Virus record (IMG/VR): IMGVR_UViG_3300021425_000027
Coordinates: 1-64,000 of that record
Direction: 5' to 3' (one strand)
From: a virus
Length of the DNA: 64,000 nucleotides
Part shown: one piece after another, positions 1 through 64,000 of the stretch
How the letters are laid out: the number at the start of each line of letters is the position of its first letter
Position numbering within the stretch: position 1 is the stretch's first letter
Notes under the pieces: generated by a model
Told to the model about the DNA's origin: nothing
The model's input: the letters and a program-made list of their open reading frames with translations, nothing else
The model's database searches: none
Program-made: the position numbers and the translations under genes

Positions 1-770
1 TTATTGGTGCAACTGGTCAACAAGGTCCACAAGGACCGCAAGGTGATATAGGTGCAACTGGTCAACAAGGTCCACAAGGACCACAAGGTGATATAGGTGC
101 CACTGGTCAACAAGGCCCACAAGGACCGCAAGGTGATATAGGTGCAACTGGTCAACAAGGTCCACAAGGACCACAAGGACCTCAAGGATTTACCGGTGCA
201 ACTGGTTCAGGAGGAGGTGGTGGTTCAACCGCAGAACAGCTTATGGCCAACCAGTTCTATGTTGAAAACCTACAATTAAATGGATATTATTACGGCGAGA
301 CTGATTGGAATGACAATATTGGTACAGGTTGGGCCGGGTCTCCATGGATACCTAGTACAACAGCATTCGGTGGATCATTGTCTACTACTAAACAGGGTAA
401 GTGGGGTATTAAAGTTTATCCTGCAGGTGCTAATAATATAATTGGGTCATGTTGGACTATTAGTACAAACCCACAGTCTTGGGGCAGAAACTGGTCTGTT
501 GCCGGAGATTTATTTATTGTAGGTTATGAGTGTACCCCAGGACAAATAAATTCCAATTTAAGTCCACTATTTTCAGCCCAACAAGCATGGAGAATAGGTA
601 GTTCTGGTGAAGGTGATACTTCGTGCCAGACTGTTCAAGTTAACGGTACAAGTTGGTCTCCATGTGATTATGTTGTAGTTGGCTTCAGTATCACCTCAAT
701 TAACAATTTTGTAGGTACTTCCGGAGGATTAAATTGTAGCTATAACGTCTTCATTGATGTAGTGTTATAA
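1..770 (+). CDS. Collagen-like tail fibre/adhesin protein, 3' part (5' end outside window)
   Basis: Only the C-terminal part is visible; the reading frame is open from base 3 with no start in the window. Residues encoded up to about base 190 are Gly-X-Y collagen repeats ([15 protein letters not shown] units), then a Gly/Ser-rich hinge near bases 200-235, then about 175 residues of a Trp-, Gly- and Asn-rich globular domain with several cysteines. In phages, collagen-like stretches form trimeric fibre shafts and the domain after them is usually the tip or receptor-binding part. This is therefore probably a distal fibre or a capsid/baseplate decoration. I do not recognise the C-terminal domain. 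An internal ATG at 243 is unlikely to be the real start because the collagen frame runs straight into it. Confidence 0.7.
6..185 (+). repeat. 45-bp tandem repeats encoding collagen-like Gly-X-Y units
   Basis: Units begin at 6, 51, 96 and 141. The first three are full 45-bp copies differing at a few third positions; the fourth diverges in its second half. Each encodes 15 residues in Gly-X-Y register. Near-identity at the DNA level suggests recent expansion, and copy number probably varies between relatives. More copies may lie upstream of the window. Confidence 0.9.
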
Positions 771-771
771 T

Positions 772-972
772 ATGAGAGTTTTTAGATTTATACGGGCACT
801 AATAAAATATATGATTAAAGGTGATCATGTAAACCAAAGAGAGTATGATACTAGATTAGAAATATGTTCAAATTGTAAAGATAGATGCGGTAAGACATGT
901 TGTTTATGTGGATGCTATCTAAACAAAAAAGCAAAATGGTCAACAGAGAGTTGCCCAAAAAATAAATGGTAA
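772..972 (+). CDS. Small cysteine-rich zinc-ribbon-like protein
   Basis: This 66-residue protein follows the fibre gene by one base. Residues 31-61 carry a dense cysteine set (CSNCKDRCGKTCCLCGC, then a lone Cys near the end), which suggests one or two bound metal ions. The N-terminus is basic and hydrophobic. I recall similar short Cys-rich proteins from large marine phages but cannot name a function. It starts a run of three very short Cys-containing genes. Confidence 0.7.
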   Translation: MRVFRFIRALIKYMIKGDHVNQREYDTRLEICSNCKDRCGKTCCLCGCYLNKKAKWSTESCPKNKW

Positions 973-975
973 GTT

Positions 976-1107
976 ATGTGCGGATGTAATAAAAAAGTTT
1001 CTAAGACAAGGCCAGTTTCAGCAAAAAAAACTATTCTTAGAAAAATGTGGGAAAAAAGTAAAATTGAAGAGAAACCTATAAAAATAAATAGAATAAATAA
1101 ATCATAA
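976..1107 (+). CDS. Very small basic protein with N-terminal CGC motif
   Basis: A 43-residue protein starting ATG at 976, three bases after the previous stop. It begins MCGCNKK and is otherwise lysine-rich. No ribosome-binding site is visible, as elsewhere in the window. The compact spacing between neighbours is the main support that it is translated. Function unknown. Confidence 0.5.
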   Translation: MCGCNKKVSKTRPVSAKKTILRKMWEKSKIEEKPIKINRINKS

Positions 1108-1119
1108 ATTGTAATGTTA

Positions 1120-1290
1120 ATGAGTAAACCTTCATGCATAGATGAACTTAAAGATTTAGCAGAAAAGCTAAGCGATAGAGATATGTCACTTAAGTCATGT
1201 TTTAAAAAGGTTAAGTTCATTATTAATTGCAAAGAAACCAATGATAAGGAAAAAATTAAAAAAATAAGAGAAATTTGTAATGGCAATTAG
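1120..1290 (+). CDS. Small hypothetical protein
   Basis: A 56-residue, charged, probably helical protein with four cysteines. ATG at 1120 is taken as the start; an in-frame ATG at 1114 is an alternative. Its last 11 bases overlap the start of the next gene at 1280, which suggests coupled translation. I do not recognise it. Confidence 0.5.
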   Translation: MSKPSCIDELKDLAEKLSDRDMSLKSCFKKVKFIINCKETNDKEKIKKIREICNGN

Positions 1291-1612
1291 GGAAAATCAA
1301 AATGGTTGGAATGAATACTCTAAGTTAGTCATAGCAGAGTTAGAAAGACTTAATGATGGTATAATTTCTCTCAATACCGAAATCCAAGACCTTAAGCGAG
1401 AAATTGCAGAAATGAAAGTAAAGGAGGATTGGGCAAAAGAGTTATGGAAATGGAAACAGTCAGTTGACGAGGTTGCCTCACCTTCACAATTAAAGGATAC
1501 TATAACTGATGTTAATGATTTAAAATCATTTAAGACTCAAGCCATAACCATATGGGTTGTTATTCAAACTTTATTTGGTATAGCAATAGCATTACTTAAA
1601 TTCTGGAAGTAA
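1280..1612 (+). CDS. Coiled-coil protein with C-terminal membrane segment
   Basis: 110 residues. Residues about 15-70 are a charged heptad-like helix. Residues about 88-107 are one hydrophobic segment ending in a short basic tail (KFWK). A coiled coil followed by one C-terminal membrane helix is the layout of XhlA-like, haemolysin-type phage membrane proteins that assist lysis, but it could equally be another small membrane protein. It closes the operon: a strong hairpin terminator follows within 25 bases. Confidence 0.6.
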   Translation: MAIRENQNGWNEYSKLVIAELERLNDGIISLNTEIQDLKREIAEMKVKEDWAKELWKWKQSVDEVASPSQLKDTITDVNDLKSFKTQAITIWVVIQTLFGIAIALLKFWK

Positions 1613-1632
1613 ATAACATAAATATTTTTTAG

Positions 1633-1666
1633 AAAAAAGATCTGAGGTTACTTTCAGATCTTTTTT
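1633..1666 (+). terminator. Rho-independent terminator
   Basis: A 13-bp perfect inverted repeat (arms 1633-1645 and 1654-1666, core GATCTGA/TCAGATC) flanks an 8-nt loop and ends in six T. The A-run/T-run arms would also work in the opposite direction. Confidence 0.85.
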
Positions 1667-1669
1667 AGT

Positions 1670-1684
1670 TTTGTTATATTTAAA
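1670..1684 (+). promoter_or_regulatory. Candidate promoter element TTTGTTATATTTAAA
   Basis: This 15-mer lies between the terminator and the gene at 1705. The identical 15-mer occurs at 47785-47799, just upstream of the RNase H gene. TTTG and TATATTT spacing loosely recalls Bacteroidota promoters, but two copies are too few to define a class. Confidence 0.35.
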
Positions 1685-1704
1685 ATAAATAAACTAATAA
1701 ACAT

Positions 1705-2046
1705 ATGATAAACGATTGGTATAATCCAGATCCTAATGATGACTTTTCTCCCGAAGATCATGATATTGAAATGGATGAAATTGCAAAAATGTATGCTATA
1801 TCTGACATGGATAATGAACAACGAGATTGGGCAAAAACTCAAGCCCAAAAATTTTATAATGATTTTGAAAATTTGAGTGTTTCAGAATCTGTGATTGCTG
1901 TAAAATCACTTATTACAAATGGAGGCGTTTCTCTGGTTGAAGCAAATACCTTATTTGATAATATGATAAAAGTATTCCAAGATGATGAAGAATATGAAAA
2001 GTGTCATATATGCCTGCAAATTAAAAATGGTATAAATAATGATTGA
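1705..2046 (+). CDS. Hypothetical acidic protein
   Basis: 113 residues, strongly acidic N-terminus (many Asp in the first 30), then predicted helices. Two cysteines near the C-terminus (KCHICLQ) form a CxxC pair. First gene after a terminator and promoter-like element. It overlaps the next gene by 8 bases. Function not recognised. Confidence 0.6.
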   Translation: MINDWYNPDPNDDFSPEDHDIEMDEIAKMYAISDMDNEQRDWAKTQAQKFYNDFENLSVSESVIAVKSLITNGGVSLVEANTLFDNMIKVFQDDEEYEKCHICLQIKNGINND

Positions 2047-2329
2047 ATTTGAAGCAAATAATATGGACGAGCTTGAAGAAGAGGCTCGCTTAAAGGCTAC
2101 GGAAATTTCAATAGAAATTGTAGAAGCAGTATGTAAAGGTTTAGAGAAAGGGGCTGATGTAGTTGCATTAGGCTTTTTGGCAAACCTAGATATGGATATT
2201 ACAGTAAGGCGTGAAAATTATCTTGAAGCACTATCTCTTAATTTACACAGGGTAGAAAATGCAGAAGAATATGAATTATGTGAGCGCGCTGTTAAGTGGA
2301 TTAACCAGCTCAAATTAGAGCAAGAATAA
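2039..2329 (+). CDS. Hypothetical helical protein
   Basis: 96 residues, acidic, apparently all alpha-helical with no motif I recognise. Its start overlaps the stop of the upstream gene, so the two are probably co-translated. The roughly 95 bases to the next gene hold no clear hairpin. Confidence 0.55.
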   Translation: MIEFEANNMDELEEEARLKATEISIEIVEAVCKGLEKGADVVALGFLANLDMDITVRRENYLEALSLNLHRVENAEEYELCERAVKWINQLKLEQE

Positions 2330-2423
2330 AGGTGATATACACACTTTCAGTTTCTCACATAATATTTTATAATTAGAGTAAACAAACTAACATTAACACC
2401 ATATAACACTAAACTGATTGATT

Positions 2424-3869
2424 ATGGATCTTATGACTTCCCTTAAGGTAAAAGGTACTACCACAGAGAATGGTATGACAACCAACACAACATCACTCGA
2501 TGCAAATGTTGACCTGTTCTTTAAAGCAGGTGCTATGCGAAATGCTAAAGCTGAAAATATCATTTCTTTTGTATCTAAAGCATGGGCAGAGGACCATACT
2601 ACATGTCTCCGTATTCTTTTCTGGGCTCGTGATGTTCGAGGTGGTGCAGGTGAACGTCGTTTCTTTAGGGTTGCAATGACTTACCTAATTGAAAAAGATC
2701 CTGTAGGATTTGCTGATATTATGCCTCTTATTCCTGAGTACGGTAGATGGGATGATCTTAAGGCTTTTGAAAATACCGCTGCTGAGGAATACGCATTGGC
2801 TACAATTACAACCGCCTTAGAGCGAGGTGATGCTCTTTGTGCAAAGTGGATGCCTCGTAAAGGTTCTTTTGCCGCAAAGATTCGAAGCTTCTTAAATCTT
2901 TCCCCTAAGCAATACCGTAAACTTTTAGTAGGTCTCACTAATGTAGTGGAAACACAAATGTGTGCTAAAGATTGGGATAAGATTAACTTTGAACATGTAC
3001 CATCTTTGGCTATGTCTCGTTACGGTATGGCCTTTACTAAGAATGCACAAGAACATTTTAGTAAATATGTGGAGAGTCTTAAGAAAGGCGAAGTCAAAGT
3101 TAACACTGGAGCAATTTACCCATATGATGTAATCAAGGCATTGTACAAAAATGATGCAGCCGAAGAACAGTGGAAGGCTCTTCCTAATTTCTTAGAAGGT
3201 AATACTGAAAAGATTCTTCCTTTGGTTGATGTGAGTGGGTCTATGGGCACCGGGTGTGGCGGTAATCTCACCTGTATGGATGTGGCAATTTCCTTAGGAT
3301 TGTATATTAGTGAGAGAAACGAAGGCCCATTTAAGGATCATTTTCTCACCTTCTCTAGTAACCCTAAACTTCAACACTTAACAGGAGATCTTAAGGACCG
3401 ATTCCGCCAAATGCAACGTGCTGATTGGGGAATGAGTACAAATCTAGAAAAAGCATATAAGCTTATCCTGGATCAGGCAGTTAAGCATAACATTTCACAA
3501 GAAGAAATGCCTACACAAATTCTTGTACTTTCAGATATGGAATTTGACCAGGCAACAGACCAAAGGGAAGAGGTATTTGGATGGGGAGAACAGAGTAGAG
3601 ATACATGGAATCCTACTGCTCAAGAAATGGTAGAGAAAATGTTTATTGATGCAGGATATAAGGTACCTAACATTGTTTATTGGAACATTCAATCCAGAAA
3701 TGGTAATGTACCGGTTAGATTTGACAAAGATGGTACTGCCCTTATTAGTGGCTTTTCACCTTCTATTATGACTTCATTGTTAGGTGGAGCTGAAATGAAT
3801 CCACAATCTATCATGATGGAGACAATCGGTAAAGAAAGATATTCTCGTATTAAGTATGAAACAATGTAA
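2424..3869 (+). CDS. Ro/DUF2828-like protein with von Willebrand A domain
   Basis: 481 residues from ATG 2424; a TTG two codons upstream is a less likely start. The N-terminal half is helical and carries the signature ILFWARDVRGGAGERRFFR, which I associate with the DUF2828 family. The C-terminal half is a von Willebrand A domain with a complete metal-ion-dependent adhesion site: DVSGS near residue 269, a downstream Thr in GMSTN, and Asp in LSDMEFD. A helical-repeat domain followed by a MIDAS-type vWA domain is also the layout of the Ro/TROVE RNA-binding proteins (Ro60, Rsr), which bind Y RNAs and misfolded RNAs. Whether this protein binds RNA is inference, but a candidate non-coding RNA lies immediately downstream. 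Confidence 0.8.
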   Translation: MDLMTSLKVKGTTTENGMTTNTTSLDANVDLFFKAGAMRNAKAENIISFVSKAWAEDHTTCLRILFWARDVRGGAGERRFFRVAMTYLIEKDPVGFADIMPLIPEYGRWDDLKAFENTAAEEYALATITTALERGDALCAKWMPRKGSFAAKIRSFLNLSPKQYRKLLVGLTNVVETQMCAKDWDKINFEHVPSLAMSRYGMAFTKNAQEHFSKYVESLKKGEVKVNTGAIYPYDVIKALYKNDAAEEQWKALPNFLEGNTEKILPLVDVSGSMGTGCGGNLTCMDVAISLGLYISERNEGPFKDHFLTFSSNPKLQHLTGDLKDRFRQMQRADWGMSTNLEKAYKLILDQAVKHNISQEEMPTQILVLSDMEFDQATDQREEVFGWGEQSRDTWNPTAQEMVEKMFIDAGYKVPNIVYWNIQSRNGNVPVRFDKDGTALISGFSPSIMTSLLGGAEMNPQSIMMETIGKERYSRIKYETM

Positions 3870-3880
3870 AGAGAATTGCA

Positions 3881-3888
3881 TATAAATA
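3881..3888 (+). promoter_or_regulatory. T4-type late promoter motif TATAAATA
   Basis: Perfect match to the T4 late -10 element, 11 bases after the vWA gene stop. With T4-like spacing the transcript would start at about 3894-3896, exactly at the first arm of a hairpin and with no gene before the terminator at 4052. Confidence 0.55.
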
Positions 3889-3894
3889 TTAAAT

Positions 3895-4052
3895 AAGGAT
3901 AAGTTCCGCAAACATTTTCTATCAAAACTCAGAAAAACCTTATCCTGGAAAATAATAAAGGATGCTTACAGCAAATTTTTACTACTATAAGCAAATAACA
4001 ATCAGACCAGCATCCTGATATACAGGTGGCTTCTTCGGAGGCCACCTTTTTT
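3895..4052 (+). ncRNA. Candidate structured non-coding RNA downstream of the Ro-like gene
   Basis: The 295 bases between the vWA gene and the sigma factor have no convincing gene. They hold two 8-bp inverted repeats: 3896-3903 with 3939-3946 (AGGATAAG/CTTATCCT) and 3959-3966 with 4009-4016 (AGGATGCT/AGCATCCT). Both stems start AGGAT and end ATCCT, so the first arm could alternatively pair with the last and close the whole RNA. A TATAAATA element sits just upstream and a strong TTCG-loop terminator just downstream, giving a predicted transcript of about 155 nt. An 18-codon ORF (3962-4018) inside the second stem is probably chance. A structured 3' untranslated region or leader is the main alternative. 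Confidence 0.5.
4025..4052 (+). terminator. Rho-independent terminator with TTCG tetraloop
   Basis: 9-bp stem (arms 4025-4033 and 4038-4046, one G-U pair), TTCG loop, then six T. Among the strongest terminators in the window. Confidence 0.92.
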
Positions 4053-4164
4053 ATGCTTATAAATTGTTAATAACTTTTTTCATTTTTAGAGAAAAAAGTT
4101 GCCCAAAAATTTTTTATTCCCAAGAAAAAGTATTATATTTATAATATACAAAAATAAACGGAAC

Positions 4165-4740
4165 ATGGATACAACATTCTACAAACAAATCGGTAAATAC
4201 AAAAACTCCGACGATCTCGTACTTGGCAACCTTCGATTGGTAGTCCACTTGGCTAAAAAATATCAAGGTATGGGATTGTCCTTAGATGATCTTATTAACG
4301 AAGGTACTATCGGCCTCTGTAAAGCGCGTGATAAGTGGAATCCTTCAAAATCAAATGGTGCAAAATTCTCTACTCATGCTACATGGTGGATCAAGGCTTC
4401 AATCCGAGAGGCACTTAATAATAAAAGCCGTACTATCCGCGTACCTGCTCACCGCACCCATTTAACTGAAGAAGCTCCAAAGGTAAGTCAATTGGATACT
4501 GCTTATCAAGGTTCATATAATCCTCAAGTAGAATCTGTGTATGATGAATCACACGTTAATCATACGATTGCTCATCTTTTGAAAAAGCTTAAGCCTAAGC
4601 AACAAGAAATTATCAAAATGAAATTTGGTATAGGCTATGATGAAGAAATGAAAACTTCTGAAATCGCCAAGGAACTCGGTTTAACTGTACAGGCAGTCAA
4701 CGGTAATATTCGCAACGCTCTTAAACTAATGAAAGGATGA
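4165..4740 (+). CDS. Sigma-70 family RNA polymerase sigma factor
   Basis: 191 residues from ATG 4165, preceded by an A-rich leader; the same frame is open further upstream but that stretch lies in promoter-like sequence. Region 2 is clear (NLRLVVHLAKKYQ, DLINEGTIGL, FSTHATWWIKASIREAL), followed by SRTIRVP and a region 4 helix-turn-helix at the C-terminus (LKPKQQEII, TSEIAKELGLTVQAV). Regions 1.1 and most of 3 are missing, so it is a minimal sigma factor. It resembles host housekeeping sigma factors more than T4 gp55, which is encoded separately at 37345. It presumably redirects host RNA polymerase to one phage gene class. Confidence 0.9.
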   Translation: MDTTFYKQIGKYKNSDDLVLGNLRLVVHLAKKYQGMGLSLDDLINEGTIGLCKARDKWNPSKSNGAKFSTHATWWIKASIREALNNKSRTIRVPAHRTHLTEEAPKVSQLDTAYQGSYNPQVESVYDESHVNHTIAHLLKKLKPKQQEIIKMKFGIGYDEEMKTSEIAKELGLTVQAVNGNIRNALKLMKG

Positions 4741-5246
4741 TACCAAAAATAAAATTATATGCAGAGTCCATAAAACCTTTGCTCCAATGGTCTTCAGATA
4801 ATCCTACGGATAAAGATATTAAATATACTATCACAAGGCTTGTTAGATTTTCTTCTGATAATCCTAAGGCCCACGGTATTCCTTATATGTATTCCCTAGG
4901 TGCATTAGAAGCTGCAAAGGAAAAAGGTATCCATGAACCTGAGGATAAACTTCCTTGGGTTAGATGGAAAGAGCAAACTCATAAAGGTGGTCTAAGAGAC
5001 GAAGGTAGAAAACATGGTATCTTCCACCAAGAACATATTGTACCAGTCTCACAAATAGCAAAAAAGTTATATGACATTAAAGACATTACGGTGGATAACA
5101 TATATACTGTTTTGGTTGATAACATGAAAATTGCATGGATTCTTAAAGAAGAACAGAAGATATTAGATTCTGTTTGCCGCAGTGGAATAAGAACACCTGA
5201 ATTACTTACATCATTAAACATTCACATTAAAGGATTTAACATTTAA
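4737..5246 (+). CDS. Hypothetical protein with possible His-containing nuclease motif
   Basis: 169 residues, overlapping the sigma factor by four bases (ATGA), so co-translated with it. The segment HQEHIVPVS near residue 97 resembles the first strand of HNH/His-Me finger nucleases, but I cannot confirm the remaining catalytic residues. It could equally be a structural histidine pair. The protein is basic and mixed alpha/beta by composition. No firm function. Confidence 0.6.
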   Translation: MIPKIKLYAESIKPLLQWSSDNPTDKDIKYTITRLVRFSSDNPKAHGIPYMYSLGALEAAKEKGIHEPEDKLPWVRWKEQTHKGGLRDEGRKHGIFHQEHIVPVSQIAKKLYDIKDITVDNIYTVLVDNMKIAWILKEEQKILDSVCRSGIRTPELLTSLNIHIKGFNI

Positions 5247-5250
5247 AAAT

Positions 5251-6087
5251 ATGCCAGAATTAGCAGAACTTAGATTGACTGCCGACTATGTCAATAAATC
5301 GGCAAACGGATTAAAATTTGTAGGGATTAAAAAGAACCCGGTTCATAAAGGTAAAGATATTGAAGTACCTTTTAAGTTCTTTAAGATCTCGGCAGAGAGT
5401 AGAGGAAAGGAACTTATGCTTACACTTTCCGATGATGATTCTAGTGAAAAGCGACATCTCTTAATGACTATGGGAATGAGCGGTCATTTTGCCCATACAA
5501 ATACAGGACGCGAGAAAAACCATTCTCATCTTATGTTTGTTGAAAAAGATGGAACTACATTATCATTTGTAGATGTCCGTAGATTCGGTAAGTGGAAATG
5601 GGTAGATGATTGGTCACCTAATAGAGGACCAGACCCCACTACTGAATATGATGCCTTTACTGATAATATTATTCATAACTTAGATAAAGCTGCATTCAAT
5701 CACCCTATACACACAGTACTGATGAACCAGTCTTACTTTAACGGTATAGGAAATTATCTTAGGGCTGAAATACTTTATCGTCTTCCGCACATTAATCCTT
5801 TTGAATCTGCGAGGAGTGTACTCACAAGAGAGCCGGATATTTTTATTCTCTGTAGGGATATTCCACTACAGGCATATGCATTAGGTGGTGGGCAACTAAA
5901 GGATTGGGAAAGTCCGTTTGGTACAGACCCTGAACCGCTACGAAAGTTTATGAGATGCTACGGTAATCCTAATATGTCAAAGAGAAAAGATAAGAATGGG
6001 AGAATGTTTTGGTATGATTCTAAATGGGATGAAGATGCTTTATGGGATCATTATAGCGGTCTTCCAAATCCTATTGCTTACATGTAA
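5251..6087 (+). CDS. nei: Fpg/Nei-family DNA glycosylase, NEIL1-like
   Basis: 278 residues. The protein starts MPELAE; Pro2 is the expected nucleophile and Glu3 the catalytic acid of the Fpg/Nei family after Met removal. Further landmarks are GMSGHF, DVRRFGKW and the helix-two-turn-helix NGIGNYLRAEILYR. The C-terminus has no four-cysteine zinc finger. Instead MRCYGNPNMS followed by GRMFWYD closely recalls the zincless finger of eukaryotic NEIL1. It would excise oxidised bases and cut the strand by beta/delta elimination. It starts four bases after the previous stop. Confidence 0.9.
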   Translation: MPELAELRLTADYVNKSANGLKFVGIKKNPVHKGKDIEVPFKFFKISAESRGKELMLTLSDDDSSEKRHLLMTMGMSGHFAHTNTGREKNHSHLMFVEKDGTTLSFVDVRRFGKWKWVDDWSPNRGPDPTTEYDAFTDNIIHNLDKAAFNHPIHTVLMNQSYFNGIGNYLRAEILYRLPHINPFESARSVLTREPDIFILCRDIPLQAYALGGGQLKDWESPFGTDPEPLRKFMRCYGNPNMSKRKDKNGRMFWYDSKWDEDALWDHYSGLPNPIAYM

Positions 6088-6105
6088 ACAAACACACATA
6101 TTAGC

Positions 6106-6113
6106 TATATAAA
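6106..6113 (+). promoter_or_regulatory. Late-type promoter motif TATATAAA
   Basis: Lies 15 bases before the dUTPase-like gene and continues into AAATAAA. Similar TATAAAAATAAA strings precede the helicase (about 29662) and clamp-loader (46639) genes, so this may belong to a different class from the structural-gene motifs. Confidence 0.35.
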
Positions 6114-6127
6114 AATAAAATCAAAAT

Positions 6128-6622
6128 ATGGCTAATATTGATAATCAATGTAAAGATCTCGAAGTAAGAGATTACTTTTCAGAGAATGGTTATGATCATT
6201 CTAAAAATTCACTAGAAGATCTTTATTCACTTCAAGCAAAAACGCAATCTATGTATTTCGAAAAGCAAGGCAGAAAGCCCTTTTCAGAATTTAATATAGG
6301 TGATGTTGTAGATTTTCTCATGGTAACTAATCATGCAATAATTGATGAATTACATGAGATGATGGATGCTGTTGGTGGGATTGAAGATGGGGAAGGTAAT
6401 GCTGCATGGAAACCTTGGAAATCTGCAAATTCTGAAATTAGAAAACAAAAATTATCAGATTTAACACCAGGTGATCTTAAAGAATTGAAAATGGAATGGA
6501 TTGATATAATGCATTTTGTATTTAATGCAGGTTTGGCCATTGGTGTTACTCCACAAGAATTCTATAACTATTATCTTTCAAAGAATGAAGAGAATTGGAA
6601 TAGACAAGAAAATAATTATTAA
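6128..6622 (+). CDS. Dimeric dUTPase-like / all-alpha NTP pyrophosphatase
   Basis: 164 residues, predicted all-helical. It begins with SLEDLYSLQ and has the acidic helix pair IIDELHEMMDA and LKMEWIDIMHFVFN, matching the ExxE...ExxD metal-binding pattern of the dimeric dUTPase/MazG-like superfamily. Such enzymes hydrolyse dUTP to dUMP, keeping uracil out of phage DNA and feeding dTMP synthesis. Placement beside polymerase and ribonucleotide reductase genes fits. The exact substrate cannot be told from sequence alone. Confidence 0.7.
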   Translation: MANIDNQCKDLEVRDYFSENGYDHSKNSLEDLYSLQAKTQSMYFEKQGRKPFSEFNIGDVVDFLMVTNHAIIDELHEMMDAVGGIEDGEGNAAWKPWKSANSEIRKQKLSDLTPGDLKELKMEWIDIMHFVFNAGLAIGVTPQEFYNYYLSKNEENWNRQENNY

Positions 6623-6645
6623 ACATTACATTTAAAAAATAAAAT

Positions 6646-8055
6646 ATGCTATTAGATATCACACAAGAAGATCGCACTCTATGGGTTTCTTATTTTAATC
6701 TAGAAGGTAAAACTAGGTTTAAGACATATGACCTCACTGCCGATGATATGTTTAACTGGGAGGTTTGCGATGAAGGGGATACTAAAGCAGATCCTAAGAT
6801 GAAAAACTGGGATGGCCGACCGGTAAAGAAAGTTAAGTCTAGGTGGTTAAATAAGTATAGAATTATTGAGTACATGGATAACTTATCTAAGTCTGATAGG
6901 GAATTCATCTTTGGTTATCATTTTCCAAGAACATATTTTATTGATATTGAGGTTGAGGTAACTGATTCATTTCCTGAACCAAGTAAAGCACCAAATCCTA
7001 TAACTACAATATGTATTGTTACGCCTGAAAAACAGTGTATTGTTTTGGCAACTAAAGATTTAGATAATCAAACTCAATCAAAGATTCAGAATCAAATAGA
7101 TGAACATTTTAAAGATATTGATGATGACTTTTCATTCACCTTTAAGTGTTTTAAAACCGAATATGATATGATGTCTACATTTATGATGTCATTCGTTCAA
7201 AAATTTCCAATGATGACAGGTTGGAATTATGTAAAATTTGATTGGCAATACATTATTAACCGATGTAAAAAGTTAGGAATTGACATAGGATCTGCTTCAC
7301 CTTTAGGTAGAACTTTTGGCAGAGATGAATTCCCTTGTCATGTAGGAGTAATGGATTATTTAGATATTTATGCAAAATGGGATAGGACTGTAGATATTAA
7401 AGAAGACTTTAAGCTTGATACAGTAGGTGAAGCTGTTGTAGGAATTAAGAAAGTTAAGTATGAAGGTACTATTCAAGATATGTATGAAAAGGACTATCCT
7501 AAGTACGTGTTTTATAATGTAATTGATACTGCATTAGTTTATCTTATTCATCAGAAAATTAAGACTATGGATATTGCATTAACTATTGCACATATGACTC
7601 AGATTAGTATATTTAAAGCAGCATCACCTGTTGCAATTACCGAAGCTTTACTTGCAAGAGAATTTTTAACAAGAGATCTTGTAATGGCAAAAGACCCAAA
7701 GGCACCTCCAACAAAACGAGAACAGTTTGAAGGAGCCTTCGTAAAGGAACCTATTACTGGTATGCATAACGCAGTTGCTGCATTTGATTTTGCATCTCTT
7801 TATCCTTCAATTATGAGACAATTAAATGTTTCACCAGAAAGCTTTAAGAAAAAAGTATCACCTGAAAAAAGAGAAGCAGAAAAAGGAATTAATAATATTG
7901 TATCTGTTACCGGTGCTGTATATGACACAGAAAGGTCGATTCTAAAGGATGTTCTTAGCAGACTGTACTCACAAAGAAGAGAGTATAAGAAAAAGTCTTT
8001 TGAACTTCAACAAAAAGCATATGAAATGGAGAAGAGTCTAAAAGGATCTGAATAA
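6646..8055 (+). CDS. gp43A: DNA polymerase family B, N-terminal half (split gp43)
   Basis: 469 residues. The N-terminal domain and 3'-5' exonuclease come first, with FIDIEVEV near residue 98 as the Exo I DxE motif and NYVKFDWQYI as Exo II. Palm motif A, DFASLYPSIMRQ, is near residue 382. The protein then enters the fingers (YSQRREYKKKSFELQQKAYEM) and stops at 8055. Motifs B and C are absent here and lie at 24917-26035. T4 gp43 is one chain of about 900 residues; 469 plus 372 is close to that. Nothing at the end resembles an intein. The two halves presumably associate. Confidence 0.92.
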   Translation: MLLDITQEDRTLWVSYFNLEGKTRFKTYDLTADDMFNWEVCDEGDTKADPKMKNWDGRPVKKVKSRWLNKYRIIEYMDNLSKSDREFIFGYHFPRTYFIDIEVEVTDSFPEPSKAPNPITTICIVTPEKQCIVLATKDLDNQTQSKIQNQIDEHFKDIDDDFSFTFKCFKTEYDMMSTFMMSFVQKFPMMTGWNYVKFDWQYIINRCKKLGIDIGSASPLGRTFGRDEFPCHVGVMDYLDIYAKWDRTVDIKEDFKLDTVGEAVVGIKKVKYEGTIQDMYEKDYPKYVFYNVIDTALVYLIHQKIKTMDIALTIAHMTQISIFKAASPVAITEALLAREFLTRDLVMAKDPKAPPTKREQFEGAFVKEPITGMHNAVAAFDFASLYPSIMRQLNVSPESFKKKVSPEKREAEKGINNIVSVTGAVYDTERSILKDVLSRLYSQRREYKKKSFELQQKAYEMEKSLKGSE

Positions 8056-8125
8056 ATAAAAAACAATCAATTAAAGTAAATGTGCAGCTTAGGTTGCATA
8101 TTTAGTCAATAAAACAAAAACATAA

Positions 8126-9121
8126 ATGAGCAAATTATTCACAGAACGCATTCACTACAAGCCTTTTGAATATCCAGAATATTATTTGGATGGTTGGCTA
8201 CCACAAGCACAAGCTTTTTGGTTACATACTGAAATTTCAATGCAAAGTGATGTTAAAGATTGGAATGAAAATCTAAACCCATCTGAAAAGAATTTGGTAG
8301 GTAATATACTTTTAGGCTTTGCGCAAACTGAATGTGCAGTATCTGATTATTGGACAGGAATGGTAACCCGATGGTTTCCTAAGCATGAAATTCGCCAAAT
8401 GGCTATGATGTTTGGGTCTCAAGAAACTATCCACGCTGTTGCATATTCTTATCTTAACGAAACATTAGGGCTTGAAGACTTTGAGGGTTTTTTGCATGAG
8501 CCTTCAACTGCGGATAGATTTGAATTCTTAATGCAAACTACTGCAGACTATACACACGAAGACTTATCAAAAGATCCAACCGCACGAAAGGAAGTTGCCA
8601 GATCTTTGGCTATATTTTCTGCTTTTGCTGAAGGTGTAGCATTATACTCTTCTTTTGCTGTTCTTTATTCTTTTCAAATGAGAAACTTATTAAAAGGTAT
8701 TGGGCAGCAAATGAAATGGTCAGTTAGAGATGAATCTCTTCACTCTAAAATGGGCTGTAGGTTATTTAATCATATGTGTGATGAATACCCAGATCTTAAA
8801 GATTCTGTAAAGAATGAAGTCGAAGAAGCTGCTACTTTAATGGTTGAAATGGAACATAAATATATTGATAAAATATTTGAAAGTGGTAATTTGGAAAATT
8901 TGAAAAAGGAAGATCTTAAAGAATTTATTAAGAAGCGTGCTAATGAAAAATTACAAGAATTAGGATATTCCTCTATTTTTGATTATAATGAAGAGTCTGC
9001 GAGCAATCTCGATTGGTTCTATCACTTAACTGGTGGTCATACACATACTGACTTTTTTGCAATTAGACCTACTGATTATGCAAAAGCAGGAGAAGGTGAT
9101 GACTGGGATGATATTTGGTAA
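8126..9121 (+). CDS. nrdB: Ribonucleotide reductase class I small subunit
   Basis: 331 residues, the R2 protein that houses the di-iron site and tyrosyl radical. Recognisable ligands are Glu69 (at the place of E. coli Asp84), Glu100 and His103 in QETIH, Glu169 in AEGVAL, and Glu203 and His206 in RDESLH. Tyr107 sits at the radical tyrosine position, four residues after His103. The C-terminus (DDWDDIW) is the expected acidic tail for docking to the large subunit. The partner nrdA follows after one inserted gene. The 70 bases upstream contain only a weak hairpin. Confidence 0.95.
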   Translation: MSKLFTERIHYKPFEYPEYYLDGWLPQAQAFWLHTEISMQSDVKDWNENLNPSEKNLVGNILLGFAQTECAVSDYWTGMVTRWFPKHEIRQMAMMFGSQETIHAVAYSYLNETLGLEDFEGFLHEPSTADRFEFLMQTTADYTHEDLSKDPTARKEVARSLAIFSAFAEGVALYSSFAVLYSFQMRNLLKGIGQQMKWSVRDESLHSKMGCRLFNHMCDEYPDLKDSVKNEVEEAATLMVEMEHKYIDKIFESGNLENLKKEDLKEFIKKRANEKLQELGYSSIFDYNEESASNLDWFYHLTGGHTHTDFFAIRPTDYAKAGEGDDWDDIW

Positions 9122-9131
9122 AGATTATTAA

Positions 9132-9800
9132 ATGAATAGGTTTTTAGAAATAGGAAATAAATACAAGACAGATAAAGTTTCTCTTCATAATTATCATGAA
9201 ATATATCCTCGGTATATTGAAAAATATTATAATTTAGAAGGAGGGATAATAGAGGTTGGGCTTTTAGGAGGTTCATCTCTTAAACTATGGTTAGAACTTT
9301 TTCCAAACATGCATATTTATGGATTGGATATTAATCCTAGCGAAAGTATAAAAAAACATGAAAGGTATACTATTATAAAAGCCGATCAAAGCTTACAATC
9401 AGATTTAGATAATTCACTTAATAAAATAGAAGAACCTATTTGGTTTATTAATGATGACGGGTCTCATATTCCTGAACATCAACTATTGACGTTCAATACT
9501 CTATTTCCAAAATTAGAAAATGGAGGAGTTTATATTATTGAAGACATTGAAACATCTTATTGGACAAAGGATGGTTTATATGGGTATGATACAAGATATG
9601 GTTTAGGTCACCCAAAAAGTATAATTGAAATATTTAAAAAATCGATTGATGGTATTAATCATAGGTATTTATTAAATCCTGATTTTGGAGTTGTAAAACA
9701 CCAAAAACAATTTCATAGTATTACATTTGCACAAAATTGTATAATAATTGTAAAACAGGCTGAAAATAATAAGCCTTATGCATATAAATCACGTTTATAA
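9132..9800 (+). CDS. SAM-dependent methyltransferase-like protein inserted between nrdB and nrdA
   Basis: 222 residues. The N-terminus (NKYKTDKVSLHNYHEIYPRY) resembles the entry motif of MycE-like and related sugar O-methyltransferases. A Rossmann-type motif I (IIEVGLLGGSSLKLW) and a following acidic strand (IYGLDINPS) bind SAM in that family. DDGSH and IIEDIETSYW provide candidate catalytic acids. Its base composition is more A/T-rich than the flanking nrd genes, which suggests it is a later insertion in the nrdB-nrdA unit. The target is unknown; sugars or glycans are likely given the downstream island. Confidence 0.7.
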   Translation: MNRFLEIGNKYKTDKVSLHNYHEIYPRYIEKYYNLEGGIIEVGLLGGSSLKLWLELFPNMHIYGLDINPSESIKKHERYTIIKADQSLQSDLDNSLNKIEEPIWFINDDGSHIPEHQLLTFNTLFPKLENGGVYIIEDIETSYWTKDGLYGYDTRYGLGHPKSIIEIFKKSIDGINHRYLLNPDFGVVKHQKQFHSITFAQNCIIIVKQAENNKPYAYKSRL

Positions 9801-9813
9801 ACTAAAACATAAA

Positions 9814-11589
9814 ATGACAGCAAACCAAATAGAAAAAGAATTAGGTTGGGAACGCGGTGTTGATTATCCAGAATGGGGTCATACTGATGTTTATCTCAAT
9901 ACAATATCAAAAGGGTATTGTTTACCTGGAGAAACACCAAGAGATGCTTATTGGAGAGTATCTACTACAGTAGCAAATAGACTTAGAAAACCAGAAATGG
10001 CTGATAAGTTTTTTAATTATATTTGGAAAGGGTGGCTTAATTTAGCATCACCTGTGCTAAGTAATACCGGTACTGAGAGAGGTTTGCCTATAAGTTGCTT
10101 TGGTATAGATGTTGCTGATTCGATTAATGATATTGGTAGTAAGAACCTAGAATTAATGATGTTAGCTAAACATGGTGGTGGTGTTGGTATTTGTCATAAT
10201 CAAATTCGACCTGCTGGTGCAAACATAACAGATAATGGAACTAGTGACGGCGTAGTACCTTTCATAAAAATTAATGATTCAACTATACTTGCAACAAACC
10301 AAGGTGCAGTTAGGCGAGGTGCTGCCAGTACAAACTTAAACATTGAGCACAATGACTTTTGGGAATGGTTAGAAATCAGAGAACCTAAAGGTGACATTAA
10401 TCGTCAATGTCTAAATATGAATCAATGCGTTGTTATATCTGATAAATTTATGCGGAGAGTCATGGAAGGTGATGATGATGCTAGAAAAAGATATTCTGCA
10501 GTTCAGAGAAAAAGAAGACAGACTGGCCAGCCTTATATTATGTATAGAGGTAATGTTAATAAACAAAATCCTGATGCATACAAGAAGAACGGCCTAAAGG
10601 TGTTTATGACTAATATCTGTTCTGAGATTACATTACATAGTGATGAAAATCATTCATTCGTTTGTTGCTTAAGTTCTCTTAATCTCTCTAAGTACGATGA
10701 GTGGAAAAATACTAATCTTATATACGATTCAACATGGTTTTTAGATGGCGTGCTTGAAGAATTTATACAAAAATCAAAAAATAGAAAAGGGTTTGAGAAT
10801 TCTATTAGAACTGCAGAAAAAGGTAGAGCATTAGGCCTAGGCGTTTTAGGATGGCATACTTACTTACAACAGCGAGGAATCGCATTTGAAGGTTTAGAAG
10901 CCCAGTATGAAACTAGAAATATCTTTTCACAAATTAAAATTGAAAGTGAAAGAGCAAGCCGTGATTTAGCAGAAGCATACGGGGAGCCTTTATGGTGTAA
11001 AGATACTGGGTTTAGGAATACTCACTTAAGAGCAGTTGCACCTACAGTATCTAATTCTAAATTAGCAGGAGGGATATCTGCAGGTATTGAACCTGTACCT
11101 GCAAACATTTGGACTGATCAATCGGCTAAAGGTACATTTATTAGAAAGAACAAAGTACTAGAAGGTTACCTTGATAAGATTGGTCATAACAATAAAAAGG
11201 TATGGGATAAGATTATGGCAGATGGAGGATCTGTACAAGGTCTTAAATTCTTAGATGAATGGTGTTTCAGTAGAGGTATTTTAATTAAATGTAAAGATAA
11301 TGGCATAGATGAAATTGCCGTTCCATTTAAAGATGTATTTAAAACATTTAAAGAAATTAACCAATTAGATTTAGTAAGACAAGCTGGTATTAGACAACAA
11401 TATATTGATCAGGGTGTATCTTTAAATCTTGCATTTCCTAAAGAAGCATCTCCTAAGTGGATTAATCAGATTCATCTAGAGGCATGGAAACAAGGTATTA
11501 AAACTCTTTACTACATGAGAACTGAATCTGTGTTAAGAGGTGACATTGCCCAAAAGGCAATGGAAGACTGTATTAGTTGCGATGGATAA
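9814..11589 (+). CDS. nrdA: Ribonucleotide reductase class I large subunit
   Basis: 591 residues from ATG 9814; an open stretch back to 9778 overlaps the upstream gene and is less likely. Active-site features are present: Cys95 in PISCFG, Asn267/Cys269/Glu271 in TNICSEIT, Cys284/285, the radical-path Tyr566/Tyr567 in LYYMRTES, and a C-terminal CISC pair for re-reduction. The usual R1 is about 750 residues. Here the N-terminal ATP-cone allosteric domain is absent, so dATP inhibition is probably lost, a plausible advantage for a phage. It works with nrdB at 8126. Confidence 0.95.
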   Translation: MTANQIEKELGWERGVDYPEWGHTDVYLNTISKGYCLPGETPRDAYWRVSTTVANRLRKPEMADKFFNYIWKGWLNLASPVLSNTGTERGLPISCFGIDVADSINDIGSKNLELMMLAKHGGGVGICHNQIRPAGANITDNGTSDGVVPFIKINDSTILATNQGAVRRGAASTNLNIEHNDFWEWLEIREPKGDINRQCLNMNQCVVISDKFMRRVMEGDDDARKRYSAVQRKRRQTGQPYIMYRGNVNKQNPDAYKKNGLKVFMTNICSEITLHSDENHSFVCCLSSLNLSKYDEWKNTNLIYDSTWFLDGVLEEFIQKSKNRKGFENSIRTAEKGRALGLGVLGWHTYLQQRGIAFEGLEAQYETRNIFSQIKIESERASRDLAEAYGEPLWCKDTGFRNTHLRAVAPTVSNSKLAGGISAGIEPVPANIWTDQSAKGTFIRKNKVLEGYLDKIGHNNKKVWDKIMADGGSVQGLKFLDEWCFSRGILIKCKDNGIDEIAVPFKDVFKTFKEINQLDLVRQAGIRQQYIDQGVSLNLAFPKEASPKWINQIHLEAWKQGIKTLYYMRTESVLRGDIAQKAMEDCISCDG

Positions 11590-11641
11590 TGTTTCTTTAA
11601 TGAAACAAAGGTAATATTTTATGTATAATTAATAATACATT

Positions 11642-12388
11642 ATGAGAGACTATACTTACATACTTGGTCCTTGTAGTATTGAAAACGAGGATAACTTTTT
11701 AGAAGTAGCCAAAGCATTAAATGCATCTATGGGAGATAAGAACTGGTATCTAAAAGGATCTTTTGATAAGGCAAACAGAACTTCTATACATTCTGATAGA
11801 GGTCCTGGTTTAGAAGAAGGTATGGAAATCATGAGAATCGTTAAGCATTATTATCCTAATATTAAAATCGTAACAGATATTCATGAACCTAGTCAGGCAC
11901 TACCTTTATCAGAAGTAGTGGATGTTATTCAAATTCCTGCCTTCTTATGTAGACAAACTGATCTTTTAGTTGAATGTGCAAAAAACTTTAATGTTATTAA
12001 TATTAAAAAGGGTCAATGGTTATCCGCTGAAGCAATGGAACATGCGGTTACTAAAATAAAAGAAGTGGATCCTAATTGCGAAGTATGGGTAACTGAAAGA
12101 GGGTCTCAATTTGGCTACGATAGATTAATTGTAGATTTTAGAGGTGTAGATGTAATGAAAGAATTTGCAGATAAAGTTATTTTAGACTGTACCCATTCAA
12201 CACAAATGGCAGGAGATGGTATAACCGGAGGAAGTCGTAAGTTAGCAAAACAATATGCTAAGGTTGCTAAGATTTTTGAATATGATGGGGTATTTATTGA
12301 AACTCACCCAGATCCTGATAATGCTATTTCAGACTCTGGTAGCCAAGTAGAATTAGATTGGTTAGTAGCTCAAATAAATAATATATGA
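11642..12388 (+). CDS. kdsA: 3-deoxy-D-manno-octulosonate 8-phosphate synthase
   Basis: 248 residues, slightly shorter than bacterial KdsA (about 280). Signature segments are GPCSIE at the N-terminus, LKGSFDKANRTS followed by GPGLEEG, FLCRQTDLL, NIKKGQW and THSTQ. The family condenses phosphoenolpyruvate with arabinose 5-phosphate to make Kdo-8-phosphate, the first committed Kdo step for lipopolysaccharide inner core. That points to a Gram-negative host. It overlaps the next gene by four bases and so opens the sugar operon. No obvious KdsB or KdsC partner is seen in this window. Confidence 0.92.
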   Translation: MRDYTYILGPCSIENEDNFLEVAKALNASMGDKNWYLKGSFDKANRTSIHSDRGPGLEEGMEIMRIVKHYYPNIKIVTDIHEPSQALPLSEVVDVIQIPAFLCRQTDLLVECAKNFNVINIKKGQWLSAEAMEHAVTKIKEVDPNCEVWVTERGSQFGYDRLIVDFRGVDVMKEFADKVILDCTHSTQMAGDGITGGSRKLAKQYAKVAKIFEYDGVFIETHPDPDNAISDSGSQVELDWLVAQINNI

Positions 12389-13446
12389 ATCTAGACTACA
12401 ATAAATTACTTAATCGTAATCCTATTTCTACCGATCTTAATTCGATTAAAGAATACATAAAAGGTAAAAGAATTTTAGTTACTGGTGGTGCCGGTTCAAT
12501 CGGGAGTGAAATTGTACGTCAGCTTGTAAAATTTGGTGCATCTACCGTTACTGTTTATGATAATGCAGAAGCTTCAATGTTTCACTTGGAGCAGGAAATC
12601 AGCAGATTATTTCCCAACTCTCATATTAAATATGTAATAGGAGATGTAAGAGATAAGTATAGGTTAGAAGAAGTTTTTGATTCTTTTAAACCAAATATTG
12701 TTTTTCATGCAGCTGCTTATAAACATGTTCCTATGATGGAAGCAAATCCTATTGAAGCAATTAAAACTAATGTATTAGGTACTATGAATGTTTCTAATAC
12801 AGCTTATATGAATGAAGTTGAAAAGTTTGTAATGGTATCAACCGATAAAGCAGTTAATCCTACAAATGTAATGGGTGCAACTAAAAGAATAGCAGAATTA
12901 TATACTCAGTTCTTAGAAACAAAATCTGCAACTAAATTTATTGTTACAAGATTTGGAAATGTATTAGGATCTGAAGGTTCAGTAATTCCAACATTTATAA
13001 AACAAATTGAAAGAGGAGGGCCTATAAGTGTTACCCACAAAGAGGTAATTAGATACTTTATGACTATACCCGAAGCATGCCAATTAGTATTACAAGCAGG
13101 TGTATTAGGTAAAGGTGGAGAGGTATTTCTTTTTGATATGGGAGAACCTGTTAGTATTACTGATTTGGCTAAAAAATTAATAAAGCATTTTAATAGTGAT
13201 GCTAAAATTAAATACATAGGATTAAGACCAGGTGAAAAATTATATGAAGAGCTATTATGTAATGGTGAAAATATGATACCTACAGAAGATCATAATATTA
13301 TGAAGTTAAATCATGAAGATTATGATTTTAAAACTTTAATACCTAAAATAGAAAAATTATCTAAAATAAGGTCAAATGATTTCTATAAGATACTTTTATT
13401 AATGAAAAGTATTGTTCCGGAATTTAAAAGAGAAAGTAATGATTAA
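12385..13446 (+). CDS. NDP-sugar 4,6-dehydratase (PglF/PseB/CapE-like)
   Basis: 353 residues, an extended short-chain dehydrogenase. The NAD-binding motif is ILVTGGAGSIGSE near residue 30, followed by VFHAAAYKHVPMMEANP and VSTDKAVNPTNVMGATKR, the signature of UDP-GlcNAc 4,6-dehydratases in which Met-x-x-x-Lys replaces Tyr-x-x-x-Lys. It would turn UDP-GlcNAc into a 4-keto-6-deoxy sugar. The acetyltransferase and aminotransferase that follow are what is needed to continue to UDP-diacetylbacillosamine. A PseB-type C5-inverting version cannot be excluded by eye. Confidence 0.88.
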   Translation: MNLDYNKLLNRNPISTDLNSIKEYIKGKRILVTGGAGSIGSEIVRQLVKFGASTVTVYDNAEASMFHLEQEISRLFPNSHIKYVIGDVRDKYRLEEVFDSFKPNIVFHAAAYKHVPMMEANPIEAIKTNVLGTMNVSNTAYMNEVEKFVMVSTDKAVNPTNVMGATKRIAELYTQFLETKSATKFIVTRFGNVLGSEGSVIPTFIKQIERGGPISVTHKEVIRYFMTIPEACQLVLQAGVLGKGGEVFLFDMGEPVSITDLAKKLIKHFNSDAKIKYIGLRPGEKLYEELLCNGENMIPTEDHNIMKLNHEDYDFKTLIPKIEKLSKIRSNDFYKILLLMKSIVPEFKRESND

Positions 13447-13987
13447 CATTTATGGTAAAGGTGGTCATGCTAAAGTAGTTGCATCAGCATTAATTAGCAC
13501 TATTGATTATGGTATTAAATTTTTTAATGATGATGATTATGATCCTAATCGCTTAGGTACTTGGTTAATAGCTATTGGTAATAATTATGATAGGAAAAGA
13601 ATCGCAAATAAATTAGCAGGTCATGAATTCGGAATTATAATAGCAGACAATGCAAATTGTGATTTAAATATTAATCCAGGTGAAGGAACACAAATATTAC
13701 AAAGTGCCACAGTACAAGTAGGAACTAAAATAGGTAAGCATTGTATAATTAATACAGCTGCTTCTATTGATCATGATTGTATTTTATCTGATTTTAGTTT
13801 TATAGGTCCTAATGTAACTTTATGCGGAGGTGTTGAAATTGGAGAATGTAGCTTTATTGGTGCAGGATCGGTAATTTTACCTTACATAAAAATTGGAAAA
13901 AATTGTATGATAGGCGCAGGATCAGTAGTAACAAAAGATATACCTAATAATACAACTGCATACGGAAATCCCGCCAAAATAAAATAA
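13439..13987 (+). CDS. Sugar N-acetyltransferase (PglD/NeuD family)
   Basis: 182 residues from ATG 13439, which overlaps the dehydratase stop by 8 bases. The N-terminus MINIYGKGGHAKVV is the nucleotide-sugar binding Rossmann-like strand typical of PglD/NeuD. The C-terminal two thirds is a left-handed beta-helix of hexapeptide repeats (for example IGKHCIINTAASIDHDC, IGECSFIGAGSV, IGKNCMIGAGSVVT) ending YGNPAK. His in SIDHDC is the catalytic base in the family. It would acetylate the 4-amino group made by the next gene product using acetyl-CoA. Confidence 0.88.
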   Translation: MINIYGKGGHAKVVASALISTIDYGIKFFNDDDYDPNRLGTWLIAIGNNYDRKRIANKLAGHEFGIIIADNANCDLNINPGEGTQILQSATVQVGTKIGKHCIINTAASIDHDCILSDFSFIGPNVTLCGGVEIGECSFIGAGSVILPYIKIGKNCMIGAGSVVTKDIPNNTTAYGNPAKIK

Positions 13988-13988
13988 C

Positions 13989-15113
13989 ATGAAAAAGATT
14001 TACTTATCACCGCCTCATATGTCAGGTAAGGAATTAGAATACATTAAAGAAGTATTTGATCAAAATTGGATAGCACCGGTAGGTCCTCATCTGAATAAAT
14101 TTGAAGACATGATAAAAGAATACACTGGAGCTAAACACGCTGTGGCAGTTACTTCAGGTACTGCAGGTATTCATTTAGCTTTAAGGTCATTAGGTGTTAG
14201 CGATGGAGATTTTGTTTTATGTTCATCTCTTACGTTTATTGGAACAGTAAATCCTATTATTTATTGTGGAGCAGAACCTATATTTATAGACTCTGAAGAA
14301 GGTACTTGGAACATGGACCCAGTATTATTAGAAACTGCAATTCTTAATTCAACTGCAATCGGTAAAAAACCTAAAGCAATTATACCTGTACATATTTTTG
14401 GCGTACCTTGTAACATGGAGGCAATTAAAAAATTATCTGATGAATATGACATACCTATTATTGAAGACGCCGCAGAGAGCCTGGGCTCTACAACAAATGA
14501 TAAACATACTGGAACCTTTGGCAATATTGGGGTTTATTCTTTTAATGGAAATAAATTACTTTCTACTTCAGGTGGTGGGGTAATAGTAACCGATAATAAA
14601 GAAAAGGCTGATAAGATGAGATTTTTATCAACTCAAGCAAAAGACCCAATGCCTTTTTATCATCATACTGAAATAGGATATAACTATAGAATGAGTAATG
14701 TTCTTGCTGCAATAGGCATAGGTCAAATGGAGGTAATTGAAGATCGTATTAATAGAACACGAGAAGTAAATGAAACCTACAGAAAGGAATTAGGAGATTA
14801 CTTTTATTCCTTCCAAGAAGAAGGGTCTTCTGACAGATCAAATTGCTGGTTAACTTGTGCACTTTTAAAACCTGAACATCGCCCAGAAGATCTTATTGAA
14901 CATTTAGCAAAAGATAATATTGAAGCAAGAAGACTTTGGAAGCCTATGCATCAACAACCAGTCTTAACACAGTACAGGAAATATATAAATGGAAACAGCG
15001 CTTTATTATTCTTACAAGGTATATGTTTGCCATCGGGGTCTGATTTAACTGATGATGATCTTAAAAGAATAATTAAGTCAATAAAAACATTTTTTGATAA
15101 TGATAAGCTTTGA
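13989..15113 (+). CDS. PLP-dependent sugar aminotransferase (DegT/DnrJ/EryC1, PglE-like)
   Basis: 374 residues, starting two bases after the acetyltransferase. Family marks are VTSGTAGIHLAL, PVHIFGVPCNM, IEDAAESLGS and the PLP lysine in FNGNKLLSTSGGG. NWIAPVGPHL near the N-terminus and NYRMSNVLAAIG are also characteristic. The enzyme transfers an amino group from glutamate to the 4-keto sugar made by the dehydratase. With its two upstream neighbours it completes a dehydratase, aminotransferase and acetyltransferase set for UDP-N,N'-diacetylbacillosamine or a close isomer. Confidence 0.9.
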   Translation: MKKIYLSPPHMSGKELEYIKEVFDQNWIAPVGPHLNKFEDMIKEYTGAKHAVAVTSGTAGIHLALRSLGVSDGDFVLCSSLTFIGTVNPIIYCGAEPIFIDSEEGTWNMDPVLLETAILNSTAIGKKPKAIIPVHIFGVPCNMEAIKKLSDEYDIPIIEDAAESLGSTTNDKHTGTFGNIGVYSFNGNKLLSTSGGGVIVTDNKEKADKMRFLSTQAKDPMPFYHHTEIGYNYRMSNVLAAIGIGQMEVIEDRINRTREVNETYRKELGDYFYSFQEEGSSDRSNCWLTCALLKPEHRPEDLIEHLAKDNIEARRLWKPMHQQPVLTQYRKYINGNSALLFLQGICLPSGSDLTDDDLKRIIKSIKTFFDNDKL

Positions 15114-15996
15114 TGAATATAACTTATTAGAATCATATATAGACTCTCCTAACTTTGAAATCTTATTAGAGAAGAATCTTACCAATGATATTGATAAAAA
15201 GATTAAGTTTGGAATAGTAATGCCTACTCATAAAATTTCTGATGGTGGTGCGCAGACCGGTAGACAAAAGTTTATGGATACTCCATCTTTACTTAGAGAC
15301 TCATTAGGATCAATTAAGAATCAGAAATATGATAACTATGTAGTTTACTTAGTAGGTGATAAGTATGATGGTGATGAAGAAATTAAGGCTGTGATGGATG
15401 AAGTAATTCCTAAAGGAAAACTTAAATATCATAACCTATCTACACCAGGAGAAAGAAACAAAGGTTTTACCAAACAGCAATTTAGATATACTGCAGGATG
15501 CGGTGCTATGAATAAAGGCCTTCAGATGGCAAAGAATGATGGATGCGATTACATTGTAAGAATTGACCATGATGATAAATGGAGCCCAGATCACTTGGAG
15601 CTTTTGGCAAAGGCATACACACAATATCCTGAATTGGCTTATGTATTTACAAGAAGCCGTAAAAAGGTAGATGCAACAAATAGTTCAAAAAAGTTTATGT
15701 ATCAACCGAGAGAAGAAAGACATACTACAACAATAGAGCCTAACAATTTAGGTTATACTCATGGTGATGTTAGTCATTCTGCGGTTTCATGGAGGCCAAG
15801 TATGTGCGGTGATTTAAGATATAGAGATGCTTCACAACAAGCAAACACTGCACCTAAAATACCTTTATCAAAAACAAATGCAGCTGATGTTGATATGTTT
15901 AATAGAATGATGAAAGCAATTAAAGATAAAGGTCATAAGTATATGTACATACCTAGATTAACTAGTTTCTATAGAAACAGAAAAGGTAAATTCTAA
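15100..15996 (+). CDS. Glycosyltransferase family 2-like protein
   Basis: 298 residues from ATG 15100 (TTG 15094 is an alternative). It overlaps the aminotransferase stop by 14 bases. The GT-A signature is IKFGIVMPTHK near the N-terminus, NKGLQMAKNDGCDYIVRIDHDDKWSPDHL with a DHDD metal-binding motif, and C-terminal ADVDMFNRMM. It probably transfers a sugar made by the upstream genes, but donor and acceptor are unknown. No membrane segment is visible, so it acts in the cytosol, for example on virion proteins before lysis. Confidence 0.8.
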   Translation: MISFDEYNLLESYIDSPNFEILLEKNLTNDIDKKIKFGIVMPTHKISDGGAQTGRQKFMDTPSLLRDSLGSIKNQKYDNYVVYLVGDKYDGDEEIKAVMDEVIPKGKLKYHNLSTPGERNKGFTKQQFRYTAGCGAMNKGLQMAKNDGCDYIVRIDHDDKWSPDHLELLAKAYTQYPELAYVFTRSRKKVDATNSSKKFMYQPREERHTTTIEPNNLGYTHGDVSHSAVSWRPSMCGDLRYRDASQQANTAPKIPLSKTNAADVDMFNRMMKAIKDKGHKYMYIPRLTSFYRNRKGKF

Positions 15997-16000
15997 TGAA

Positions 16001-16008
16001 TATATAAA
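16001..16008 (+). promoter_or_regulatory. Late-type promoter motif GAATATATAAA
   Basis: TATATAAA, preceded by GAA, lies 22 bases before the Hc1-like gene. The same extended motif is found before virion genes (35265, 51622, 59831), suggesting the Hc1-like protein is made late. Confidence 0.5.
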
Positions 16009-16030
16009 AAAACAATAAAAATTAACTATT

Positions 16031-16207
16031 ATGGAAAAATTCGAAGAAATCAAAGCTCTCATGGAAGCAGTAGGAGAAGACGTTGAAAAATTCTACGTCA
16101 AAGGAAATAAAGCAGCTGCTGTTAGAATTCGTAAGTCTATGCAAGAAGTAAAAAATCTTGCACAAGAACTAAGATTACATGTTCAAGAGACTAAGAATAA
16201 TATGTAA
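16031..16207 (+). CDS. Histone H1-like Hc1-type protein
   Basis: 58 residues, not obvious in a length-filtered gene list. The sequence MEKFEEIKALMEAV, then EKFYVKGNKAAAVRIRKSMQE and LAQELRLHVQETKN, matches from memory the short Hc1-like proteins of Bacteroidota, which contain the conserved KGNKAAGTRxRK segment. The family is related to chlamydial Hc1 and is thought to bind and condense DNA. It has its own late-type promoter motif and terminator, so it is a single-gene unit. A role in packaging or in compacting host DNA is inference. Confidence 0.75.
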   Translation: MEKFEEIKALMEAVGEDVEKFYVKGNKAAAVRIRKSMQEVKNLAQELRLHVQETKNNM

Positions 16208-16232
16208 AAATACCACACGTCCCAGACACCTT

Positions 16233-16268
16233 AAAAGGGCTACTATTTTAAATAGTGGTCCTTTTTTG
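16233..16268 (+). terminator. Rho-independent terminator
   Basis: 15-bp near-perfect stem (AAAAGGGCTACTATT with AATAGTGGTCC and the T-run, G-U pairs included), 3-nt loop, then T-run. Ends the Hc1-like unit. Confidence 0.9.
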
Positions 16269-16288
16269 TTTTTAAAAGTCCTATTTAC

Positions 16289-16318
16289 TTGAAACCTTTT
16301 TAAAAACTTCTATATAAT
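16289..16318 (+). promoter_or_regulatory. Candidate sigma-70-type promoter (TTGAAA-N18-TATAAT)
   Basis: TTGAAA at 16289-16294 and TATAAT at 16313-16318, 18 bases apart, inside TATATAATAATAAA. It lies between the terminator and the HAD gene. The same TATAATAATA string precedes the clamp (24081), uvsX (28151) and, in variant form, the late sigma factor (37322), but without a clear -35 box. Confidence 0.5.
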
Positions 16319-16338
16319 AATAAATCAGTTTGGTTTAT

Positions 16339-16890
16339 ATGGAAAGGTGCTTAATATTAGATTTTGATGATACATTAGTTTCTACTATAGATACTCATGC
16401 AGATTCTTGGAGGCGAGCATTGGAAAGAGTCTTAAATAGAGAAATTCCAATAGAAACTATTATGTCCGATATTAACTATGGAATGGATGTTCTATTGCAA
16501 AAATATCAATTATCCGAAAGGGAATCTCAATTGGCTCAGAAATATAAAAGACAAATTTTTTCCAAGAACCTTCATAAAACAAATGTTAATCAATTACTCC
16601 TATGGATAATTGAAAACTCAAAATTTGAAAAGGTTATAATTGCATCTAATTCATCTAGAGAAAATGTGGATAGAATTATGACTTATCATAACATTAGCCC
16701 AAATCTATTTGATCTTATTGTAACCAGAGATGATGTTAAAAATAAGAAGCCTCATTCTGATATGGCAGATCTTATCTATAAAACATTTCCTGAATATACC
16801 TCTACTGATTTTCTTATGGTTGGTGATTCTGAAGTAGATTCAACATTCGCACTTAAAAATAATATGAAATGCATTCTGGTAAAGTTTTAA
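16339..16890 (+). CDS. HAD-superfamily hydrolase
   Basis: 183 residues from ATG 16339. Motif I is LILDFDDTLVST (Asp nucleophile plus Asp), followed by a helical cap, motif II Ser/Asn in IIASNSSRENV, Lys in NKKPHSD and motif IV GDSEVD. The helical cap makes it look like the phosphoglucomutase/phosphatase branch and not the capless KdsC type. It overlaps a kinase-like gene by 22 bases. Probably dephosphorylates or isomerises a sugar phosphate or related small molecule. Substrate unknown. Confidence 0.85.
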   Translation: MERCLILDFDDTLVSTIDTHADSWRRALERVLNREIPIETIMSDINYGMDVLLQKYQLSERESQLAQKYKRQIFSKNLHKTNVNQLLLWIIENSKFEKVIIASNSSRENVDRIMTYHNISPNLFDLIVTRDDVKNKKPHSDMADLIYKTFPEYTSTDFLMVGDSEVDSTFALKNNMKCILVKF

Positions 16891-17615
16891 TAGGAAATAG
16901 TGGAGATCGTGTTTACCTTCATGATGATAAAGTAGTTAAGGAGGCTGGTGTTTATCCTATTAAATTTAAACAGCAAATGGATTGGTTAACAAATTGTACT
17001 CATCCGAACTTTATTAAGATAAGACCTTTATCTGATACTTCATTTGAAATGGACAAGTACCCAACATGGTATGATAAAATTTGCAGTCAGCCTTTAATTA
17101 AGTCAATTGATCAATTAGATAAACTGATTCATATTGTAAATGACTTTGATGGTTATGGTGCTGATGTTGATACGAGATCCTATTTAGATAAATTGGAAGG
17201 AAGAACAGGCTATAAGTATGATGGTAAATTTGATGCAGTTTCAAAGTGGGGATTTGTTCACGGTGATCTTACTGTAAGTAACATCTTATATGATAAAGAT
17301 TTCGTATTTATTGATCCTAGAGGAACAGAGGAACAGAATTACTATGATCATGGTAAACTGATGCAATCATTTACTATGAAATATGAGTCCCATATATACA
17401 ATGAGAGGAATCGTAAATACATTAAGTTTTGTAGAGAAGCCGAAAAGATTATGTATGAATGGTATGATGAATATCAACTTAAGTTCTTTTTGGCTGTTCA
17501 CTTACTAGGAGCGGTTCCATTTTTTGAACTAAATGAAAGATATGAATTGGCAGGTATGTTCCTTAAGAAAGGCCACGAGCTATTTGATGAATTAGAAATT
17601 AAGTATACGAAATGA
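16869..17615 (+). CDS. Aminoglycoside phosphotransferase/choline-kinase-like small-molecule kinase
   Basis: 248 residues. The kinase core motif GFVHGDLTVSNILYD near residue 135 supplies the catalytic Asp and Asn, and FIDPRG the metal-binding Asp of the APH/choline kinase fold. The N-lobe is short (VVKEAG with the ATP-binding Lys). It lies between the HAD enzyme and an FkbM methyltransferase and overlaps the latter by four bases. In capsule clusters such kinases phosphorylate choline, sugars or amino alcohols before activation by a nucleotidyltransferase such as the one at 18262. Confidence 0.75.
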   Translation: MHSGKVLIGNSGDRVYLHDDKVVKEAGVYPIKFKQQMDWLTNCTHPNFIKIRPLSDTSFEMDKYPTWYDKICSQPLIKSIDQLDKLIHIVNDFDGYGADVDTRSYLDKLEGRTGYKYDGKFDAVSKWGFVHGDLTVSNILYDKDFVFIDPRGTEEQNYYDHGKLMQSFTMKYESHIYNERNRKYIKFCREAEKIMYEWYDEYQLKFFLAVHLLGAVPFFELNERYELAGMFLKKGHELFDELEIKYTK

Positions 17616-18259
17616 AAAAAATAGAAAACTTTAGGTATCATTACTCAAACTGCGAGTCACAAGTTAAAGAAATTAGTTCTTTATTAGAAGGTAGTGATAT
17701 TTTAGATATAGGATCAAATGTAGGATTCTTTTCCGAGGCTGTTGTAAAAAATGTTAGGTATAAATCTATTCATTTATTTGAACCTAGTAAAGAGTATTAT
17801 AATTATAGTAAATCTAACGTTTCATTACAAAATTCTAAAAATATATTTTTTAATAATTACGGTTTAAGTAATACCAGTTCACAAAGTATATTGTATAAAT
17901 CCCCTACTGATAATATAGGCTGGAACACTTTCTATAAAAAAGATCCAAACCAAAAAGAAGAGTTTTTTAGCAAAATGATTAAAGAAACTTGTACACTTAA
18001 AAAATTAGATGATTATAAAATCAAAAATATTGACTTTATAAAAATTGATGTTGAGGGTTTAGAGCACAAGGTATTAGAAGGCGGATTAAAAATAATAAAG
18101 AAATTTAAACCTTATATTTTGGTTGAGGTAGGTTGGGGAACCTCTCACCCTGATTGGGAAGACTGTCTTAAAGTATACAATCAATTATTTGATATGGGAT
18201 ATGAGAGAGTAGATTTTAAATCATATACACAAGATATTTTATTTAAACCAAAAAGATAA
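17612..18259 (+). CDS. FkbM-family SAM-dependent methyltransferase
   Basis: 215 residues. Motif I is ILDIGSNVGFFSEAV near residue 31, the acidic strand IHLFEPSKEYY follows, and the FkbM signature IDFIKIDVEGLEHKVLEGG comes near residue 145. The family methylates hydroxyls, often on sugars. Four-base overlap with the kinase gene. Base composition is more A/T-rich than neighbours, as with the methyltransferase at 9132. Likely target: a glycan made by this island. Confidence 0.85.
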   Translation: MKKIENFRYHYSNCESQVKEISSLLEGSDILDIGSNVGFFSEAVVKNVRYKSIHLFEPSKEYYNYSKSNVSLQNSKNIFFNNYGLSNTSSQSILYKSPTDNIGWNTFYKKDPNQKEEFFSKMIKETCTLKKLDDYKIKNIDFIKIDVEGLEHKVLEGGLKIIKKFKPYILVEVGWGTSHPDWEDCLKVYNQLFDMGYERVDFKSYTQDILFKPKR

Positions 18260-18261
18260 AA

Positions 18262-18969
18262 ATGAGTAGAGTAAGAAAGGCAATTATTTTGGCGGCTGGT
18301 AAGTCAACAAGATATGGATCAAATAAACTTATAGATCCAATTTTAGGAAAATCAACAATTCAGTACTGCATTGAATTTTGTATTGAGAATGGAATAGAAG
18401 ATGCATATGTTACTATAAGCAAATCTGACTTCTTCTTTAAAAACAGAAATACAAAACTGTCTCATCCTATTATTGAAAGTTTATCTAAGTATAAGGAAAA
18501 GATAAACATTTATTATGAATTCCAAAAGGATGATGAGTATGGTCCCGGTGCTGCTATTAAAGCATGGGAAGGTAAATTCTATGAACCTTTCTTATGTCTC
18601 TTTGGTGATAATTACTACCAAGGTAATATTGGTTTAGAATACCATGATCCGAATAATACTGTTGTTACTTATAAAGATTATGAAACCAGAGCAAGAAATT
18701 TACAACTTGCTACTATCCTAGAAGATGTGGTTATTGAAAAACCTCATGGTGTAGTAAACGGAAGATACTTCTGTGGATATATGATATTTGCAAAAGAAGC
18801 ATTTGATAACTTAAGCAGTATTAAATTATCAAATAGAAATGAATACGAAATTACTCATCTTATAAACTCGATGGATAATTTAAAATTTGAAGAATTAGAT
18901 ATATGTTGGTACGATCTAACATATGAACAAGATAAACAGGTAATAGAAGACATTATTCAAAATTGTTAA
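18262..18969 (+). CDS. Nucleotidyltransferase (sugar-1-phosphate or similar)
   Basis: 235 residues. The N-terminus RKAIILAAGKSTRYGSNKL is the GxGxRxxxxxK-type nucleotide-binding loop of the GT-A-fold NTP transferases (RmlA, GlmU, LicC). FGDNYYQGN supplies the metal-binding Asp. It starts two bases after the previous stop. It would activate a phosphorylated sugar or alcohol with NTP to give an NDP derivative. The donor nucleotide and substrate cannot be read from sequence. It is not an obvious KdsB, which would be the expected partner of KdsA. Confidence 0.82.
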   Translation: MSRVRKAIILAAGKSTRYGSNKLIDPILGKSTIQYCIEFCIENGIEDAYVTISKSDFFFKNRNTKLSHPIIESLSKYKEKINIYYEFQKDDEYGPGAAIKAWEGKFYEPFLCLFGDNYYQGNIGLEYHDPNNTVVTYKDYETRARNLQLATILEDVVIEKPHGVVNGRYFCGYMIFAKEAFDNLSSIKLSNRNEYEITHLINSMDNLKFEELDICWYDLTYEQDKQVIEDIIQNC

Positions 18970-18970
18970 T

Positions 18971-20236
18971 ATGAAAGAGAATGTAAAAAAGATTGGCTTT
19001 TTTAAATTAGGTAAAGCCATTAAGTTTAATGAAAACAGTTGGAGCGCAATTGGTGGAGATTGTGAACCTAAGCAATTAATTTGTTCAATTGCAAATAGAA
19101 ATCCTAATATTGAATATTGGTTATTAAGCCCTAATGATTTAGGAAAGTTTAGAGCAAAACAAAAACCAAAAGTAAATTCTTTATTTGGTCCTCCGCAAAC
19201 GGATGAACCTACTGTGCCTAATAATATTAAGGAATTTCACTCTACTATGAAGGAGAGAAAATCAACCGAGGAGAGCGTTGAAATAATTAAAGGTTTAGAT
19301 TTAGATTACATTTTCTTTTACACTGGCCCTACTAGCACTGTAAACATCCCAGAGTATATTAATAAGAAAGATGGTACAGGGCAAGTTAAATCGTTAGACT
19401 TCTTTAAGTATTATGCAGCTCCAATTATCAAAGCAATGAATGAATTGGAAAAGAAAGTTCCTATTGTTGGATTACTTGTAGATAACCGATACATTCTTGC
19501 TTGTAAGGATTGGGGAATTAATAATAGACCTACATATTACTTAGCACAGAATACTTTTACTAAAGAAGAAGAATATTTTTGCAATCCTCCATTAAGGGAT
19601 ACTGCAAAGATAACTTCAACATATGAATATTCTGGCATTGAAACAGTATTCCTTTTGGATAAGAAAAGATATAACACCGATGAGTTGTTTGAAATGAAAA
19701 AAACAAATTCATTTATGATGTTACAGAACCAAGGAAAGGGATCAGGTGGTATGGATCGCTGGGATCCAGTAAAAGAATATATTGTTGATCAAAATATTGA
19801 AACTGATATCTATGGTAAATGGGATGATGAGATTAAAGAAAAATATCCTGATTGGTTTAAAGGTGAAACTAGAATTGAAACAATGACCGATGAACTTTTA
19901 AGTACTAAATATACCTTTTGCGTTCCTATTAAAGAAGGTATGGTCACTTCTAAATATGCAGAAATGCTACACTATGGTATAATACCTTTCTTACACCCGT
20001 CATACGATACTGACTTTAATGTGTTCCCTGAAGGTCACTTTATCAGATGTAAATCACCAGAAGATCTTAAAAATAAAATTGAATTCTTAAATGCAAACCC
20101 GGAGCATTATAAGAAATTATTTTACAACCTCCAAGAAAAGTATCTTAAAGATTCTTATTACACCGGAGAGCATGTAGATAACAAAATCTGGGAAGCCTAT
20201 GAACGTGTAACAAAAACTGAAACTATAAATGTATAA
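18971..20236 (+). CDS. Putative GT-B-type glycosyltransferase
   Basis: 421 residues. The N-terminal half is not familiar. The C-terminal half (VTSKYAEMLHYGIIPFLHPSYD, GHFIRCKSPEDLKNKIEFLN) has the look of a GT-B nucleotide-sugar binding domain, where a Glu near the 'YAEML' helix contacts the donor ribose. Membership of a phage-specific glycosyltransferase group is likely but not certain. It overlaps the epimerase by 8 bases. A T4-like role on DNA is possible but nothing shows it. Confidence 0.5.
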   Translation: MKENVKKIGFFKLGKAIKFNENSWSAIGGDCEPKQLICSIANRNPNIEYWLLSPNDLGKFRAKQKPKVNSLFGPPQTDEPTVPNNIKEFHSTMKERKSTEESVEIIKGLDLDYIFFYTGPTSTVNIPEYINKKDGTGQVKSLDFFKYYAAPIIKAMNELEKKVPIVGLLVDNRYILACKDWGINNRPTYYLAQNTFTKEEEYFCNPPLRDTAKITSTYEYSGIETVFLLDKKRYNTDELFEMKKTNSFMMLQNQGKGSGGMDRWDPVKEYIVDQNIETDIYGKWDDEIKEKYPDWFKGETRIETMTDELLSTKYTFCVPIKEGMVTSKYAEMLHYGIIPFLHPSYDTDFNVFPEGHFIRCKSPEDLKNKIEFLNANPEHYKKLFYNLQEKYLKDSYYTGEHVDNKIWEAYERVTKTETINV

Positions 20237-21251
20237 TTCTGAAACTAAAATCCTAGTCACTGGTGGAGCTGGGTTCGTTGGTACAAATTTTATCAATGAT
20301 TTATTAAATAGAGGTCATAATCCTAAATGTATTGCTGTTATTGACAATATGGAACACGGTACTTACATACCTAAGGTACATGATCAAATAGAAAATTTTC
20401 ATAAAGTAGATATTAGAAACCAATATGTAGAAAATATCATAGAAGAATTTAAACCTGATTATGTATATCATTTTGCAGGTTTAGTTTCAATTTATGACTG
20501 TAATGAAGATCCATATGAAGCAGTTGATAATAATATCTTAGGTAGCATTAATGTAATGAACGGTTGTGTAAAGGCTGAGGTAAAGAGAATCATCTTCAGT
20601 GAAACTTCTGCCGTTTATGAAAATGAAATTATGCCTGATGACGGATTTAATGAAACACAGTCGGATCCTACTACTGTATATTCTACGACTAAGGCATGTC
20701 TTGCATTATTAGCAGAATCTTACCAGAGGACTAAAGGATTAAATTATACTGCTTTAAGATATTTTAATGTAGCTGGTCCTTTACAAGACTATAATAGAAC
20801 TATCCCTCCAGTGTTCGCAGGATTTATTTTAAGAATTAAAGGTGGTCATAATCCTATTGTATTCGGTGACTATATGAAAGCCAGAGATTACATTGATGTA
20901 TCAGATGTTAATGCTTTCCATATTCTTTGTATGGAAAATGAAAATACTGCAAACCAAACATTTAACTTAGGTACAGGTAAGATGACCAACTTAATGGAAC
21001 TCAAAAATATGATAGGTGATATTATGGGTGTTGGTGAAGTACCATTTGATCACTATGATCCAATTGCAGGTGAAGCTTTAAATATCAGAGGAGATATCTC
21101 TAAAGCAAAATCTATGGGATGGGAGCCTAAGAAAGATATAAGAGATACCATCAAGGAAACTATTGTTTATCTTGAAAATGAAATAGCTGAAGGTACAATT
21201 GATCCTTTAACATTCATGGAAGATTTAGAAATTGAAAAAGTAAAAATCTAA
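20229..21251 (+). CDS. NAD-dependent sugar epimerase/dehydratase (GalE-like SDR)
   Basis: 340 residues, extended SDR fold. ILVTGGAGFVGTNF binds NAD, YHFAGLVSI follows, and the catalytic Ser and Tyr-x-x-x-Lys are seen in SETSAVY and YSTTKA. ARDYIDVSDV and NLGTGKMTNLMEL are typical of GalE/WbpP-type epimerases. It would epimerise or otherwise rework an NDP-sugar for the neighbouring glycosyltransferases. No transmembrane part. Last gene of a tightly packed run starting at 16339. Confidence 0.87.
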   Translation: MYNSETKILVTGGAGFVGTNFINDLLNRGHNPKCIAVIDNMEHGTYIPKVHDQIENFHKVDIRNQYVENIIEEFKPDYVYHFAGLVSIYDCNEDPYEAVDNNILGSINVMNGCVKAEVKRIIFSETSAVYENEIMPDDGFNETQSDPTTVYSTTKACLALLAESYQRTKGLNYTALRYFNVAGPLQDYNRTIPPVFAGFILRIKGGHNPIVFGDYMKARDYIDVSDVNAFHILCMENENTANQTFNLGTGKMTNLMELKNMIGDIMGVGEVPFDHYDPIAGEALNIRGDISKAKSMGWEPKKDIRDTIKETIVYLENEIAEGTIDPLTFMEDLEIEKVKI

Positions 21252-21324
21252 TTAAATAACAGAATTTACAACAGGAGGTTATTCTGAGTTTAAAGAATCT
21301 TATTATAATAAAAAAACATAAATT

Positions 21325-22587
21325 ATGAGTAAAGAATTAAAATGGGGTACTATAATTCCACTGATTGGTGGTAGTGCTATAGGATGTAAAAAATCTGCAG
21401 GTAACGAGCCTGCATTTCATTTAAGTTATGATGCATTTGCTGCTAATGAAAGTCATATTGAAAAATATTGGCCAGATGTACCAATGTATCGCCTAGATCA
21501 TGAAGAGGTTGAAATACCTCAACAAACTTTTGATGGGGTTGATTATGTAAATTCAGTATGTCCCTGTGCTGGTCTTTCACAATTAAATTCTGCAAAAGGA
21601 ACTGCTGCATCAAGAGGTTCAGGTGCTACTCAAAATAAATGGATGTATGATTCGTCAGAATATATTTTGGAACATGTAAAACCTAAAGTTCTTTGGGGTG
21701 AAAATGCGCCAGGCCTTTTTACTAAAATGGGTGAAGGCGTAGTTAATAGACTAAGGGAAATTGGTGAAAAACATGGGTATAGTTTTTCTCTCATTAAAAC
21801 AAATACTGAATTACATGGAATACCTCAGCGGAGAATGAGAACGTTTTATTTCTTTTGGAATACTCCTACTGTACCAATGTTAAGTTGGAAATTTAGAGAG
21901 AAGAAAAAGCTTATTGATTACTTAAATGAAATTCCTGAAGATGCTACCCAACAGGATATGTTTATGGTTGAAGGAAAGGTCAGTGATCACTTTAAGCCTT
22001 ATGAATATGTTTTAGAAAAAGAAGGTATGACGCATGCTGAATTTGCAGCTGAATTTAAAAAAGGTACTATTGCACAATATTTGGAAAGTAATGATTTAAT
22101 TGATGATTGCATTAAATGGCTAGAAAAGAATTATCCTAAAACAGGATTTTCAAATAAAAAATCTACAAAGACTTTTATTGATATGTTAGAACACCAGAAA
22201 TATAAAACAAGCCAAGGTTTAGGTTATTGGGATGCTTCTCCACATTTCTTTCATGATTCTTTTTCTGCTCTTATAGGTAGAAATATGTTTAATGGTGTTC
22301 ACCCCGTTGAAAACAGATATCTAAATGTAAGAGAAATGTTACACTTAATGGGATTACCTTTAGATTTTGAAATTGAATCTTCTCGCCAAGTTAATCACAT
22401 TGCGCAAAATGTACCTGTTACAACTGCTATGGATATGGCAGACGAAGTAAAGAAATTTTGTAATGGTGAAGCTAAGATGACAAATTACACATTCTTAAAG
22501 CAAGATAATACTAATCATAAAGTAATTCAAGCCGAGGAGATTGGAGCAGAACCTAAGAAAAAATACAAAGTAAAAAGTATAATTTAA
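21325..22587 (+). CDS. DNA (cytosine-5) methyltransferase
   Basis: 420 residues. Motif IV is SVCPCAGLSQLN near residue 79, with the catalytic Cys after Pro. ENAPGL (motif VI), LHGIPQRRMRTFYF (motif VIII) and a C-terminal RYLNVREMLHLMGLP (motif IX/X region) complete the family pattern. Motif I is unusual (IPLIGGSAIGCKKSAG instead of DLFAGIGG). It would protect phage DNA from restriction or mark it. Target site unknown; no cognate nuclease is seen. The 73-base upstream gap holds a TATTATAATAAAA promoter-like box. Confidence 0.85.
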   Translation: MSKELKWGTIIPLIGGSAIGCKKSAGNEPAFHLSYDAFAANESHIEKYWPDVPMYRLDHEEVEIPQQTFDGVDYVNSVCPCAGLSQLNSAKGTAASRGSGATQNKWMYDSSEYILEHVKPKVLWGENAPGLFTKMGEGVVNRLREIGEKHGYSFSLIKTNTELHGIPQRRMRTFYFFWNTPTVPMLSWKFREKKKLIDYLNEIPEDATQQDMFMVEGKVSDHFKPYEYVLEKEGMTHAEFAAEFKKGTIAQYLESNDLIDDCIKWLEKNYPKTGFSNKKSTKTFIDMLEHQKYKTSQGLGYWDASPHFFHDSFSALIGRNMFNGVHPVENRYLNVREMLHLMGLPLDFEIESSRQVNHIAQNVPVTTAMDMADEVKKFCNGEAKMTNYTFLKQDNTNHKVIQAEEIGAEPKKKYKVKSII

Positions 22588-22589
22588 TT

Positions 22590-23594
22590 ATGAAAGATAA
22601 TGCAGTTGCAATAGGAATATCAAGCCTAGAGTTTACTAATATCTTATGTAGTTATTATCCTAAAGGGATTAAAGAAAAATTTGACATTTATCTGTTTGTG
22701 GATGATACTAAAATAGACTTAGATAAACTTAAAAATATTTTTAATGAACATAATTTACAGATTTTTAAAGATGCTAAAATAATTATCTTAAATGATCTTT
22801 ATCAATATTACATAAAGAAACATGGTTATGAAGGGCTTTCTAAAGAGTTTTTATTAAAGCATGGTTGTTTGTTTAAGATCTTAATGCCAATTTATCTTAA
22901 AGAAAAATTTGGAGTTAAAAGAACATATGTTTCAGATGACGACGTGTTTATTCTAAATGACTTAAGTTATATGTGGGATGAGTATAAAGAATTTGGAATA
23001 AAGAAGGAAAATTTATTTTACATTAGAAATAAAAATAAGTATGATGTAATGAATGCCTTTAATGAAATTTTTGAATCTGATTTTACTTTAGATCAAATGA
23101 ATAGTCTTTCTATAAATGCAGGTAATATTATTTATGCAGAAGATCCTAAACTAGAGTATTATTTTGAAAGGTTTGTAAAACACCCGTTTATACATCATAT
23201 GTTTTTTGATTTTAGCGGGTACACAAGCTGGACAGTAGAACAGAGATTCCACCATTTTAATATGCATAGGTATTTATCAGAGGGTAGGGAAGTTAAATTT
23301 TTACAGAGTAAAGATTTAAGATTAATGCAAAATCTTGATAAAGATATGAAAGCAGGCACCCCACCTGAAAAATATCTTAAGGTAGTTATGCCTTCTATAA
23401 TTCATTATGCAATAGGTACAAAAAAGCCTTTATGGCTTAGAGATTTTTTGCCTGGTTTAAAATGGAGGTTTGGGTTTACATACAAACCTAAATATGAATT
23501 AAAAGATATCTTATATAATAAATCATGGTTTCCTCCATCATTTAAGAGCGTACAGAAAAAAGGAAAAGAATATTCAATAAAATCAGTATTTTAA
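22590..23594 (+). CDS. GT-A-type glycosyltransferase (GT8-like)
   Basis: 334 residues. VKRTYVSDDDVFILNDLSYMW near residue 110 has a DxD motif in the GT8-type context, and SINAGNIIYAEDP resembles the 'FNSGV' acceptor-side strand of that group. The N-terminus (VAIGISSLEFTNIL) is a typical GT-A first strand. It starts two bases after the methyltransferase and one base before cyclophilin, so all three are co-transcribed. Donor and acceptor unknown. Confidence 0.65.
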   Translation: MKDNAVAIGISSLEFTNILCSYYPKGIKEKFDIYLFVDDTKIDLDKLKNIFNEHNLQIFKDAKIIILNDLYQYYIKKHGYEGLSKEFLLKHGCLFKILMPIYLKEKFGVKRTYVSDDDVFILNDLSYMWDEYKEFGIKKENLFYIRNKNKYDVMNAFNEIFESDFTLDQMNSLSINAGNIIYAEDPKLEYYFERFVKHPFIHHMFFDFSGYTSWTVEQRFHHFNMHRYLSEGREVKFLQSKDLRLMQNLDKDMKAGTPPEKYLKVVMPSIIHYAIGTKKPLWLRDFLPGLKWRFGFTYKPKYELKDILYNKSWFPPSFKSVQKKGKEYSIKSVF

Positions 23595-23595
23595 A

Positions 23596-24066
23596 ATGAA
23601 GACATTAAAAACAATTACAACAGCAACATTTAAGATGGATGTCGGTGACATCACATTCAGACTGTTTGACGAAACGCCAATACAAACCACAACCTTTATT
23701 ATGCATGCAAAATCCGGTAACTTTAAAGGGATGGACTTTTTTAGAGTAGAGCCTGGTTTTATTATACAATCTGGTCCTAAGGAAGGTACAGCAGGTGGCT
23801 CTATGTGGGATGAAATTGAGCCCCCTAGGAGAATTAAAGATAACAACACACATTTCTTTGGTATATTAAGTGCGGCTAATGCAGGTAGTCCAAATTCTTC
23901 TATAGGTGGATATTTTATATGCGTAGGTGGGAGACACAATGTTAGCTTTTTGGATAAAAAATATACATCGTTTGGTCACATTATGAGTGGGTGGGAGTAT
24001 ATAGAAAAAATAGAAAAGGGTGATATTGTTAATGATGTCATTATTAATACATATACATTAAACTAA
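23596..24066 (+). CDS. Cyclophilin-type peptidyl-prolyl isomerase
   Basis: 156 residues. The core motif FKGMDFFRVEPGFIIQSGP gives the catalytic Arg region, and HFFGILSAANAGSPNSSIGGYFICVGG aligns with the GxLSMANxGPxTNGSQFFI segment of cyclophilins. The usual Gln and Phe are partly replaced (GGYFICV). It would speed proline isomerisation during folding of phage proteins or act as a chaperone. Phage cyclophilins are uncommon. It sits just upstream of the sliding clamp. Confidence 0.85.
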   Translation: MKTLKTITTATFKMDVGDITFRLFDETPIQTTTFIMHAKSGNFKGMDFFRVEPGFIIQSGPKEGTAGGSMWDEIEPPRRIKDNNTHFFGILSAANAGSPNSSIGGYFICVGGRHNVSFLDKKYTSFGHIMSGWEYIEKIEKGDIVNDVIINTYTLN

Positions 24067-24080
24067 GTAACTAATATCAA

Positions 24081-24090
24081 TATAATAATA
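24081..24090 (+). promoter_or_regulatory. Promoter-like box TATAATAATA before sliding clamp
   Basis: Lies 18 bases before the clamp start in a 41-base gap. Shared with the boxes at 16311 and 28149, all before non-structural genes. No convincing -35 element. Confidence 0.4.
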
Positions 24091-24107
24091 AACAAATTAA
24101 TTTCACA

Positions 24108-24857
24108 ATGGAAACAACTATTAACAAAATTGACGGTTATGAATTAAGTTCATTCGTTCGCAAGCTATTACCAATTGACAAATTTATTTTTATGAAAATT
24201 TCAAAGGAAGGTACGGTATCTTCTGTTTATTTTCCTGAAAGAGATGCTGTTAAATTAGTCAACACACCAACGACTGATATGTTTGATGCTGATATTGAAA
24301 ACCCAGTTAAAGTAAGCTTTTATAACGGTACTAAAGTTATCGATGCATTAAGCCATTTTAATGGAGATGTAAAGGGTCGCATTAAATATACAGAATATGA
24401 AGGTGAATACATGGCAAGTGATTTTATTTTAGAAAACGATGATCTTCAAATTAACCTTGCTTGTACTGATCCATCTCTTTCGTTCATGGAGATGAGCAAG
24501 GAAGAAACTGATAGAGCCTTTAATACAAATGAAAAAATGTTTGAATTTGATCTATTAACAACGCATGTAGATAAAATGAAATCATTATTTAATTTGGATA
24601 AAGATGAGGATATCTTTACTTTGTACATTGGAGAAAAGGGCATTAATATTAAAGGTACATCATATGATGCTACACTGTGCCACAGTTATGATTCTAATGT
24701 TGATGCTGGAGAAAAGGTTATAATTTACAAAAAATACATTAATCTTTTAGATAAAGAAAATTACAAAGTAAGTGTATGTGGAAACAAGGTTGTATTCAAA
24801 TCATTGGATACTAACACCCATCTTACCGTAGCAGTTGCAATTACTGATGAAGACTAA
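24108..24857 (+). CDS. gp45: Sliding clamp (gp45-like DNA polymerase processivity factor)
   Basis: 249 residues, close to T4 gp45 (228). No catalytic motif is expected; the assignment rests on a beta-rich, acidic sequence with the gp45-like opening (a short helix 'LSSFVRKLLPID' then alternating strands), internal two-fold similarity in strand pattern, and position directly before the C-terminal polymerase gene. The partner clamp loader is at 46664. It would ring DNA as a trimer and tether polymerase, and in T4 also couple late transcription through gp33/gp55. Confidence 0.65.
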   Translation: METTINKIDGYELSSFVRKLLPIDKFIFMKISKEGTVSSVYFPERDAVKLVNTPTTDMFDADIENPVKVSFYNGTKVIDALSHFNGDVKGRIKYTEYEGEYMASDFILENDDLQINLACTDPSLSFMEMSKEETDRAFNTNEKMFEFDLLTTHVDKMKSLFNLDKDEDIFTLYIGEKGINIKGTSYDATLCHSYDSNVDAGEKVIIYKKYINLLDKENYKVSVCGNKVVFKSLDTNTHLTVAVAITDED

Positions 24858-24863
24858 TTAATA

Positions 24864-24890
24864 GGGGCGCTTCGGCGCCCTTATACTTTT
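24864..24890 (+). terminator. Terminator with GGGCGC-TTCG-GCGCCC hairpin
   Basis: Perfect 6-bp GC stem extended by two weaker pairs, TTCG loop, followed by a T-rich stretch (TTATACTTTT). It isolates the clamp from the polymerase half downstream, so the C-terminal polymerase fragment may be made from read-through or its own promoter. Confidence 0.75.
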
Positions 24891-24916
24891 AATAAATCTA
24901 ATACACAGAAATAATA

Positions 24917-26035
24917 ATGACAGAAGAATTACAAAACGTAAAAGAAGAGGCTTCAAAATATTACAATTATGAGCAAGCCGTTAAGTTAATGCTTAACTCT
25001 ATTTACGGTGCATTTGGTAATCCTTACTTTTATTTCTTTAATGTTGATATAGCAGAAACTATTACTCTTCAAGGTAAAGATGCAATCTTATACACTGAGC
25101 AATTAATTAATAAGTACTTTAAGGAATTTTGGCATAAGGATTTGCCTGCTCATGCTGCTATGGGCATTACTGTAACTGGTAAAATTGAAAAACCTGTAGG
25201 TATTTACATTGATACAGATTCTGTTTATGTTAAATTTGATGAGGTAATTCAAAAGGCCGAAGGCTGGGATGGTGATGAAAAGGAATTTATACTTAAGCTC
25301 TACAAGGTTAGGCTAAATGATTACATTGAAAAGATTTTACAAAAATATGCTGATGATAATAATGCAGAAAACTTCTTATCATTTGAGTTAGAAAGTATTG
25401 CTAAAAATGCAATATGGTTAGCCAAGAAAAAGTATATGCAAAATATTGTTTGGAAAGATCCAGATATTCATTATGACGACCTTTCTAAAATTAGTTCAAA
25501 AGGCTTTGAAATTATTCAATCATCAACTCCTATTTTTGCTAGAGAAAAACTCAAAGAATTGCTAACTTACATTTTTTCTGTTAAAGAATTAGATATGGGC
25601 GCCTTTGCATCTTTACTTAAAGATGTTAAAAGACAATTTAGATTAGCAAACGTTGACCAGATAAGCTTTTCACGAAAGGTAAATAATTATCAAAAATATA
25701 TTGTTAATGATTATGATGCATTTGAAATTGCATCAAAATGCCCAATTGGAGTAAGATCTGCAGGTTATCATAATTATCTTTTAAATAATTCAGGTCTTAA
25801 AGGAAAGTACCAACCATTAGGAAATGGTGAAAAATGTAAAATGTATTTTTCTGAAGACAAATCATGTGATGTATTTGCATATGCACCTGGAGATTATCCG
25901 TATGAGTTTGCACCGAAAATAGATTATGATAGACAATTTGAAAAAACTATATTGGATCCAATAAACCGGGTCGTGACAGCAATGGGATTTAAATCATTTA
26001 ATAGAAATTTGATTTACACCACAAGCTTATTTTAA
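24917..26035 (+). CDS. gp43B: DNA polymerase family B, C-terminal half (split gp43)
   Basis: 372 residues. It begins in the fingers (NYEQAVKLMLNSIYGAFGN, motif B with the template/dNTP-binding Lys and Tyr), then palm motif C IYIDTDSVYVKF near residue 97, AKKKYMQNIVW, and the thumb. Its C-terminus (MGFKSFNRNLIYTTSLF) resembles the clamp-binding tail of T4 gp43. Motif A and the exonuclease are missing and are encoded at 6646-8055. Neither half can be active alone. The clamp gene lies just upstream. Confidence 0.93.
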   Translation: MTEELQNVKEEASKYYNYEQAVKLMLNSIYGAFGNPYFYFFNVDIAETITLQGKDAILYTEQLINKYFKEFWHKDLPAHAAMGITVTGKIEKPVGIYIDTDSVYVKFDEVIQKAEGWDGDEKEFILKLYKVRLNDYIEKILQKYADDNNAENFLSFELESIAKNAIWLAKKKYMQNIVWKDPDIHYDDLSKISSKGFEIIQSSTPIFAREKLKELLTYIFSVKELDMGAFASLLKDVKRQFRLANVDQISFSRKVNNYQKYIVNDYDAFEIASKCPIGVRSAGYHNYLLNNSGLKGKYQPLGNGEKCKMYFSEDKSCDVFAYAPGDYPYEFAPKIDYDRQFEKTILDPINRVVTAMGFKSFNRNLIYTTSLF

Positions 26036-26050
26036 AAATAAAAAACATTT

Positions 26051-27214
26051 ATGAAAAACACTAATTTTAGAATTCACGTATTAGGACTTCCTCATACAAT
26101 TACAAATGAAGATTTTGTTGCTTGTGCATATACGCAGAAGGCATGGAAATTTTGTAAAATGATGGCGGGTAGAGGGCATCATATAATTCACTATGGTCAT
26201 GAGGAATCAGATACTATGGCCGATGAAAATGTTACTGTCATAACAAACGAGGTTTGGGATAGGGTATACGGAACTCATGATTATAAAAGTAAATGGTTTA
26301 CTTATGATGTAAATGACGAAGCTTATCAAACCTTTTACAAAAATGCTATTGAAGAAATTGGGAAGAGGAAACAGCCTAATGATATTATTTTACCTTTTTG
26401 GGGGAGTGGTGTAAGACCTATCTGTGATGCTCATAATGACTTACTGATTATTGAGCCAGGTATAGGATATGCAGGTGGTCATTGGGCACCCTTTAAAATA
26501 TTTGAATCTTATGCAATTTATCATGCATATTGCGGCTTACATAATGTAGGTACGTGTGCACAGAAGAACTATGATATAGTAATACCTAATTATTTTGATT
26601 TAGATCAATTCGAATATAAGGAAGAAAAGGAAGACTACTTTTTATTCTTAGGTAGAGTTTATGTAGGAAAGGGTATTCATATAGCAATACAAGCATGTGA
26701 AGCGGCTGGTGTTAAATTAAAGGTTGCTGGTCAACTTGACCCTTCGTATGAAAACTATGAATGGCCAGAACATGTTGAATTTGTAGGATATGCTGGCGTT
26801 GAGGAAAGAAAGGAATTAATGAAAAATGCAAAAGGTTCATTTCTTGCTTCACAATATTTAGAACCTTTTGGCGGTGTTCAAATAGAAAATCTATTAGCAG
26901 GGACTCCAACTATTTCTTCTGATTGGGGAGCATTTACCGAAAATAACATTGAAGGCGTTACAGGATATCGGTGTAGAACATTTGAAGATTATGTGAGAGC
27001 AATTAATAATATTCAAAACGGTAAGATATCATCAAAGGATTGTAGAAAGCATGGTGAGAAATTTTCATTAGAGGCAATTGCACCTATGTATGAAGACTTC
27101 TTTAGAAAAGTATCAGACATTACTAAGGGTGAAGGCTGGTATGAAATATGGGATGAGTCATTATATTCTGAAGATTATCTTAATAGTAAAAAAAAACTAG
27201 CACCAAAGAAGTAA
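26051..27214 (+). CDS. Glycosyltransferase family 4-like protein
   Basis: 387 residues, GT-B fold. FLFLGRVYVGKGIHIAIQACEAA marks the start of the donor-binding domain near residue 195. LASQYLEPFGGVQIENLLAGTPTISSDWG is the EX7E-type nucleotide-sugar site. The protein ends in a lysine-rich tail immediately after a run of nine A. A second GT-like frame follows in the -1 register with no start codon, so the two may form one 700-residue tandem glycosyltransferase through frameshifting. Confidence 0.85.
   Translation: MKNTNFRIHVLGLPHTITNEDFVACAYTQKAWKFCKMMAGRGHHIIHYGHEESDTMADENVTVITNEVWDRVYGTHDYKSKWFTYDVNDEAYQTFYKNAIEEIGKRKQPNDIILPFWGSGVRPICDAHNDLLIIEPGIGYAGGHWAPFKIFESYAIYHAYCGLHNVGTCAQKNYDIVIPNYFDLDQFEYKEEKEDYFLFLGRVYVGKGIHIAIQACEAAGVKLKVAGQLDPSYENYEWPEHVEFVGYAGVEERKELMKNAKGSFLASQYLEPFGGVQIENLLAGTPTISSDWGAFTENNIEGVTGYRCRTFEDYVRAINNIQNGKISSKDCRKHGEKFSLEAIAPMYEDFFRKVSDITKGEGWYEIWDESLYSEDYLNSKKKLAPKK
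27188..27196 (+). other. Candidate -1 frameshift / polymerase slippage site (A9 run)
   Basis: Nine A in the reading AGT AAA AAA AAA CTA near the end of the upstream glycosyltransferase. Slipping back one base, or adding one A to the transcript, moves ribosomes into the frame open from 27190 to 28131. AACCTAAGGTT, 25 bases downstream, could form a weak hairpin. An assembly error in the homopolymer would look the same. Confidence 0.55.
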
Positions 27215-28131
27215 ATAAAAAACCTAAGGTTGCCTTTTGGACAGAAGGTGGCTGGGCATTAGGTCTTATTTATAAATCTTTACAAAAACTACTTTCTCAT
27301 AAATTTAATATAGATTTTTATGATTGGGGTAAGCCTGGAGATAATATAGAATTTTTTACTAATGAAAAGTGGAAAGATTACGATATTATAGCAGGAAACT
27401 CTGCTCTTAATTGGATGGCAGAAGAAGCCGGTTGGATGAAGTCAACTCCACAAGAATTTTTAAATAAAATGGCTATAACAATATGGGCCAAGCCAAATCC
27501 TGATGACCCGCATTTTAATGTTAAATTAAAATACTATGATGGGCCAATTTTTTCTTCACCTACACCTGAAATTGCAGAAAAGGTAAAATGCGATTTCGGT
27601 ATAGATACAGATATTGTTAAGACTGGTAAAATACCAAGCATGTTTAAACCTATTAAAGAAGTTAAAAATATTAAAACTTTAGGTATGAATGGGCGGCCGT
27701 TTACTAATCCGCACTGGGATGCAGTTAAAAGACCAGAGCTTCTTAATGAAATTGCAGAACTTTCGGATTGTAAAACTGAATTTATTTGTAATAGTAAAGA
27801 AACTGGAAGTAGAATATACAAGGACATCGATATGTATGTCTGTACATCTGTGCATGATGCAGGGCCTGCTGGTATAGTAGAATGTGCATTTGGAAAAATC
27901 CCAGTTATCTCTACTCCAACTGGGTATGGTAATGTGATTAAGTCAATTAAAACTTTTGAAACGGCAGAAGAAGCTGCTGCCATTATTAAGGAATTAAATA
28001 GTTCACCTGATCTTTTAGAAAAATATGTTAACGAGGTTTATGAAGAAGTTCTTAGAGAATACGACATAACAAAAAATGCAATAGAGTATTGGATTCCTTT
28101 CTTTGAGAAAAGGTTAAATTTAAACAAATAA
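27190..28131 (+). CDS. Glycosyltransferase-like protein without a start codon, probable frameshift extension
   Basis: The frame is open from 27190. The first in-frame ATG is 27415, but the stretch before it reads as real protein (KPKVAFWTEGGWALGLIY, a typical GT-B first strand), so starting at 27415 would remove the N-terminal domain. No ATG, GTG or TTG lies between 27190 and 27415. The C-terminal domain contains DMYVCTSVHDAGPAGIVECAFGKIPVIS, the EX7E-like donor site. Best explained as the second half of a fusion with the preceding gene, joined at the A9 run. Confidence 0.65.
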   Translation, partial: KKTSTKEVNKKPKVAFWTEGGWALGLIYKSLQKLLSHKFNIDFYDWGKPGDNIEFFTNEKWKDYDIIAGNSALNWMAEEAGWMKSTPQEFLNKMAITIWAKPNPDDPHFNVKLKYYDGPIFSSPTPEIAEKVKCDFGIDTDIVKTGKIPSMFKPIKEVKNIKTLGMNGRPFTNPHWDAVKRPELLNEIAELSDCKTEFICNSKETGSRIYKDIDMYVCTSVHDAGPAGIVECAFGKIPVISTPTGYGNVIKSIKTFETAEEAAAIIKELNSSPDLLEKYVNEVYEEVLREYDITKNAIEYWIPFFEKRLNLNK

Positions 28132-28148
28132 ACAAACCTCATATCATC

Positions 28149-28160
28149 TATATAATAATA
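28149..28160 (+). promoter_or_regulatory. Promoter-like box TATATAATAATA before uvsX
   Basis: Lies 14 bases before the uvsX start. Same string as at 16311-16322. No clear -35 element upstream. Confidence 0.4.
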
Positions 28161-28174
28161 AAATAAAACTTAAT

Positions 28175-29371
28175 ATGGCAAAAGAATTTTCATTCGCAGA
28201 TTTAAACAAAGAAATGTCAAAACACTCTACATACGGAGAGACATTAGACAAATCTACTATTTCAGAAATAGATCATTATATTCCAACAGGAAATTTTCAT
28301 CTTAATGCATGCTTAACAGGTTCTCTGTTTGGTGGTTACCCTAACAACAGAGCAGTTGCATTAGCAGGCCCTTCCGGTACTGGTAAAACTTATCTTATTC
28401 TTAATGCAATTAAACAGGCGCAAGCACAAGGCTACAGTATCGTATTTTATGATTCAGAAAATGCTGTAGATAAAACATTAGTTGAAAAGTTTGGTATTGA
28501 TCCAACAAAATTCCGCTATGAGCCATGTAATACTGTTCAAGAATTTAGAACTTCGGTAACTGCAATTACTGATGTACTAATTGAACAGAAGGCAAAAGGT
28601 ATTACTTTACCTAAAATTATGGTAGTTTTAGATTCTGCAGGTAATTTAGCAACACAGAAAGAAATCGATGATGCTAAAACTGGAAGTAGTAAAGCTGATA
28701 TGACAAGAGCTAAATTGCTAAAATCTACATTCAGAATTATTATGACACAATTTGGTATCTGCAAAATACCTTTCTTATTTACTAACCATACCTACCAAAC
28801 GCAAGATTTGTTTTCAAGACAAGTTGGTGGGGGTGGAACTGGCCCTGAATATGCTGCATCCATTATCCTATTTTTAGGTAAAGCAAAACTTAAAGAAGGT
28901 ATTGAACAAACCGGTATTATTGTAACTGCAAAACCTAATAAAAACAGATTTGCAAAACCAACAAATATTAAATTTCATATTTCCTTTAATAAAGGTATGA
29001 ATCCTTACATCGGATTAGAAGAATATATTAGTTGGGATACATGTGGTATCGAAAGAGGAAGGTTTATTAATGCAAATGCATATAACAAATTAACTGATCC
29101 TGGTAAGGCTGAATGCAGAGAACATACTTATGAAAAAGAAGGTAAAGAAGTAACAGTGTATTTCCAACCTGCTGCAACTGCTCGTAAAATTTGTGTAGCT
29201 CATCTTAATGATACAGTAGATCTTAATCAACTATTTACTCCTACTGTTATGACTGATAGTGTACTTAAGAAGTTGGAACCTATTGTTTCTGCTAAATTTA
29301 AGTACGGTGAAGAAATTGATGTTGAAGATTTAACTGAAATGCTAGAAGGTGATGCTGAAGAAAAATCTTAA
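28175..29371 (+). CDS. uvsX: UvsX/RecA-like recombinase
   Basis: 398 residues. Walker A is GPSGTGKT at residues 65-72; IVFYDSENAVD and the Walker B strand IMVVLDSAGN follow, then a DNA-binding loop region (FTNHTYQTQDLFSRQVGGGGTGPEYAAS). This is the order found in T4 UvsX. It would form filaments on single-stranded DNA for strand exchange and recombination-dependent replication with gp46/gp47. It overlaps the next gene by 20 bases. Confidence 0.92.
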   Translation: MAKEFSFADLNKEMSKHSTYGETLDKSTISEIDHYIPTGNFHLNACLTGSLFGGYPNNRAVALAGPSGTGKTYLILNAIKQAQAQGYSIVFYDSENAVDKTLVEKFGIDPTKFRYEPCNTVQEFRTSVTAITDVLIEQKAKGITLPKIMVVLDSAGNLATQKEIDDAKTGSSKADMTRAKLLKSTFRIIMTQFGICKIPFLFTNHTYQTQDLFSRQVGGGGTGPEYAASIILFLGKAKLKEGIEQTGIIVTAKPNKNRFAKPTNIKFHISFNKGMNPYIGLEEYISWDTCGIERGRFINANAYNKLTDPGKAECREHTYEKEGKEVTVYFQPAATARKICVAHLNDTVDLNQLFTPTVMTDSVLKKLEPIVSAKFKYGEEIDVEDLTEMLEGDAEEKS

Positions 29372-29651
29372 TACCGCAAAACTTAAAGTAAAGCACGTAC
29401 TAGGAAATCATACATCATTACCAAACTATCCTGATGCTGAGGATATTACTTATGAGCTAATTCGTGATTATTGTGGTAAAGTAGCAAAAGAGATTAAATT
29501 TACTAATGTTTCTTTACAAAAAAAGTACAGCCTTTCGGATGAGAAGACTAATGAAATAATTATGCAGCTCAGAAATAGTAAAGTAATTAAAGTATCATTA
29601 TCTAATTCTGCTTACACTACTTACGAAGTTATTAAAAACCCTTACGAATAA
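29352..29651 (+). CDS. Small protein with possible winged-helix domain
   Basis: 99 residues from ATG 29352 (GTG 29349 is an alternative). The C-terminal half (VSLQKKYSLSDEKTNEIIMQLRNSKVIKVSLSNSAYTTYEV) has the helix-turn-helix plus beta-hairpin pattern of winged-helix domains. Lies between uvsX and the replicative helicase, overlapping uvsX, so a replication-related DNA-binding role is plausible. Not recognised as a T4 homologue. Confidence 0.6.
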   Translation: MLKKNLNTAKLKVKHVLGNHTSLPNYPDAEDITYELIRDYCGKVAKEIKFTNVSLQKKYSLSDEKTNEIIMQLRNSKVIKVSLSNSAYTTYEVIKNPYE

Positions 29652-29686
29652 ACTATTAAGGTTTATTCCATATAAAAATAAACAAT

Positions 29687-30970
29687 ATGAAATCCAGTAC
29701 AGATCACGAAAAGATATTTTTTAATTATTTTCTAAAGAAGCCACATTATCTAAAAAGTACTGGCCCTGGTTTTTTCTCTAACAGTGATTTAGATCATATA
29801 GCTAAGTTATCTAAAAAGTTTTATACAGATTTTGGTGAAAGCCCATCAAGAGAGCAAATGAAAGCTCTTATCAAGGATGATCCTAATGAAATACCAGAAA
29901 ACATTGTATCAAGTATTTATGATATTAACATAAATGAATATGATCAAGACTGGTTAAAGAGAACAGGTGAAGCTTGGGTAAAGTGGAAACATTTTGATAA
30001 GCAATTAATTAGAACCATTGAATATGTAAAAACACAAGACGTTTCGCCTGAAAATGTTGAAGATGTTGTTACACGTGCTATTGGTATGATCTCTACCGAC
30101 GGTTCTCTTAATTTTGATACTGATATAGGTTTGGACTTTTTTAAACCAGAAGATCATATACAGAGAACTTCAAAAAAGATAGAAACTGGGTGGACGTTTA
30201 TTGATAATGTTTCAGGTGGAGGTTATGATACTAAATCTCTTATTGTTTATGCAGGTGAACAAAACATTGGTAAATCAATATGGTTAGCAAACGATGCGGC
30301 TAACTTTGTTAGGATGGGTCATAATGTTGTTTTTATTACCGCAGAGATGTCAGCACAAAAGGTTCTTAAAAGAATAGGTTCAAACTTATTAAGCATCCCA
30401 ATGCCGCAATATGACGAGAAGACTGGTAATAGGGATTTTATGAAAAGAAAATTAGAAAGGATATCTCGAGGCCTATTACCACCAGGTAAGCTTTTTGTAA
30501 AAGAAATGCCAACTTCACAAGGTACTGTTTTAGATATAGAAGCTTATTTAAAGGATTTGGAAGAAGCCCAAGATCATAAAGTAAATGTATTAGTTGTTGA
30601 TTACATTAACATTCTTGCAAATTACAGGAATCCTAATACGGAAAATACTTATATGAAAATTAAGCAGATTGCCGAAGATCTTCGTGCGTTAGCGGTTAAG
30701 AGAGATATGTTGGTTATTTCAGCAACTCAAATTAATCGTGGTGCGTGGGATGCAACTGAAGTAAGAATGGAAAACATTGCAGAATCTGCAGGTCTTGCGC
30801 ATACAGCAGATGTTATGTATGCTCTTATTCAAGATTCAATGATGCATGCAAATCGTGAATATTGGTTAAAGGTATTAAAAATTAGAGATGGGCAAGGTAA
30901 AGGTACTCGATGTAGGTTTAATATTGATTATGAACACATGAGACTTACTGAAACTGATGACATAAATTAA
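29687..30970 (+). CDS. gp41: Replicative DNA helicase (gp41/DnaB-like)
   Basis: 427 residues. The C-terminal RecA-like domain starts at IETGWTFIDNVSGGGYDTKSL; Walker A is GEQNIGKS, VVFITAEMS follows, Walker B is NVLVVDYINIL, and ISATQINRGAW is motif H4-like. This is the DnaB/gp41 family pattern. The hexamer would unwind DNA 5'-3' ahead of the split polymerase. I see no separate primase (gp61) or loader (gp59) in this window. A CATATAAAAATAAAC string precedes it. Confidence 0.92.
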   Translation: MKSSTDHEKIFFNYFLKKPHYLKSTGPGFFSNSDLDHIAKLSKKFYTDFGESPSREQMKALIKDDPNEIPENIVSSIYDININEYDQDWLKRTGEAWVKWKHFDKQLIRTIEYVKTQDVSPENVEDVVTRAIGMISTDGSLNFDTDIGLDFFKPEDHIQRTSKKIETGWTFIDNVSGGGYDTKSLIVYAGEQNIGKSIWLANDAANFVRMGHNVVFITAEMSAQKVLKRIGSNLLSIPMPQYDEKTGNRDFMKRKLERISRGLLPPGKLFVKEMPTSQGTVLDIEAYLKDLEEAQDHKVNVLVVDYINILANYRNPNTENTYMKIKQIAEDLRALAVKRDMLVISATQINRGAWDATEVRMENIAESAGLAHTADVMYALIQDSMMHANREYWLKVLKIRDGQGKGTRCRFNIDYEHMRLTETDDIN

Positions 30971-30990
30971 AAATAGAAAAACAAAATATT

Positions 30991-31488
30991 ATGTGGGGTA
31001 AAAAGAAAAAACCAAAATTAGATGAGAATGGTAATGAAATCAAACCAACATTAGCAGACAAAGATAAAATCTTTAATAATACCTATGGTGAGCAAGATAT
31101 AACTGAAAATAAAGTTAACTTTACAGTCTCTTCTTCATATTTGGATAACATGGATCCAGATGATAAAATGCATTATGAGCTTTTAATTAAAAAAATTGAT
31201 CAGATTATTAAAGGCAGTGAGTATGAACATTTAAATGAAGCAACGCCTGATGGTGTTATTAAAAAATTAAACAAGGTACAAATTAATCGGGTTTACTCTC
31301 ATATTATAGAAAAGATAGGTGATGGGTATACAAGGGTAGATTTATTTAGTGTTATATCAGATTATTTTGATGTATTCCCTAATAAGTTTTACAATTCACT
31401 TTCTAATAAATTTAAGGATGAACTTATTAAAGAGTTGGATGATAAGTATAATATCCTAGAAAAAAGAAAAATCAGAAAATTATTTTAA
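30991..31488 (+). CDS. Hypothetical protein between helicase and gp47
   Basis: 165 residues, with a basic Lys-rich N-terminus (MWGKKKKPK) and helical, charged middle and C-terminal parts. It begins 20 bases after the helicase and ends one base before gp47. I do not recognise it. The position within a replication/recombination run suggests an accessory DNA-metabolism role, but there is no motif to support it. Confidence 0.65.
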   Translation: MWGKKKKPKLDENGNEIKPTLADKDKIFNNTYGEQDITENKVNFTVSSSYLDNMDPDDKMHYELLIKKIDQIIKGSEYEHLNEATPDGVIKKLNKVQINRVYSHIIEKIGDGYTRVDLFSVISDYFDVFPNKFYNSLSNKFKDELIKELDDKYNILEKRKIRKLF

Positions 31489-31489
31489 C

Positions 31490-32575
31490 ATGGCAAGAAT
31501 TTGGATGGTTAGCGATTCTCACTTAGGGTGTAGATCAAATTCTGTTTTATGGCTTAATATTATTGAAGATTATTTCTTTAACTTTTTTATCCCTTTAGTT
31601 AAAAAGGAATATAAAGAAGGTGATGTTCTTTATCATTTAGGAGACGTTTTTGATAATCGCCAAAGTATTAATCTAGCGGCGCAAGATTTAGGTATTAGAG
31701 TTTTTGAAGAGCTTTCTAAAATATTTCCGGATATTCATATTATTGTAGGTAATCATGATATTATGAGAAAGAACTCTAATGACATCGCATCTGTAGATTG
31801 TCTCAAGTATATTCCTAATGTTACTGTACATAAAGAACCTAAGATTTTGCAATATGGTGATACTAAATGTTTACTTATGCCATGGCGCAGAGATCATAAA
31901 CATGAAAAGGAAACATTAGATTCAATAAATGAAAATATTGATTATATGTTTTGTCATACCGAAACTAGAGGTGTCCAAACAAGCCCAAGTACAAAACATT
32001 TACACGAAGGAGGTAATGATGTATCAACGTTTAAAAGATTTAAGAGGGTTTACTCTGGTCACATTCACTATAGACAAGATAAACAAAATTTTGTTTTGGT
32101 TGGTAATCCATACCAAATGACAAGATCTGATAGAGGTAATCAGAAAGGTATATACTTACTAGATTTAGAAAATGGAAAGCATCAATTCTTTATGAATAAA
32201 AGGAGTCCTGAATTTATAAGGTATTATATTAATGATATCTTAGAGATGCGTATGGAGGATATAAAGAAAGAAATAAAGGATAATTTTGTAGATGTATTCA
32301 TCCCTTCAAATATACTAGGAAAGTATAATATTAATATGTTCATGGATTATTTGGATGGGATTGCCAGAAAATTAGAACCTAGAATTTATGATGAAGAAAA
32401 TCCTTATGATAGAGAAGATGGAGAAATGTCTGATTTTAATGGAGAACTTAATCTAATGAACATAGCAGCTGAATATATTAATTCTTTGGATTATGAAGAA
32501 GACTTAAAGGACAGACTTAAGACTTCTGTTCAAGAACTATATAAAAGAACCTTATCCCCGAATCATGAAGATTAG
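31490..32575 (+). CDS. gp47: Recombination endonuclease subunit (gp47, SbcD/Mre11-like)
   Basis: 361 residues. The calcineurin-like phosphoesterase motifs appear in order: WMVSDSHLG, YHLGDVFDNR, IIVGNHD, FCHTE, YSGHIHYRQ and VGNPYQM. With gp46 it forms the Mre11-Rad50-type nuclease that processes DNA ends for recombination and host DNA breakdown. It overlaps gp46 by 11 bases, the usual operon arrangement. Confidence 0.93.
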   Translation: MARIWMVSDSHLGCRSNSVLWLNIIEDYFFNFFIPLVKKEYKEGDVLYHLGDVFDNRQSINLAAQDLGIRVFEELSKIFPDIHIIVGNHDIMRKNSNDIASVDCLKYIPNVTVHKEPKILQYGDTKCLLMPWRRDHKHEKETLDSINENIDYMFCHTETRGVQTSPSTKHLHEGGNDVSTFKRFKRVYSGHIHYRQDKQNFVLVGNPYQMTRSDRGNQKGIYLLDLENGKHQFFMNKRSPEFIRYYINDILEMRMEDIKKEIKDNFVDVFIPSNILGKYNINMFMDYLDGIARKLEPRIYDEENPYDREDGEMSDFNGELNLMNIAAEYINSLDYEEDLKDRLKTSVQELYKRTLSPNHED

Positions 32576-34235
32576 AAAATTAGAGTTTAAGAACTTTGCA
32601 AGCTACGGAAATCGTACCCAAGTAATAGAATTCGATAAAGACAAAAGTGATCTTTATTTAGTTCTAGGTGGAAACGGGGCAGGCAAAAGCACGTTAGCAA
32701 AAGTTATAACCTATCTATGTTATGGAAAGGTCGAAGGGGCAAATCTTAAGGATTTACCTAATAGAGTAAATGGCGCTCTTTGGGGTAAAATTTGGATGGA
32801 GTCTAAAAATAATTCTATTGAAATTGAAAGAGGTATTAATCCAGGCATATTTAATGTAAAAATTAATGGCTCCGAATATGATGTTGCAGGTAAGAGTAAT
32901 TTACAGGATTTTTTAGAAACTGAGATATATGAAATACCTTATCATGTATTTAAGAATGTAATTATTTTATCAGTTAATGACTTTAAGTCATTTATAACTA
33001 TGTCGCCTTACGACAAGAAAAGAATTATTGATAAGATCTTTGGTTTTTCTATTATCAATGAAATGGCTGAATCTGTTAAAGAAAAGAGGAGATCTATAAT
33101 TGAGGAAATTAAAACATATGAAGATGAAATACGTACTCTTAATGAATCTATAGAATCGGTTATTGAAAAAATTCAACAGTTTGAAAAGGTAAGTAAATCT
33201 AAAGATGCTGAAAAGATTAAGTTACTTAAAGAGAAATTGGTAGTATTAAACGAAAATAGAAAAAAGCTAAAAGACTTAACAGCAACAACAAAAATAAATC
33301 TTGAAAAATTAGACGAGGATTCTAGGAAAAAGAATAACCAAAAATCTTCGCTGAATAATAAGATTAATACAGTTAAGAAGGAGTTGAAGCTTTATGAAAA
33401 TAATGCATGCCCTACATGTACAGCCCCTCTTAACTCCGATTTTCATTTAGATATTAAAAAAGAAAAGGAAGAAAAATTAGATTCTTTATTTACTGAATGG
33501 AATCAAATAAAGGCAGATGCTGAAAAGTCTGAAGCTGATTTGGCAGACTTAAGACAAAAGGGTAGAAAGATTCATGTTAAGGTAGGGCAATTGGAAACTC
33601 AAATGGAAGCCATTAAAGATAAGCTGATTGAGATATCCGAAAAGGATGAATCAGATTCGTCTACTAATTTAAAACAGTTAGTTAAAGATTTTAAATCACG
33701 AAAAGATGAAAAGTCTTCAGGTAAACTAAAAAGTGAAGGTCAAGATTATTATTTAACTATCTTAGAAAATATTATGGGTGAAGATGGTATAAAGAATTTG
33801 GCAGTAAGATCTATTCTTCCATCTTTTAATAATCATATTTTGTTAATGGGTCGTGAAATGGGTATTCCTTTTGGTATTAGATTTAATGAAAAGTTTTATT
33901 GCACTCTTCATCACCTAGGAACCGAGATCAGTCCTAAGACATTATCTACAGGTGAAAAGAAAAAAGTAGACTTTGTTATTATCATGGCATTAATGAAAAT
34001 GATTAAAGTTAGGTTCCCATCTCTTAATATTTTATTCTTGGATGAAATCTTCTCTTCTATTGACTCGGATGGTGTACATCATATAATTAATATACTCCAC
34101 AATACAATACAAGATATAGGCCTTAATACCTTTGTTATCAATCATACAGTATTACCAAGTGAATATTTTGACAAAAAGATTGAAATTACCAAAGACGCAG
34201 GCTTTAGCGAATTTAAAATTGAAACCATTGGATAA
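32565..34235 (+). CDS. gp46: Recombination endonuclease subunit (gp46, SbcC/Rad50-like)
   Basis: 556 residues. Walker A GGNGAGKST is near residue 36. Two long coiled-coil arms flank a zinc hook CPTC near residue 282. The C-terminal ATPase half has the signature STGEKKKVDFVII and Walker B ILFLDEIFSSID. It dimerises through the hook and holds DNA ends for gp47. The last gene of the replication run; a late promoter motif lies in the 24-base gap that follows. Confidence 0.93.
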   Translation: MKIRKLEFKNFASYGNRTQVIEFDKDKSDLYLVLGGNGAGKSTLAKVITYLCYGKVEGANLKDLPNRVNGALWGKIWMESKNNSIEIERGINPGIFNVKINGSEYDVAGKSNLQDFLETEIYEIPYHVFKNVIILSVNDFKSFITMSPYDKKRIIDKIFGFSIINEMAESVKEKRRSIIEEIKTYEDEIRTLNESIESVIEKIQQFEKVSKSKDAEKIKLLKEKLVVLNENRKKLKDLTATTKINLEKLDEDSRKKNNQKSSLNNKINTVKKELKLYENNACPTCTAPLNSDFHLDIKKEKEEKLDSLFTEWNQIKADAEKSEADLADLRQKGRKIHVKVGQLETQMEAIKDKLIEISEKDESDSSTNLKQLVKDFKSRKDEKSSGKLKSEGQDYYLTILENIMGEDGIKNLAVRSILPSFNNHILLMGREMGIPFGIRFNEKFYCTLHHLGTEISPKTLSTGEKKKVDFVIIMALMKMIKVRFPSLNILFLDEIFSSIDSDGVHHIINILHNTIQDIGLNTFVINHTVLPSEYFDKKIEITKDAGFSEFKIETIG

Positions 34236-34241
34236 ATAAAC

Positions 34242-34249
34242 TATAAATA
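34242..34249 (+). promoter_or_regulatory. Late promoter motif TATAAATA
   Basis: Perfect T4 late element between the replication run and the first structural gene (start at 34260). Any transcript would have a very short leader. Confidence 0.5.
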
Positions 34250-34259
34250 AATTCAATGG

Positions 34260-35249
34260 ATGAGTGCCTATAATCAAGAATACAATAAAGATAATACAAT
34301 ATTAAGATACTTAGTAGTATCTATGTTAGCTGAACTAAGTAATAAAGTTTATTACTATAATCAAACCGATGAAAGTACTCTTACTAAGATTGAGGTACCT
34401 TTTTTCTATTCTATTTCTGGAAATGAGAGATTTCTTTTAGATAATTTTATGTTTGATGCCGAGGCTGCTGGTAAAGCCATCGGCGATTATGAAGTGGTGC
34501 CTCGTGGTATATTGCAAATGAATTCTATGTCAATTGATTCAAATGCTCAAACTAACAAGTTTACCAGAGCAGAATTTGTAAGAGAGTGGGAAGGTGTTTT
34601 AAAAACATTTTCTTTGGAAACAAATTTTCTTCCTATAACAATGGGATTCAGTGTAACACTTATTTGTTCAAACAATTTAGAAATGTTAAAAATTACTGAA
34701 GCTGTTATGAGCAAGCTTTATAAAGGAACTCTTTTTAGTTGCGATTTAGGAATGATGCGAGTCCAGGCAAGCATGTCAGTACCAGAAGATTACTCACAGG
34801 ATAGGTTATTTGAATGGGGTCTTAATGATAAAAAAGAATTCCAGGTTACTTTTGATATGGAATTAAATTCTTTTATGCCTGTTTTTGAAAGTGGCATATT
34901 ACTTCCTGAAATAGATTTTATAACTAAAGAAGCAATAAAGAATAACCCGGATGCAAATGGCGTTGGACAATTTAGATGTGGTGCCGATGGTACTATAGGA
35001 ATATACTTTGGTGGTGTATTCCAAAAATTTGTATTTACCGATGAAAATATTATTAAGGCGCCTGATCAATCGTTACAAAGCAATTTATCATATACAGATC
35101 CTAACAGTAAACAAACCGGTGGACCTTATGATGTTAGGGAAATAGATTCTTCTGAAAAAGAAAAAGAAAGTGAATCAAGTAAAAGCTACAGAAATGCTAA
35201 TGCTAGAATTAATCCAGATAATTCAGGATTAGGTTCAGTAGATAATTAA
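34260..35249 (+). CDS. Probable tail completion/sheath stabiliser (gp15-like)
   Basis: 329 residues. No catalytic motif. The order of elements resembles T4 gp15 as I remember it: an N-terminal helix with a short acidic hairpin (YYYNQTDESTLTKIEVPFFYS), a conserved middle (ILQMNSMSIDSN), a long amphipathic strand-helix (LPITMGFSVTLICSNNLEMLKITEAVMSKLY) and a final strand ending FDMELNSFMPVFE. The tail of about 60 residues is acidic and disordered. The gene sits just after a late motif. The assignment is tentative; a generic virion protein is the alternative. Confidence 0.5.
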   Translation: MSAYNQEYNKDNTILRYLVVSMLAELSNKVYYYNQTDESTLTKIEVPFFYSISGNERFLLDNFMFDAEAAGKAIGDYEVVPRGILQMNSMSIDSNAQTNKFTRAEFVREWEGVLKTFSLETNFLPITMGFSVTLICSNNLEMLKITEAVMSKLYKGTLFSCDLGMMRVQASMSVPEDYSQDRLFEWGLNDKKEFQVTFDMELNSFMPVFESGILLPEIDFITKEAIKNNPDANGVGQFRCGADGTIGIYFGGVFQKFVFTDENIIKAPDQSLQSNLSYTDPNSKQTGGPYDVREIDSSEKEKESESSKSYRNANARINPDNSGLGSVDN

Positions 35250-35264
35250 CTCTAAGATCTTGAA

Positions 35265-35272
35265 TATATAAA
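35265..35272 (+). promoter_or_regulatory. Late-type promoter motif GAATATATAAA
   Basis: TATATAAA preceded by GAA, 19 bases before the start of the gene at 35292. Confidence 0.5.
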
Positions 35273-35291
35273 ACAAATCAAATTCTATAAT

Positions 35292-37265
35292 ATGGAAAAA
35301 GTTATTAAAGAAGGGCAAACACAGGTATATGTTGATGGTGCAATAGAGCGCCAAGCTGGGGTTAATACTGATGCACCTTACCTTAATGCACCTAATCAAC
35401 AGTTAATTGATATTGTTGGTGTTTTATTTTCGCAAAGCGGAAAGACTAAATTAGATGGCAAAAATGGTAAAGTAGTTGAAAGCGGTCCAATGACCGATTC
35501 ACAAGTATTAGCAGTATTAGTTGGTATGGGCATACCTCAACAATTAGGTATGAGTGCTATTAATGCCTTTAAAGGAAATCAAACTGAAATCACAGAAAAC
35601 AATAATAAACAAAAAAATCATAACAAAATGAAATTTACACTTGCCGAACTGCATGAAAATGTTATGAGGAGTATTGAAGCATTAACAAAAATGGACTCTG
35701 ATAAATCTAGAGTTTCTTATACTGCTAAAAATGCCCTTAACATTTTAGAAGAATCTCTCAAGGCATTTCCTATGAGATTCAAAAATGAAGAAACTGAAGT
35801 AATCAGCGAAGAAATTGAAAACAGTGTTAACCCTATGCTTAAGTTTAGCATTGCAAAACAACTCCATAGAGACTTAGCTTCTTCTGATTGGTTAAATCCT
35901 ATTAAAGAATTAAGAACATACATTGCAGGTTCTTATGTTGATACTAAATGGTCATTCAGAATATCTGAGGCAATTGAAAGAACAAAAACCCAAAGAGGTA
36001 AGCTGTATGAAGGTTTAGTAAATGATTTGGAAGGTTTGTTAAGCGAATCTTCTGATTCTATTAAAGGTAAGTTTTCGGCAATTGCCGCTAAAAATCCATG
36101 GTCATTAGATTGTAAGGCAATTCTTAATGAAATGAAAAATGAAGAAAACAAAGCTACTTCAAATGGAAGTGGAAATATTTCTACAGTTCTTTCACCAGTA
36201 TTGGAATCAGAGAATGGTTTAACCTTTCACCTTCATGGAAAAAATTATAACTTTGATGGAAAAACAATCACTGAAGCTGAAGTTAAAGATTCAAGATTCT
36301 TTGATGTATTGGAAGGTTTAGGAATGTTTAAAAACATGAACGGTACATTAGTTACTTTCGGTGAAGGTAATAACAAAACATTAGAATACAACTTATCTGA
36401 AGGTACTTTAAAATTAGGAGAAACTGATTTAACAAATGTAAGTATTATTGAACTGAAAGAATCTTTAATGGCTCTTAATTTCTTTGGTTATAGAAACCAG
36501 TGGAAAATTGATAATGTATGTAAGTTCTTTGAATCTGTTGATCTTCTCGCTGAAATGGATAATTTTACAAATATTACCTCAACTGAATTTACAAATTTAT
36601 TCTTAACCATGATTGGTGTACAGGAAGGTATCTATGTAAACAAGGTTAATTCTGCTATGCGTGTTAATGAAATGGTATTTGTACCTTCTGCAACTGAAGC
36701 TGTTAAATTAGTAAAGGAATTCATTAATTATGATGCTTCTCCGATTTTATCAGAAAGATTAATTGCTGAAAATGATGAAGCCGCTAAGATTGAAAAAACA
36801 AGATCTGATATTTCTGATAGAATAACATTCTTGGAAGAAAAGAAAGCTAAAGTTAAAGAAGCTATTAATAAGCTTGGTGAAACTGAAGAACTTACTGAAG
36901 CCATGAATTTATTAGAAGAAGAAATTTCTAAGTTTGAAAAATCTTTACAAGAAACTTATGACAGAGTTGTATTAGGTGGAAATAAAGGTGATAAATCTAA
37001 AACTCACGATGGAGAAGATTATGAGGATGAAGATGAAAAGGACGAATCAGTAACAGAAAAAAAAAGTCGTAACGATTATTTAAACGACGGTTTTGTAGAA
37101 GCTGAAATCAATAAAAATGGAAATGGTCTTAAAAAAGGTCAAGAAGTTATGGTAAGCGCTGAGGACTATACTGCTATGGGTGATAACGACCAATTGGAAT
37201 GTATTAATCCTAAAACTGGAAAAAGTACAATTTGCCCTAAGAGCCAACTTAACGTTAAAATCTAA
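35292..37265 (+). CDS. Large virion-associated protein of unknown function, possible two-part gene
   Basis: 657 residues, acidic, mostly helical, with a coiled-coil part around 495-560 and a C-terminal domain of about 60 residues after an Asp/Glu-rich linker. An N-terminal module of about 95 residues ends in an Asn/Lys-rich linker (ENNNKQKNHNK). Its DNA (35600-35627) looks like a normal A-rich intergenic leader and is followed by in-frame ATG 35628. A second product starting there is possible. The late motif upstream and the head-gene context suggest a structural or core protein. Confidence 0.65.
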   Translation: MEKVIKEGQTQVYVDGAIERQAGVNTDAPYLNAPNQQLIDIVGVLFSQSGKTKLDGKNGKVVESGPMTDSQVLAVLVGMGIPQQLGMSAINAFKGNQTEITENNNKQKNHNKMKFTLAELHENVMRSIEALTKMDSDKSRVSYTAKNALNILEESLKAFPMRFKNEETEVISEEIENSVNPMLKFSIAKQLHRDLASSDWLNPIKELRTYIAGSYVDTKWSFRISEAIERTKTQRGKLYEGLVNDLEGLLSESSDSIKGKFSAIAAKNPWSLDCKAILNEMKNEENKATSNGSGNISTVLSPVLESENGLTFHLHGKNYNFDGKTITEAEVKDSRFFDVLEGLGMFKNMNGTLVTFGEGNNKTLEYNLSEGTLKLGETDLTNVSIIELKESLMALNFFGYRNQWKIDNVCKFFESVDLLAEMDNFTNITSTEFTNLFLTMIGVQEGIYVNKVNSAMRVNEMVFVPSATEAVKLVKEFINYDASPILSERLIAENDEAAKIEKTRSDISDRITFLEEKKAKVKEAINKLGETEELTEAMNLLEEEISKFEKSLQETYDRVVLGGNKGDKSKTHDGEDYEDEDEKDESVTEKKSRNDYLNDGFVEAEINKNGNGLKKGQEVMVSAEDYTAMGDNDQLECINPKTGKSTICPKSQLNVKI

Positions 37266-37283
37266 AAACACCTCACTAAATAG

Positions 37284-37320
37284 AAAAGCCGGTAGTAATT
37301 ATAAACTATCGGCTTTTTTT
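37284..37320 (+). terminator. Rho-independent terminator
   Basis: AAAAGCCGGTAG pairs with CTATCGGCTTTT across a 10-nt loop, followed by a T-run. Separates the 35292 gene from the late sigma factor. Confidence 0.9.
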
Positions 37321-37321
37321 G

Positions 37322-37330
37322 TATATAATA
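37322..37330 (+). promoter_or_regulatory. Promoter-like box TATATAATA before late sigma factor
   Basis: Directly after the terminator and 14 bases before the gp55-like gene, so that gene probably has its own start of transcription. Resembles the boxes before non-structural genes, as expected for a gene needed before late transcription. Confidence 0.45.
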
Positions 37331-37344
37331 AATAAATATATTGC

Positions 37345-37710
37345 ATGGCAAGAAAGAGAAATTATCTAAATAATAGGGATCTATTAGAAGAAATAAAGAA
37401 ATCTAAAGAATTAGATGAATTAACACCAAAGGCATTAGAATTTTTAATGCTACTAGCAGATAAATGTTCTAGAAAATTATCATACGCAAACCCGGATGAT
37501 AGAAATGATTGTATAGCATATGCCTATATGGATCTTTATAGATATTGGAGAAATTTTAATCCAGAAAAAAGCACAAATGCTTTTGCTTATTTTACTGAAA
37601 TAGCAAAAAGAGGTTTTGCAAAAGGGTGGAATAAACTCCATCCTAAAAAATATTCAGGAACTGTTTCTATAAATGGTAGTGCAGACAGTGACGGAATATA
37701 CACAATATAA
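37345..37710 (+). CDS. gp55: Late transcription sigma factor (T4 gp55-like)
   Basis: 121 residues. It begins RNYLNNRDLLEEI, much like T4 gp55 (NNKELLQAI), and keeps the degenerate region-2 pattern: LLADKCSRKLSY, then DRNDCIAYAYMDLYRYWRNFNPEKSTNAFAYFTEIAKRGFAKGWNKLHPKK. Region 4 is absent, as in gp55. It would direct host RNA polymerase to the TATAAATA-type motifs seen in front of virion genes. It is shorter than T4 gp55 (185). This is the second sigma factor in the window. Confidence 0.8.
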   Translation: MARKRNYLNNRDLLEEIKKSKELDELTPKALEFLMLLADKCSRKLSYANPDDRNDCIAYAYMDLYRYWRNFNPEKSTNAFAYFTEIAKRGFAKGWNKLHPKKYSGTVSINGSADSDGIYTI

Positions 37711-37711
37711 A

Positions 37712-38188
37712 ATGAGTATTAAAAAGGTAAAACCAACTTTTAAGTCCGGGTTTAAGCAAGGTTATTATAAACCTCATAATCCTAAAAAGTATATTGGCCC
37801 TGGGCCAATCATATATAGAAGTAGCTGGGAAAGAAAGTTTTGCCATTGGTGTGATCATAATGAGGAAGTGATTAATTGGATATCTGAACCTTTTTCAATA
37901 AAGTATTTCAATATGCTTGATAAAAAGTTTCATAATTATTACCCTGACTTTTATGTTAAAATGGATAAAGATGGTATATTAGAAGAATATGTTGTTGAAA
38001 TAAAACCTAAAGCACAATTACAAAAGCCTAAACCGCCTAAAAGAAAAACTGCAAAAGCTCTGAAAAATTTTCAGCATGGTTATGAGACCTATGTTAGAAA
38101 CCTATGTAAAACCGAGGCATTGAATAAAATGGCAAAACAGAGAAATTTTAAAGTAATGCTTTTAACCGAAGACTCTAAATTATTTTAA
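37712..38188 (+). CDS. gp4: Head completion nuclease-like protein (gp4-like)
   Basis: 158 residues from ATG 37712, two bases after gp55. IIYRSSWERKFCHWCDHNEEVINWISEPFSIKYF and NYYPDFYVKM, EEYVVEIKPK give the Glu, Asp and ExK of a PD-(D/E)xK/TnsA-like nuclease fold, as in T4 gp4 (gp50). In T4 this protein is needed to complete heads and join tails. It overlaps the next gene by one base. Confidence 0.75.
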   Translation: MSIKKVKPTFKSGFKQGYYKPHNPKKYIGPGPIIYRSSWERKFCHWCDHNEEVINWISEPFSIKYFNMLDKKFHNYYPDFYVKMDKDGILEEYVVEIKPKAQLQKPKPPKRKTAKALKNFQHGYETYVRNLCKTEALNKMAKQRNFKVMLLTEDSKLF

Positions 38189-38763
38189 TGGCAATAGTAG
38201 GATCATTTAAAGAAGACTTAGATATTTACCTTGCAGATGGCAAAGGAAGAAGTGGTGCATCTAAACAATCCGACGCGGATTTAAAAATCATAGGTAGCAA
38301 AGCTAAAGGAGAATTAGAAAATGGTAAAATGTATTCTTTTGAATATTTTACTCCTGATGAAACTTTTTATGATACATATCCAATCGTATTAGGTTTAGGG
38401 AAAAGTATTGATAATCATCAATTGGGCCTTAACTTACATTACATTCCTTATGAGGCTAGGATACCTTTTCTTTCCGATGTTTTTAGATCTTTTCAAAATA
38501 TCATATTAAAACAAATTAATCGTTCACCAGGTAATCCTATACAACAATCAAGATTATCTGAATTTACTTATGATAATTTAAAAAAATCTTTAGGTAGAAA
38601 ATATAACATAACTTATGCTGTTCGTCAATATAGAATAGATAGAATTAGAAAACCAAGAATGCTAGGATATGAAGATTGGTATATAGGTGCTGTCAATAAT
38701 CAAAATCATTTCTTTGGCGGTAACATAAACGAAGCACAAGCATTATATTACAAGAATATATAA
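38188..38763 (+). CDS. Conserved T4-type virion or packaging protein
   Basis: 191 residues. The core GKMYSFEYFTPDETFYDTYPIVLGLGKS followed by HQLGLNLHYIPYEARIPFL belongs to a family I recall from many marine T4-like phages (YYDxFPLV...GLNLHYLP). It has been variously labelled DNA end protector or structural. A position between gp4 and the portal gene fits a head or packaging function. I cannot choose between these. Confidence 0.65.
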   Translation: MAIVGSFKEDLDIYLADGKGRSGASKQSDADLKIIGSKAKGELENGKMYSFEYFTPDETFYDTYPIVLGLGKSIDNHQLGLNLHYIPYEARIPFLSDVFRSFQNIILKQINRSPGNPIQQSRLSEFTYDNLKKSLGRKYNITYAVRQYRIDRIRKPRMLGYEDWYIGAVNNQNHFFGGNINEAQALYYKNI

Positions 38764-38783
38764 ACAATAAAAGATAAAACAAT

Positions 38784-40433
38784 ATGGCAGGTTTTACTGA
38801 TAGAAGAGGACCCTTAAGTACAGGTAATCCAGTTAGAAAAATTTTAAAGGATCTTTCTAATTTAGGAATGGCATATGATGATATGATCATTCGTAATTCT
38901 CGTGCAGTTGGTTTTACTGAAAATCAAATGGGTTATACGTTTAACCCAATGGGCTCTGATTCTGATGATATGTACAGCGCATTTGCTGCATTATCTTTAA
39001 CGGATACCACGATGAAAAAGAACATCTCTATTTTTGATAGAGATTATGAAAGAAAGAGAGACCAGCTTAGGGAATATGCAGTACAAGATGAAATAGAAGA
39101 TATCTTAGATGTAATTACCGATGAAGCAATTGTATTTGATGAAAGTAACTACATGGCATATTCTGACTTTCACGGTCACATAGCATCATCAATAGAAGAT
39201 GAAATAGGTGATGTATACAATAATTTATACAATTACTTTGGGTTTAATGATTCTATCTCCCCTTGGAATTATTTCAGAAAATGGTTAGTAGATGGATTCT
39301 TGGCATTTGAAATAGTATATAATGATAAACAAACGGAGATTATTGGGTTTAAAGAATTGGACCCTATTTCCTTAATGCCTGGTATTGACACTGACACTGG
39401 AAAAAAGCAATGGGTTCAATATAAAGGCCAAGGTGCTAAGGAAAGAAAATTATGGGATTCACAAATTATATACCTTTCCTATTCTTCGATTAATTCACCA
39501 ATGAGAATATCATATGTTGAAAGATTAATAAGATCATTTAACCTTTTAAGAATCATGGAGACTACCAGAATTATTTGGGCCGTTTCTAATGCTTCATTTA
39601 AAACCCAGTTTATTATACCTGTTGGCGGTAAATCCAAAACTAGAGCAAAGCAATCTCTTGCACAGTTAATGAATTCATATAGAGAGGTTGTCGATTTTAA
39701 TCAAGAAAGTGGTGAAATTGTAACTAACGGAAAACCAATGATGCCATTCAATAAAGAATACTGGTTACCTTCAAAGGATGGAGAAAGTCCTGAAATTAGT
39801 ACAATTGGTGGAGATGGACCTGATCTAGGTGATACTGAATCTTTAAAGTATTTTGCTGATAGATTAAAAATGGCTTCTAAAATTCCTTTCTCAAGATTTG
39901 ATAAAGAAGGTGGAAATACTTATGATATGGATGCTAGTGGAATGTTAAGAGATGAGATTAAATTTTCTAAATTCATTGACCGTCTTAGATCTATATTTCA
40001 GGAAATACTTGTTAAACCAATGTATCTTCAAATGTGCCTTAACCACCCGGAACTAAAAAATGACGTTTCTTTTAAATCTGGATTAGGACTTAATTTTGTT
40101 AAGGATAATGTATTTGAGGAAATGAAAGAAATGGAATTACAAACAAAGCGTGTAGATTTTATTGGTAACCTTAAAACTCAATTGAGTACGATGACCGCAG
40201 AAATGGAGGAAATTCCATACTTCGATTTAGGATTCCTTGTTAAGAGATACGGTGGCTTTACTCGAGAAGATTTAAAGGCTAATGCCAGAGCTAAAGAAAG
40301 AGCCGATTTAGAGAAAGAAGGTTATAAAGAAGAGGATGTTGAAAAGATCCTTTTAGGCGCCGATAAGGCAGATTTTAAACCTGAAAAGAAAGATGATGGG
40401 ATAGATGAAGATCCCTTAGCAGGATTCGGTTAA
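38784..40433 (+). CDS. gp20: Portal vertex protein (gp20-like)
   Basis: 549 residues, similar to T4 gp20 (524). Typical segments are DRKRDQLREYAVQDEIEDILDVITDEAIV-like opening (near residues 92-118), YFRKWLVDGFLAFEIVY, KELDPISLMPG, SYVERLIRSFNLLRIMETTRIIWAVSNAS and FADRLKMASKIPFSRFDKE. Twelve copies form the DNA entry ring, nucleate head assembly and dock the terminase at 54735. The gene precedes the protease-scaffold and capsid genes, as in T4. Confidence 0.92.
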   Translation: MAGFTDRRGPLSTGNPVRKILKDLSNLGMAYDDMIIRNSRAVGFTENQMGYTFNPMGSDSDDMYSAFAALSLTDTTMKKNISIFDRDYERKRDQLREYAVQDEIEDILDVITDEAIVFDESNYMAYSDFHGHIASSIEDEIGDVYNNLYNYFGFNDSISPWNYFRKWLVDGFLAFEIVYNDKQTEIIGFKELDPISLMPGIDTDTGKKQWVQYKGQGAKERKLWDSQIIYLSYSSINSPMRISYVERLIRSFNLLRIMETTRIIWAVSNASFKTQFIIPVGGKSKTRAKQSLAQLMNSYREVVDFNQESGEIVTNGKPMMPFNKEYWLPSKDGESPEISTIGGDGPDLGDTESLKYFADRLKMASKIPFSRFDKEGGNTYDMDASGMLRDEIKFSKFIDRLRSIFQEILVKPMYLQMCLNHPELKNDVSFKSGLGLNFVKDNVFEEMKEMELQTKRVDFIGNLKTQLSTMTAEMEEIPYFDLGFLVKRYGGFTREDLKANARAKERADLEKEGYKEEDVEKILLGADKADFKPEKKDDGIDEDPLAGFG

Positions 40434-40453
40434 AAAGTTTACAAAGATTGTAA

Positions 40454-40461
40454 TATATAAA
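40454..40461 (+). promoter_or_regulatory. Late-type promoter motif TAATATATAAA
   Basis: TATATAAA 18 bases before the protease-scaffold gene. Confidence 0.5.
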
Positions 40462-40479
40462 TCAAATAACTAATAGAAA

Positions 40480-42288
40480 ATGTCAGGAAAAAGATTATTG
40501 ATTCTTGAAAGACAGAAATCAAACCTAGATATAACCACTGGAGACGACGGTTCAGTTGTGTTAGAAGGTGTATTCACTGAGTTTGATGTTCGTAACAAGA
40601 ATAACAGAATTTATGAGGAGAAGGAAGTAATGCCTCATATCAATGAATTGCAAGAAAAAGTTAAGACCAATAAACTTTTAGGTGAATTAGATCATCCTAA
40701 AGATTTTGATGTTAGTTTGGCTAACGTCTCCCACGTTGTTGAATCTTTAGATTATGATAAAGATAAGAAGCAGGTTATTGGTAAGATTAGATTATTAAAT
40801 ACGTCTAAAGGTAAAGAGGCCCAGGCTCTGATTAAAGATGGCATTCCATTGCATATTTCAAGTAGAGCTGCCGGTACAGTAGATGAGAACGGTAAAGTTA
40901 AAATCAAAAAGTTTTTCACTTATGACTTGGTTGCAGATCCTGGCTTTGAAAATGCCGAGTTATCAAGAGTAAACGAATCTTTTGGTTTAAGTGACGATGA
41001 CGGTATATTAATCTATGAAATGGAAGAAAATGAAGAAACTAAAAATAACACCAATAATAAAAAAGATTTAACGATGGAAAATAATAATTTCGTAACTGTT
41101 GAAGATTTTCAAAAATATACTGAATATGTATCTGGAGTTCTAAGTAATGTTAAAGAATCTACTAATTCTAACAATGATGAGGTAATCGAAAAACTTATTA
41201 AGTATTCTGAGCATATTGCAGAAAAGGTAAATCAGGTTACTGATTATGCTGAATATTTATCAGAAAATCTAGATAAAAACATTTCATACTCTGATTACTT
41301 AGCAGAGAATGTAAATTCAATTAAAGACTATGCGTCTTACTTAGCTGAAGAACTTGATGGAAGTATTCAATATGCTGAGCATGTAGCTGAAATGGCTGAC
41401 AAGGGAATTCAATATTCTAACTATGTTGCTGAAAACGTAGAAAAGAGTATTGAATATTCTGAATATGTTGCCGAGAAAGTTGATCAAAACATTGCTTATT
41501 CTGAGTACCTTGGAGAAAATGTAGATAAGAGTATTAAGTACGCTGAATACATTGCAGAAAATGTAAATTCTGTTGAAGGCGAATCCATTAATGAAGGAAT
41601 GTACAACGAAGGTAAAATGCCATCAATGAAAGAAATGCAAGAAATGGTCGATGAAGGAATGAAATTCGAACAAATTTGCGAAAAGTATCCAGACTGTGAT
41701 AAGAACAGAATGAAGGAAATGTTTGAAGCTTGTGGTAAAAAACATGAAGCTAAGAGTTCTGAGGACTATAAAGAATCTATAGAGGAAAAATTAAATAAGC
41801 TTATTTCTGCTGCCGAGACTAAAAATGTATCTGAAATGCATTTTATGAATTTCCTAGGAGAATCGAAAAAGAACGAATTTAATTCTTTGTCTGAAGATAA
41901 GCAAGCTATGATTGTAGAATCAATGAATGCTCAACCTATTATGTCAACAGTCCAGGCTGAAAACATTTGGGAATCTAATTTTATTGAAAAGAAAAGAAAA
42001 TTAAATGTAGTTTCAGATATGCCTGAAAAGTTCCGTGCAAAATGGGATAACTTATCTGAGGCTCGCCAAGCCCAAATTATCGCGGAATCTAAATTCCACC
42101 CTGTAAATAATCAATACGGAATTAATAACTTCTGGTCAACACGAGATCTTAGAGATACTCAGATTGTAACAGAATCAATTAATGAAAGTAAAACTGCTGC
42201 TGAGTCTGCAACTAAGAAGGAGCCATTAGTAAATGAATCTTTTGCTGCCGATCTTATCAGTAAGGTTAAATTTAATCTAGGGAAATAA
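40480..42288 (+). CDS. gp21: Prohead protease (gp21-like) fused to scaffold
   Basis: 602 residues; T4 gp21 is about 212. Residues 1-180 are the protease: VFTEFDVRNKNNRIY, then LGELDHP with candidate catalytic His72, and PLHISSRAAG with Ser127/128. After an Asn/Lys linker (about 185-198) comes a long helical scaffold-like part. It includes nine 14-residue repeats (residues about 242-367) of the form YxxYxAExxxxxIx. In T4 the scaffold gp22 is a separate gene; none is seen here. In-frame ATG 41074 after the A-rich linker could make the scaffold alone. The protein would self-destruct during head maturation. Confidence 0.85.
   Translation: MSGKRLLILERQKSNLDITTGDDGSVVLEGVFTEFDVRNKNNRIYEEKEVMPHINELQEKVKTNKLLGELDHPKDFDVSLANVSHVVESLDYDKDKKQVIGKIRLLNTSKGKEAQALIKDGIPLHISSRAAGTVDENGKVKIKKFFTYDLVADPGFENAELSRVNESFGLSDDDGILIYEMEENEETKNNTNNKKDLTMENNNFVTVEDFQKYTEYVSGVLSNVKESTNSNNDEVIEKLIKYSEHIAEKVNQVTDYAEYLSENLDKNISYSDYLAENVNSIKDYASYLAEELDGSIQYAEHVAEMADKGIQYSNYVAENVEKSIEYSEYVAEKVDQNIAYSEYLGENVDKSIKYAEYIAENVNSVEGESINEGMYNEGKMPSMKEMQEMVDEGMKFEQICEKYPDCDKNRMKEMFEACGKKHEAKSSEDYKESIEEKLNKLISAAETKNVSEMHFMNFLGESKKNEFNSLSEDKQAMIVESMNAQPIMSTVQAENIWESNFIEKKRKLNVVSDMPEKFRAKWDNLSEARQAQIIAESKFHPVNNQYGINNFWSTRDLRDTQIVTESINESKTAAESATKKEPLVNESFAADLISKVKFNLGK
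41203..41580 (+). repeat. Nine 42-bp tandem repeats in the scaffold part
   Basis: Each 42-bp unit encodes 14 residues, two heptads, with Tyr at positions 1 and 4 and Ala-Glu at 6-7 (for example YAEYLSENLDKNIS). DNA copies are diverged while the protein pattern is kept, so selection maintains it. The periodicity fits a long coiled coil. Confidence 0.9.
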
Positions 42289-42335
42289 AAAGAAATTCAA
42301 TCTTATAGTTAAGAAGAAAAGGACTAAAGATAGAT

Positions 42336-42343
42336 TATATAAA
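42336..42343 (+). promoter_or_regulatory. Late-type promoter motif TTATATAAA
   Basis: TATATAAA 24 bases before the capsid gene, followed by a very A-rich leader. Confidence 0.5.
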
Positions 42344-42367
42344 AAGTGCAAAAAAATAAAAACAAAA

Positions 42368-44122
42368 ATGTACGCAAATCAATTAATTAACGAGTCCGAG
42401 GTTCAAAAGACCTGGGGACCTATCATTGAGGAGGCTACTGGTATCACTGAAAAGGCCAAGTTATCTTGGATGTCTAAGTACTGCCATTACCATAACCTTA
42501 ATGAAAGTGTATACAATACTGTACACTTAAATCCTAACATGAATGTTCAAGGTATGAACGCAGTGGAATTCCCAAGCGATCCTACTACTATGAACAACTT
42601 CAACAACGGAATGACATCTGGTTCAGGTGATAGACCATTCTCTTTGTTGCCACTTGCTATGCAGGTTGCTGCTCAGACTGTAGGTTTAGACTTAGTTCCT
42701 GTTGTACCAATGCAAGGCCCTATGGGAGTTCTTACTTACTTAGACTTTGTATATGGTGGAGGTAGAGTAACAGATGCTGGTGGTAAAGTTACCGATTCTG
42801 CTCCTTTATTAATCAAAGCTCCTTTAACTATGGCTTCTGGTTCTACTGCTTTGGCTGTGAATGATCTCGTTTACGCTGCCTCAGCTGCTCAGACTGGTAC
42901 TGCCGGTGCATCTTACGAATTAACTTTCGTTGGTAAGTCTAGAATTGACGGTTACTCAATCTTCCGTGTAAGAGGTAACGGTACTGCAGATCCTACCACG
43001 GCTGGTTCTTTCGCACAAGGTGAAGAAGGTTATGAAGCTATTTATGAAGCTGTTGCAAATGGTGTAGATTTCTATGATGCTGCTCAAGCTCAAGCTGGTG
43101 ATGTCGTAGGTACCTTTGATGGTTCTGCTGAGTATGTTAAAGCTTTAGAAGATCACATTCCAGGTTTCTCTGGTAATGCTTTTGAAGATAACAACCCTCT
43201 TAACGCTGCTCCAACCTTTACTAATGAATCTATTGATGGAACTGATCCTTACCAAAGAGGTGTAGGTGAAGCCACTCCGGATAACATTATGGGATTAAGC
43301 TTGTTTAACAAGTCAGTTGCTGCTAAGACTTACCAAGTTGCTGCTGCTGTGACCAGAGAGCAAGTTCAAGATCTCAAGCAATTCGGAATTGATGCAGTTG
43401 CTCAAGTAGAAGCTGTATTGGTTAATGAGTTAACTCAGTCAATCAATAAATACATCTTGGATAGAATCTTCAGAAATGGAGCTCAAAATTCAAATAATGT
43501 AAACGCTGTTGATGGATTGAACTTATCTATTTACTTAGGTAATGCTGCTGACGCTGCTACTGCTACTGTAAACTTAGGTCCAGGTAATGGAACTAACACT
43601 AACGTAACTTATACATTGAATAAGACGTTGGTAGGAACAGGTGGAGAAACTCAAGGATCATTACAACGTAGATTGTATACTAAGATTCTTGCTGCTTCTA
43701 ACTTGATCGCAACAAGAGGTCGTAGAGGTCCTGCTACCTTCGCAGTATGTTCTGGAGAAATTGCTACGGCACTTCAGGATATCGCAGGTTTCGTACCTTA
43801 CCCACTATCAAATACAATCAACCAAGCTGGTGGATCTTTATATCCAATCGGTGCTTTGGCTGGTGTAACTATTTATGTTGATCCAAACATGGCTTGGACT
43901 GACTATAGAGTTGCTGTAGGTAGAAAAGGTGATGGTAATTCTCCTGGTTTGGTATTCATGCCTTACTTAATGGCTGAATCTGTTGAAACAATCGCAGAAG
44001 GAACTATGGCTCCTAAAATCGCGGTTAAATCTAGATTCACTTTAGTAGACGCTGGATTCCACCCAGAAACTATGTACTACACTGTAGGATTTGCATTCGG
44101 TTCTTCTGTATCGATCATCTAA
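42368..44122 (+). CDS. gp23: Major capsid protein (gp23-like)
   Basis: 584 residues (T4 gp23 521). Recognisable gp23 blocks are RPFSLLPLAMQVAAQTVGLDLVPVVPMQGPMGVLTYLDFVYGGGR, an N-terminal arm ending in a likely gp21 cleavage zone, MEITKKSV-like VAAAVTREQVQDLKQFGIDAVAQVEAVLVNE, and C-terminal KIAVKSRFTLVDAGFHPETMYYTVGFAFGSS. About 60 residues between the N-arm and the core are extra (GTADPTT...). Codon use is the most G/C-rich of the region, as expected of a highly expressed gene. It ends just before a strong terminator. Confidence 0.95.
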   Translation: MYANQLINESEVQKTWGPIIEEATGITEKAKLSWMSKYCHYHNLNESVYNTVHLNPNMNVQGMNAVEFPSDPTTMNNFNNGMTSGSGDRPFSLLPLAMQVAAQTVGLDLVPVVPMQGPMGVLTYLDFVYGGGRVTDAGGKVTDSAPLLIKAPLTMASGSTALAVNDLVYAASAAQTGTAGASYELTFVGKSRIDGYSIFRVRGNGTADPTTAGSFAQGEEGYEAIYEAVANGVDFYDAAQAQAGDVVGTFDGSAEYVKALEDHIPGFSGNAFEDNNPLNAAPTFTNESIDGTDPYQRGVGEATPDNIMGLSLFNKSVAAKTYQVAAAVTREQVQDLKQFGIDAVAQVEAVLVNELTQSINKYILDRIFRNGAQNSNNVNAVDGLNLSIYLGNAADAATATVNLGPGNGTNTNVTYTLNKTLVGTGGETQGSLQRRLYTKILAASNLIATRGRRGPATFAVCSGEIATALQDIAGFVPYPLSNTINQAGGSLYPIGALAGVTIYVDPNMAWTDYRVAVGRKGDGNSPGLVFMPYLMAESVETIAEGTMAPKIAVKSRFTLVDAGFHPETMYYTVGFAFGSSVSII

Positions 44123-44147
44123 TTCTAATTAGGTATATAACTTTAAG

Positions 44148-44177
44148 AAAGGTTCGCCGAAAGGCGGACCTTTTTTG
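44148..44177 (+). terminator. Rho-independent terminator after capsid gene
   Basis: 11-bp stem (arms AAAGGTTCGCC and GGCGGACCTTT), GAAA loop, T-run. Very strong. Confidence 0.93.
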
Positions 44178-44193
44178 TTTTTAAGTATCTTAA

Positions 44194-44201
44194 TATATAA
44201 A
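44194..44201 (+). promoter_or_regulatory. Late-type promoter motif TAATATATAAA
   Basis: Directly after the capsid terminator and 15 bases before the gene at 44217. Confidence 0.5.
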
Positions 44202-44216
44202 AAAATAAAATTAGAT

Positions 44217-45332
44217 ATGAAGAGTCTACTATCTTATAATGAGTTTGTTAATGAAACTAAAAATGTCAAGGAAGGAATTACTGATATTAAAGGTATTATG
44301 AGTAATCCTATTAAGTATAAAAAGATTAAGAATAACGCAAAGAAATATCAGAAAAGCAAGGTTCAGATAGCATTAAATAATTTAGATTACGAAAAGAAGA
44401 AAGCTGCAGGTAAAGGTGAAGGTAAGGGTGAAGTTCTTAAAGCTGCAAATGCCGCAAAGAACGCAGCACTTAAAGACCAAGCGTCTGCTATATCTCAAAG
44501 GATGAAAGATCTTGCTACAACAGATCCACTTAAAAAGGTAGTTACATTAGCTACAACAAAATCTAATTTGGCTGCTGCTGAAACTGCTCTTAAGGCAGCT
44601 GATGCCGAGGAGACAAAGCAACTTAAGATTAAAATTAAAAAATTATCAAGTAAAGCCGCAGATGCCCAGCAAGCGCTCAAAGATTACGAAGCTGATTCAA
44701 AAAAGGATGAACCTAGTAATAATACTTCAGATAAAACAGAAGACGATTCACTATCAAAGGCTAATGATAAAACTGCAGAGGATTCCAAGAAAACCGCTGA
44801 GGAAGCTGTTGAAAAGGCAAAGGCTGCATATGATGCAGTAAAAGATGGTGAAGATGAAAAGGCCAAACTACAAGCAGAAATTAAATTTAAACAAGCCCAA
44901 CAGAAAAAGGCTAAGCTAGATGATAACAATGAACTGGTTCAAGGATTAGGTGATGACATTGGAGAAATCATGAAAAAGATAACTGCACTCGATTCAGGCA
45001 GTAAGACCGAGACAGGTAAAGATGATCCTGGTGCAAAATTAGAAGCTGATATTAAAGCTTATAATGATAACATAGAAGCCGAAAGAACCACGATGAATAA
45101 AGCTACTAAAGATTTAGATCAGGCTAAAAGAGATCTAAAGACTGGTAGAGGTTCTGAGGAACAAGTCCAGAAACTACAAAAAGCAATCGAAGACAGTAAA
45201 GAAGACATTGCTGAACTTAAGAAAAAGGAAGCTGATGCTAAAAAGAAATTAGCTGCATTAGTACCAGAATCATTTACACCACTTGAAGAATCTGTTTCTG
45301 AAAAGTTTAGAAGGTTAATGAAGAATGTATAA
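44217..45332 (+). CDS. Probable internal head protein with capsid-targeting-like N-terminus
   Basis: 371 residues from ATG 44217. The N-terminus MKSLLSYNEFVNE resembles the T4 capsid-targeting sequence (MKTYQEFIAEA) that sends internal proteins into the prohead. Nearby VNE and VKE are candidate gp21 cleavage points. The rest is a Lys/Ala/Glu/Asp-rich coiled coil. Basic, helical, repetitive composition fits an ejected or DNA-condensing core protein. Its position right after the capsid gene supports this. The C-terminus overlaps the next gene by 8 bases. Function is inferred. Confidence 0.6.
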   Translation: MKSLLSYNEFVNETKNVKEGITDIKGIMSNPIKYKKIKNNAKKYQKSKVQIALNNLDYEKKKAAGKGEGKGEVLKAANAAKNAALKDQASAISQRMKDLATTDPLKKVVTLATTKSNLAAAETALKAADAEETKQLKIKIKKLSSKAADAQQALKDYEADSKKDEPSNNTSDKTEDDSLSKANDKTAEDSKKTAEEAVEKAKAAYDAVKDGEDEKAKLQAEIKFKQAQQKKAKLDDNNELVQGLGDDIGEIMKKITALDSGSKTETGKDDPGAKLEADIKAYNDNIEAERTTMNKATKDLDQAKRDLKTGRGSEEQVQKLQKAIEDSKEDIAELKKKEADAKKKLAALVPESFTPLEESVSEKFRRLMKNV

Positions 45333-45816
45333 AGTTCGTCGGATAAACTTTGGATGGTATAAAAGGAGGCATGGTATTCTATTGGAGAATCTGCCTCCTT
45401 TAAAGCAAAAACTTTTACTAGAAAATAATCATATGAAATGGTTAGATTCTGATGTAGATGCTTTTGAGATTATATTTAAGGTTGAGGATATGAATGAGCA
45501 TGAAAAGAATCCTAACCGTATACTTTGGAATCCTTTTAGAGAAACTTTTACAAATATCAAAGAATTAGAAAAAGACTCGGATTTAGTAGATTGGAATTGT
45601 GGTATTTGTAAGGCCGAGATTAAATCAAGAATGGATTCAAAAAAGGTTGAAAACTTTGTGTGTAATAAATGCTCAGATGCTCATAACTCACGGAATAAAA
45701 GAGTTGATCAACGTGTAATAGATTCGTCCATTAAATTTACTAAGCACTGCAAATCTCTGTTAAAAGGTGAACAAAGAGAATTCCTTACTTACATACGAAG
45801 ATCATCTAAAGGATAA
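45325..45816 (+). CDS. Hypothetical zinc-ribbon protein
   Basis: 163 residues. Two CxxC pairs (CGICKAEIKS and FVCNKCSD near residues 92-119) form a probable zinc ribbon in the C-terminal half; the N-terminus is basic. It overlaps the preceding gene and its 3' end overlaps the stop of the reverse-strand gene by 15 bases. Function unknown. Confidence 0.6.
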   Translation: MYKVRRINFGWYKRRHGILLENLPPLKQKLLLENNHMKWLDSDVDAFEIIFKVEDMNEHEKNPNRILWNPFRETFTNIKELEKDSDLVDWNCGICKAEIKSRMDSKKVENFVCNKCSDAHNSRNKRVDQRVIDSSIKFTKHCKSLLKGEQREFLTYIRRSSKG

Positions 45817-46590
45817 AGCTTCTTCTATTGTTATTTTCTTGAATGCATTTAATTTACTCGTAGGGCATGCATTAAATATTTGAATATCTTTACCTCTTAA
45901 TTCAGATTTAAGAATTTCAAATCCAGGTAAAAATTGACTCTTATAAATATTTTCACCTGTTGCATTTGTAGGGTACCCATCATGGAAATGACTAGCCTTT
46001 CCATCATTTCCCATGTCATATCCTAATAGCACTATTCTTTTTGCACCTAAATGAATTGCTAAATTAATAGCTGCATAACCACTATTATTTCCATGTGCTA
46101 ATGTATCGGGCGATTCTTCTAGTCCAAATTTTTTACCTCTCCTTAAAAGGTGAACGTCATTAGTATAATTTTTTGGTCTAATAGTAAACTTTAAGCCTTT
46201 ATAATTTGTAATTTCTTTTTCTAACCATGTCCAAACTCTACCATCTGTCCAATACATAGCATCTGCTTCTGGCCAAAAGCTTACGGCTTTATTAATTGCA
46301 ATAGATTTTTTACCTCTTAGTTTATTCCAATCAAAACCTCTAAGGGATGGCCCCCCACCTATGAGATAAACCGTTTGGCCTTTCCATATAGGATTAATTT
46401 TTTTAAATACTTTAGGTGTAATGTAAGGAGCCGGTTTAACTCTATCACCTTTCATCTTGGCTGGTAAAATTAGTTTCTTAACTGTGTTCTTTTTAATCTC
46501 ACCTCTAGAAATTTTCGAAGGATTATTTGAAGACTTGTCATTAGGTAACAAGACCGACACAGTTTTTCTAATTTTTCTTACTCTTCTCAT
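45802..46590 (-). CDS. Reverse-strand protein with DUF115/Maf-like motif, probable glycosyltransferase
   Basis: 262 residues, the only convincing gene on the minus strand. After a basic N-terminus of about 65 residues comes VYLIGGGPSLRGFDWNKL, the nucleotide-binding GGGPS loop of the DUF115/Maf-like fold. IAINKAVSFWPEADAMYWTD, HGNNSGYAAINLAIHLGAKRIVLLGYDM and HFHDG follow. Related proteins transfer sialic-like sugars to flagellin. It faces the upstream gene and their stops overlap by 15 bases without a terminator between, so the transcripts must collide or read through. Probably a moron-type insertion. Confidence 0.75.
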   Translation of the reverse strand: MRRVRKIRKTVSVLLPNDKSSNNPSKISRGEIKKNTVKKLILPAKMKGDRVKPAPYITPKVFKKINPIWKGQTVYLIGGGPSLRGFDWNKLRGKKSIAINKAVSFWPEADAMYWTDGRVWTWLEKEITNYKGLKFTIRPKNYTNDVHLLRRGKKFGLEESPDTLAHGNNSGYAAINLAIHLGAKRIVLLGYDMGNDGKASHFHDGYPTNATGENIYKSQFLPGFEILKSELRGKDIQIFNACPTSKLNAFKKITIEEALSFR

Positions 46591-46663
46591 TGCAGATTTT
46601 TTTATTTATTTGGTTTGAAACTTTATCCTTTTTTTACATATAAAAATAAATCTATCTTATTTT

Positions 46664-47626
46664 ATGAAAAATATGCAAAACATACTTTTGACAGAAAAGT
46701 ACAGGCCCCAATCTTTAGATGATTTGATAACACCAAAAAGAGTTGGGGATAAATTAAGTAAAGGCGTTTATCAACATCTATTATTACATGGCAGCCCAGG
46801 GACAGGTAAAACATCTGCTGCTAAGGCATTAGTAAAGCATTTTAATCATCCATATCTTTACATTAATGCATCTACTGATACCTCAGTTGATATTGTTAGA
46901 AATAGAATTACAGATTTTTGCGCTAATCGTTCAATAATGGACGAACCTGGTAAAATGAAAGTTATCATCCTAGATGAGATTGATGGTGTATCTGATCAAT
47001 TCTTTAAAGCTCTTAGGGCTACTATGGATCAATTTAATGTTAATGCAAGGTTCGTGGCAACCTGTAATTATATTAATAAAGTACCAGATCCAATACAATC
47101 AAGATTTGAAATGATTGATTTTGATTTTTCCAAAGAAGAAGAAACCGAAATAATGAAAAGCTACATTATGAGAGTTTTTCAAATCTGTAAAGAAGAAGGC
47201 ATAGGTATAGATAAGCACGCTGCGGTAGAGCTTGTAAAAAGAAAATTTCCTGATTTAAGAAATATGTTAAATCAACTACAAGGTTTTAAATCGCAAGGAT
47301 TAGAAACAATAACCGTTGATGACATTAAAAAGTTTAGTTCAGTATATAGAGATATTTATGATTTGGTAATAGACGGTGAAGATCCCGTTAAAAATTATCA
47401 ATATATGTTATCTAATTATGCCAATAGGACAGATGATGTTCTTTCTTCATTAGGTGCTGAATTTATAGATTTTATAAAGCAAGATAGACAATCATATACT
47501 CAATTTATTCCGCAGATAATTGTAACAGTAGCAAAATACCAATCTCAACGCCAACTGGTGATTGATCCTGCTGTTTCAATGCTTGCATGTATATATGAAT
47601 TACAAACAATAGTTAACGGAGCATGA
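46664..47626 (+). CDS. gp44: Clamp loader large subunit (gp44-like AAA+ ATPase)
   Basis: 320 residues, like T4 gp44 (319). LTEKYRPQSLDDLI opens the clamp-loader AAA+ module, GSPGTGKTSAA is Walker A, VIILDEIDG Walker B, and IQSRFEMIDF the SRC-like arginine finger. It opens and closes the gp45 clamp at 24108. In T4 genes 45, 44, 62 and 43 are adjacent; here they are scattered. It overlaps the next small gene by ATGA. Confidence 0.92.
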   Translation: MKNMQNILLTEKYRPQSLDDLITPKRVGDKLSKGVYQHLLLHGSPGTGKTSAAKALVKHFNHPYLYINASTDTSVDIVRNRITDFCANRSIMDEPGKMKVIILDEIDGVSDQFFKALRATMDQFNVNARFVATCNYINKVPDPIQSRFEMIDFDFSKEEETEIMKSYIMRVFQICKEEGIGIDKHAAVELVKRKFPDLRNMLNQLQGFKSQGLETITVDDIKKFSSVYRDIYDLVIDGEDPVKNYQYMLSNYANRTDDVLSSLGAEFIDFIKQDRQSYTQFIPQIIVTVAKYQSQRQLVIDPAVSMLACIYELQTIVNGA

Positions 47627-47784
47627 CACAAGAATTTTTAAGAAAATTAATTAAACTCTTTCCTAATAATTATTCACTAGGAGAGGCTGTTAGAAGATAT
47701 CAGACATATAAGGATAATAATCCTAATGTAAATTCAATTGCGCTAGAAAAAGAGTTCTTGGATAACTTTCAAAATAAAGCATGA
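47623..47784 (+). CDS. Small protein co-translated with gp44
   Basis: 53 residues, mixed charge, helical. Four-base overlap (ATGA) with the clamp loader gene. It occupies the place of gp62 after gp44 in T4 but is far too short (gp62 is 187 residues). A better gp62 candidate is at 50021. Function unknown. Confidence 0.5.
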   Translation: MTQEFLRKLIKLFPNNYSLGEAVRRYQTYKDNNPNVNSIALEKEFLDNFQNKA

Positions 47785-47799
47785 TTTGTTATATTTAAA
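47785..47799 (+). promoter_or_regulatory. Candidate promoter element TTTGTTATATTTAAA
   Basis: Identical to 1670-1684. Lies between the small gene and RNase H. Confidence 0.35.
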
Positions 47800-47813
47800 T
47801 AAAATAACACAAT

Positions 47814-49040
47814 ATGAAAAAGACAGGTAGACATACATTTGTTATAGACGGTAATTACTTCTTATTTAGAACACTTTATGTAATTCCTAGTAGATCTAAA
47901 AAGGCAGGCCTATTAGGAACAGAAGAAGATGTTCAAGCATTCGTTAAAAAATTGGCAACTGACTTTGCATACCAAATCAGATTATTTGAAGGTCTTATTG
48001 ATAAAGTTGTTTGGACAGTTGATTCAAGATCATGGAGAAAGGATTTTTACCCAGACGCAGAATATAAAGGTAATCGTAAACAAAATGATGCTCTTAACTG
48101 GGAAAACTTTTCAAAGGCTACTGCTGACTTTATATCAATCATATCAAAGCAAGGTGTTATTATTTCTAAAGTTGACGGGGCAGAAGGAGACGATCTTATG
48201 TATGCATGGAATACTGAATCTCTCGCTAATGATAAATCAGTCATTATGTTTACTGGTGATAGAGATTTAGTTCAATTAGTAAATAAGAGTACAAATAATA
48301 ATACTCATACAATTCTATTTTCACCAGCTCATAAAAAATTATACACATACCAAGGATTTTCTGAATGGATGGATTCTCAATCTGAAGAAGAACAGTCCGA
48401 TGATATATTTGATGTACTAAAAACTTCTGTGTCACCAGAAAATCAAGCCAAGAAATTACTTAAGACTCTAGTTTCAAAGAAAAAGGCTTCTATTATAGAA
48501 GTAGACCCTGAGGACTTCCGTTTCCGCAAAGTACTTACTGGTGATGCAGGTGATAATGTTCCACCTGCATATTATTATAAGAAAGGAAATAGACGATACG
48601 GTATCAGTGAGAAAAAGGCAACTGCTATTATTGCTGAGTTCAAAGAAAAGCATGGCTATCTATCTCACATGTATCTTTACAACGATGAGTACGTTACCGA
48701 CTTGGCAAATATGACTATACGAGTTATGAATGCAAAACATATGAGCAGAGAACAGATCATTTCTAATATTAAATCTAATGTTAATCTTATGGTTCTTGCT
48801 GCTGAATCTATCCCAGAAGGTATTTTAGATGAAATGTTTAAATCCGTTGAATCTAAAATGAATGTAAAAGGTTTGCAATTAAAAACAATTGCAACAATGA
48901 AATCTTTGTTAGAGGGAACTGAATATGCTAAAGAAACTGACAGTTCATTTAAATCTTCATTTTTTAAAGATGACGATTCTAGTGAAGAGGATGATATGTC
49001 CTTTATCAAAGGAACTAAATCTCAAGATAAAATATTCTAA
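47814..49040 (+). CDS. rnh: RNase H / 5'-3' exonuclease (T4 rnh, FEN-like)
   Basis: 408 residues (T4 RNase H 305). FVIDGNYFLFRTLYV, VWTVDSRSWRKDFYP.YKGNR, VDGAEGDDLMYAW, MFTGDRDLVQL and LTGDAGDNVPP give the acidic cluster of the FEN/5'-nuclease family. It removes RNA primers and flaps on the lagging strand. An extra acidic C-terminal region of about 60 residues (KSSFFKDDDSSEEDDMSF) and an insert near residues 170-225 account for the length. Confidence 0.9.
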   Translation: MKKTGRHTFVIDGNYFLFRTLYVIPSRSKKAGLLGTEEDVQAFVKKLATDFAYQIRLFEGLIDKVVWTVDSRSWRKDFYPDAEYKGNRKQNDALNWENFSKATADFISIISKQGVIISKVDGAEGDDLMYAWNTESLANDKSVIMFTGDRDLVQLVNKSTNNNTHTILFSPAHKKLYTYQGFSEWMDSQSEEEQSDDIFDVLKTSVSPENQAKKLLKTLVSKKKASIIEVDPEDFRFRKVLTGDAGDNVPPAYYYKKGNRRYGISEKKATAIIAEFKEKHGYLSHMYLYNDEYVTDLANMTIRVMNAKHMSREQIISNIKSNVNLMVLAAESIPEGILDEMFKSVESKMNVKGLQLKTIATMKSLLEGTEYAKETDSSFKSSFFKDDDSSEEDDMSFIKGTKSQDKIF

Positions 49041-49043
49041 AAT

Positions 49044-49979
49044 ATGAAAATATGTAAAATACTTTGGTCAACTAATAGGTTAGAATATTTAATACCTACA
49101 CTTCAGACATCTGATCAATTTATAGATTGGGGTGATCATGAAGTGGATGGTATATTTATTGATGATATGCCAACCGATAGGAGCGATGAAACTCTTAAAT
49201 TTTTGGCAGAATCTTATGGGTATAATTACGTAAAATTGCATGAAAAAAATCAAGGTCTAGCCCATTCATGGGAAGAGTCTATTGACATATTAAATAGCAT
49301 TGAAAAAGATTATGATTTTATATGGCACCAAGAAGATGATCTAATTATTAATGATCATATTAAGATAGATGATCTTATAAAATATTTAAATGAAAATGAT
49401 TGGTGTTTACAAGTAGACTTGGCATATCAACTTGATTGGTATGAGTGCTTTGGGCATCGTAAAATTACAGATTTACCTTTAGATAAATGGAATGACTTTT
49501 ATTCAATATCAGCAAATTACTTTGGTGATTGTACGTTTGATACCTCATTTTCATTAACTAAAGCTAGTCATTATTTAAATGCAGTTAAGGCATGGAAGGA
49601 AGGATCTATACCTGAATTGGTAGATCTGGGTAATGAGAACACTACAGTTATAAGAGATAAGATATTTTGTGAAGGGTCTTTATGGGCTGTAATTGATGTT
49701 TACAATAACATTTATAATAATGGAAGTAAAAATGAAAAACATTGGGCTGTTTCATTTTATAGTAAGGATAAAAAGAATTACATAGAGCATGTTGGAGAAT
49801 GGTCTTGGGGACAAAGAATGCCACCAGAAACGGTTAATGAGAAGATTAATGCATTAGAAAAAAATCCGGATATTTGGAGTAATGGGGATAAGTATCAAAT
49901 AGAAAAAATGAAGGAGATGATGGATGATCCTAATAAAAAAATATCATCTCGTACTTGGGAAAGATTGGACAATTCTTAA
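49044..49979 (+). CDS. Glycosyltransferase family 2-like protein
   Basis: 311 residues. ILWSTNRLEYLIPTLQ is a GT-A-like first strand, VKLHEKNQGLAHSWEES the acceptor/donor helix, and FIWHQEDDLIINDHI the DxD-type metal site (EDD). Starts three bases after RNase H, an odd place for a glycan enzyme, and is more A/T-rich than its neighbours. Probably acquired separately from the main sugar island. Substrates unknown. Confidence 0.7.
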   Translation: MKICKILWSTNRLEYLIPTLQTSDQFIDWGDHEVDGIFIDDMPTDRSDETLKFLAESYGYNYVKLHEKNQGLAHSWEESIDILNSIEKDYDFIWHQEDDLIINDHIKIDDLIKYLNENDWCLQVDLAYQLDWYECFGHRKITDLPLDKWNDFYSISANYFGDCTFDTSFSLTKASHYLNAVKAWKEGSIPELVDLGNENTTVIRDKIFCEGSLWAVIDVYNNIYNNGSKNEKHWAVSFYSKDKKNYIEHVGEWSWGQRMPPETVNEKINALEKNPDIWSNGDKYQIEKMKEMMDDPNKKISSRTWERLDNS

Positions 49980-50000
49980 AACAATTTAAACAGTTACTCA

Positions 50001-50008
50001 TATAAATA
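50001..50008 (+). promoter_or_regulatory. Late promoter motif TATAAATA
   Basis: Perfect T4 late element 12 bases before the gene at 50021, in a 41-base gap. Confidence 0.45.
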
Positions 50009-50020
50009 TAAAATAGGTTA

Positions 50021-50437
50021 ATGAAATTATTTGATTACATAAAGGTTTTATTTGGTAAGGATGTGAATTGGGATAAGTTATCTAATTATGATAAATCTAA
50101 AAATTCATTTATGACTAATAGATTTATGAGTATTAAGTTTCCAGTACAAGCTAATTTATTTAATACTCTCAAAATTGATCCGGTTGGCCAAGCAGAAGCA
50201 TGGCGATTAGTTTCCTCTAAATTTAATAGGGTACCTGGATTTATCTATACCAAAGTTAAGAAGTCCCCAAAGCAAAAGGCAAAAGAATGGAATCCCAACC
50301 CTAAGGCAAAAGAATTATATATGAAGCTTAACGAAATTGGAGAAAGGGAATATAGGGAAGCTTTAAAATATAACCCATCATTAATTCAGTCCTCGATAGA
50401 TATATTAGAAAAACAGATGGGAAGTGATGCTAATTGA
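50021..50437 (+). CDS. Possible clamp loader small subunit (gp62-like)
   Basis: 138 residues. WDKLSNYDKSKNSFMTNRFMSIKFPVQANLFNTLKIDP and FIYTKVKK recall the NPYMxNRxLSM core of phage clamp-loader subunit A as I remember it. T4 gp62 is longer (187). The separation from gp44 (2.4 kb) is not unusual for this genome. A hypothetical protein is the alternative. It overlaps the next gene by 11 bases. Confidence 0.5.
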   Translation: MKLFDYIKVLFGKDVNWDKLSNYDKSKNSFMTNRFMSIKFPVQANLFNTLKIDPVGQAEAWRLVSSKFNRVPGFIYTKVKKSPKQKAKEWNPNPKAKELYMKLNEIGEREYREALKYNPSLIQSSIDILEKQMGSDAN

Positions 50438-51098
50438 TAATACCTTTGAGTTAGGAATACCAACTCATATTTCTTTTGTCCTGTTTAAGTATGATTACTT
50501 TGATAGTATAATCATTAGTAGAGTAAAAAAAGAGTGTAAGAATTTCAACCTATCAAAAGATGGTAATGAATATACTGTTAAAGTATCTTCTTTTCTTAAT
50601 GCCATAAAAACAAGTAAGCGGTTACGTACTGAAATAGAAAAAACTGAAAACTCTGGTTTTTTACCAAACCCATCTCTTAAGCCTAATTCTATTTACTTTT
50701 TGTGGTCAATTTTTAAAAGATTGGAAAACATTCAATTTTTAACTTTTACTGTAAATAGTGATAAAAAATATACTCGTCTCATTAAGAATGGCAATGGTGC
50801 GTACGTTCTTAGTTTTCATTTTAACATCGTTGAAGGTATTTTTGATTTAACTCATCTTCTCTCTAGGGAAGAATTGGATGAATTCAATAAAACGCTTATT
50901 GACTTTAAGATTCTAAAAAATAAATATCTTGAAAGAAAGCCTTACTTTTATATGAAAGCCACGGCTATAATAGATATTTTATCTTCTATGGAAATTCAAG
51001 GAAAACTAGATATGCTTAGTATAATAGATCACATTGACCCTAAGTTAGAAGAAGACGATCCAACTTTAATTGTAAAAACCGACTATACTCCGTATTAA
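50427..51098 (+). CDS. Hypothetical protein
   Basis: 223 residues from ATG 50427 (GTG 50424 is an alternative). Mixed alpha/beta composition, no recognisable motif. Overlaps both neighbours by 1-11 bases, so it is co-translated with the possible gp62 and the methyltransferase-like gene. Not recognised. Confidence 0.6.
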   Translation: MLIDNTFELGIPTHISFVLFKYDYFDSIIISRVKKECKNFNLSKDGNEYTVKVSSFLNAIKTSKRLRTEIEKTENSGFLPNPSLKPNSIYFLWSIFKRLENIQFLTFTVNSDKKYTRLIKNGNGAYVLSFHFNIVEGIFDLTHLLSREELDEFNKTLIDFKILKNKYLERKPYFYMKATAIIDILSSMEIQGKLDMLSIIDHIDPKLEEDDPTLIVKTDYTPY

Positions 51099-51619
51099 TG
51101 ATAAAGAGAGAGGTTTATACATTTAATGGAATTTCTGAATTACCTAATATTTCATGGCACATTTTCTTTAGTAAATCGGTAATAGGAAAGGATTACGAGA
51201 TTTTATGGAATACTGATACCAAGGAATTGATGATGTCCAATACTGAATTTGAATGGGATACTAATAAATTTTTCTTTGATTCCATTTTTAGTGGGTGTAA
51301 AATTTTATCAATAGGATACGGTATAGGTTTTATCAATAATATAGTTAGAAAAAGAAATGCCCATTTAACCGTAATTGAAAAGGATCAGCGTGTTATTGAT
51401 TTAGAGAAAGATAACATTGATGACATTAGAATTATAATTGGAGATGGGCACACCCTTAATTATAATGATTTGTTTACTACTGAAAAATTTGATATAGTAT
51501 ATTGGGATCCTTCTGGTGGTAATGAAAATTTAGCCATACCTTTTGATCAACTGGAACTTATTTTAAAGCCTGAAGGAAAGCTCATACTCTGGACAAATGG
51601 TGGGTCATTAGAAAAATAG
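51098..51619 (+). CDS. Methyltransferase-like Rossmann protein
   Basis: 173 residues. ILSIGYGIGFINNIV is motif I, LTVIEKDQRVIDL the acidic strand, and FDIVYWDPSGGNENLAI motif IV. The order resembles spermidine synthase/SAM methyltransferase folds. With no N-terminal domain it is small. It might use SAM or decarboxylated SAM, and the target is unknown. It overlaps the preceding stop by one base. Confidence 0.6.
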   Translation: MIKREVYTFNGISELPNISWHIFFSKSVIGKDYEILWNTDTKELMMSNTEFEWDTNKFFFDSIFSGCKILSIGYGIGFINNIVRKRNAHLTVIEKDQRVIDLEKDNIDDIRIIIGDGHTLNYNDLFTTEKFDIVYWDPSGGNENLAIPFDQLELILKPEGKLILWTNGGSLEK

Positions 51620-51621
51620 AA

Positions 51622-51629
51622 TATATAAA
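51622..51629 (+). promoter_or_regulatory. Late-type promoter motif GAATATATAAA
   Basis: TATATAAA 16 bases before the holin-like gene. Confidence 0.5.
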
Positions 51630-51645
51630 CAAATAATGTTTGTAT

Positions 51646-51900
51646 ATGAAAAAGATAATTAACTGGGTTAGTGGCCTTCTTAAAGATGAAAAGGGTACAC
51701 CTTCATCCAAGAGATTTATTGGAATAGTTGCAGGTCTATCTTTATGTATAGCTTTATTCATCAATCTTTATACAGAGCAACCAGTAGAGCCTACTATAGT
51801 TAATGCTGTCGCTGCAATATGTGTTGGCGGATTAGGTTTAGCATCAGCAGATAAAATCTGGGCAAAAAGAGCTAAGGGTGATCATCAAATAAATTCATAA
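51646..51900 (+). CDS. Holin-like small membrane protein
   Basis: 84 residues from ATG 51646. Two hydrophobic segments (FIGIVAGLSLCIALFINLY and about residues 52-70) separated by a short polar loop. Basic N-terminus and Lys/Arg-rich C-terminus. Size, two membrane helices and late promoter motif fit a class II holin. The neighbouring genes are structural, and no endolysin is seen nearby. Another small membrane protein is possible. Confidence 0.55.
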   Translation: MKKIINWVSGLLKDEKGTPSSKRFIGIVAGLSLCIALFINLYTEQPVEPTIVNAVAAICVGGLGLASADKIWAKRAKGDHQINS

Positions 51901-51903
51901 TTA

Positions 51904-53859
51904 ATGGCGGTTAACGGAACTACGACAAATGCTAATGGCGATGCTATATTAATTAGCTTACAAGAACCTTATAAAAATGTAGTTGAAGTATTAGGATATA
52001 CTGATGTTACTAAAGGGGAAAATACTAGTGTTTATTTTAATAAGCAATTTAGGTGGGGAACGGATGGTGTTACATATTCAGATTATATAACTCTTAGTAA
52101 TGCGAATCTAGAAGCTTTATTGTTAGATCCAAATAAACCGTTTTGGGTACAGTATAGGTATGAACAAGTGGGCGATGGCACATTAGAATTTGAATCCATA
52201 GCATTAGAATTGGTAACAGATGGTGGGGTTATATGTAGAGTTCCACAAGTAGAGTGTGGGGCTGAAGGCTGCGTAGGGGTCCCAAATTTAGTTGTTGATT
52301 GTTGCGGAGAATCTTGGAATCCTTATGATTTGAGTAGAGCATCTGCTATGTATGATCAACTGTCAGCTGTCACTTCTAATCTTTTTGGTTTTTGTGTAGA
52401 TTACTTTAAGACAAAAGCTGACCAAAGAAGTAGAGATGTTATTCTTAAAGAGTATTCATTATTTAATGTAATTTCCGACGCAGAAGTAAAAATTCTTATT
52501 CCAGATAATGAATTACCTACTAGGGAGATTCAGTTTAATCCTATGATGATGGATTTTCCTGTTCAATTTGAAGTACATATTGTAAAATCTGCATTTGAGG
52601 CAGTCTTTGGTGTAGGCGCTAAACCAGAAATGAGAGACTATTTATATTTTAAACAGTATATGAATAGAATGTATGAAGTTGATGCTATAGCCGAAGCTGA
52701 TGACTTTCTTTATAGCGGTTCTTATTGGAGAGTAAGTCTTGTACCGTATCAGCAAAGAACTGCTGTTGGTTTTGACAATACTATAGAAGGTAAGAATGCT
52801 GAAGCTGATACCAAATCATTAGTTTCTGATTTAAGTAAATTTAAAGAAGAAAGAGAAGACGAATTTAGAGATGTTAGAAAACCTAATCAATATAATACAA
52901 TAGGAAGTCTATGTAATGATTATGTAAGAAGAGTATTAGATAAGAGATTAATTATTAAAGAAGAGAATGTTTATAATGAATGGACTATTATATCAAAATA
53001 CCATTACAAATTAAATTCTATGAAAACTAGAGAAGAGGCTATAGAATATAGATATGATGATGGGTGGTCTAAAGAAGAAGATAGGGCATTTACTTTTTGG
53101 GCAAGACCTCAGTATAAATCACCTATAGGAACTAATGTATTAATTCTTTCTATTGTAAATAAAGCTGGTAAAGTTCAATTTAATACTTCAAGTTTACCTG
53201 AGTTTGGTCAAGCCTTAAATGTAGGAGACTGGGTTTCCATAAGTGGTACGAAATCCTATAATGGGATATCAAAGATAATTGAAATAAATAATAATTCTAT
53301 TACTATAGATGAAGTATATGTTGATGACATAACAATAGGCACGCCTAAATTCAATAAAGAAACTAGTAATAACTTTATGGTTTATGAAAATTCTTTATTG
53401 CCTTCTACTCAGTTCGTGTCCTTGACATATACTCCAAATTGGTTTATTATGAAAGTTGGTGATGTGTATCACAAATGGAAATTAACCCAATCTCTAATTA
53501 AAGATAATTGGTATGCATTTGTTATCAATCTTAATGCTACATCAAAGCAGTTAAGTCTATATGTATATAGCACACCTGAAACATCAGGTTCAATTAATCC
53601 TAATTTTACATCTAAATTAACTAGAATATTTTATGAACCTAAAACCTACACGCCTATTACTATTGCAGATGATCTAAGTTGGAAGATTCTAGGTAGTCAG
53701 ACAGATTTAACTAATATTAGAATTTGGAAAAAGCCTATAGAAGAAGAATTGCAAAGTTTAATACTTAGTCAATATGTAGTTAAGGATACTCATTTAACTT
53801 TATTATTAGATAACGCATCTCCTGAACTGTTATTACAGACAGTTTCGGATGCCCGTTAA
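51904..53859 (+). CDS. Large virion structural protein with LamG-like C-terminal domain
   Basis: 651 residues. The N-terminal 200 residues have several cysteines (GGVICRVPQVECGAEGC, VDCCGESWNPYDLSRAS). The C-terminal 250 look like a concanavalin/LamG-type jelly roll (RAFTFWARPQYKSPIG, NNFMVYENSLL, DNWYAFVINLNATSKQLSLYVY, NIRIWKKPI). Such domains bind glycans. Its place between the holin and terminase genes under late control suggests a neck, whisker or baseplate-surface protein. I cannot match it to a T4 gene. Confidence 0.65.
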   Translation: MAVNGTTTNANGDAILISLQEPYKNVVEVLGYTDVTKGENTSVYFNKQFRWGTDGVTYSDYITLSNANLEALLLDPNKPFWVQYRYEQVGDGTLEFESIALELVTDGGVICRVPQVECGAEGCVGVPNLVVDCCGESWNPYDLSRASAMYDQLSAVTSNLFGFCVDYFKTKADQRSRDVILKEYSLFNVISDAEVKILIPDNELPTREIQFNPMMMDFPVQFEVHIVKSAFEAVFGVGAKPEMRDYLYFKQYMNRMYEVDAIAEADDFLYSGSYWRVSLVPYQQRTAVGFDNTIEGKNAEADTKSLVSDLSKFKEEREDEFRDVRKPNQYNTIGSLCNDYVRRVLDKRLIIKEENVYNEWTIISKYHYKLNSMKTREEAIEYRYDDGWSKEEDRAFTFWARPQYKSPIGTNVLILSIVNKAGKVQFNTSSLPEFGQALNVGDWVSISGTKSYNGISKIIEINNNSITIDEVYVDDITIGTPKFNKETSNNFMVYENSLLPSTQFVSLTYTPNWFIMKVGDVYHKWKLTQSLIKDNWYAFVINLNATSKQLSLYVYSTPETSGSINPNFTSKLTRIFYEPKTYTPITIADDLSWKILGSQTDLTNIRIWKKPIEEELQSLILSQYVVKDTHLTLLLDNASPELLLQTVSDAR

Positions 53860-53866
53860 CTTGGAA

Positions 53867-53874
53867 TATATAAT
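53867..53874 (+). promoter_or_regulatory. Late-type promoter motif GAATATATAAT
   Basis: TATATAAT, preceded by GAA, 15 bases before the terminase small subunit candidate. Confidence 0.45.
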
Positions 53875-53889
53875 ACAAATTTAGTATTA

Positions 53890-54504
53890 ATGGAAGAAAA
53901 TTCAAAAGATCGCTTTAGGGATAGTATCGGAGACTTACTTAATGATTTACCGGATGAGGTGCCAGGTTTAGATGATACTCCGCAATTACCTAAAGTTAAC
54001 CCAAGAATAGAAGGTACGCAGGAAGTTGCTTTAACTAAGGCAAAGGGAAAGGCTAAAAAAGTAATGAGTAGCTTGCTTAAATTTTATTTAAGTGAAGAAA
54101 TTATTGCAGAACATGAATACATTCAAGCAAAAGCATCATTAGATGAATATGCACTAGGGATGCTAATTAGACAAATGGAGAATAGCGAAATTGCTATTTC
54201 TACATTGATGGATACTATTAATGAAGGGGATGTTTCCCCTCGTATGTTTGAAGTACTTAGTGATTTACAAAGAACTTTGTTAGATATTATTAAAAGTCAA
54301 ACAATGTATATGGTAGCCATAGAGGAAAATGCTAAAAAGACTTCACGAGACATTGATGTTTATCATGGCAGTCCAGAAGGAGATTCAAGAAATAAATCTA
54401 CAGGTCTAAAATCTAGAGGTACTAAAGATTTAATGAGAGCATTACAGGAAACAATTAATGAAGAAGATATACAAGATGTCGAAGAAGATGAAGATGAAGA
54501 ATGA
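53890..54504 (+). CDS. Probable terminase small subunit (gp16-like)
   Basis: 204 residues, acidic at both ends with a helical, coiled-coil centre (residues 50-130), like T4 gp16 (164), which forms a ring that loads DNA onto gp17. The assignment rests mainly on position just before gp17 and on this layout, because small terminases are poorly conserved. It overlaps the GroES-like gene by 11 bases. Confidence 0.6.
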   Translation: MEENSKDRFRDSIGDLLNDLPDEVPGLDDTPQLPKVNPRIEGTQEVALTKAKGKAKKVMSSLLKFYLSEEIIAEHEYIQAKASLDEYALGMLIRQMENSEIAISTLMDTINEGDVSPRMFEVLSDLQRTLLDIIKSQTMYMVAIEENAKKTSRDIDVYHGSPEGDSRNKSTGLKSRGTKDLMRALQETINEEDIQDVEEDEDEE

Positions 54505-54760
54505 TTACATTCTAACTGAAGAAATACCACAAGAAACTAAAACTAAGAGTGGGTTGTGGATCCCTGAAGAAAAGTATAATCGTAAAGCATTAGTGATAGA
54601 AGCACCAGAAGGTTTAGAAGTTAAAAAGGGGGATAAGATAATAAAAACAATAGGCAAAGGAACGGAGTATACCTTTAATGATAAGAAATATGAAATCTTA
54701 CATATAAACCACGTTTTAGCCGTAATAACAGAAGATGCCACAGAAACCTCAAGCACCTAG
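54494..54760 (+). CDS. GroES-like co-chaperonin (gp31-type)
   Basis: 88 residues from ATG 54494 (ATG 54488 adds two). NDYILTEEIPQETKTKSGLWIPEEKYNRKALVIEAPEG and KKGDKIIKTIGK followed by YEILHINHVLAVI follow the Cpn10 strand order, including the mobile-loop region and the final strand. T4 gp31 replaces host GroES to fold its large capsid protein. This one lies, unusually, between the two terminase genes, overlapping gp17 by 26 bases. The capsid protein at 42368 is the obvious client. Confidence 0.75.
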   Translation: MKNDYILTEEIPQETKTKSGLWIPEEKYNRKALVIEAPEGLEVKKGDKIIKTIGKGTEYTFNDKKYEILHINHVLAVITEDATETSST

Positions 54761-56552
54761 TGCAGGATTTGAATTTACTATAGGTAAAGCCCAACAGTCT
54801 TTTTCATGGACTAGTGAAAAGGTAGAACAGCTTATGCTTGCTCTTGAGGAAGGTTATAAGCCGAAGTCAACTCCATTTTATGAAGGTAATCCTAATTTAA
54901 GAAAGGGGAATATTGTATATCAGTATACCTCACACGAATTAAAGGAAATCAAAAAATGCGCAACTGATATAGTATATTTTGCAAATACCTATTGTACTGT
55001 AATGACTGATCACGGTTTACAGACAATTGAATTAAGACCTTATCAGGAGGATATGTTAAGGCAATTTCAAGCAGAGAGATTTAATATTTGTTTGGCAAGT
55101 AGGCAGGTTGGTAAAACAATATGTTCTTCAATTTTTATTGCATGGTATGTTCTTTTTAACTTTGATAAGAATGCATTAGTACTTTCAAACAAAGGTGCAA
55201 CTACAAGAGAGATTATTGATAAAGGAAAAACTATCTTGGAGCATTTACCTTTCTTTCTAAAACCAGGCGTTCTTAAATGGGATGTATTTAATTCTAAATT
55301 TGATAATGGCTGTAGAATAATTGGTCAAACTACAACTAAGAAAGCGGCAATTGGTTTTACTATTCACTTATTGTTCATGGATGAGTTTGCTCACATACCC
55401 CAAAACTTTGTAGAAACCTTTTATGAAAACGTATATCCTACAGTATCTGCTTCTTCAAACTCAAAGGTTATTATTACTAGTACACCTAATGGGTTCAATA
55501 AGTTTTATGACATCTATTCGGCTGCCGAATCTGGTTTAAGTGAATATACCCCATTTAGGGTTGATTGGTGGGATGTCCCTGGTAGAGATGAAGCATGGAT
55601 GCGACAAGAAGTTGCTAATTTAGGAAGTGAGGAAGCATTTAATAGACAATATGGAAATCAATTTATTGCAAGCTCATCTCTTTTGCTAGGCGCGGACAGT
55701 CTTAAAAAATTAACCGAAAATCAAATTGAATTTGTTCACCGTGAAATGGTAGAATTTGAAGATGAAGACGTTAACTATGACGGTTTACTTTGGGATCCAA
55801 ACTTTAATTTAGAAGAGTGTGAAGAAGACACTAACTATTGGTGTTTTTCGGTTGATATTGCTGAAGGTACTGGTGGTGATTATTCTATTATTAATATCTT
55901 TAAAGTAGAAATCATGGATGAGAAGGATTGGTCAAAAGTATCATCACCTGGTAGTTTTATTGATTTTTATAGAATTAGACAAGTTGGTAGATTTAGAAGT
56001 AATGAGCATACTATTGAAGAATTTGCAAAGTCTCTTTACATTTTAGCATATGATATTTTCAACTCGGAAAATGTAAAACTAATCATAGAATGGAATTTAT
56101 TTGGTGGTGAATTAATAAAAAGGTTAGAAACCGTATTTCCACAAAGAAATGATTTTGATGAAGAGGCTGTTGTAAAATTTAAACACCGTATAGATGCAAG
56201 GACAAAACAATTTGGATTAAAAGTTAAAAAAGATAATAAGCCAATATTCTGTCAAAATTTTAAAAAGTACATAGCACAGAATAAGATAATAATAAAGGAT
56301 AAGAATACTGTATATGAAGCTTCAACTTTTGGTAAAATGCCAAACGGTTCATATGCAGGGCAGTTAGGACATGATGATTTAATAATGACATGTATTAATA
56401 GTTCTGAATTCTTTTTTACATTAGATTTTTCTGATTTTGCTGAAGAGATTCATGATGAGATAGATCAAATTATTCAAGATAAGATTGATGTTATCTTAGA
56501 GCGAGACGCAAAGGGAGGACAACTGAATTTTGATATCTACGACCTGGTATAA
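54735..56552 (+). CDS. gp17: Terminase large subunit (gp17-like)
   Basis: 605 residues (T4 gp17 610). Walker A-like ASRQVGKT near residue 122, Walker B LLFMDEFAHI near 213, coupling motif STPNG, and the nuclease domain with SVDIAEGTGGDYS, EWNLFGG and GHDDLIM. It cuts concatemers and pumps DNA into the prohead through the portal. Starts inside the end of the GroES-like gene. Confidence 0.95.
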   Translation: MPQKPQAPSAGFEFTIGKAQQSFSWTSEKVEQLMLALEEGYKPKSTPFYEGNPNLRKGNIVYQYTSHELKEIKKCATDIVYFANTYCTVMTDHGLQTIELRPYQEDMLRQFQAERFNICLASRQVGKTICSSIFIAWYVLFNFDKNALVLSNKGATTREIIDKGKTILEHLPFFLKPGVLKWDVFNSKFDNGCRIIGQTTTKKAAIGFTIHLLFMDEFAHIPQNFVETFYENVYPTVSASSNSKVIITSTPNGFNKFYDIYSAAESGLSEYTPFRVDWWDVPGRDEAWMRQEVANLGSEEAFNRQYGNQFIASSSLLLGADSLKKLTENQIEFVHREMVEFEDEDVNYDGLLWDPNFNLEECEEDTNYWCFSVDIAEGTGGDYSIINIFKVEIMDEKDWSKVSSPGSFIDFYRIRQVGRFRSNEHTIEEFAKSLYILAYDIFNSENVKLIIEWNLFGGELIKRLETVFPQRNDFDEEAVVKFKHRIDARTKQFGLKVKKDNKPIFCQNFKKYIAQNKIIIKDKNTVYEASTFGKMPNGSYAGQLGHDDLIMTCINSSEFFFTLDFSDFAEEIHDEIDQIIQDKIDVILERDAKGGQLNFDIYDLV

Positions 56553-56571
56553 AAAGTTATAGGTTGGTGGA

Positions 56572-56579
56572 TATATAAA
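56572..56579 (+). promoter_or_regulatory. Late-type promoter motif GATATATAAA
   Basis: TATATAAA 27 bases before the sheath gene, followed by an A-rich leader. Confidence 0.5.
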
Positions 56580-56606
56580 AAAAGCAAATAAAAAAAATAA
56601 TATAAG

Positions 56607-59600
56607 ATGGCACTAGATCCAAAAATCGCTTCGATTAAAGCTGCAGGAACTTATAGATTTGAATTTGACAAGTCTCAAGTTGTTAGTATTCCTGCTAATC
56701 AGACCAGATTAATTGTCGGTTTCTCTAAAACAGGACCTTTTAATACTCCGGTATTTATTCCTGACACCGCATTCTTTAAACAAGTTTACGGCGATATTGA
56801 TAGAAACTTAGAAAGAAAGGATTCATTTTTCCACAGAAGCTGTTTAGCTGCATTGGAAAGAGGACCTATTCTTGCTCTTAATCTTCTTAACTTAGATTCT
56901 ACTGATCAAGTAGAATACATTAAATTTGGTACTTCTGCAACCCCAGAGGCTCAGGCTAATGGTGGTGCAATGGGAGAATACCAAAAATTTTATAATAGAG
57001 ATAAATTCTTCTATCCAGATTCTGATGCATTCCTAGATAATGTAAATGCAAACAGAACAACATTAAGTTCTACCACAACTAATGATTTATTAGACATGGT
57101 AAACTTAGGACAAAATCCTTTATCAGTTATTGTAAGAAAGGCATCAGCTGCAAATTCAACAGGATTCAATGTAACAGTTGAAGAATGGTATGGAGCTGCT
57201 AATGTACCAGGTTTCTTGGATAAGAATAGTTTAGTATCAGACTTCTTGGTTGATATCTTTGTAATTGGTGGAAACTTCGGTGGAGACTTTAATTCTGCAA
57301 CACCTTACGAAAGATTTGCAGCAGATCCAATATTCCAAACATACTTTGATAAAACACAAGGTTTAAAGAGAAGAGTATTTGATTCTGATGCAACTGATAC
57401 TAAGATTGCAGAATTCTTTAATGAGTCTGAGGTTGATCTGATTGCAACTTACACTGCTTCTCTTATTCCTGATTTTGTAGATTTAATTGGTAATAACCTT
57501 TTCGTAGAAAAAGTTGTTAATGCAGATACTGCGTCTACTGGATTATTTGTTACAGTTAATGAGGATCTCTTTAGCGGAGACTTTTTAATTGACGGTGTTG
57601 CTGGTGGTCTTGATCTCATTGGTCATAATTTAGAATATACTCAAGCAACTTCTTTACAGGATGATGTAAACTTCTTATCTTACAGCGGTGCTGTTGTATC
57701 CGACGTAAATTATGCAAGAGCCGCCACTGTCCCTAATACAGTTACACAAGGTACAGAATTAATTTCCGTTACGACTGTTTCTAGTGGAGATATTCAAATT
57801 CAAATACAAGGAACTGCAGGTGATTCATTCTTTGATGCATTTGCTAATATGACTGCAAATAGTTCAGCTGTTGTAGGTACTTATATTTTTGATTCTGTTA
57901 TTTCAAAATATGTTCCTGTAATATCTCACCAAGTTGTTGGAAATACAGTTACATTATTACTTTCTTCTGTTGGTGGAGTTACTGATACTGACTTCCCTAC
58001 AACTGCTGCAACCTACACTTATATAAACGAAGGTGACTTTGGGTTTGTTACTGATGAATTACCTTTAGCTAATTCAACCGCAGGAATTATAGGTTCTTAT
58101 GGATCTACCTTATATAGCCAATTCTCAAACGGTACTCTTACTGATGGGGATGAAGCTGTATATGAAGTAGGTGGGATTCAATATACTTCTTACTTAGTAT
58201 TTAATGCTGTAGATTACGGATCTATTCATGTAGGAACACCAACATCAGCTGTTAATACTGTTGCAATATCTGACCCGGCATATAACTTGCCATCTGTTCA
58301 GATAATTCCTTACCAGGAAGATGCATTTAACACTTTGACTCCACATAATGAGTTTACTTTAGATGGTACAGGATTCTTCTTAAACTCTGATGCCGTAGCA
58401 TACGGGGCGAATATTTTAGGTATTCAAACTCTGAAAGGTGCAAATAACCTTTCTATTGATATCTTGGCTGATTCATTAACTGAAACTGCTCTTAAGCCTA
58501 ACCAAGTATTAATTGATGCTGCTAATCCTGATGCTGCTGATGTGGTTGTAGGTAACTACTTAGTACACTTTGAAGGTTCTGTTTCAGAACCACATTCAAG
58601 ATTAACTAGAATTAATGTTGTACAGGGTGGTTTAACCAATTCAGAATATAGTACTATACCTGCAGGTAAAACTGCATTATTAGTTACTTGCCAAAGTGAA
58701 ATTTCAATTTCTACTGCTGGTGGTATTAAAAAGGTTGAATTATATTACCCAATAGATTCATGGATTGATTACCTGAATATATTTACTTTAGATGGATTTA
58801 AGTTAGATAATACAAAGCACGTACCTAATGGAACTAACGAAAGACAGAATGCCATATTAAACGGTACTCTTAACGGAACAAATTTATTTAAAGCATTAAC
58901 TGATAGAGAAACTATTAACTTCAGATATTTAGTTGATACTTTTGGAAACGGTATTGAAAGTGGATCTAAATCCATTTATACTACATTATGTTCTACACGC
59001 AAAAACGCATTTGCACTGATTAATGCGCCTTCTGCTAAGGACTTTAAAAATAGTACCGATCCTTCGTTCTTAGATTTAACTGGATCTCTTTCTTCTAGAT
59101 TTATTTCTACTGGAGGTGATCTTTCTAAGAACCCAACAGTTAGATTCTCGTTACCTTCACCAACCGAAGGTGCAAGTTGGGGAGCATTCTATTACCCATT
59201 CATTACCGTTAGGGATTTAGGTAAGAACATCAATGTTGTACCTGCCCCTTATGTTTCTAATAACTTTATTGCAAAGTATGAAAATGCTTTACCATGGTCA
59301 TTAGTTGCAGGTGTTCGTAGAGGTGTTGTAGGAGGAACTGGTGTTGTAGGACTAGAGCTGAATCTTGGAAAAGAGGACAGAGAATACTTAGAGCCATTTG
59401 GATTAAATCCAATTGTATTCCAAAGTGGAACTGGTCCAACAATCTTTGCTAACAAAACGGCACAACAGGTTACTAAATCTGCATTAAGCTCAATCAATGT
59501 TAGAGAAGTTGTAATTTACATCCAAGATGGTATAGAAGCAATTTTGAAAAACTATCTGTTTGAATTTAATACAGCCCAGACTAGATTGGAAATTAAAACG

Positions 59601-59813
59601 CTTGCTGATAACTTCTTATCAACGGTTCAAAATGATGATGGTGTTTACGATTTTAAAAACGTAATGGATGAAACCAATAACACACCAGAAGTTATTGATC
59701 AAAATGTAGGTATCTTAGATACATACATTGAGCCAGTGAGAGGAATGGAAATTCTCGTACAGAGAACTACAATTCTTAAAACAGGTGCTATTAGCTCAGG
59801 AAACTTCCAATAA
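56607..59813 (+). CDS. gp18: Tail sheath protein (gp18-like), enlarged
   Basis: 1068 residues; T4 gp18 has 659. The conserved sheath ends are clear: N-terminal LIVGFSKTGPFNTPVFI and C-terminal PWSLVAGVRRGVVGGTGVVGLELNLGKEDREYLEPFGLNPIVF, REVVIYIQDGIEAILKNYLFEFNT and IEPVRGMEILVQRTT. The extra length is in the middle (about residues 150-700), Ser/Thr/Asp/Val-rich, like exposed beta domains that decorate the sheath surface in some large phages. The sheath contracts to drive the tube through the envelope. Confidence 0.92.
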   Translation: MALDPKIASIKAAGTYRFEFDKSQVVSIPANQTRLIVGFSKTGPFNTPVFIPDTAFFKQVYGDIDRNLERKDSFFHRSCLAALERGPILALNLLNLDSTDQVEYIKFGTSATPEAQANGGAMGEYQKFYNRDKFFYPDSDAFLDNVNANRTTLSSTTTNDLLDMVNLGQNPLSVIVRKASAANSTGFNVTVEEWYGAANVPGFLDKNSLVSDFLVDIFVIGGNFGGDFNSATPYERFAADPIFQTYFDKTQGLKRRVFDSDATDTKIAEFFNESEVDLIATYTASLIPDFVDLIGNNLFVEKVVNADTASTGLFVTVNEDLFSGDFLIDGVAGGLDLIGHNLEYTQATSLQDDVNFLSYSGAVVSDVNYARAATVPNTVTQGTELISVTTVSSGDIQIQIQGTAGDSFFDAFANMTANSSAVVGTYIFDSVISKYVPVISHQVVGNTVTLLLSSVGGVTDTDFPTTAATYTYINEGDFGFVTDELPLANSTAGIIGSYGSTLYSQFSNGTLTDGDEAVYEVGGIQYTSYLVFNAVDYGSIHVGTPTSAVNTVAISDPAYNLPSVQIIPYQEDAFNTLTPHNEFTLDGTGFFLNSDAVAYGANILGIQTLKGANNLSIDILADSLTETALKPNQVLIDAANPDAADVVVGNYLVHFEGSVSEPHSRLTRINVVQGGLTNSEYSTIPAGKTALLVTCQSEISISTAGGIKKVELYYPIDSWIDYLNIFTLDGFKLDNTKHVPNGTNERQNAILNGTLNGTNLFKALTDRETINFRYLVDTFGNGIESGSKSIYTTLCSTRKNAFALINAPSAKDFKNSTDPSFLDLTGSLSSRFISTGGDLSKNPTVRFSLPSPTEGASWGAFYYPFITVRDLGKNINVVPAPYVSNNFIAKYENALPWSLVAGVRRGVVGGTGVVGLELNLGKEDREYLEPFGLNPIVFQSGTGPTIFANKTAQQVTKSALSSINVREVVIYIQDGIEAILKNYLFEFNTAQTRLEIKTLADNFLSTVQNDDGVYDFKNVMDETNNTPEVIDQNVGILDTYIEPVRGMEILVQRTTILKTGAISSGNFQ

Positions 59814-59830
59814 GAAAAACTGAAAGAGAA

Positions 59831-59838
59831 TATATAAA
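59831..59838 (+). promoter_or_regulatory. Late-type promoter motif GAATATATAAA
   Basis: TATATAAA, preceded by GAA, 14 bases before the tail tube gene. Confidence 0.55.
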
Positions 59839-59852
59839 AAAAATAAAATAAT

Positions 59853-60416
59853 ATGCCACTACCACATTATACCCAATCAAGGGCCAGTAGCCAAAGGTAC
59901 GAACCTATTCAGCCTAACCTATTTGAGGTGACTGTATTTTCACCGCTAGGGGATGATACGGGTTTAATCTTGGAACAAGTTAAAACTATCGGAGGATTAA
60001 ATAATCTTAACCCTTCAGTAGATGCAGTAGGTCAGAAATATAAATTTGCTGATCGTTCATTTGCAGGTATGCCAGGACAGACATTCTTGGATCTTACCAT
60101 TAATTTCAGCTTAAACTTAAACGAAGCAAATGAAAACTATATTTACAATACATTCCGTAATTGGTATAAATTAACTTATGATCCATTAACTGGTGAAATG
60201 GGATTGAAGAAGGATTATGTTGGAAGTATGATTATCGTACAATATAACAGAGCAGGTGATATTTTCAGAAAGATTACTTGTAAAGATGTATTCCCAACAG
60301 GACAACCTGATTTTGTAGATGAATTAAATTATGAAACTCCAGATCCTAGTGATTTAACAATGACTTATCGTTGTGATCACTGGGTTGAAGAAAATGTTGG
60401 AGCTACAAATCTTTAA
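59853..60416 (+). CDS. gp19: Tail tube protein (gp19-like)
   Basis: 187 residues (T4 gp19 163). QPNLFEVTVFSPLG, LNNLNPSVDAVGQKYKFADRSFAGM, NYIYNTFRNWYKLTYDPLTGEMGLKKDYVGSMII and ITCKDVFPTGQPDFVDELNY follow the tube protein pattern. Hexamers stack inside the sheath. Follows gp18 as in T4 and is closed by a terminator. Confidence 0.92.
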   Translation: MPLPHYTQSRASSQRYEPIQPNLFEVTVFSPLGDDTGLILEQVKTIGGLNNLNPSVDAVGQKYKFADRSFAGMPGQTFLDLTINFSLNLNEANENYIYNTFRNWYKLTYDPLTGEMGLKKDYVGSMIIVQYNRAGDIFRKITCKDVFPTGQPDFVDELNYETPDPSDLTMTYRCDHWVEENVGATNL

Positions 60417-60433
60417 TATCTAAATTTAACTTT

Positions 60434-60461
60434 AAAAACTGGCCTTATGGCCAGTTTTTTT
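60434..60461 (+). terminator. Rho-independent terminator
   Basis: 11-bp stem AAAAACTGGCC/GGCCAGTTTTT, TTAT loop, T-run, 18 bases after gp19. Confidence 0.92.
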
Positions 60462-60474
60462 GTCATCACTCTAA

Positions 60475-60482
60475 TATATAAT
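60475..60482 (+). promoter_or_regulatory. Late-type promoter motif TAATATATAAT
   Basis: Part of a long AT-only stretch containing TATATAAT and TATAAATT, 22 bases before the GIY-YIG gene. Confidence 0.4.
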
Positions 60483-60503
60483 ATAAATTATATAATCTAA
60501 ATT

Positions 60504-60971
60504 ATGACTATCTTTAAAGTAGAAAATACAACAGATGGAAAAGTCTATGTAGGTTACTCAATTAATGACAATCCTAATAATTTAGGATCAGGTAAATACA
60601 TTAAAAGAGCAGTTAAAGATTTTGGAGTAAGATCCTTTATTAAAACTACATTAGAAGAATTTGAGCAAGATGAATCATTAGGGCATATAATGGAGAGAGT
60701 TGAACATTGGATTAAAAAATTCAAAGCAGACAATCCAAAATATGGTTATAATGAAAGCGTTCAAGAAATGATTCCACAGAAAAAAAGACTTACTAAAAAA
60801 TTACAAGTTCTTTTAACGCCTGAGGATGAAGATAATTTAAATGCTATTATCATTAGAAAATCAATGGAATCAAAAACAAAACCAATTGCTGTTTCACGAT
60901 ATGTTAGACAGCTAATAGTAAAACATATCGTAGAAGAAACAACTACAGAAAAACAATTAACAAAAAATTAA
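60504..60971 (+). CDS. GIY-YIG nuclease-like protein with C-terminal DNA-binding-like domain
   Basis: 155 residues. FKVENTTDGKVYVGYS corresponds to the GIY...YIG strands (GIY replaced by FKV). GSGKYIKRAVKDFGVRSF and MERVEHWIKKF supply the Arg and Glu expected of the catalytic site, as in phage Seg nucleases. The last 70 residues (KLQVLLTPEDEDNLNAIIIRK, AVSRYVRQLIVKHIV) look like a ribbon-helix-helix DNA-binding fold. A homing-type endonuclease or a derived regulator sitting among tail genes; activity uncertain because of the altered first motif. Confidence 0.65.
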   Translation: MTIFKVENTTDGKVYVGYSINDNPNNLGSGKYIKRAVKDFGVRSFIKTTLEEFEQDESLGHIMERVEHWIKKFKADNPKYGYNESVQEMIPQKKRLTKKLQVLLTPEDEDNLNAIIIRKSMESKTKPIAVSRYVRQLIVKHIVEETTTEKQLTKN

Positions 60972-60978
60972 GTAAATT

Positions 60979-61983
60979 ATGAGCAGTCACGAGGACAATA
61001 TTAAAAAAGAATTTGAAGCAGCAGAAGGTATTCAAGATGCAGAGGCTACTGTTAAGAGTAATGATGATAGTGTAATAACCGAACTTGGTAAAGTAGATAC
61101 TAGCAGAGGTATGGGTATTACATCACCAGATGATCCTGAAATTAAAAGAATTCAATCATTGGCAGGATATATTAAATTAGACCTAACACAATTTCCATCA
61201 AAGGGTCGTTTTTATAGAGAAGATTTTGAAATCCATATTAGAGCAGCGAGAGTTGGTGAGGTTAGGGATTTTTCAACAGTAGATGAAGAAAATATCTTAG
61301 ACGTGGATGAGAAGTTAAATTCTATGTTAGTTAATTGTACTAAGATAATGTATGGAACACAGAGGGGTTCTTATCGTGATATTTTAGAAGAAGATAGAAT
61401 ATACTTAATTTTGGCTATCAGAGAATTAACGTTTAAAAATGGTGAAAATAAATTAATGATGCCGGTTGGTAAAAAGAAATGTTCAAGCCCAACATGTAAG
61501 TCTCAAGAATCTGTTGAACTTACAACGTCTAATTTACAATTTCACCAAGAAGATGAATTGTTAGAAAAATACTATGATTATCAAAATAAGTGTTATACAG
61601 TCCCTACTAAAAAACATGGGGAGTTAACAATAGCCCCACCTACTATCGGTGTCATGAGAGCTATTACTGATTGGATACGAAAACGCGAAGAGGAAAATAA
61701 ATCTTGGGATAAGTCATCCTTAACAGTATTACCTTATGTACAAAGAGAATGGAGAGGATTTAATTCTAATGAAATCTTTTCTAAAATAACTGAATTTCAA
61801 GGTTGGGATTCGAGTAAATATTCAATTATTTATAGACTTGTAGAAAAAGCTAAAATTGGAGTCAAGCCAGAATTTGTCTATCCATGTGAAAGTTGTGATG
61901 CGGAGGTCACAGTCCCGCTTTCCTTTCCCGGCGGCGTCAAGGCTCTCTTTATTATTCAGGATATCACTTCTGAACTTCTTTAA
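60979..61983 (+). CDS. Baseplate hub protein (gp26-like)
   Basis: 334 residues. The family layout I associate with T4-like gp26 is present: DLTQFPSKGRFYREDFEIHIRAARVGEVRDFS, DEKLNSMLVNCTKIMYG, EEDRIYLILAIRELTF, a Cys pair (KKCSSPTCKSQ) and a C-terminal CESCDAEVTVPLSFPGG. Zinc binding by the four cysteines is likely. The protein stops at 61981 in the context CTT TAA G, and a second frame continues into a gp51-like region. The last 30 codons are far more G/C-rich than the rest. Confidence 0.65.
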   Translation: MSSHEDNIKKEFEAAEGIQDAEATVKSNDDSVITELGKVDTSRGMGITSPDDPEIKRIQSLAGYIKLDLTQFPSKGRFYREDFEIHIRAARVGEVRDFSTVDEENILDVDEKLNSMLVNCTKIMYGTQRGSYRDILEEDRIYLILAIRELTFKNGENKLMMPVGKKKCSSPTCKSQESVELTTSNLQFHQEDELLEKYYDYQNKCYTVPTKKHGELTIAPPTIGVMRAITDWIRKREEENKSWDKSSLTVLPYVQREWRGFNSNEIFSKITEFQGWDSSKYSIIYRLVEKAKIGVKPEFVYPCESCDAEVTVPLSFPGGVKALFIIQDITSELL

Positions 61984-62230
61984 GGTTAGAGTTTTATTAT
62001 TAGAAAAGTTGCATCTCCAGCCATCTGAGTTGGATTTGCTACCTTTCTATGAATATGAGTATACTTTGGAAATGTTTAACGACATAATAAAGGAGCGCAA
62101 TGATCAAGAAGGGCAAGCATCTACTTCTGCTGAGGAAAAATATAATGTTAGTGGCATGAAAAAACAAATGAAAAACATGTCTTCATTTAAAACACCATCA
62201 ATGCCTAAAATAAGCCTGCCTAAGTTCTAA
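61898..62230 (+). CDS. Overlapping +1-frame gene, possible gp51-like hub assembly part
   Basis: 110 residues if started at ATG 61898 inside the gp26-like gene, 86 bases before its stop; otherwise entered by a +1 frameshift at 61978-61984. The convincing part follows the overlap: VRVLLLEKLHLQPSELDLLPFYEYEYTLEMFNDIIKERND, then a Ser/Lys-rich tail. In T4-like phages a small hub assembly protein (gp51) accompanies gp26. There is no ATG between the overlap and 62072. Identity with gp51 is a guess from position and size. Confidence 0.5.
   Translation: MRRSQSRFPFPAASRLSLLFRISLLNFFKVRVLLLEKLHLQPSELDLLPFYEYEYTLEMFNDIIKERNDQEGQASTSAEEKYNVSGMKKQMKNMSSFKTPSMPKISLPKF
61978..61984 (+). other. Candidate +1 frameshift site CTT TAA G
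   Basis: The stop codon of the gp26-like gene follows two CTT codons. A +1 slip on CTT reads TTT AAG and enters the open frame to 62230. It resembles the bacterial prfB site (CTT TGA C). No upstream Shine-Dalgarno-like stimulator is seen. Confidence 0.4.
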
Positions 62231-62240
62231 TAAATATACT

Positions 62241-64000
62241 ATGGCAGCTATAACTCTTAAAGACTTAATGGGTCCTCTATCAAAGATGGAGGCTTATGCA
62301 AATGAAACAAATGAAAGCATCAAAAAAATTGAAGAATTCATTATTCATGGCATGGGATCAAGAGGTAGTAATCCAGGCGATGCTTTAAATCAGCAAATAC
62401 TCCAAACTAATGTTCAACAGTTAGCGGCCGTACAAGAGACTAATAATATTTTAAGAAATCTTCTTGCAGTAACTATCGGAGAAGCCGAACAAACTAAAAG
62501 TTTCACATTCCAGCGATTAAGAGATAGGGCTTTTGACCGATTGGCAGGGAGTAAAGATTCTAAAAACTTAGATAAAATTGCTGCTGCTCTTGCTGATAAT
62601 AATAATAATAAAAAATCTAAAGTAAAAACCGGTAAAGTTAAAGGTGATGGTGCACAGGCGTTAAAAGATTTAGGTATGGGTGCCTTACTTACAGGTAAAG
62701 CTATGCTCATATGGTCAATAGTTCCTAAAAAGGCTGTTGATAAATTTTTAGATTTTGTTGTTAAGTCTTTTGAAAAGTTTGAACAATTTAATGTTAAGAA
62801 GGTTCAGAGAGGTATAGATGCATTAGATTTAATGGGCGATGCAATTATTAAATTTTCTGTGGCCTTAGCGGTATCAACACCTTTAATACTAGTGGGACTT
62901 ATAGGTTTACCTATTCTCATTCCAACGCTCTTTTTTATGGGAGGGATTTTTTCTATATTAGGTAGTAAAAAGTTTTCACAAAGAGTTAAGAGAGGGGCTA
63001 AATCCGTTGATATAATGGGTGATGCTATACTTTCGTTTGGTTTAGGACTTGCTGCATTTGCTTTAGCATCAGCAATTGTATTAGCCCAACCTCTGTTACT
63101 TGTTAGCATGGTCGGTTCTCTATTACTTATAGGTGGAGCCGTTGCACTATTAGGTAATAAGAAAATGTCTAAGGAACTTAGAGAAGGGGCAGGTACATTA
63201 AGTATTTTAGGATTAGGTATTGCAGTATTTGGATTAGGATATGCTGTATTTGCTTCTTCGTTTCCATCTAATGTAGGTCTTGGTACTATTCTGCTACAAG
63301 GTGCAGCTATTCTTGCTGTGGGCGTATCATCAGCATTAGTCGGTAAATTTGGGTATACAAATATTTTACAAGGTGCGTTGGCATTAGCTGTCAATGGTTT
63401 AGGATTACTTGTATTTAATATGGGTTATGTACCATTTGCTGATGCTACAAAGGGGATGTCACTAGGGGATATTCTAATACAGAGTGGAGTCTTAGTAGCA
63501 GTCGGTGGTGTAATGGCATTAGCTGGGCTTGCTGTTGCTGGTTCAATGGGTGCGGTTTTATTAGGCCCTGTTTTATTTGGTGCTGCAGGTGGTGCATTAT
63601 TGCTTTTAGCACCAGGTCTTAAAGCAATGAAGGATCTTAAATATACAGAAAAAGATTCTAAAGAACTTGCAACTACATTAGGTGCTGTTGCTATGGCATT
63701 CTCTGGTGTTAACCCTGACTCCGGTGTGTTTGGGATGATTGGTGGATTGTTTACTCGGGTTGTGCAGAGTGGCGGTGGACTTATTGCAGCCCAAATGTAT
63801 GCTACTGCCGGTTCAGCATTGCAGGAATTATCTAAAGGATTATCTGCATTTAAGGATGTAGGATTTACTGAAGAAGATTCAAAAGAACTTGCAATAGCTT
63901 TAGGTGCAGTCAGTGGTGCATTCGCACAAGCCGGTGGAGAACCAGCCAGCCCTGGTGGTTTGTTTGGAGCAGTCTTTGGAAATACATTTAGCCCTAACGC
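62241..64000 (+). CDS. Tape-measure-like tail protein, 5' part (runs off window)
   Basis: 586 codons are visible from ATG 62241 with no stop. The N-terminus is helical and polar (about 130 residues, with ADNNNNKKSKVK linker). Then come many hydrophobic Gly/Ala/Leu-rich segments (for example LILVGLIGLPILIPTLFFMGGIF, ILGLGIAVFGLGYAVFA). Repeated DxMGDAI and DSKELATTLGAV/DSKELAIALGAV blocks occur. Long, repetitive, membrane-like sequence in this position, after hub genes, is typical of tape-measure proteins that set tail length and may enter the host membrane. A large open frame exists on the other strand at 62804-63394 but is a by-product of composition. Confidence 0.7.
   Translation, partial: MAAITLKDLMGPLSKMEAYANETNESIKKIEEFIIHGMGSRGSNPGDALNQQILQTNVQQLAAVQETNNILRNLLAVTIGEAEQTKSFTFQRLRDRAFDRLAGSKDSKNLDKIAAALADNNNNKKSKVKTGKVKGDGAQALKDLGMGALLTGKAMLIWSIVPKKAVDKFLDFVVKSFEKFEQFNVKKVQRGIDALDLMGDAIIKFSVALAVSTPLILVGLIGLPILIPTLFFMGGIFSILGSKKFSQRVKRGAKSVDIMGDAILSFGLGLAAFALASAIVLAQPLLLVSMVGSLLLIGGAVALLGNKKMSKELREGAGTLSILGLGIAVFGLGYAVFASSFPSNVGLGTILLQGAAILAVGVSSALVGKFGYTNILQGALALAVNGLGLLVFNMGYVPFADATKGMSLGDILIQSGVLVAVGGVMALAGLAVAGSMGAVLLGPVLFGAAGGALLLLAPGLKAMKDLKYTEKDSKELATTLGAVAMAFSGVNPDSGVFGMIGGLFTRVVQSGGGLIAAQMYATAGSALQELSKGLSAFKDVGFTEEDSKELAIALGAVSGAFAQAGGEPASPGGLFGAVFGNTFSPN

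What the first reader, a model, noticed from the sequence alone, without database searches (positions are those of the whole stretch)
3870..4052. Stand-alone structured RNA predicted next to a Ro-like vWA protein
Seen: a perfect TATAAATA late element (3881-3888), two 8-bp stems both built on AGGAT/ATCCT (3896-3946 and 3959-4016), and a TTCG-loop terminator (4025-4052), with no plausible gene inside. T4-like spacing puts the start of transcription right at the first stem. Known: Ro/TROVE proteins pair with small Y RNAs, often encoded next door in bacteria. Inference: the phage carries an RNA partner for its DUF2828/vWA protein, forming an undescribed phage ribonucleoprotein. No tRNA-like T-loop of bacterial Y RNAs is seen, so it may be a new class.
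Basis: partly seen in the sequence, partly recalled or inferred. Interest (0 to 1): 0.85.

Follow-up and report, generated by a model that had tools for sequence, protein, structure and literature searches.

The report
Phage RNA family beside Ro-like protein
The window carries two copies of a small structured RNA that turns out to belong to an undescribed, very widespread phage RNA family, almost always encoded beside and on the same strand as a Ro60-like protein and often carrying built-in imitations of tRNA or of the tRNA anticodon arm, so it is probably a viral counterpart of the Ro/Y-RNA particles of cells.

Summary
In detail: 3894-4052 contains two tandem 8-bp stems and a TTCG-loop terminator. 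Each stem encloses a conserved single-stranded motif, U(U/A)(A/C)C.GCAA, at the 3' end of its 5' strand, then a variable 'cargo'. A covariance model trained without the window's clade finds exactly these two units as its best window hits (E about 5e-7). The family is widespread: 66/77 and 61/79 loci fetched by the neighbouring vWA/DUF2828 gene carry it within 3 kb, and 102/102 copies in 31 whole records lie on that gene's strand. A scan using only the RNA pattern finds the gene again (33/33 same strand). Stems covary. The vWA protein models as Ro60/TROVE. No Rfam family reaches threshold; the nearest is Dictyostelium Class I RNA, sub-threshold but with the same architecture. In relatives the cargo is often an anticodon-arm mimic (52/143 against 6.6 expected) or a circularly permuted tRNA with a closed acceptor stem. 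The window's own cargos are plain AU-rich loops. Best reading: a viral Ro-bound, Y-RNA-like scaffold RNA that usually displays tRNA mimics, perhaps as decoys or tethers. Linkage and structure are shown; binding and decoy function are inferred.

The parts
2424..3869 (+). Ro60-like protein gene (DUF2828 + DUF7788/vWA), the linked and presumed partner protein
   Evidence: Pfam DUF7788 4.7e-53, DUF2828 3e-33; PHROG 850 RNA-binding protein 2e-152; AF2 model matches TROVE domain 9kop E 4.8e-8, phage phiLo Ro60 9l5y, Ro autoantigen 1yvr
3881..3888 (+). TATAAATA, candidate late-promoter element; would place the RNA start at about 3893-3896
   Evidence: conserved at this spacing in L082, L094 and L090; not enriched in the window as a whole
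3894..3949 (+). RNA unit 1: stem 3896-3903/3939-3946, motif TTCCGCAAA 3904-3912, AU-rich cargo with an inner TTTTCT/AGAAAA hairpin
   Evidence: model R2 (trained without this clade) E 4e-7; R1 42.3 bits; compensatory changes in L092
3957..4019 (+). RNA unit 2: stem 3959-3966/4009-4016, motif TTACAGCAAA 3966-3975, AU-rich cargo
   Evidence: R2 E 5.7e-7; R1 52.5 bits; Rfam RF01414 Dicty_Class_I_RNA 23.4 bits, below the gathering score of 41.5
4024..4052 (+). Intrinsic terminator, 10-bp stem with TTCG loop and T run; presumed 3' end of the about 155-nt transcript
   Evidence: the stem is kept with different sequence in L092, L094 and L090

Best explanation
The element is a small non-coding RNA gene carrying two tandem units of an undescribed phage RNA family. 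A unit is a terminal stem of 6-10 bp, the motif U(U/A)(A/C)C.GCAA at the foot of the stem on its 5' side, and a variable cargo. SHOWN: stem, motif, covariation, strand-specific linkage to the Ro60-like DUF2828/vWA gene, tRNA-derived cargo in many relatives. INFERRED (about 0.8): the stem plus motif is the handle that the Ro-like protein grips, as Ro60 holds the stem of a Y RNA. INFERRED (about 0.4): the cargo is displayed as a tRNA or anticodon-arm mimic that occupies tRNA-recognising host enzymes, most plausibly anticodon nucleases used in anti-phage defence, or tethers such enzymes to the Ro particle. In the window itself the cargos are plain AU-rich loops, so this phage has the scaffold but no recognisable tRNA mimic in the part sequenced.
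For: Independent model: R2, built without the window's clade, returns the two units as the top hits of the whole record. Linkage: 66/77 and 61/79 vWA loci have a unit within 3 kb; 102/102 copies in 31 records on the vWA strand, 40 within 2 kb against 5 expected. RNA-only pattern scan: 33 of 80 loci hold the vWA gene, 33/33 same strand, and 18 more have it elsewhere on the record. The closest sigma-factor relatives without vWA (L083-L088; whole records G069-G072) have no unit. Pairing test free of selection on pairing: 192/578 motifs on the vWA strand have their 6-nt reverse complement downstream against 18 by chance; 20/493 against 15.5 on the other strand. Covariation. Cargo: anticodon-arm hairpins in 52/143 short cargos against 6.6 (maximum 13 in 100 shuffles), T-arms in 27/45 long cargos against 0.2; strictly permuted tRNAs in 10/26 against 0.28. 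Named phages across hosts. Ro60 fold.
Against: No transcript or binding data. The window's own cargos lack an anticodon arm, so the mimic step rests on relatives. Three of 34 DUF7788+ records show no unit at E <= 0.001, and two long records (G037, G046) have units but no detected DUF2828/DUF7788, though IMG/VR records are often fragments. Relatives are not phylogenetically independent, and E-values from the short calibration are rough. No known Y RNA model matches, so the binding mode would have to be different from that of known Y RNAs.
Confidence: 0.6

Rival explanations
1. RNA-repair or RNA quality-control platform: the RNA is the Y-RNA-like gate or tether of a Ro particle that handles damaged tRNA together with phage RNA ligase or kinase; the tRNA-like cargo recruits tRNA-processing enzymes rather than diverting an enemy.
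For: Deinococcus Rsr and Y RNA tether PNPase for RNA decay (PMC7790460); jumbo-phage ROT/TROVE was placed among RNA-repair systems (PMC7824862); RNA ligase genes lie within a few kb in Listeria AG20 and Aeromonas LAh_8; phage LeBron's Ro-like protein, RNA ligase and kinase were listed together as toxic RNA-metabolism genes (PMC13148394).
Against: No ligase or kinase was identified among the ten window-neighbourhood proteins scanned (not a full survey); an anticodon arm alone is a sufficient cargo in many units, which fits decoys or bait better than a repair substrate.
Confidence: 0.25
2. The tRNA-bearing units are unusual tRNA genes: the stem and motif are an intron-like element at the anticodon loop, and permuted and insert-bearing tRNAs are matured into working tRNAs by cutting out the element.
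For: Both topologies exist: permuted tRNA inside the unit, and normal tRNA with the hairpin plus motif inside the anticodon region (S13, Ci1, BUCT194, LAh_8). Either would give the same molecule after excision.
Against: Most units carry no tRNA or only an anticodon arm; permutation points differ (anticodon loop, base 26, variable loop); the window has no tRNA at all.
Confidence: 0.12
3. cis-acting element: a 3'-UTR or leader structure that controls expression or stability of the vWA or next mRNA.
For: In the window it lies directly behind vWA and ends in a terminator; adjacency and strand would be explained.
Against: Units occur 5' or 3' of the gene, in tRNA arrays, and tens of kb away in the same genome; tRNA-like cargo is not expected of a cis element; a conserved promoter-like site precedes unit 1 in the clade.
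Confidence: 0.1
4. Chance hairpins in AT-rich intergenic DNA, or a mobile DNA repeat.
For: Single features (TATAAATA; AGGAT/ATCCT) are near chance in the window.
Against: Independent covariance hit, strand bias of 102/102, covariation and a one-strand motif; the same pattern is nearly absent from 257 Gb of bacterial and archaeal genomes (9 scattered matches).
Confidence: 0.02

Closest known systems
Dictyostelium Class I RNA (Rfam RF01414)
   Same: Short stem joining the two ends, 11-nt motif CCUUACAGCAA at the 5' side, variable remainder, about 60 nt, low GC, 3' CUG(U). Unit 2 matches 10 of the 11 motif bases and all five bases reported invariant (T3, C6, C9, A10, A11; PMC7919456).
   Different: Scores stay under the Rfam gathering score (23.4 to 30.7 against 41.5); found in phages rather than amoebae, linked to a Ro-like gene, often tRNA-like cargo. 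Published as unique to dictyostelids. Homology or convergence is undecided.
Bacterial Y RNAs (YrlA type) with Rsr/Ro60
   Same: Non-coding RNA encoded beside a Ro60-like protein; tRNA-mimicking module in many members; a competitive-inhibitor role against an anticodon nuclease was proposed for YrlA (PMC7790460).
   Different: No Rfam Y RNA model matches; several copies per locus, cargo exchanged freely, circularly permuted tRNAs. From memory, the stem-foot motif also differs from the Ro-binding site of known Y RNAs.
Phage Ro60 proteins (Thermus phage phiLo Ro60, PDB 9l5y; 'Ro-like RNA binding protein' of mycobacteriophages; PHROG 850)
   Same: The window protein has this fold and family.
   Different: No RNA partner was described in the papers I could search; this report proposes one by linkage.
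Circularly permuted tRNA genes (red algae, some archaea; recalled)
   Same: 3' half before 5' half with a short linker between the acceptor strands.
   Different: Here enclosed in a stem carrying a conserved motif, in phages, with several permutation points; maturation to tRNA is unknown.

Membership tests
The new phage RNA family (models R1, R2) | Terminal stem plus U(U/A)(A/C)C.GCAA motif | tested here: met
   R2 built without the window's clade: both units E 4e-7 and 6e-7
The new phage RNA family (models R1, R2) | Linkage to DUF2828/DUF7788 gene on the same strand | tested here: met
   Window: unit 1 starts 25 bp after vWA ends; family:
The new phage RNA family (models R1, R2) | tRNA or anticodon-arm cargo (frequent, not universal) | tested here: not met
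   Window cargos are AU-rich loops without a 7-nt U33-type hairpin; met in many relatives
Dictyostelium Class I RNA RF01414 | Score above the gathering threshold | tested here: not met
   23.4 bits for unit 2, at best 30.7 in relatives, threshold 41.5
Dictyostelium Class I RNA RF01414 | 5'/3' stem and 11-nt motif with invariant T3, C6, C9, A10, A11 | tested here: met
   Unit 2 all five; unit 1 four of five (sequence; definition from PMC7919456)
Dictyostelium Class I RNA RF01414 | DUSE promoter, dictyostelid genome | not testable with these tools
   Eukaryotic element; no amoeba genomes held
Y RNA (Ro-bound RNA) | Encoded beside a Ro60/TROVE protein | tested here: met
   vWA protein is Ro60-like by fold
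Y RNA (Ro-bound RNA) | Matches a known Y RNA model | tested here: not met
   No Rfam family reaches its gathering score
Y RNA (Ro-bound RNA) | Physically bound by the Ro protein | not testable with these tools
   Needs pull-down or binding assay
Ro60/TROVE protein (for the vWA gene) | TROVE HEAT-like ring plus vWA domain fold | tested here: met
   Foldseek 9kop E 4.8e-8, TM 0.53; all 12 matches with E <= 0.001 are Ro/TROVE
Ro60/TROVE protein (for the vWA gene) | Pfam TROVE family hit | tested here: not met
   Hits DUF2828, DUF7788 and (below cut-off) VWA_2 only; profile search finds TROVE chains weakly, E 0.0019
T4-type late promoter | TATAAATA at -10 driving the RNA | tested here: inconclusive
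   Conserved in the clade, not enriched in the window, rare before units elsewhere (5 of 186)

The most novel reading that the evidence does not exclude
A virus-wide class of Ro-bound RNAs, related by descent to the Class I RNAs of social amoebae, that presents interchangeable tRNA imitations (anticodon arms and circularly permuted tRNAs with closed acceptor stems) to defeat host enzymes that destroy tRNA; the amoeba RNAs would then also be ligands of a Ro-type protein.
Probability: 0.2. Interest if true: 0.96.

Novelty: new variant of a known kind. Interest (0 to 1): 0.88.

Why it matters
Hundreds of sequenced phages, including well-studied groups (Felix O1-like coliphages, KVP40, Listeria pecentumviruses, Campylobacter fletcherviruses, L-cluster mycobacteriophages), carry a Ro-like protein with no known partner or role: 682 INPHARED records match it. 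A linked RNA family makes the role testable. The cargo points to tRNA, a main target of bacterial anti-phage nucleases, so these may be counter-defence RNAs. They may be the first circularly permuted tRNAs noted in phages; the library searched holds no report of one, but it covers open-licence papers only. The match of architecture and invariant bases to Dictyostelium Class I RNAs, which have no known mechanism and were thought unique to amoebae, gives a concrete hypothesis for those too.

Tried and rejected
Known RNA families: Rfam at gathering thresholds gives nothing for the window or its close relatives. ARAGORN finds no tRNA in the window. Further copies in the window: only weak minus-strand hits (53583-53642, 56402-56454); the first lacks the motif and the second has a poor stem, so both were rejected. 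Group I intron for the 170-nt insertion in unit 2 of L089-L091: no Rfam match; its nature is open. Covariation counted on A2 and A3 is biased because those seeds were picked for pairing, so I ran the selection-free pairing test and relied on that and on the mycobacteriophage stems. A first loose test for permuted tRNAs had a background of 6 and was replaced by a strict one with background 0.28. Promoter: exact TATAAATA before units is confined almost to the window's clade. Model R2 misses units with long cargo; a pattern scan plus reading by eye recovered units in Felixounavirus ekra and candidates in some other phages that R2 had called negative.

Full report
WHAT IS IN THE WINDOW. The window is 64 kb of a 69,362-bp IMG/VR virus record. 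Between a DUF2828/vWA gene (2424-3869) and a sigma-factor gene (4165-4740) lies a 295-bp gap with no convincing gene. RNA folding is better than all of 200 dinucleotide shuffles (z -3.74). Single motifs are near chance in the window, so comparison has to carry the case.

CLOSE RELATIVES. Three relatives with a vWA protein 74-99% identical (L082, L094, L092) keep vWA, the two-unit RNA, terminator and sigma factor in order; L089-L091 (71% identical) do too, but with a long insertion in the cargo of unit 2. L083-L088, whose sigma factor is 83-85% identical, lack both vWA and the RNA. In L092 both stems and the terminator have changed on both sides. TATAAATA before unit 1 keeps its place in L082, L094 and L090.

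THE MOTIF. A first regular-expression scan found many such units beside vWA genes. From 33 of these I built model R1. Over 91 and 79 loci it found 172 and 78 hits, all but one weak hit on the vWA strand. Because R1 contained the window's own copies, I built R2 from 57 units without the window's clade. R2 ranks the window's two units first and second, E about 5e-7. E-values are rough by the tool's own statement.

LINKAGE TO THE RO-LIKE GENE. A unit lies within 3 kb of the gene in 66 of 77 and 61 of 79 loci fetched by vWA similarity. In 31 whole records all 102 units lie on the vWA strand and 40 are within 2 kb against 5 expected. The reverse search, a scan of 2.9 million viral contigs with the RNA pattern alone, gave 80 loci; 33 hold the vWA gene in the fetched stretch, 33/33 on the same strand, and 18 of the other 47 have it elsewhere on the record. 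Most remaining records are short fragments. Four close relatives without vWA have no unit (G069-G072). Exceptions: G059, G078 and G079 have the gene without a unit at E <= 0.001, and G037 and G046 have units without the gene. The same pattern in 84,980 bacterial and archaeal genomes gives only 9 scattered matches: the family appears to be viral.

COVARIATION. On A2 and A3 the stem pairs change on both sides (6 of 9 and 4 of 6 pairs) far beyond shuffled or slid partners, but those seeds were chosen partly for pairing. A test without that bias: of 578 motif occurrences on the vWA strand, 192 have the reverse complement of the preceding 6 nt downstream against 18.2 with swapped partners (maximum 30); on the other strand 20 of 493 against 15.5.

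BREADTH. R2 finds units at E < 0.01 in 13 of 18 named DUF2828 phages: Citrobacter Ci1, Cronobacter S13, Vibrio KVP40, BUCT194, PhiImVa-1 and D479, Aeromonas LAh_8 and Ahp1, Stenotrophomonas DLP_6, Campylobacter F336, Listeria AG20, Mycobacterium DuncansLeg, Erwinia pEa_SNUABM_44. Aeromonas LAh_8 has eight hits in the whole-record search and nine in its fetched locus at a looser cut-off. Sequence reading adds E. coli Felixounavirus ekra and Enterococcus ZJGS2. In three mycobacteriophage genera the 360-390-nt gap behind the 'Ro-like RNA binding protein' holds three tandem units and a terminator, with stems that differ by compensating changes; the DuncansLeg unit is kept in 24 records and the Campylobacter pair in 40.

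CARGO. Of 188 distinct units, 52 of 143 with short cargo contain a hairpin with a 7-nt loop, U at position 33 and a purine at 37 (6.6 expected, maximum 13 in 100 shuffles). The loops are typical anticodon loops: CUUGUAA, CUCAUAA, CUUUUAA, CUUCUAA, CUGCUAA, CUUAUAA, CUGAUAA and others. Of 45 long cargos, 27 contain a T arm (0.2 expected). Ten of 26 T-arm units are circularly permuted tRNAs by a strict test: T arm, 3' acceptor strand, a linker of 3-17 nt, fully paired 5' acceptor strand, usually followed by a recognisable D arm (0.28 expected for the pairing alone). L048:2374-2493 folds into the outer stem plus anticodon, T, acceptor and D arms. The opposite topology also occurs: tRNAs of normal order with a hairpin plus motif in the anticodon region, annotated as over-long or pseudo tRNAs in S13 and Ci1. 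So stem plus motif behaves as a module joined to tRNA at or near the anticodon arm, whichever end is closed. The window's own cargos contain none of this.

THE PROTEIN. AlphaFold2 on 30 relatives gives pLDDT 80.6, pTM 0.80. All 12 PDB matches with E <= 0.001 are Ro/TROVE proteins, first 9kop (4.8e-8), then Ro60 of Thermus phage phiLo, Ro autoantigen and Deinococcus Rsr. By sequence only weak matches to the TROVE chains appear (E 0.0019).

COMPARISON WITH THE KNOWN. No Rfam family reaches threshold. The best sub-threshold hit for unit 2 is Dictyostelium Class I RNA (23.4 bits, threshold 41.5); six units in four other loci score 28-31 bits with the same model. Class I RNAs are defined by a stem joining the ends, an 11-nt motif with invariant T3, C6, C9, A10, A11, AAG start and CUGU end, and were reported as unique to dictyostelids (PMC7919456). 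Unit 2 has all five invariant bases, unit 1 four. I do not file the phage RNA as a Class I RNA because the threshold is not met. It works like a bacterial Y RNA in plan (beside a Ro protein, tRNA-like module in many members), and YrlA's tRNA-like part was proposed to inhibit an anticodon nuclease (PMC7790460), but no Y RNA model matches. Ten literature searches (PubMed Central, open licences only) found no description of this RNA.

HOW IT MOST LIKELY WORKS. Shown: structure, motif, covariation, linkage, tRNA-like cargo in relatives, Ro fold of the neighbour. Inferred with good support: the Ro-like protein binds stem plus motif (0.8). Inferred more weakly: the cargo is tRNA bait, as decoy for tRNA-attacking enzymes (0.4) or as a recruiting module for tRNA repair or decay (0.25). 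In the window, with AU-rich cargo and no tRNA genes, the RNA may serve only the scaffold role or bear a cargo type not recognised here.

LIMITS. Contigs are mostly fragments, relatives are not independent, the models' calibration is short, and no expression data exist.

Noticed in passing
L048:2374-2493, L011:2339-2455, L018:1814-1929, L037:911-1027, L005:2179-2312, L028:1218-1337, L076:2705-2828, L075:6209-6301, L019:2785-2878, L273:9259-9376: Circularly permuted tRNAs with the acceptor stem closed by a short loop, inside the RNA units; also in mycobacteriophages, Enterococcus ZJGS2 and E. coli phage ekra.
   Followed up: yes
L276:7826-7946 and 7956-8068 (Cronobacter S13), L274:7807-7921 (Ci1), L277 about 5390-5480, L282:2913-3029, L231 about 6080-6180: tRNAs of normal order whose anticodon region carries a hairpin plus the same motif, some annotated as over-long or pseudo tRNAs: the inverse topology of the permuted units.
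   Followed up: partly
L089, L090 and L091 (L090:2559-2811): Unit 2 of these close relatives carries an extra stretch of about 170 nt in its cargo that matches no Rfam family and has no recognised tRNA order.
   Followed up: partly
G037 (166,302 bp; L241) and G046 (140,615 bp; L254): Records with units but no detectable DUF2828/DUF7788 gene; either fragments or a divergent partner.
   Followed up: partly
L053:6045-6151, minus strand: Rfam sRNA Atu_At1 (70.8 bits, above its gathering score) in a phage contig that also carries the units.
   Followed up: no
L279 (Listeria AG20) 11544-12485 and L282 (Aeromonas LAh_8) 11036-11959: RNA ligase genes within a few kb of vWA and the RNA units, compatible with an RNA-repair context.
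   Followed up: no
window 5251-6087 and 11642-12388: Formamidopyrimidine-DNA glycosylase-like protein and a DAHP-synthetase-I-family enzyme in the phage.
   Followed up: no
L156:6735-7224 and L175:6749-7238: tmRNA genes (tag EEVELAVAA) in phage contigs about 2 kb from vWA and the RNA units.
   Followed up: no
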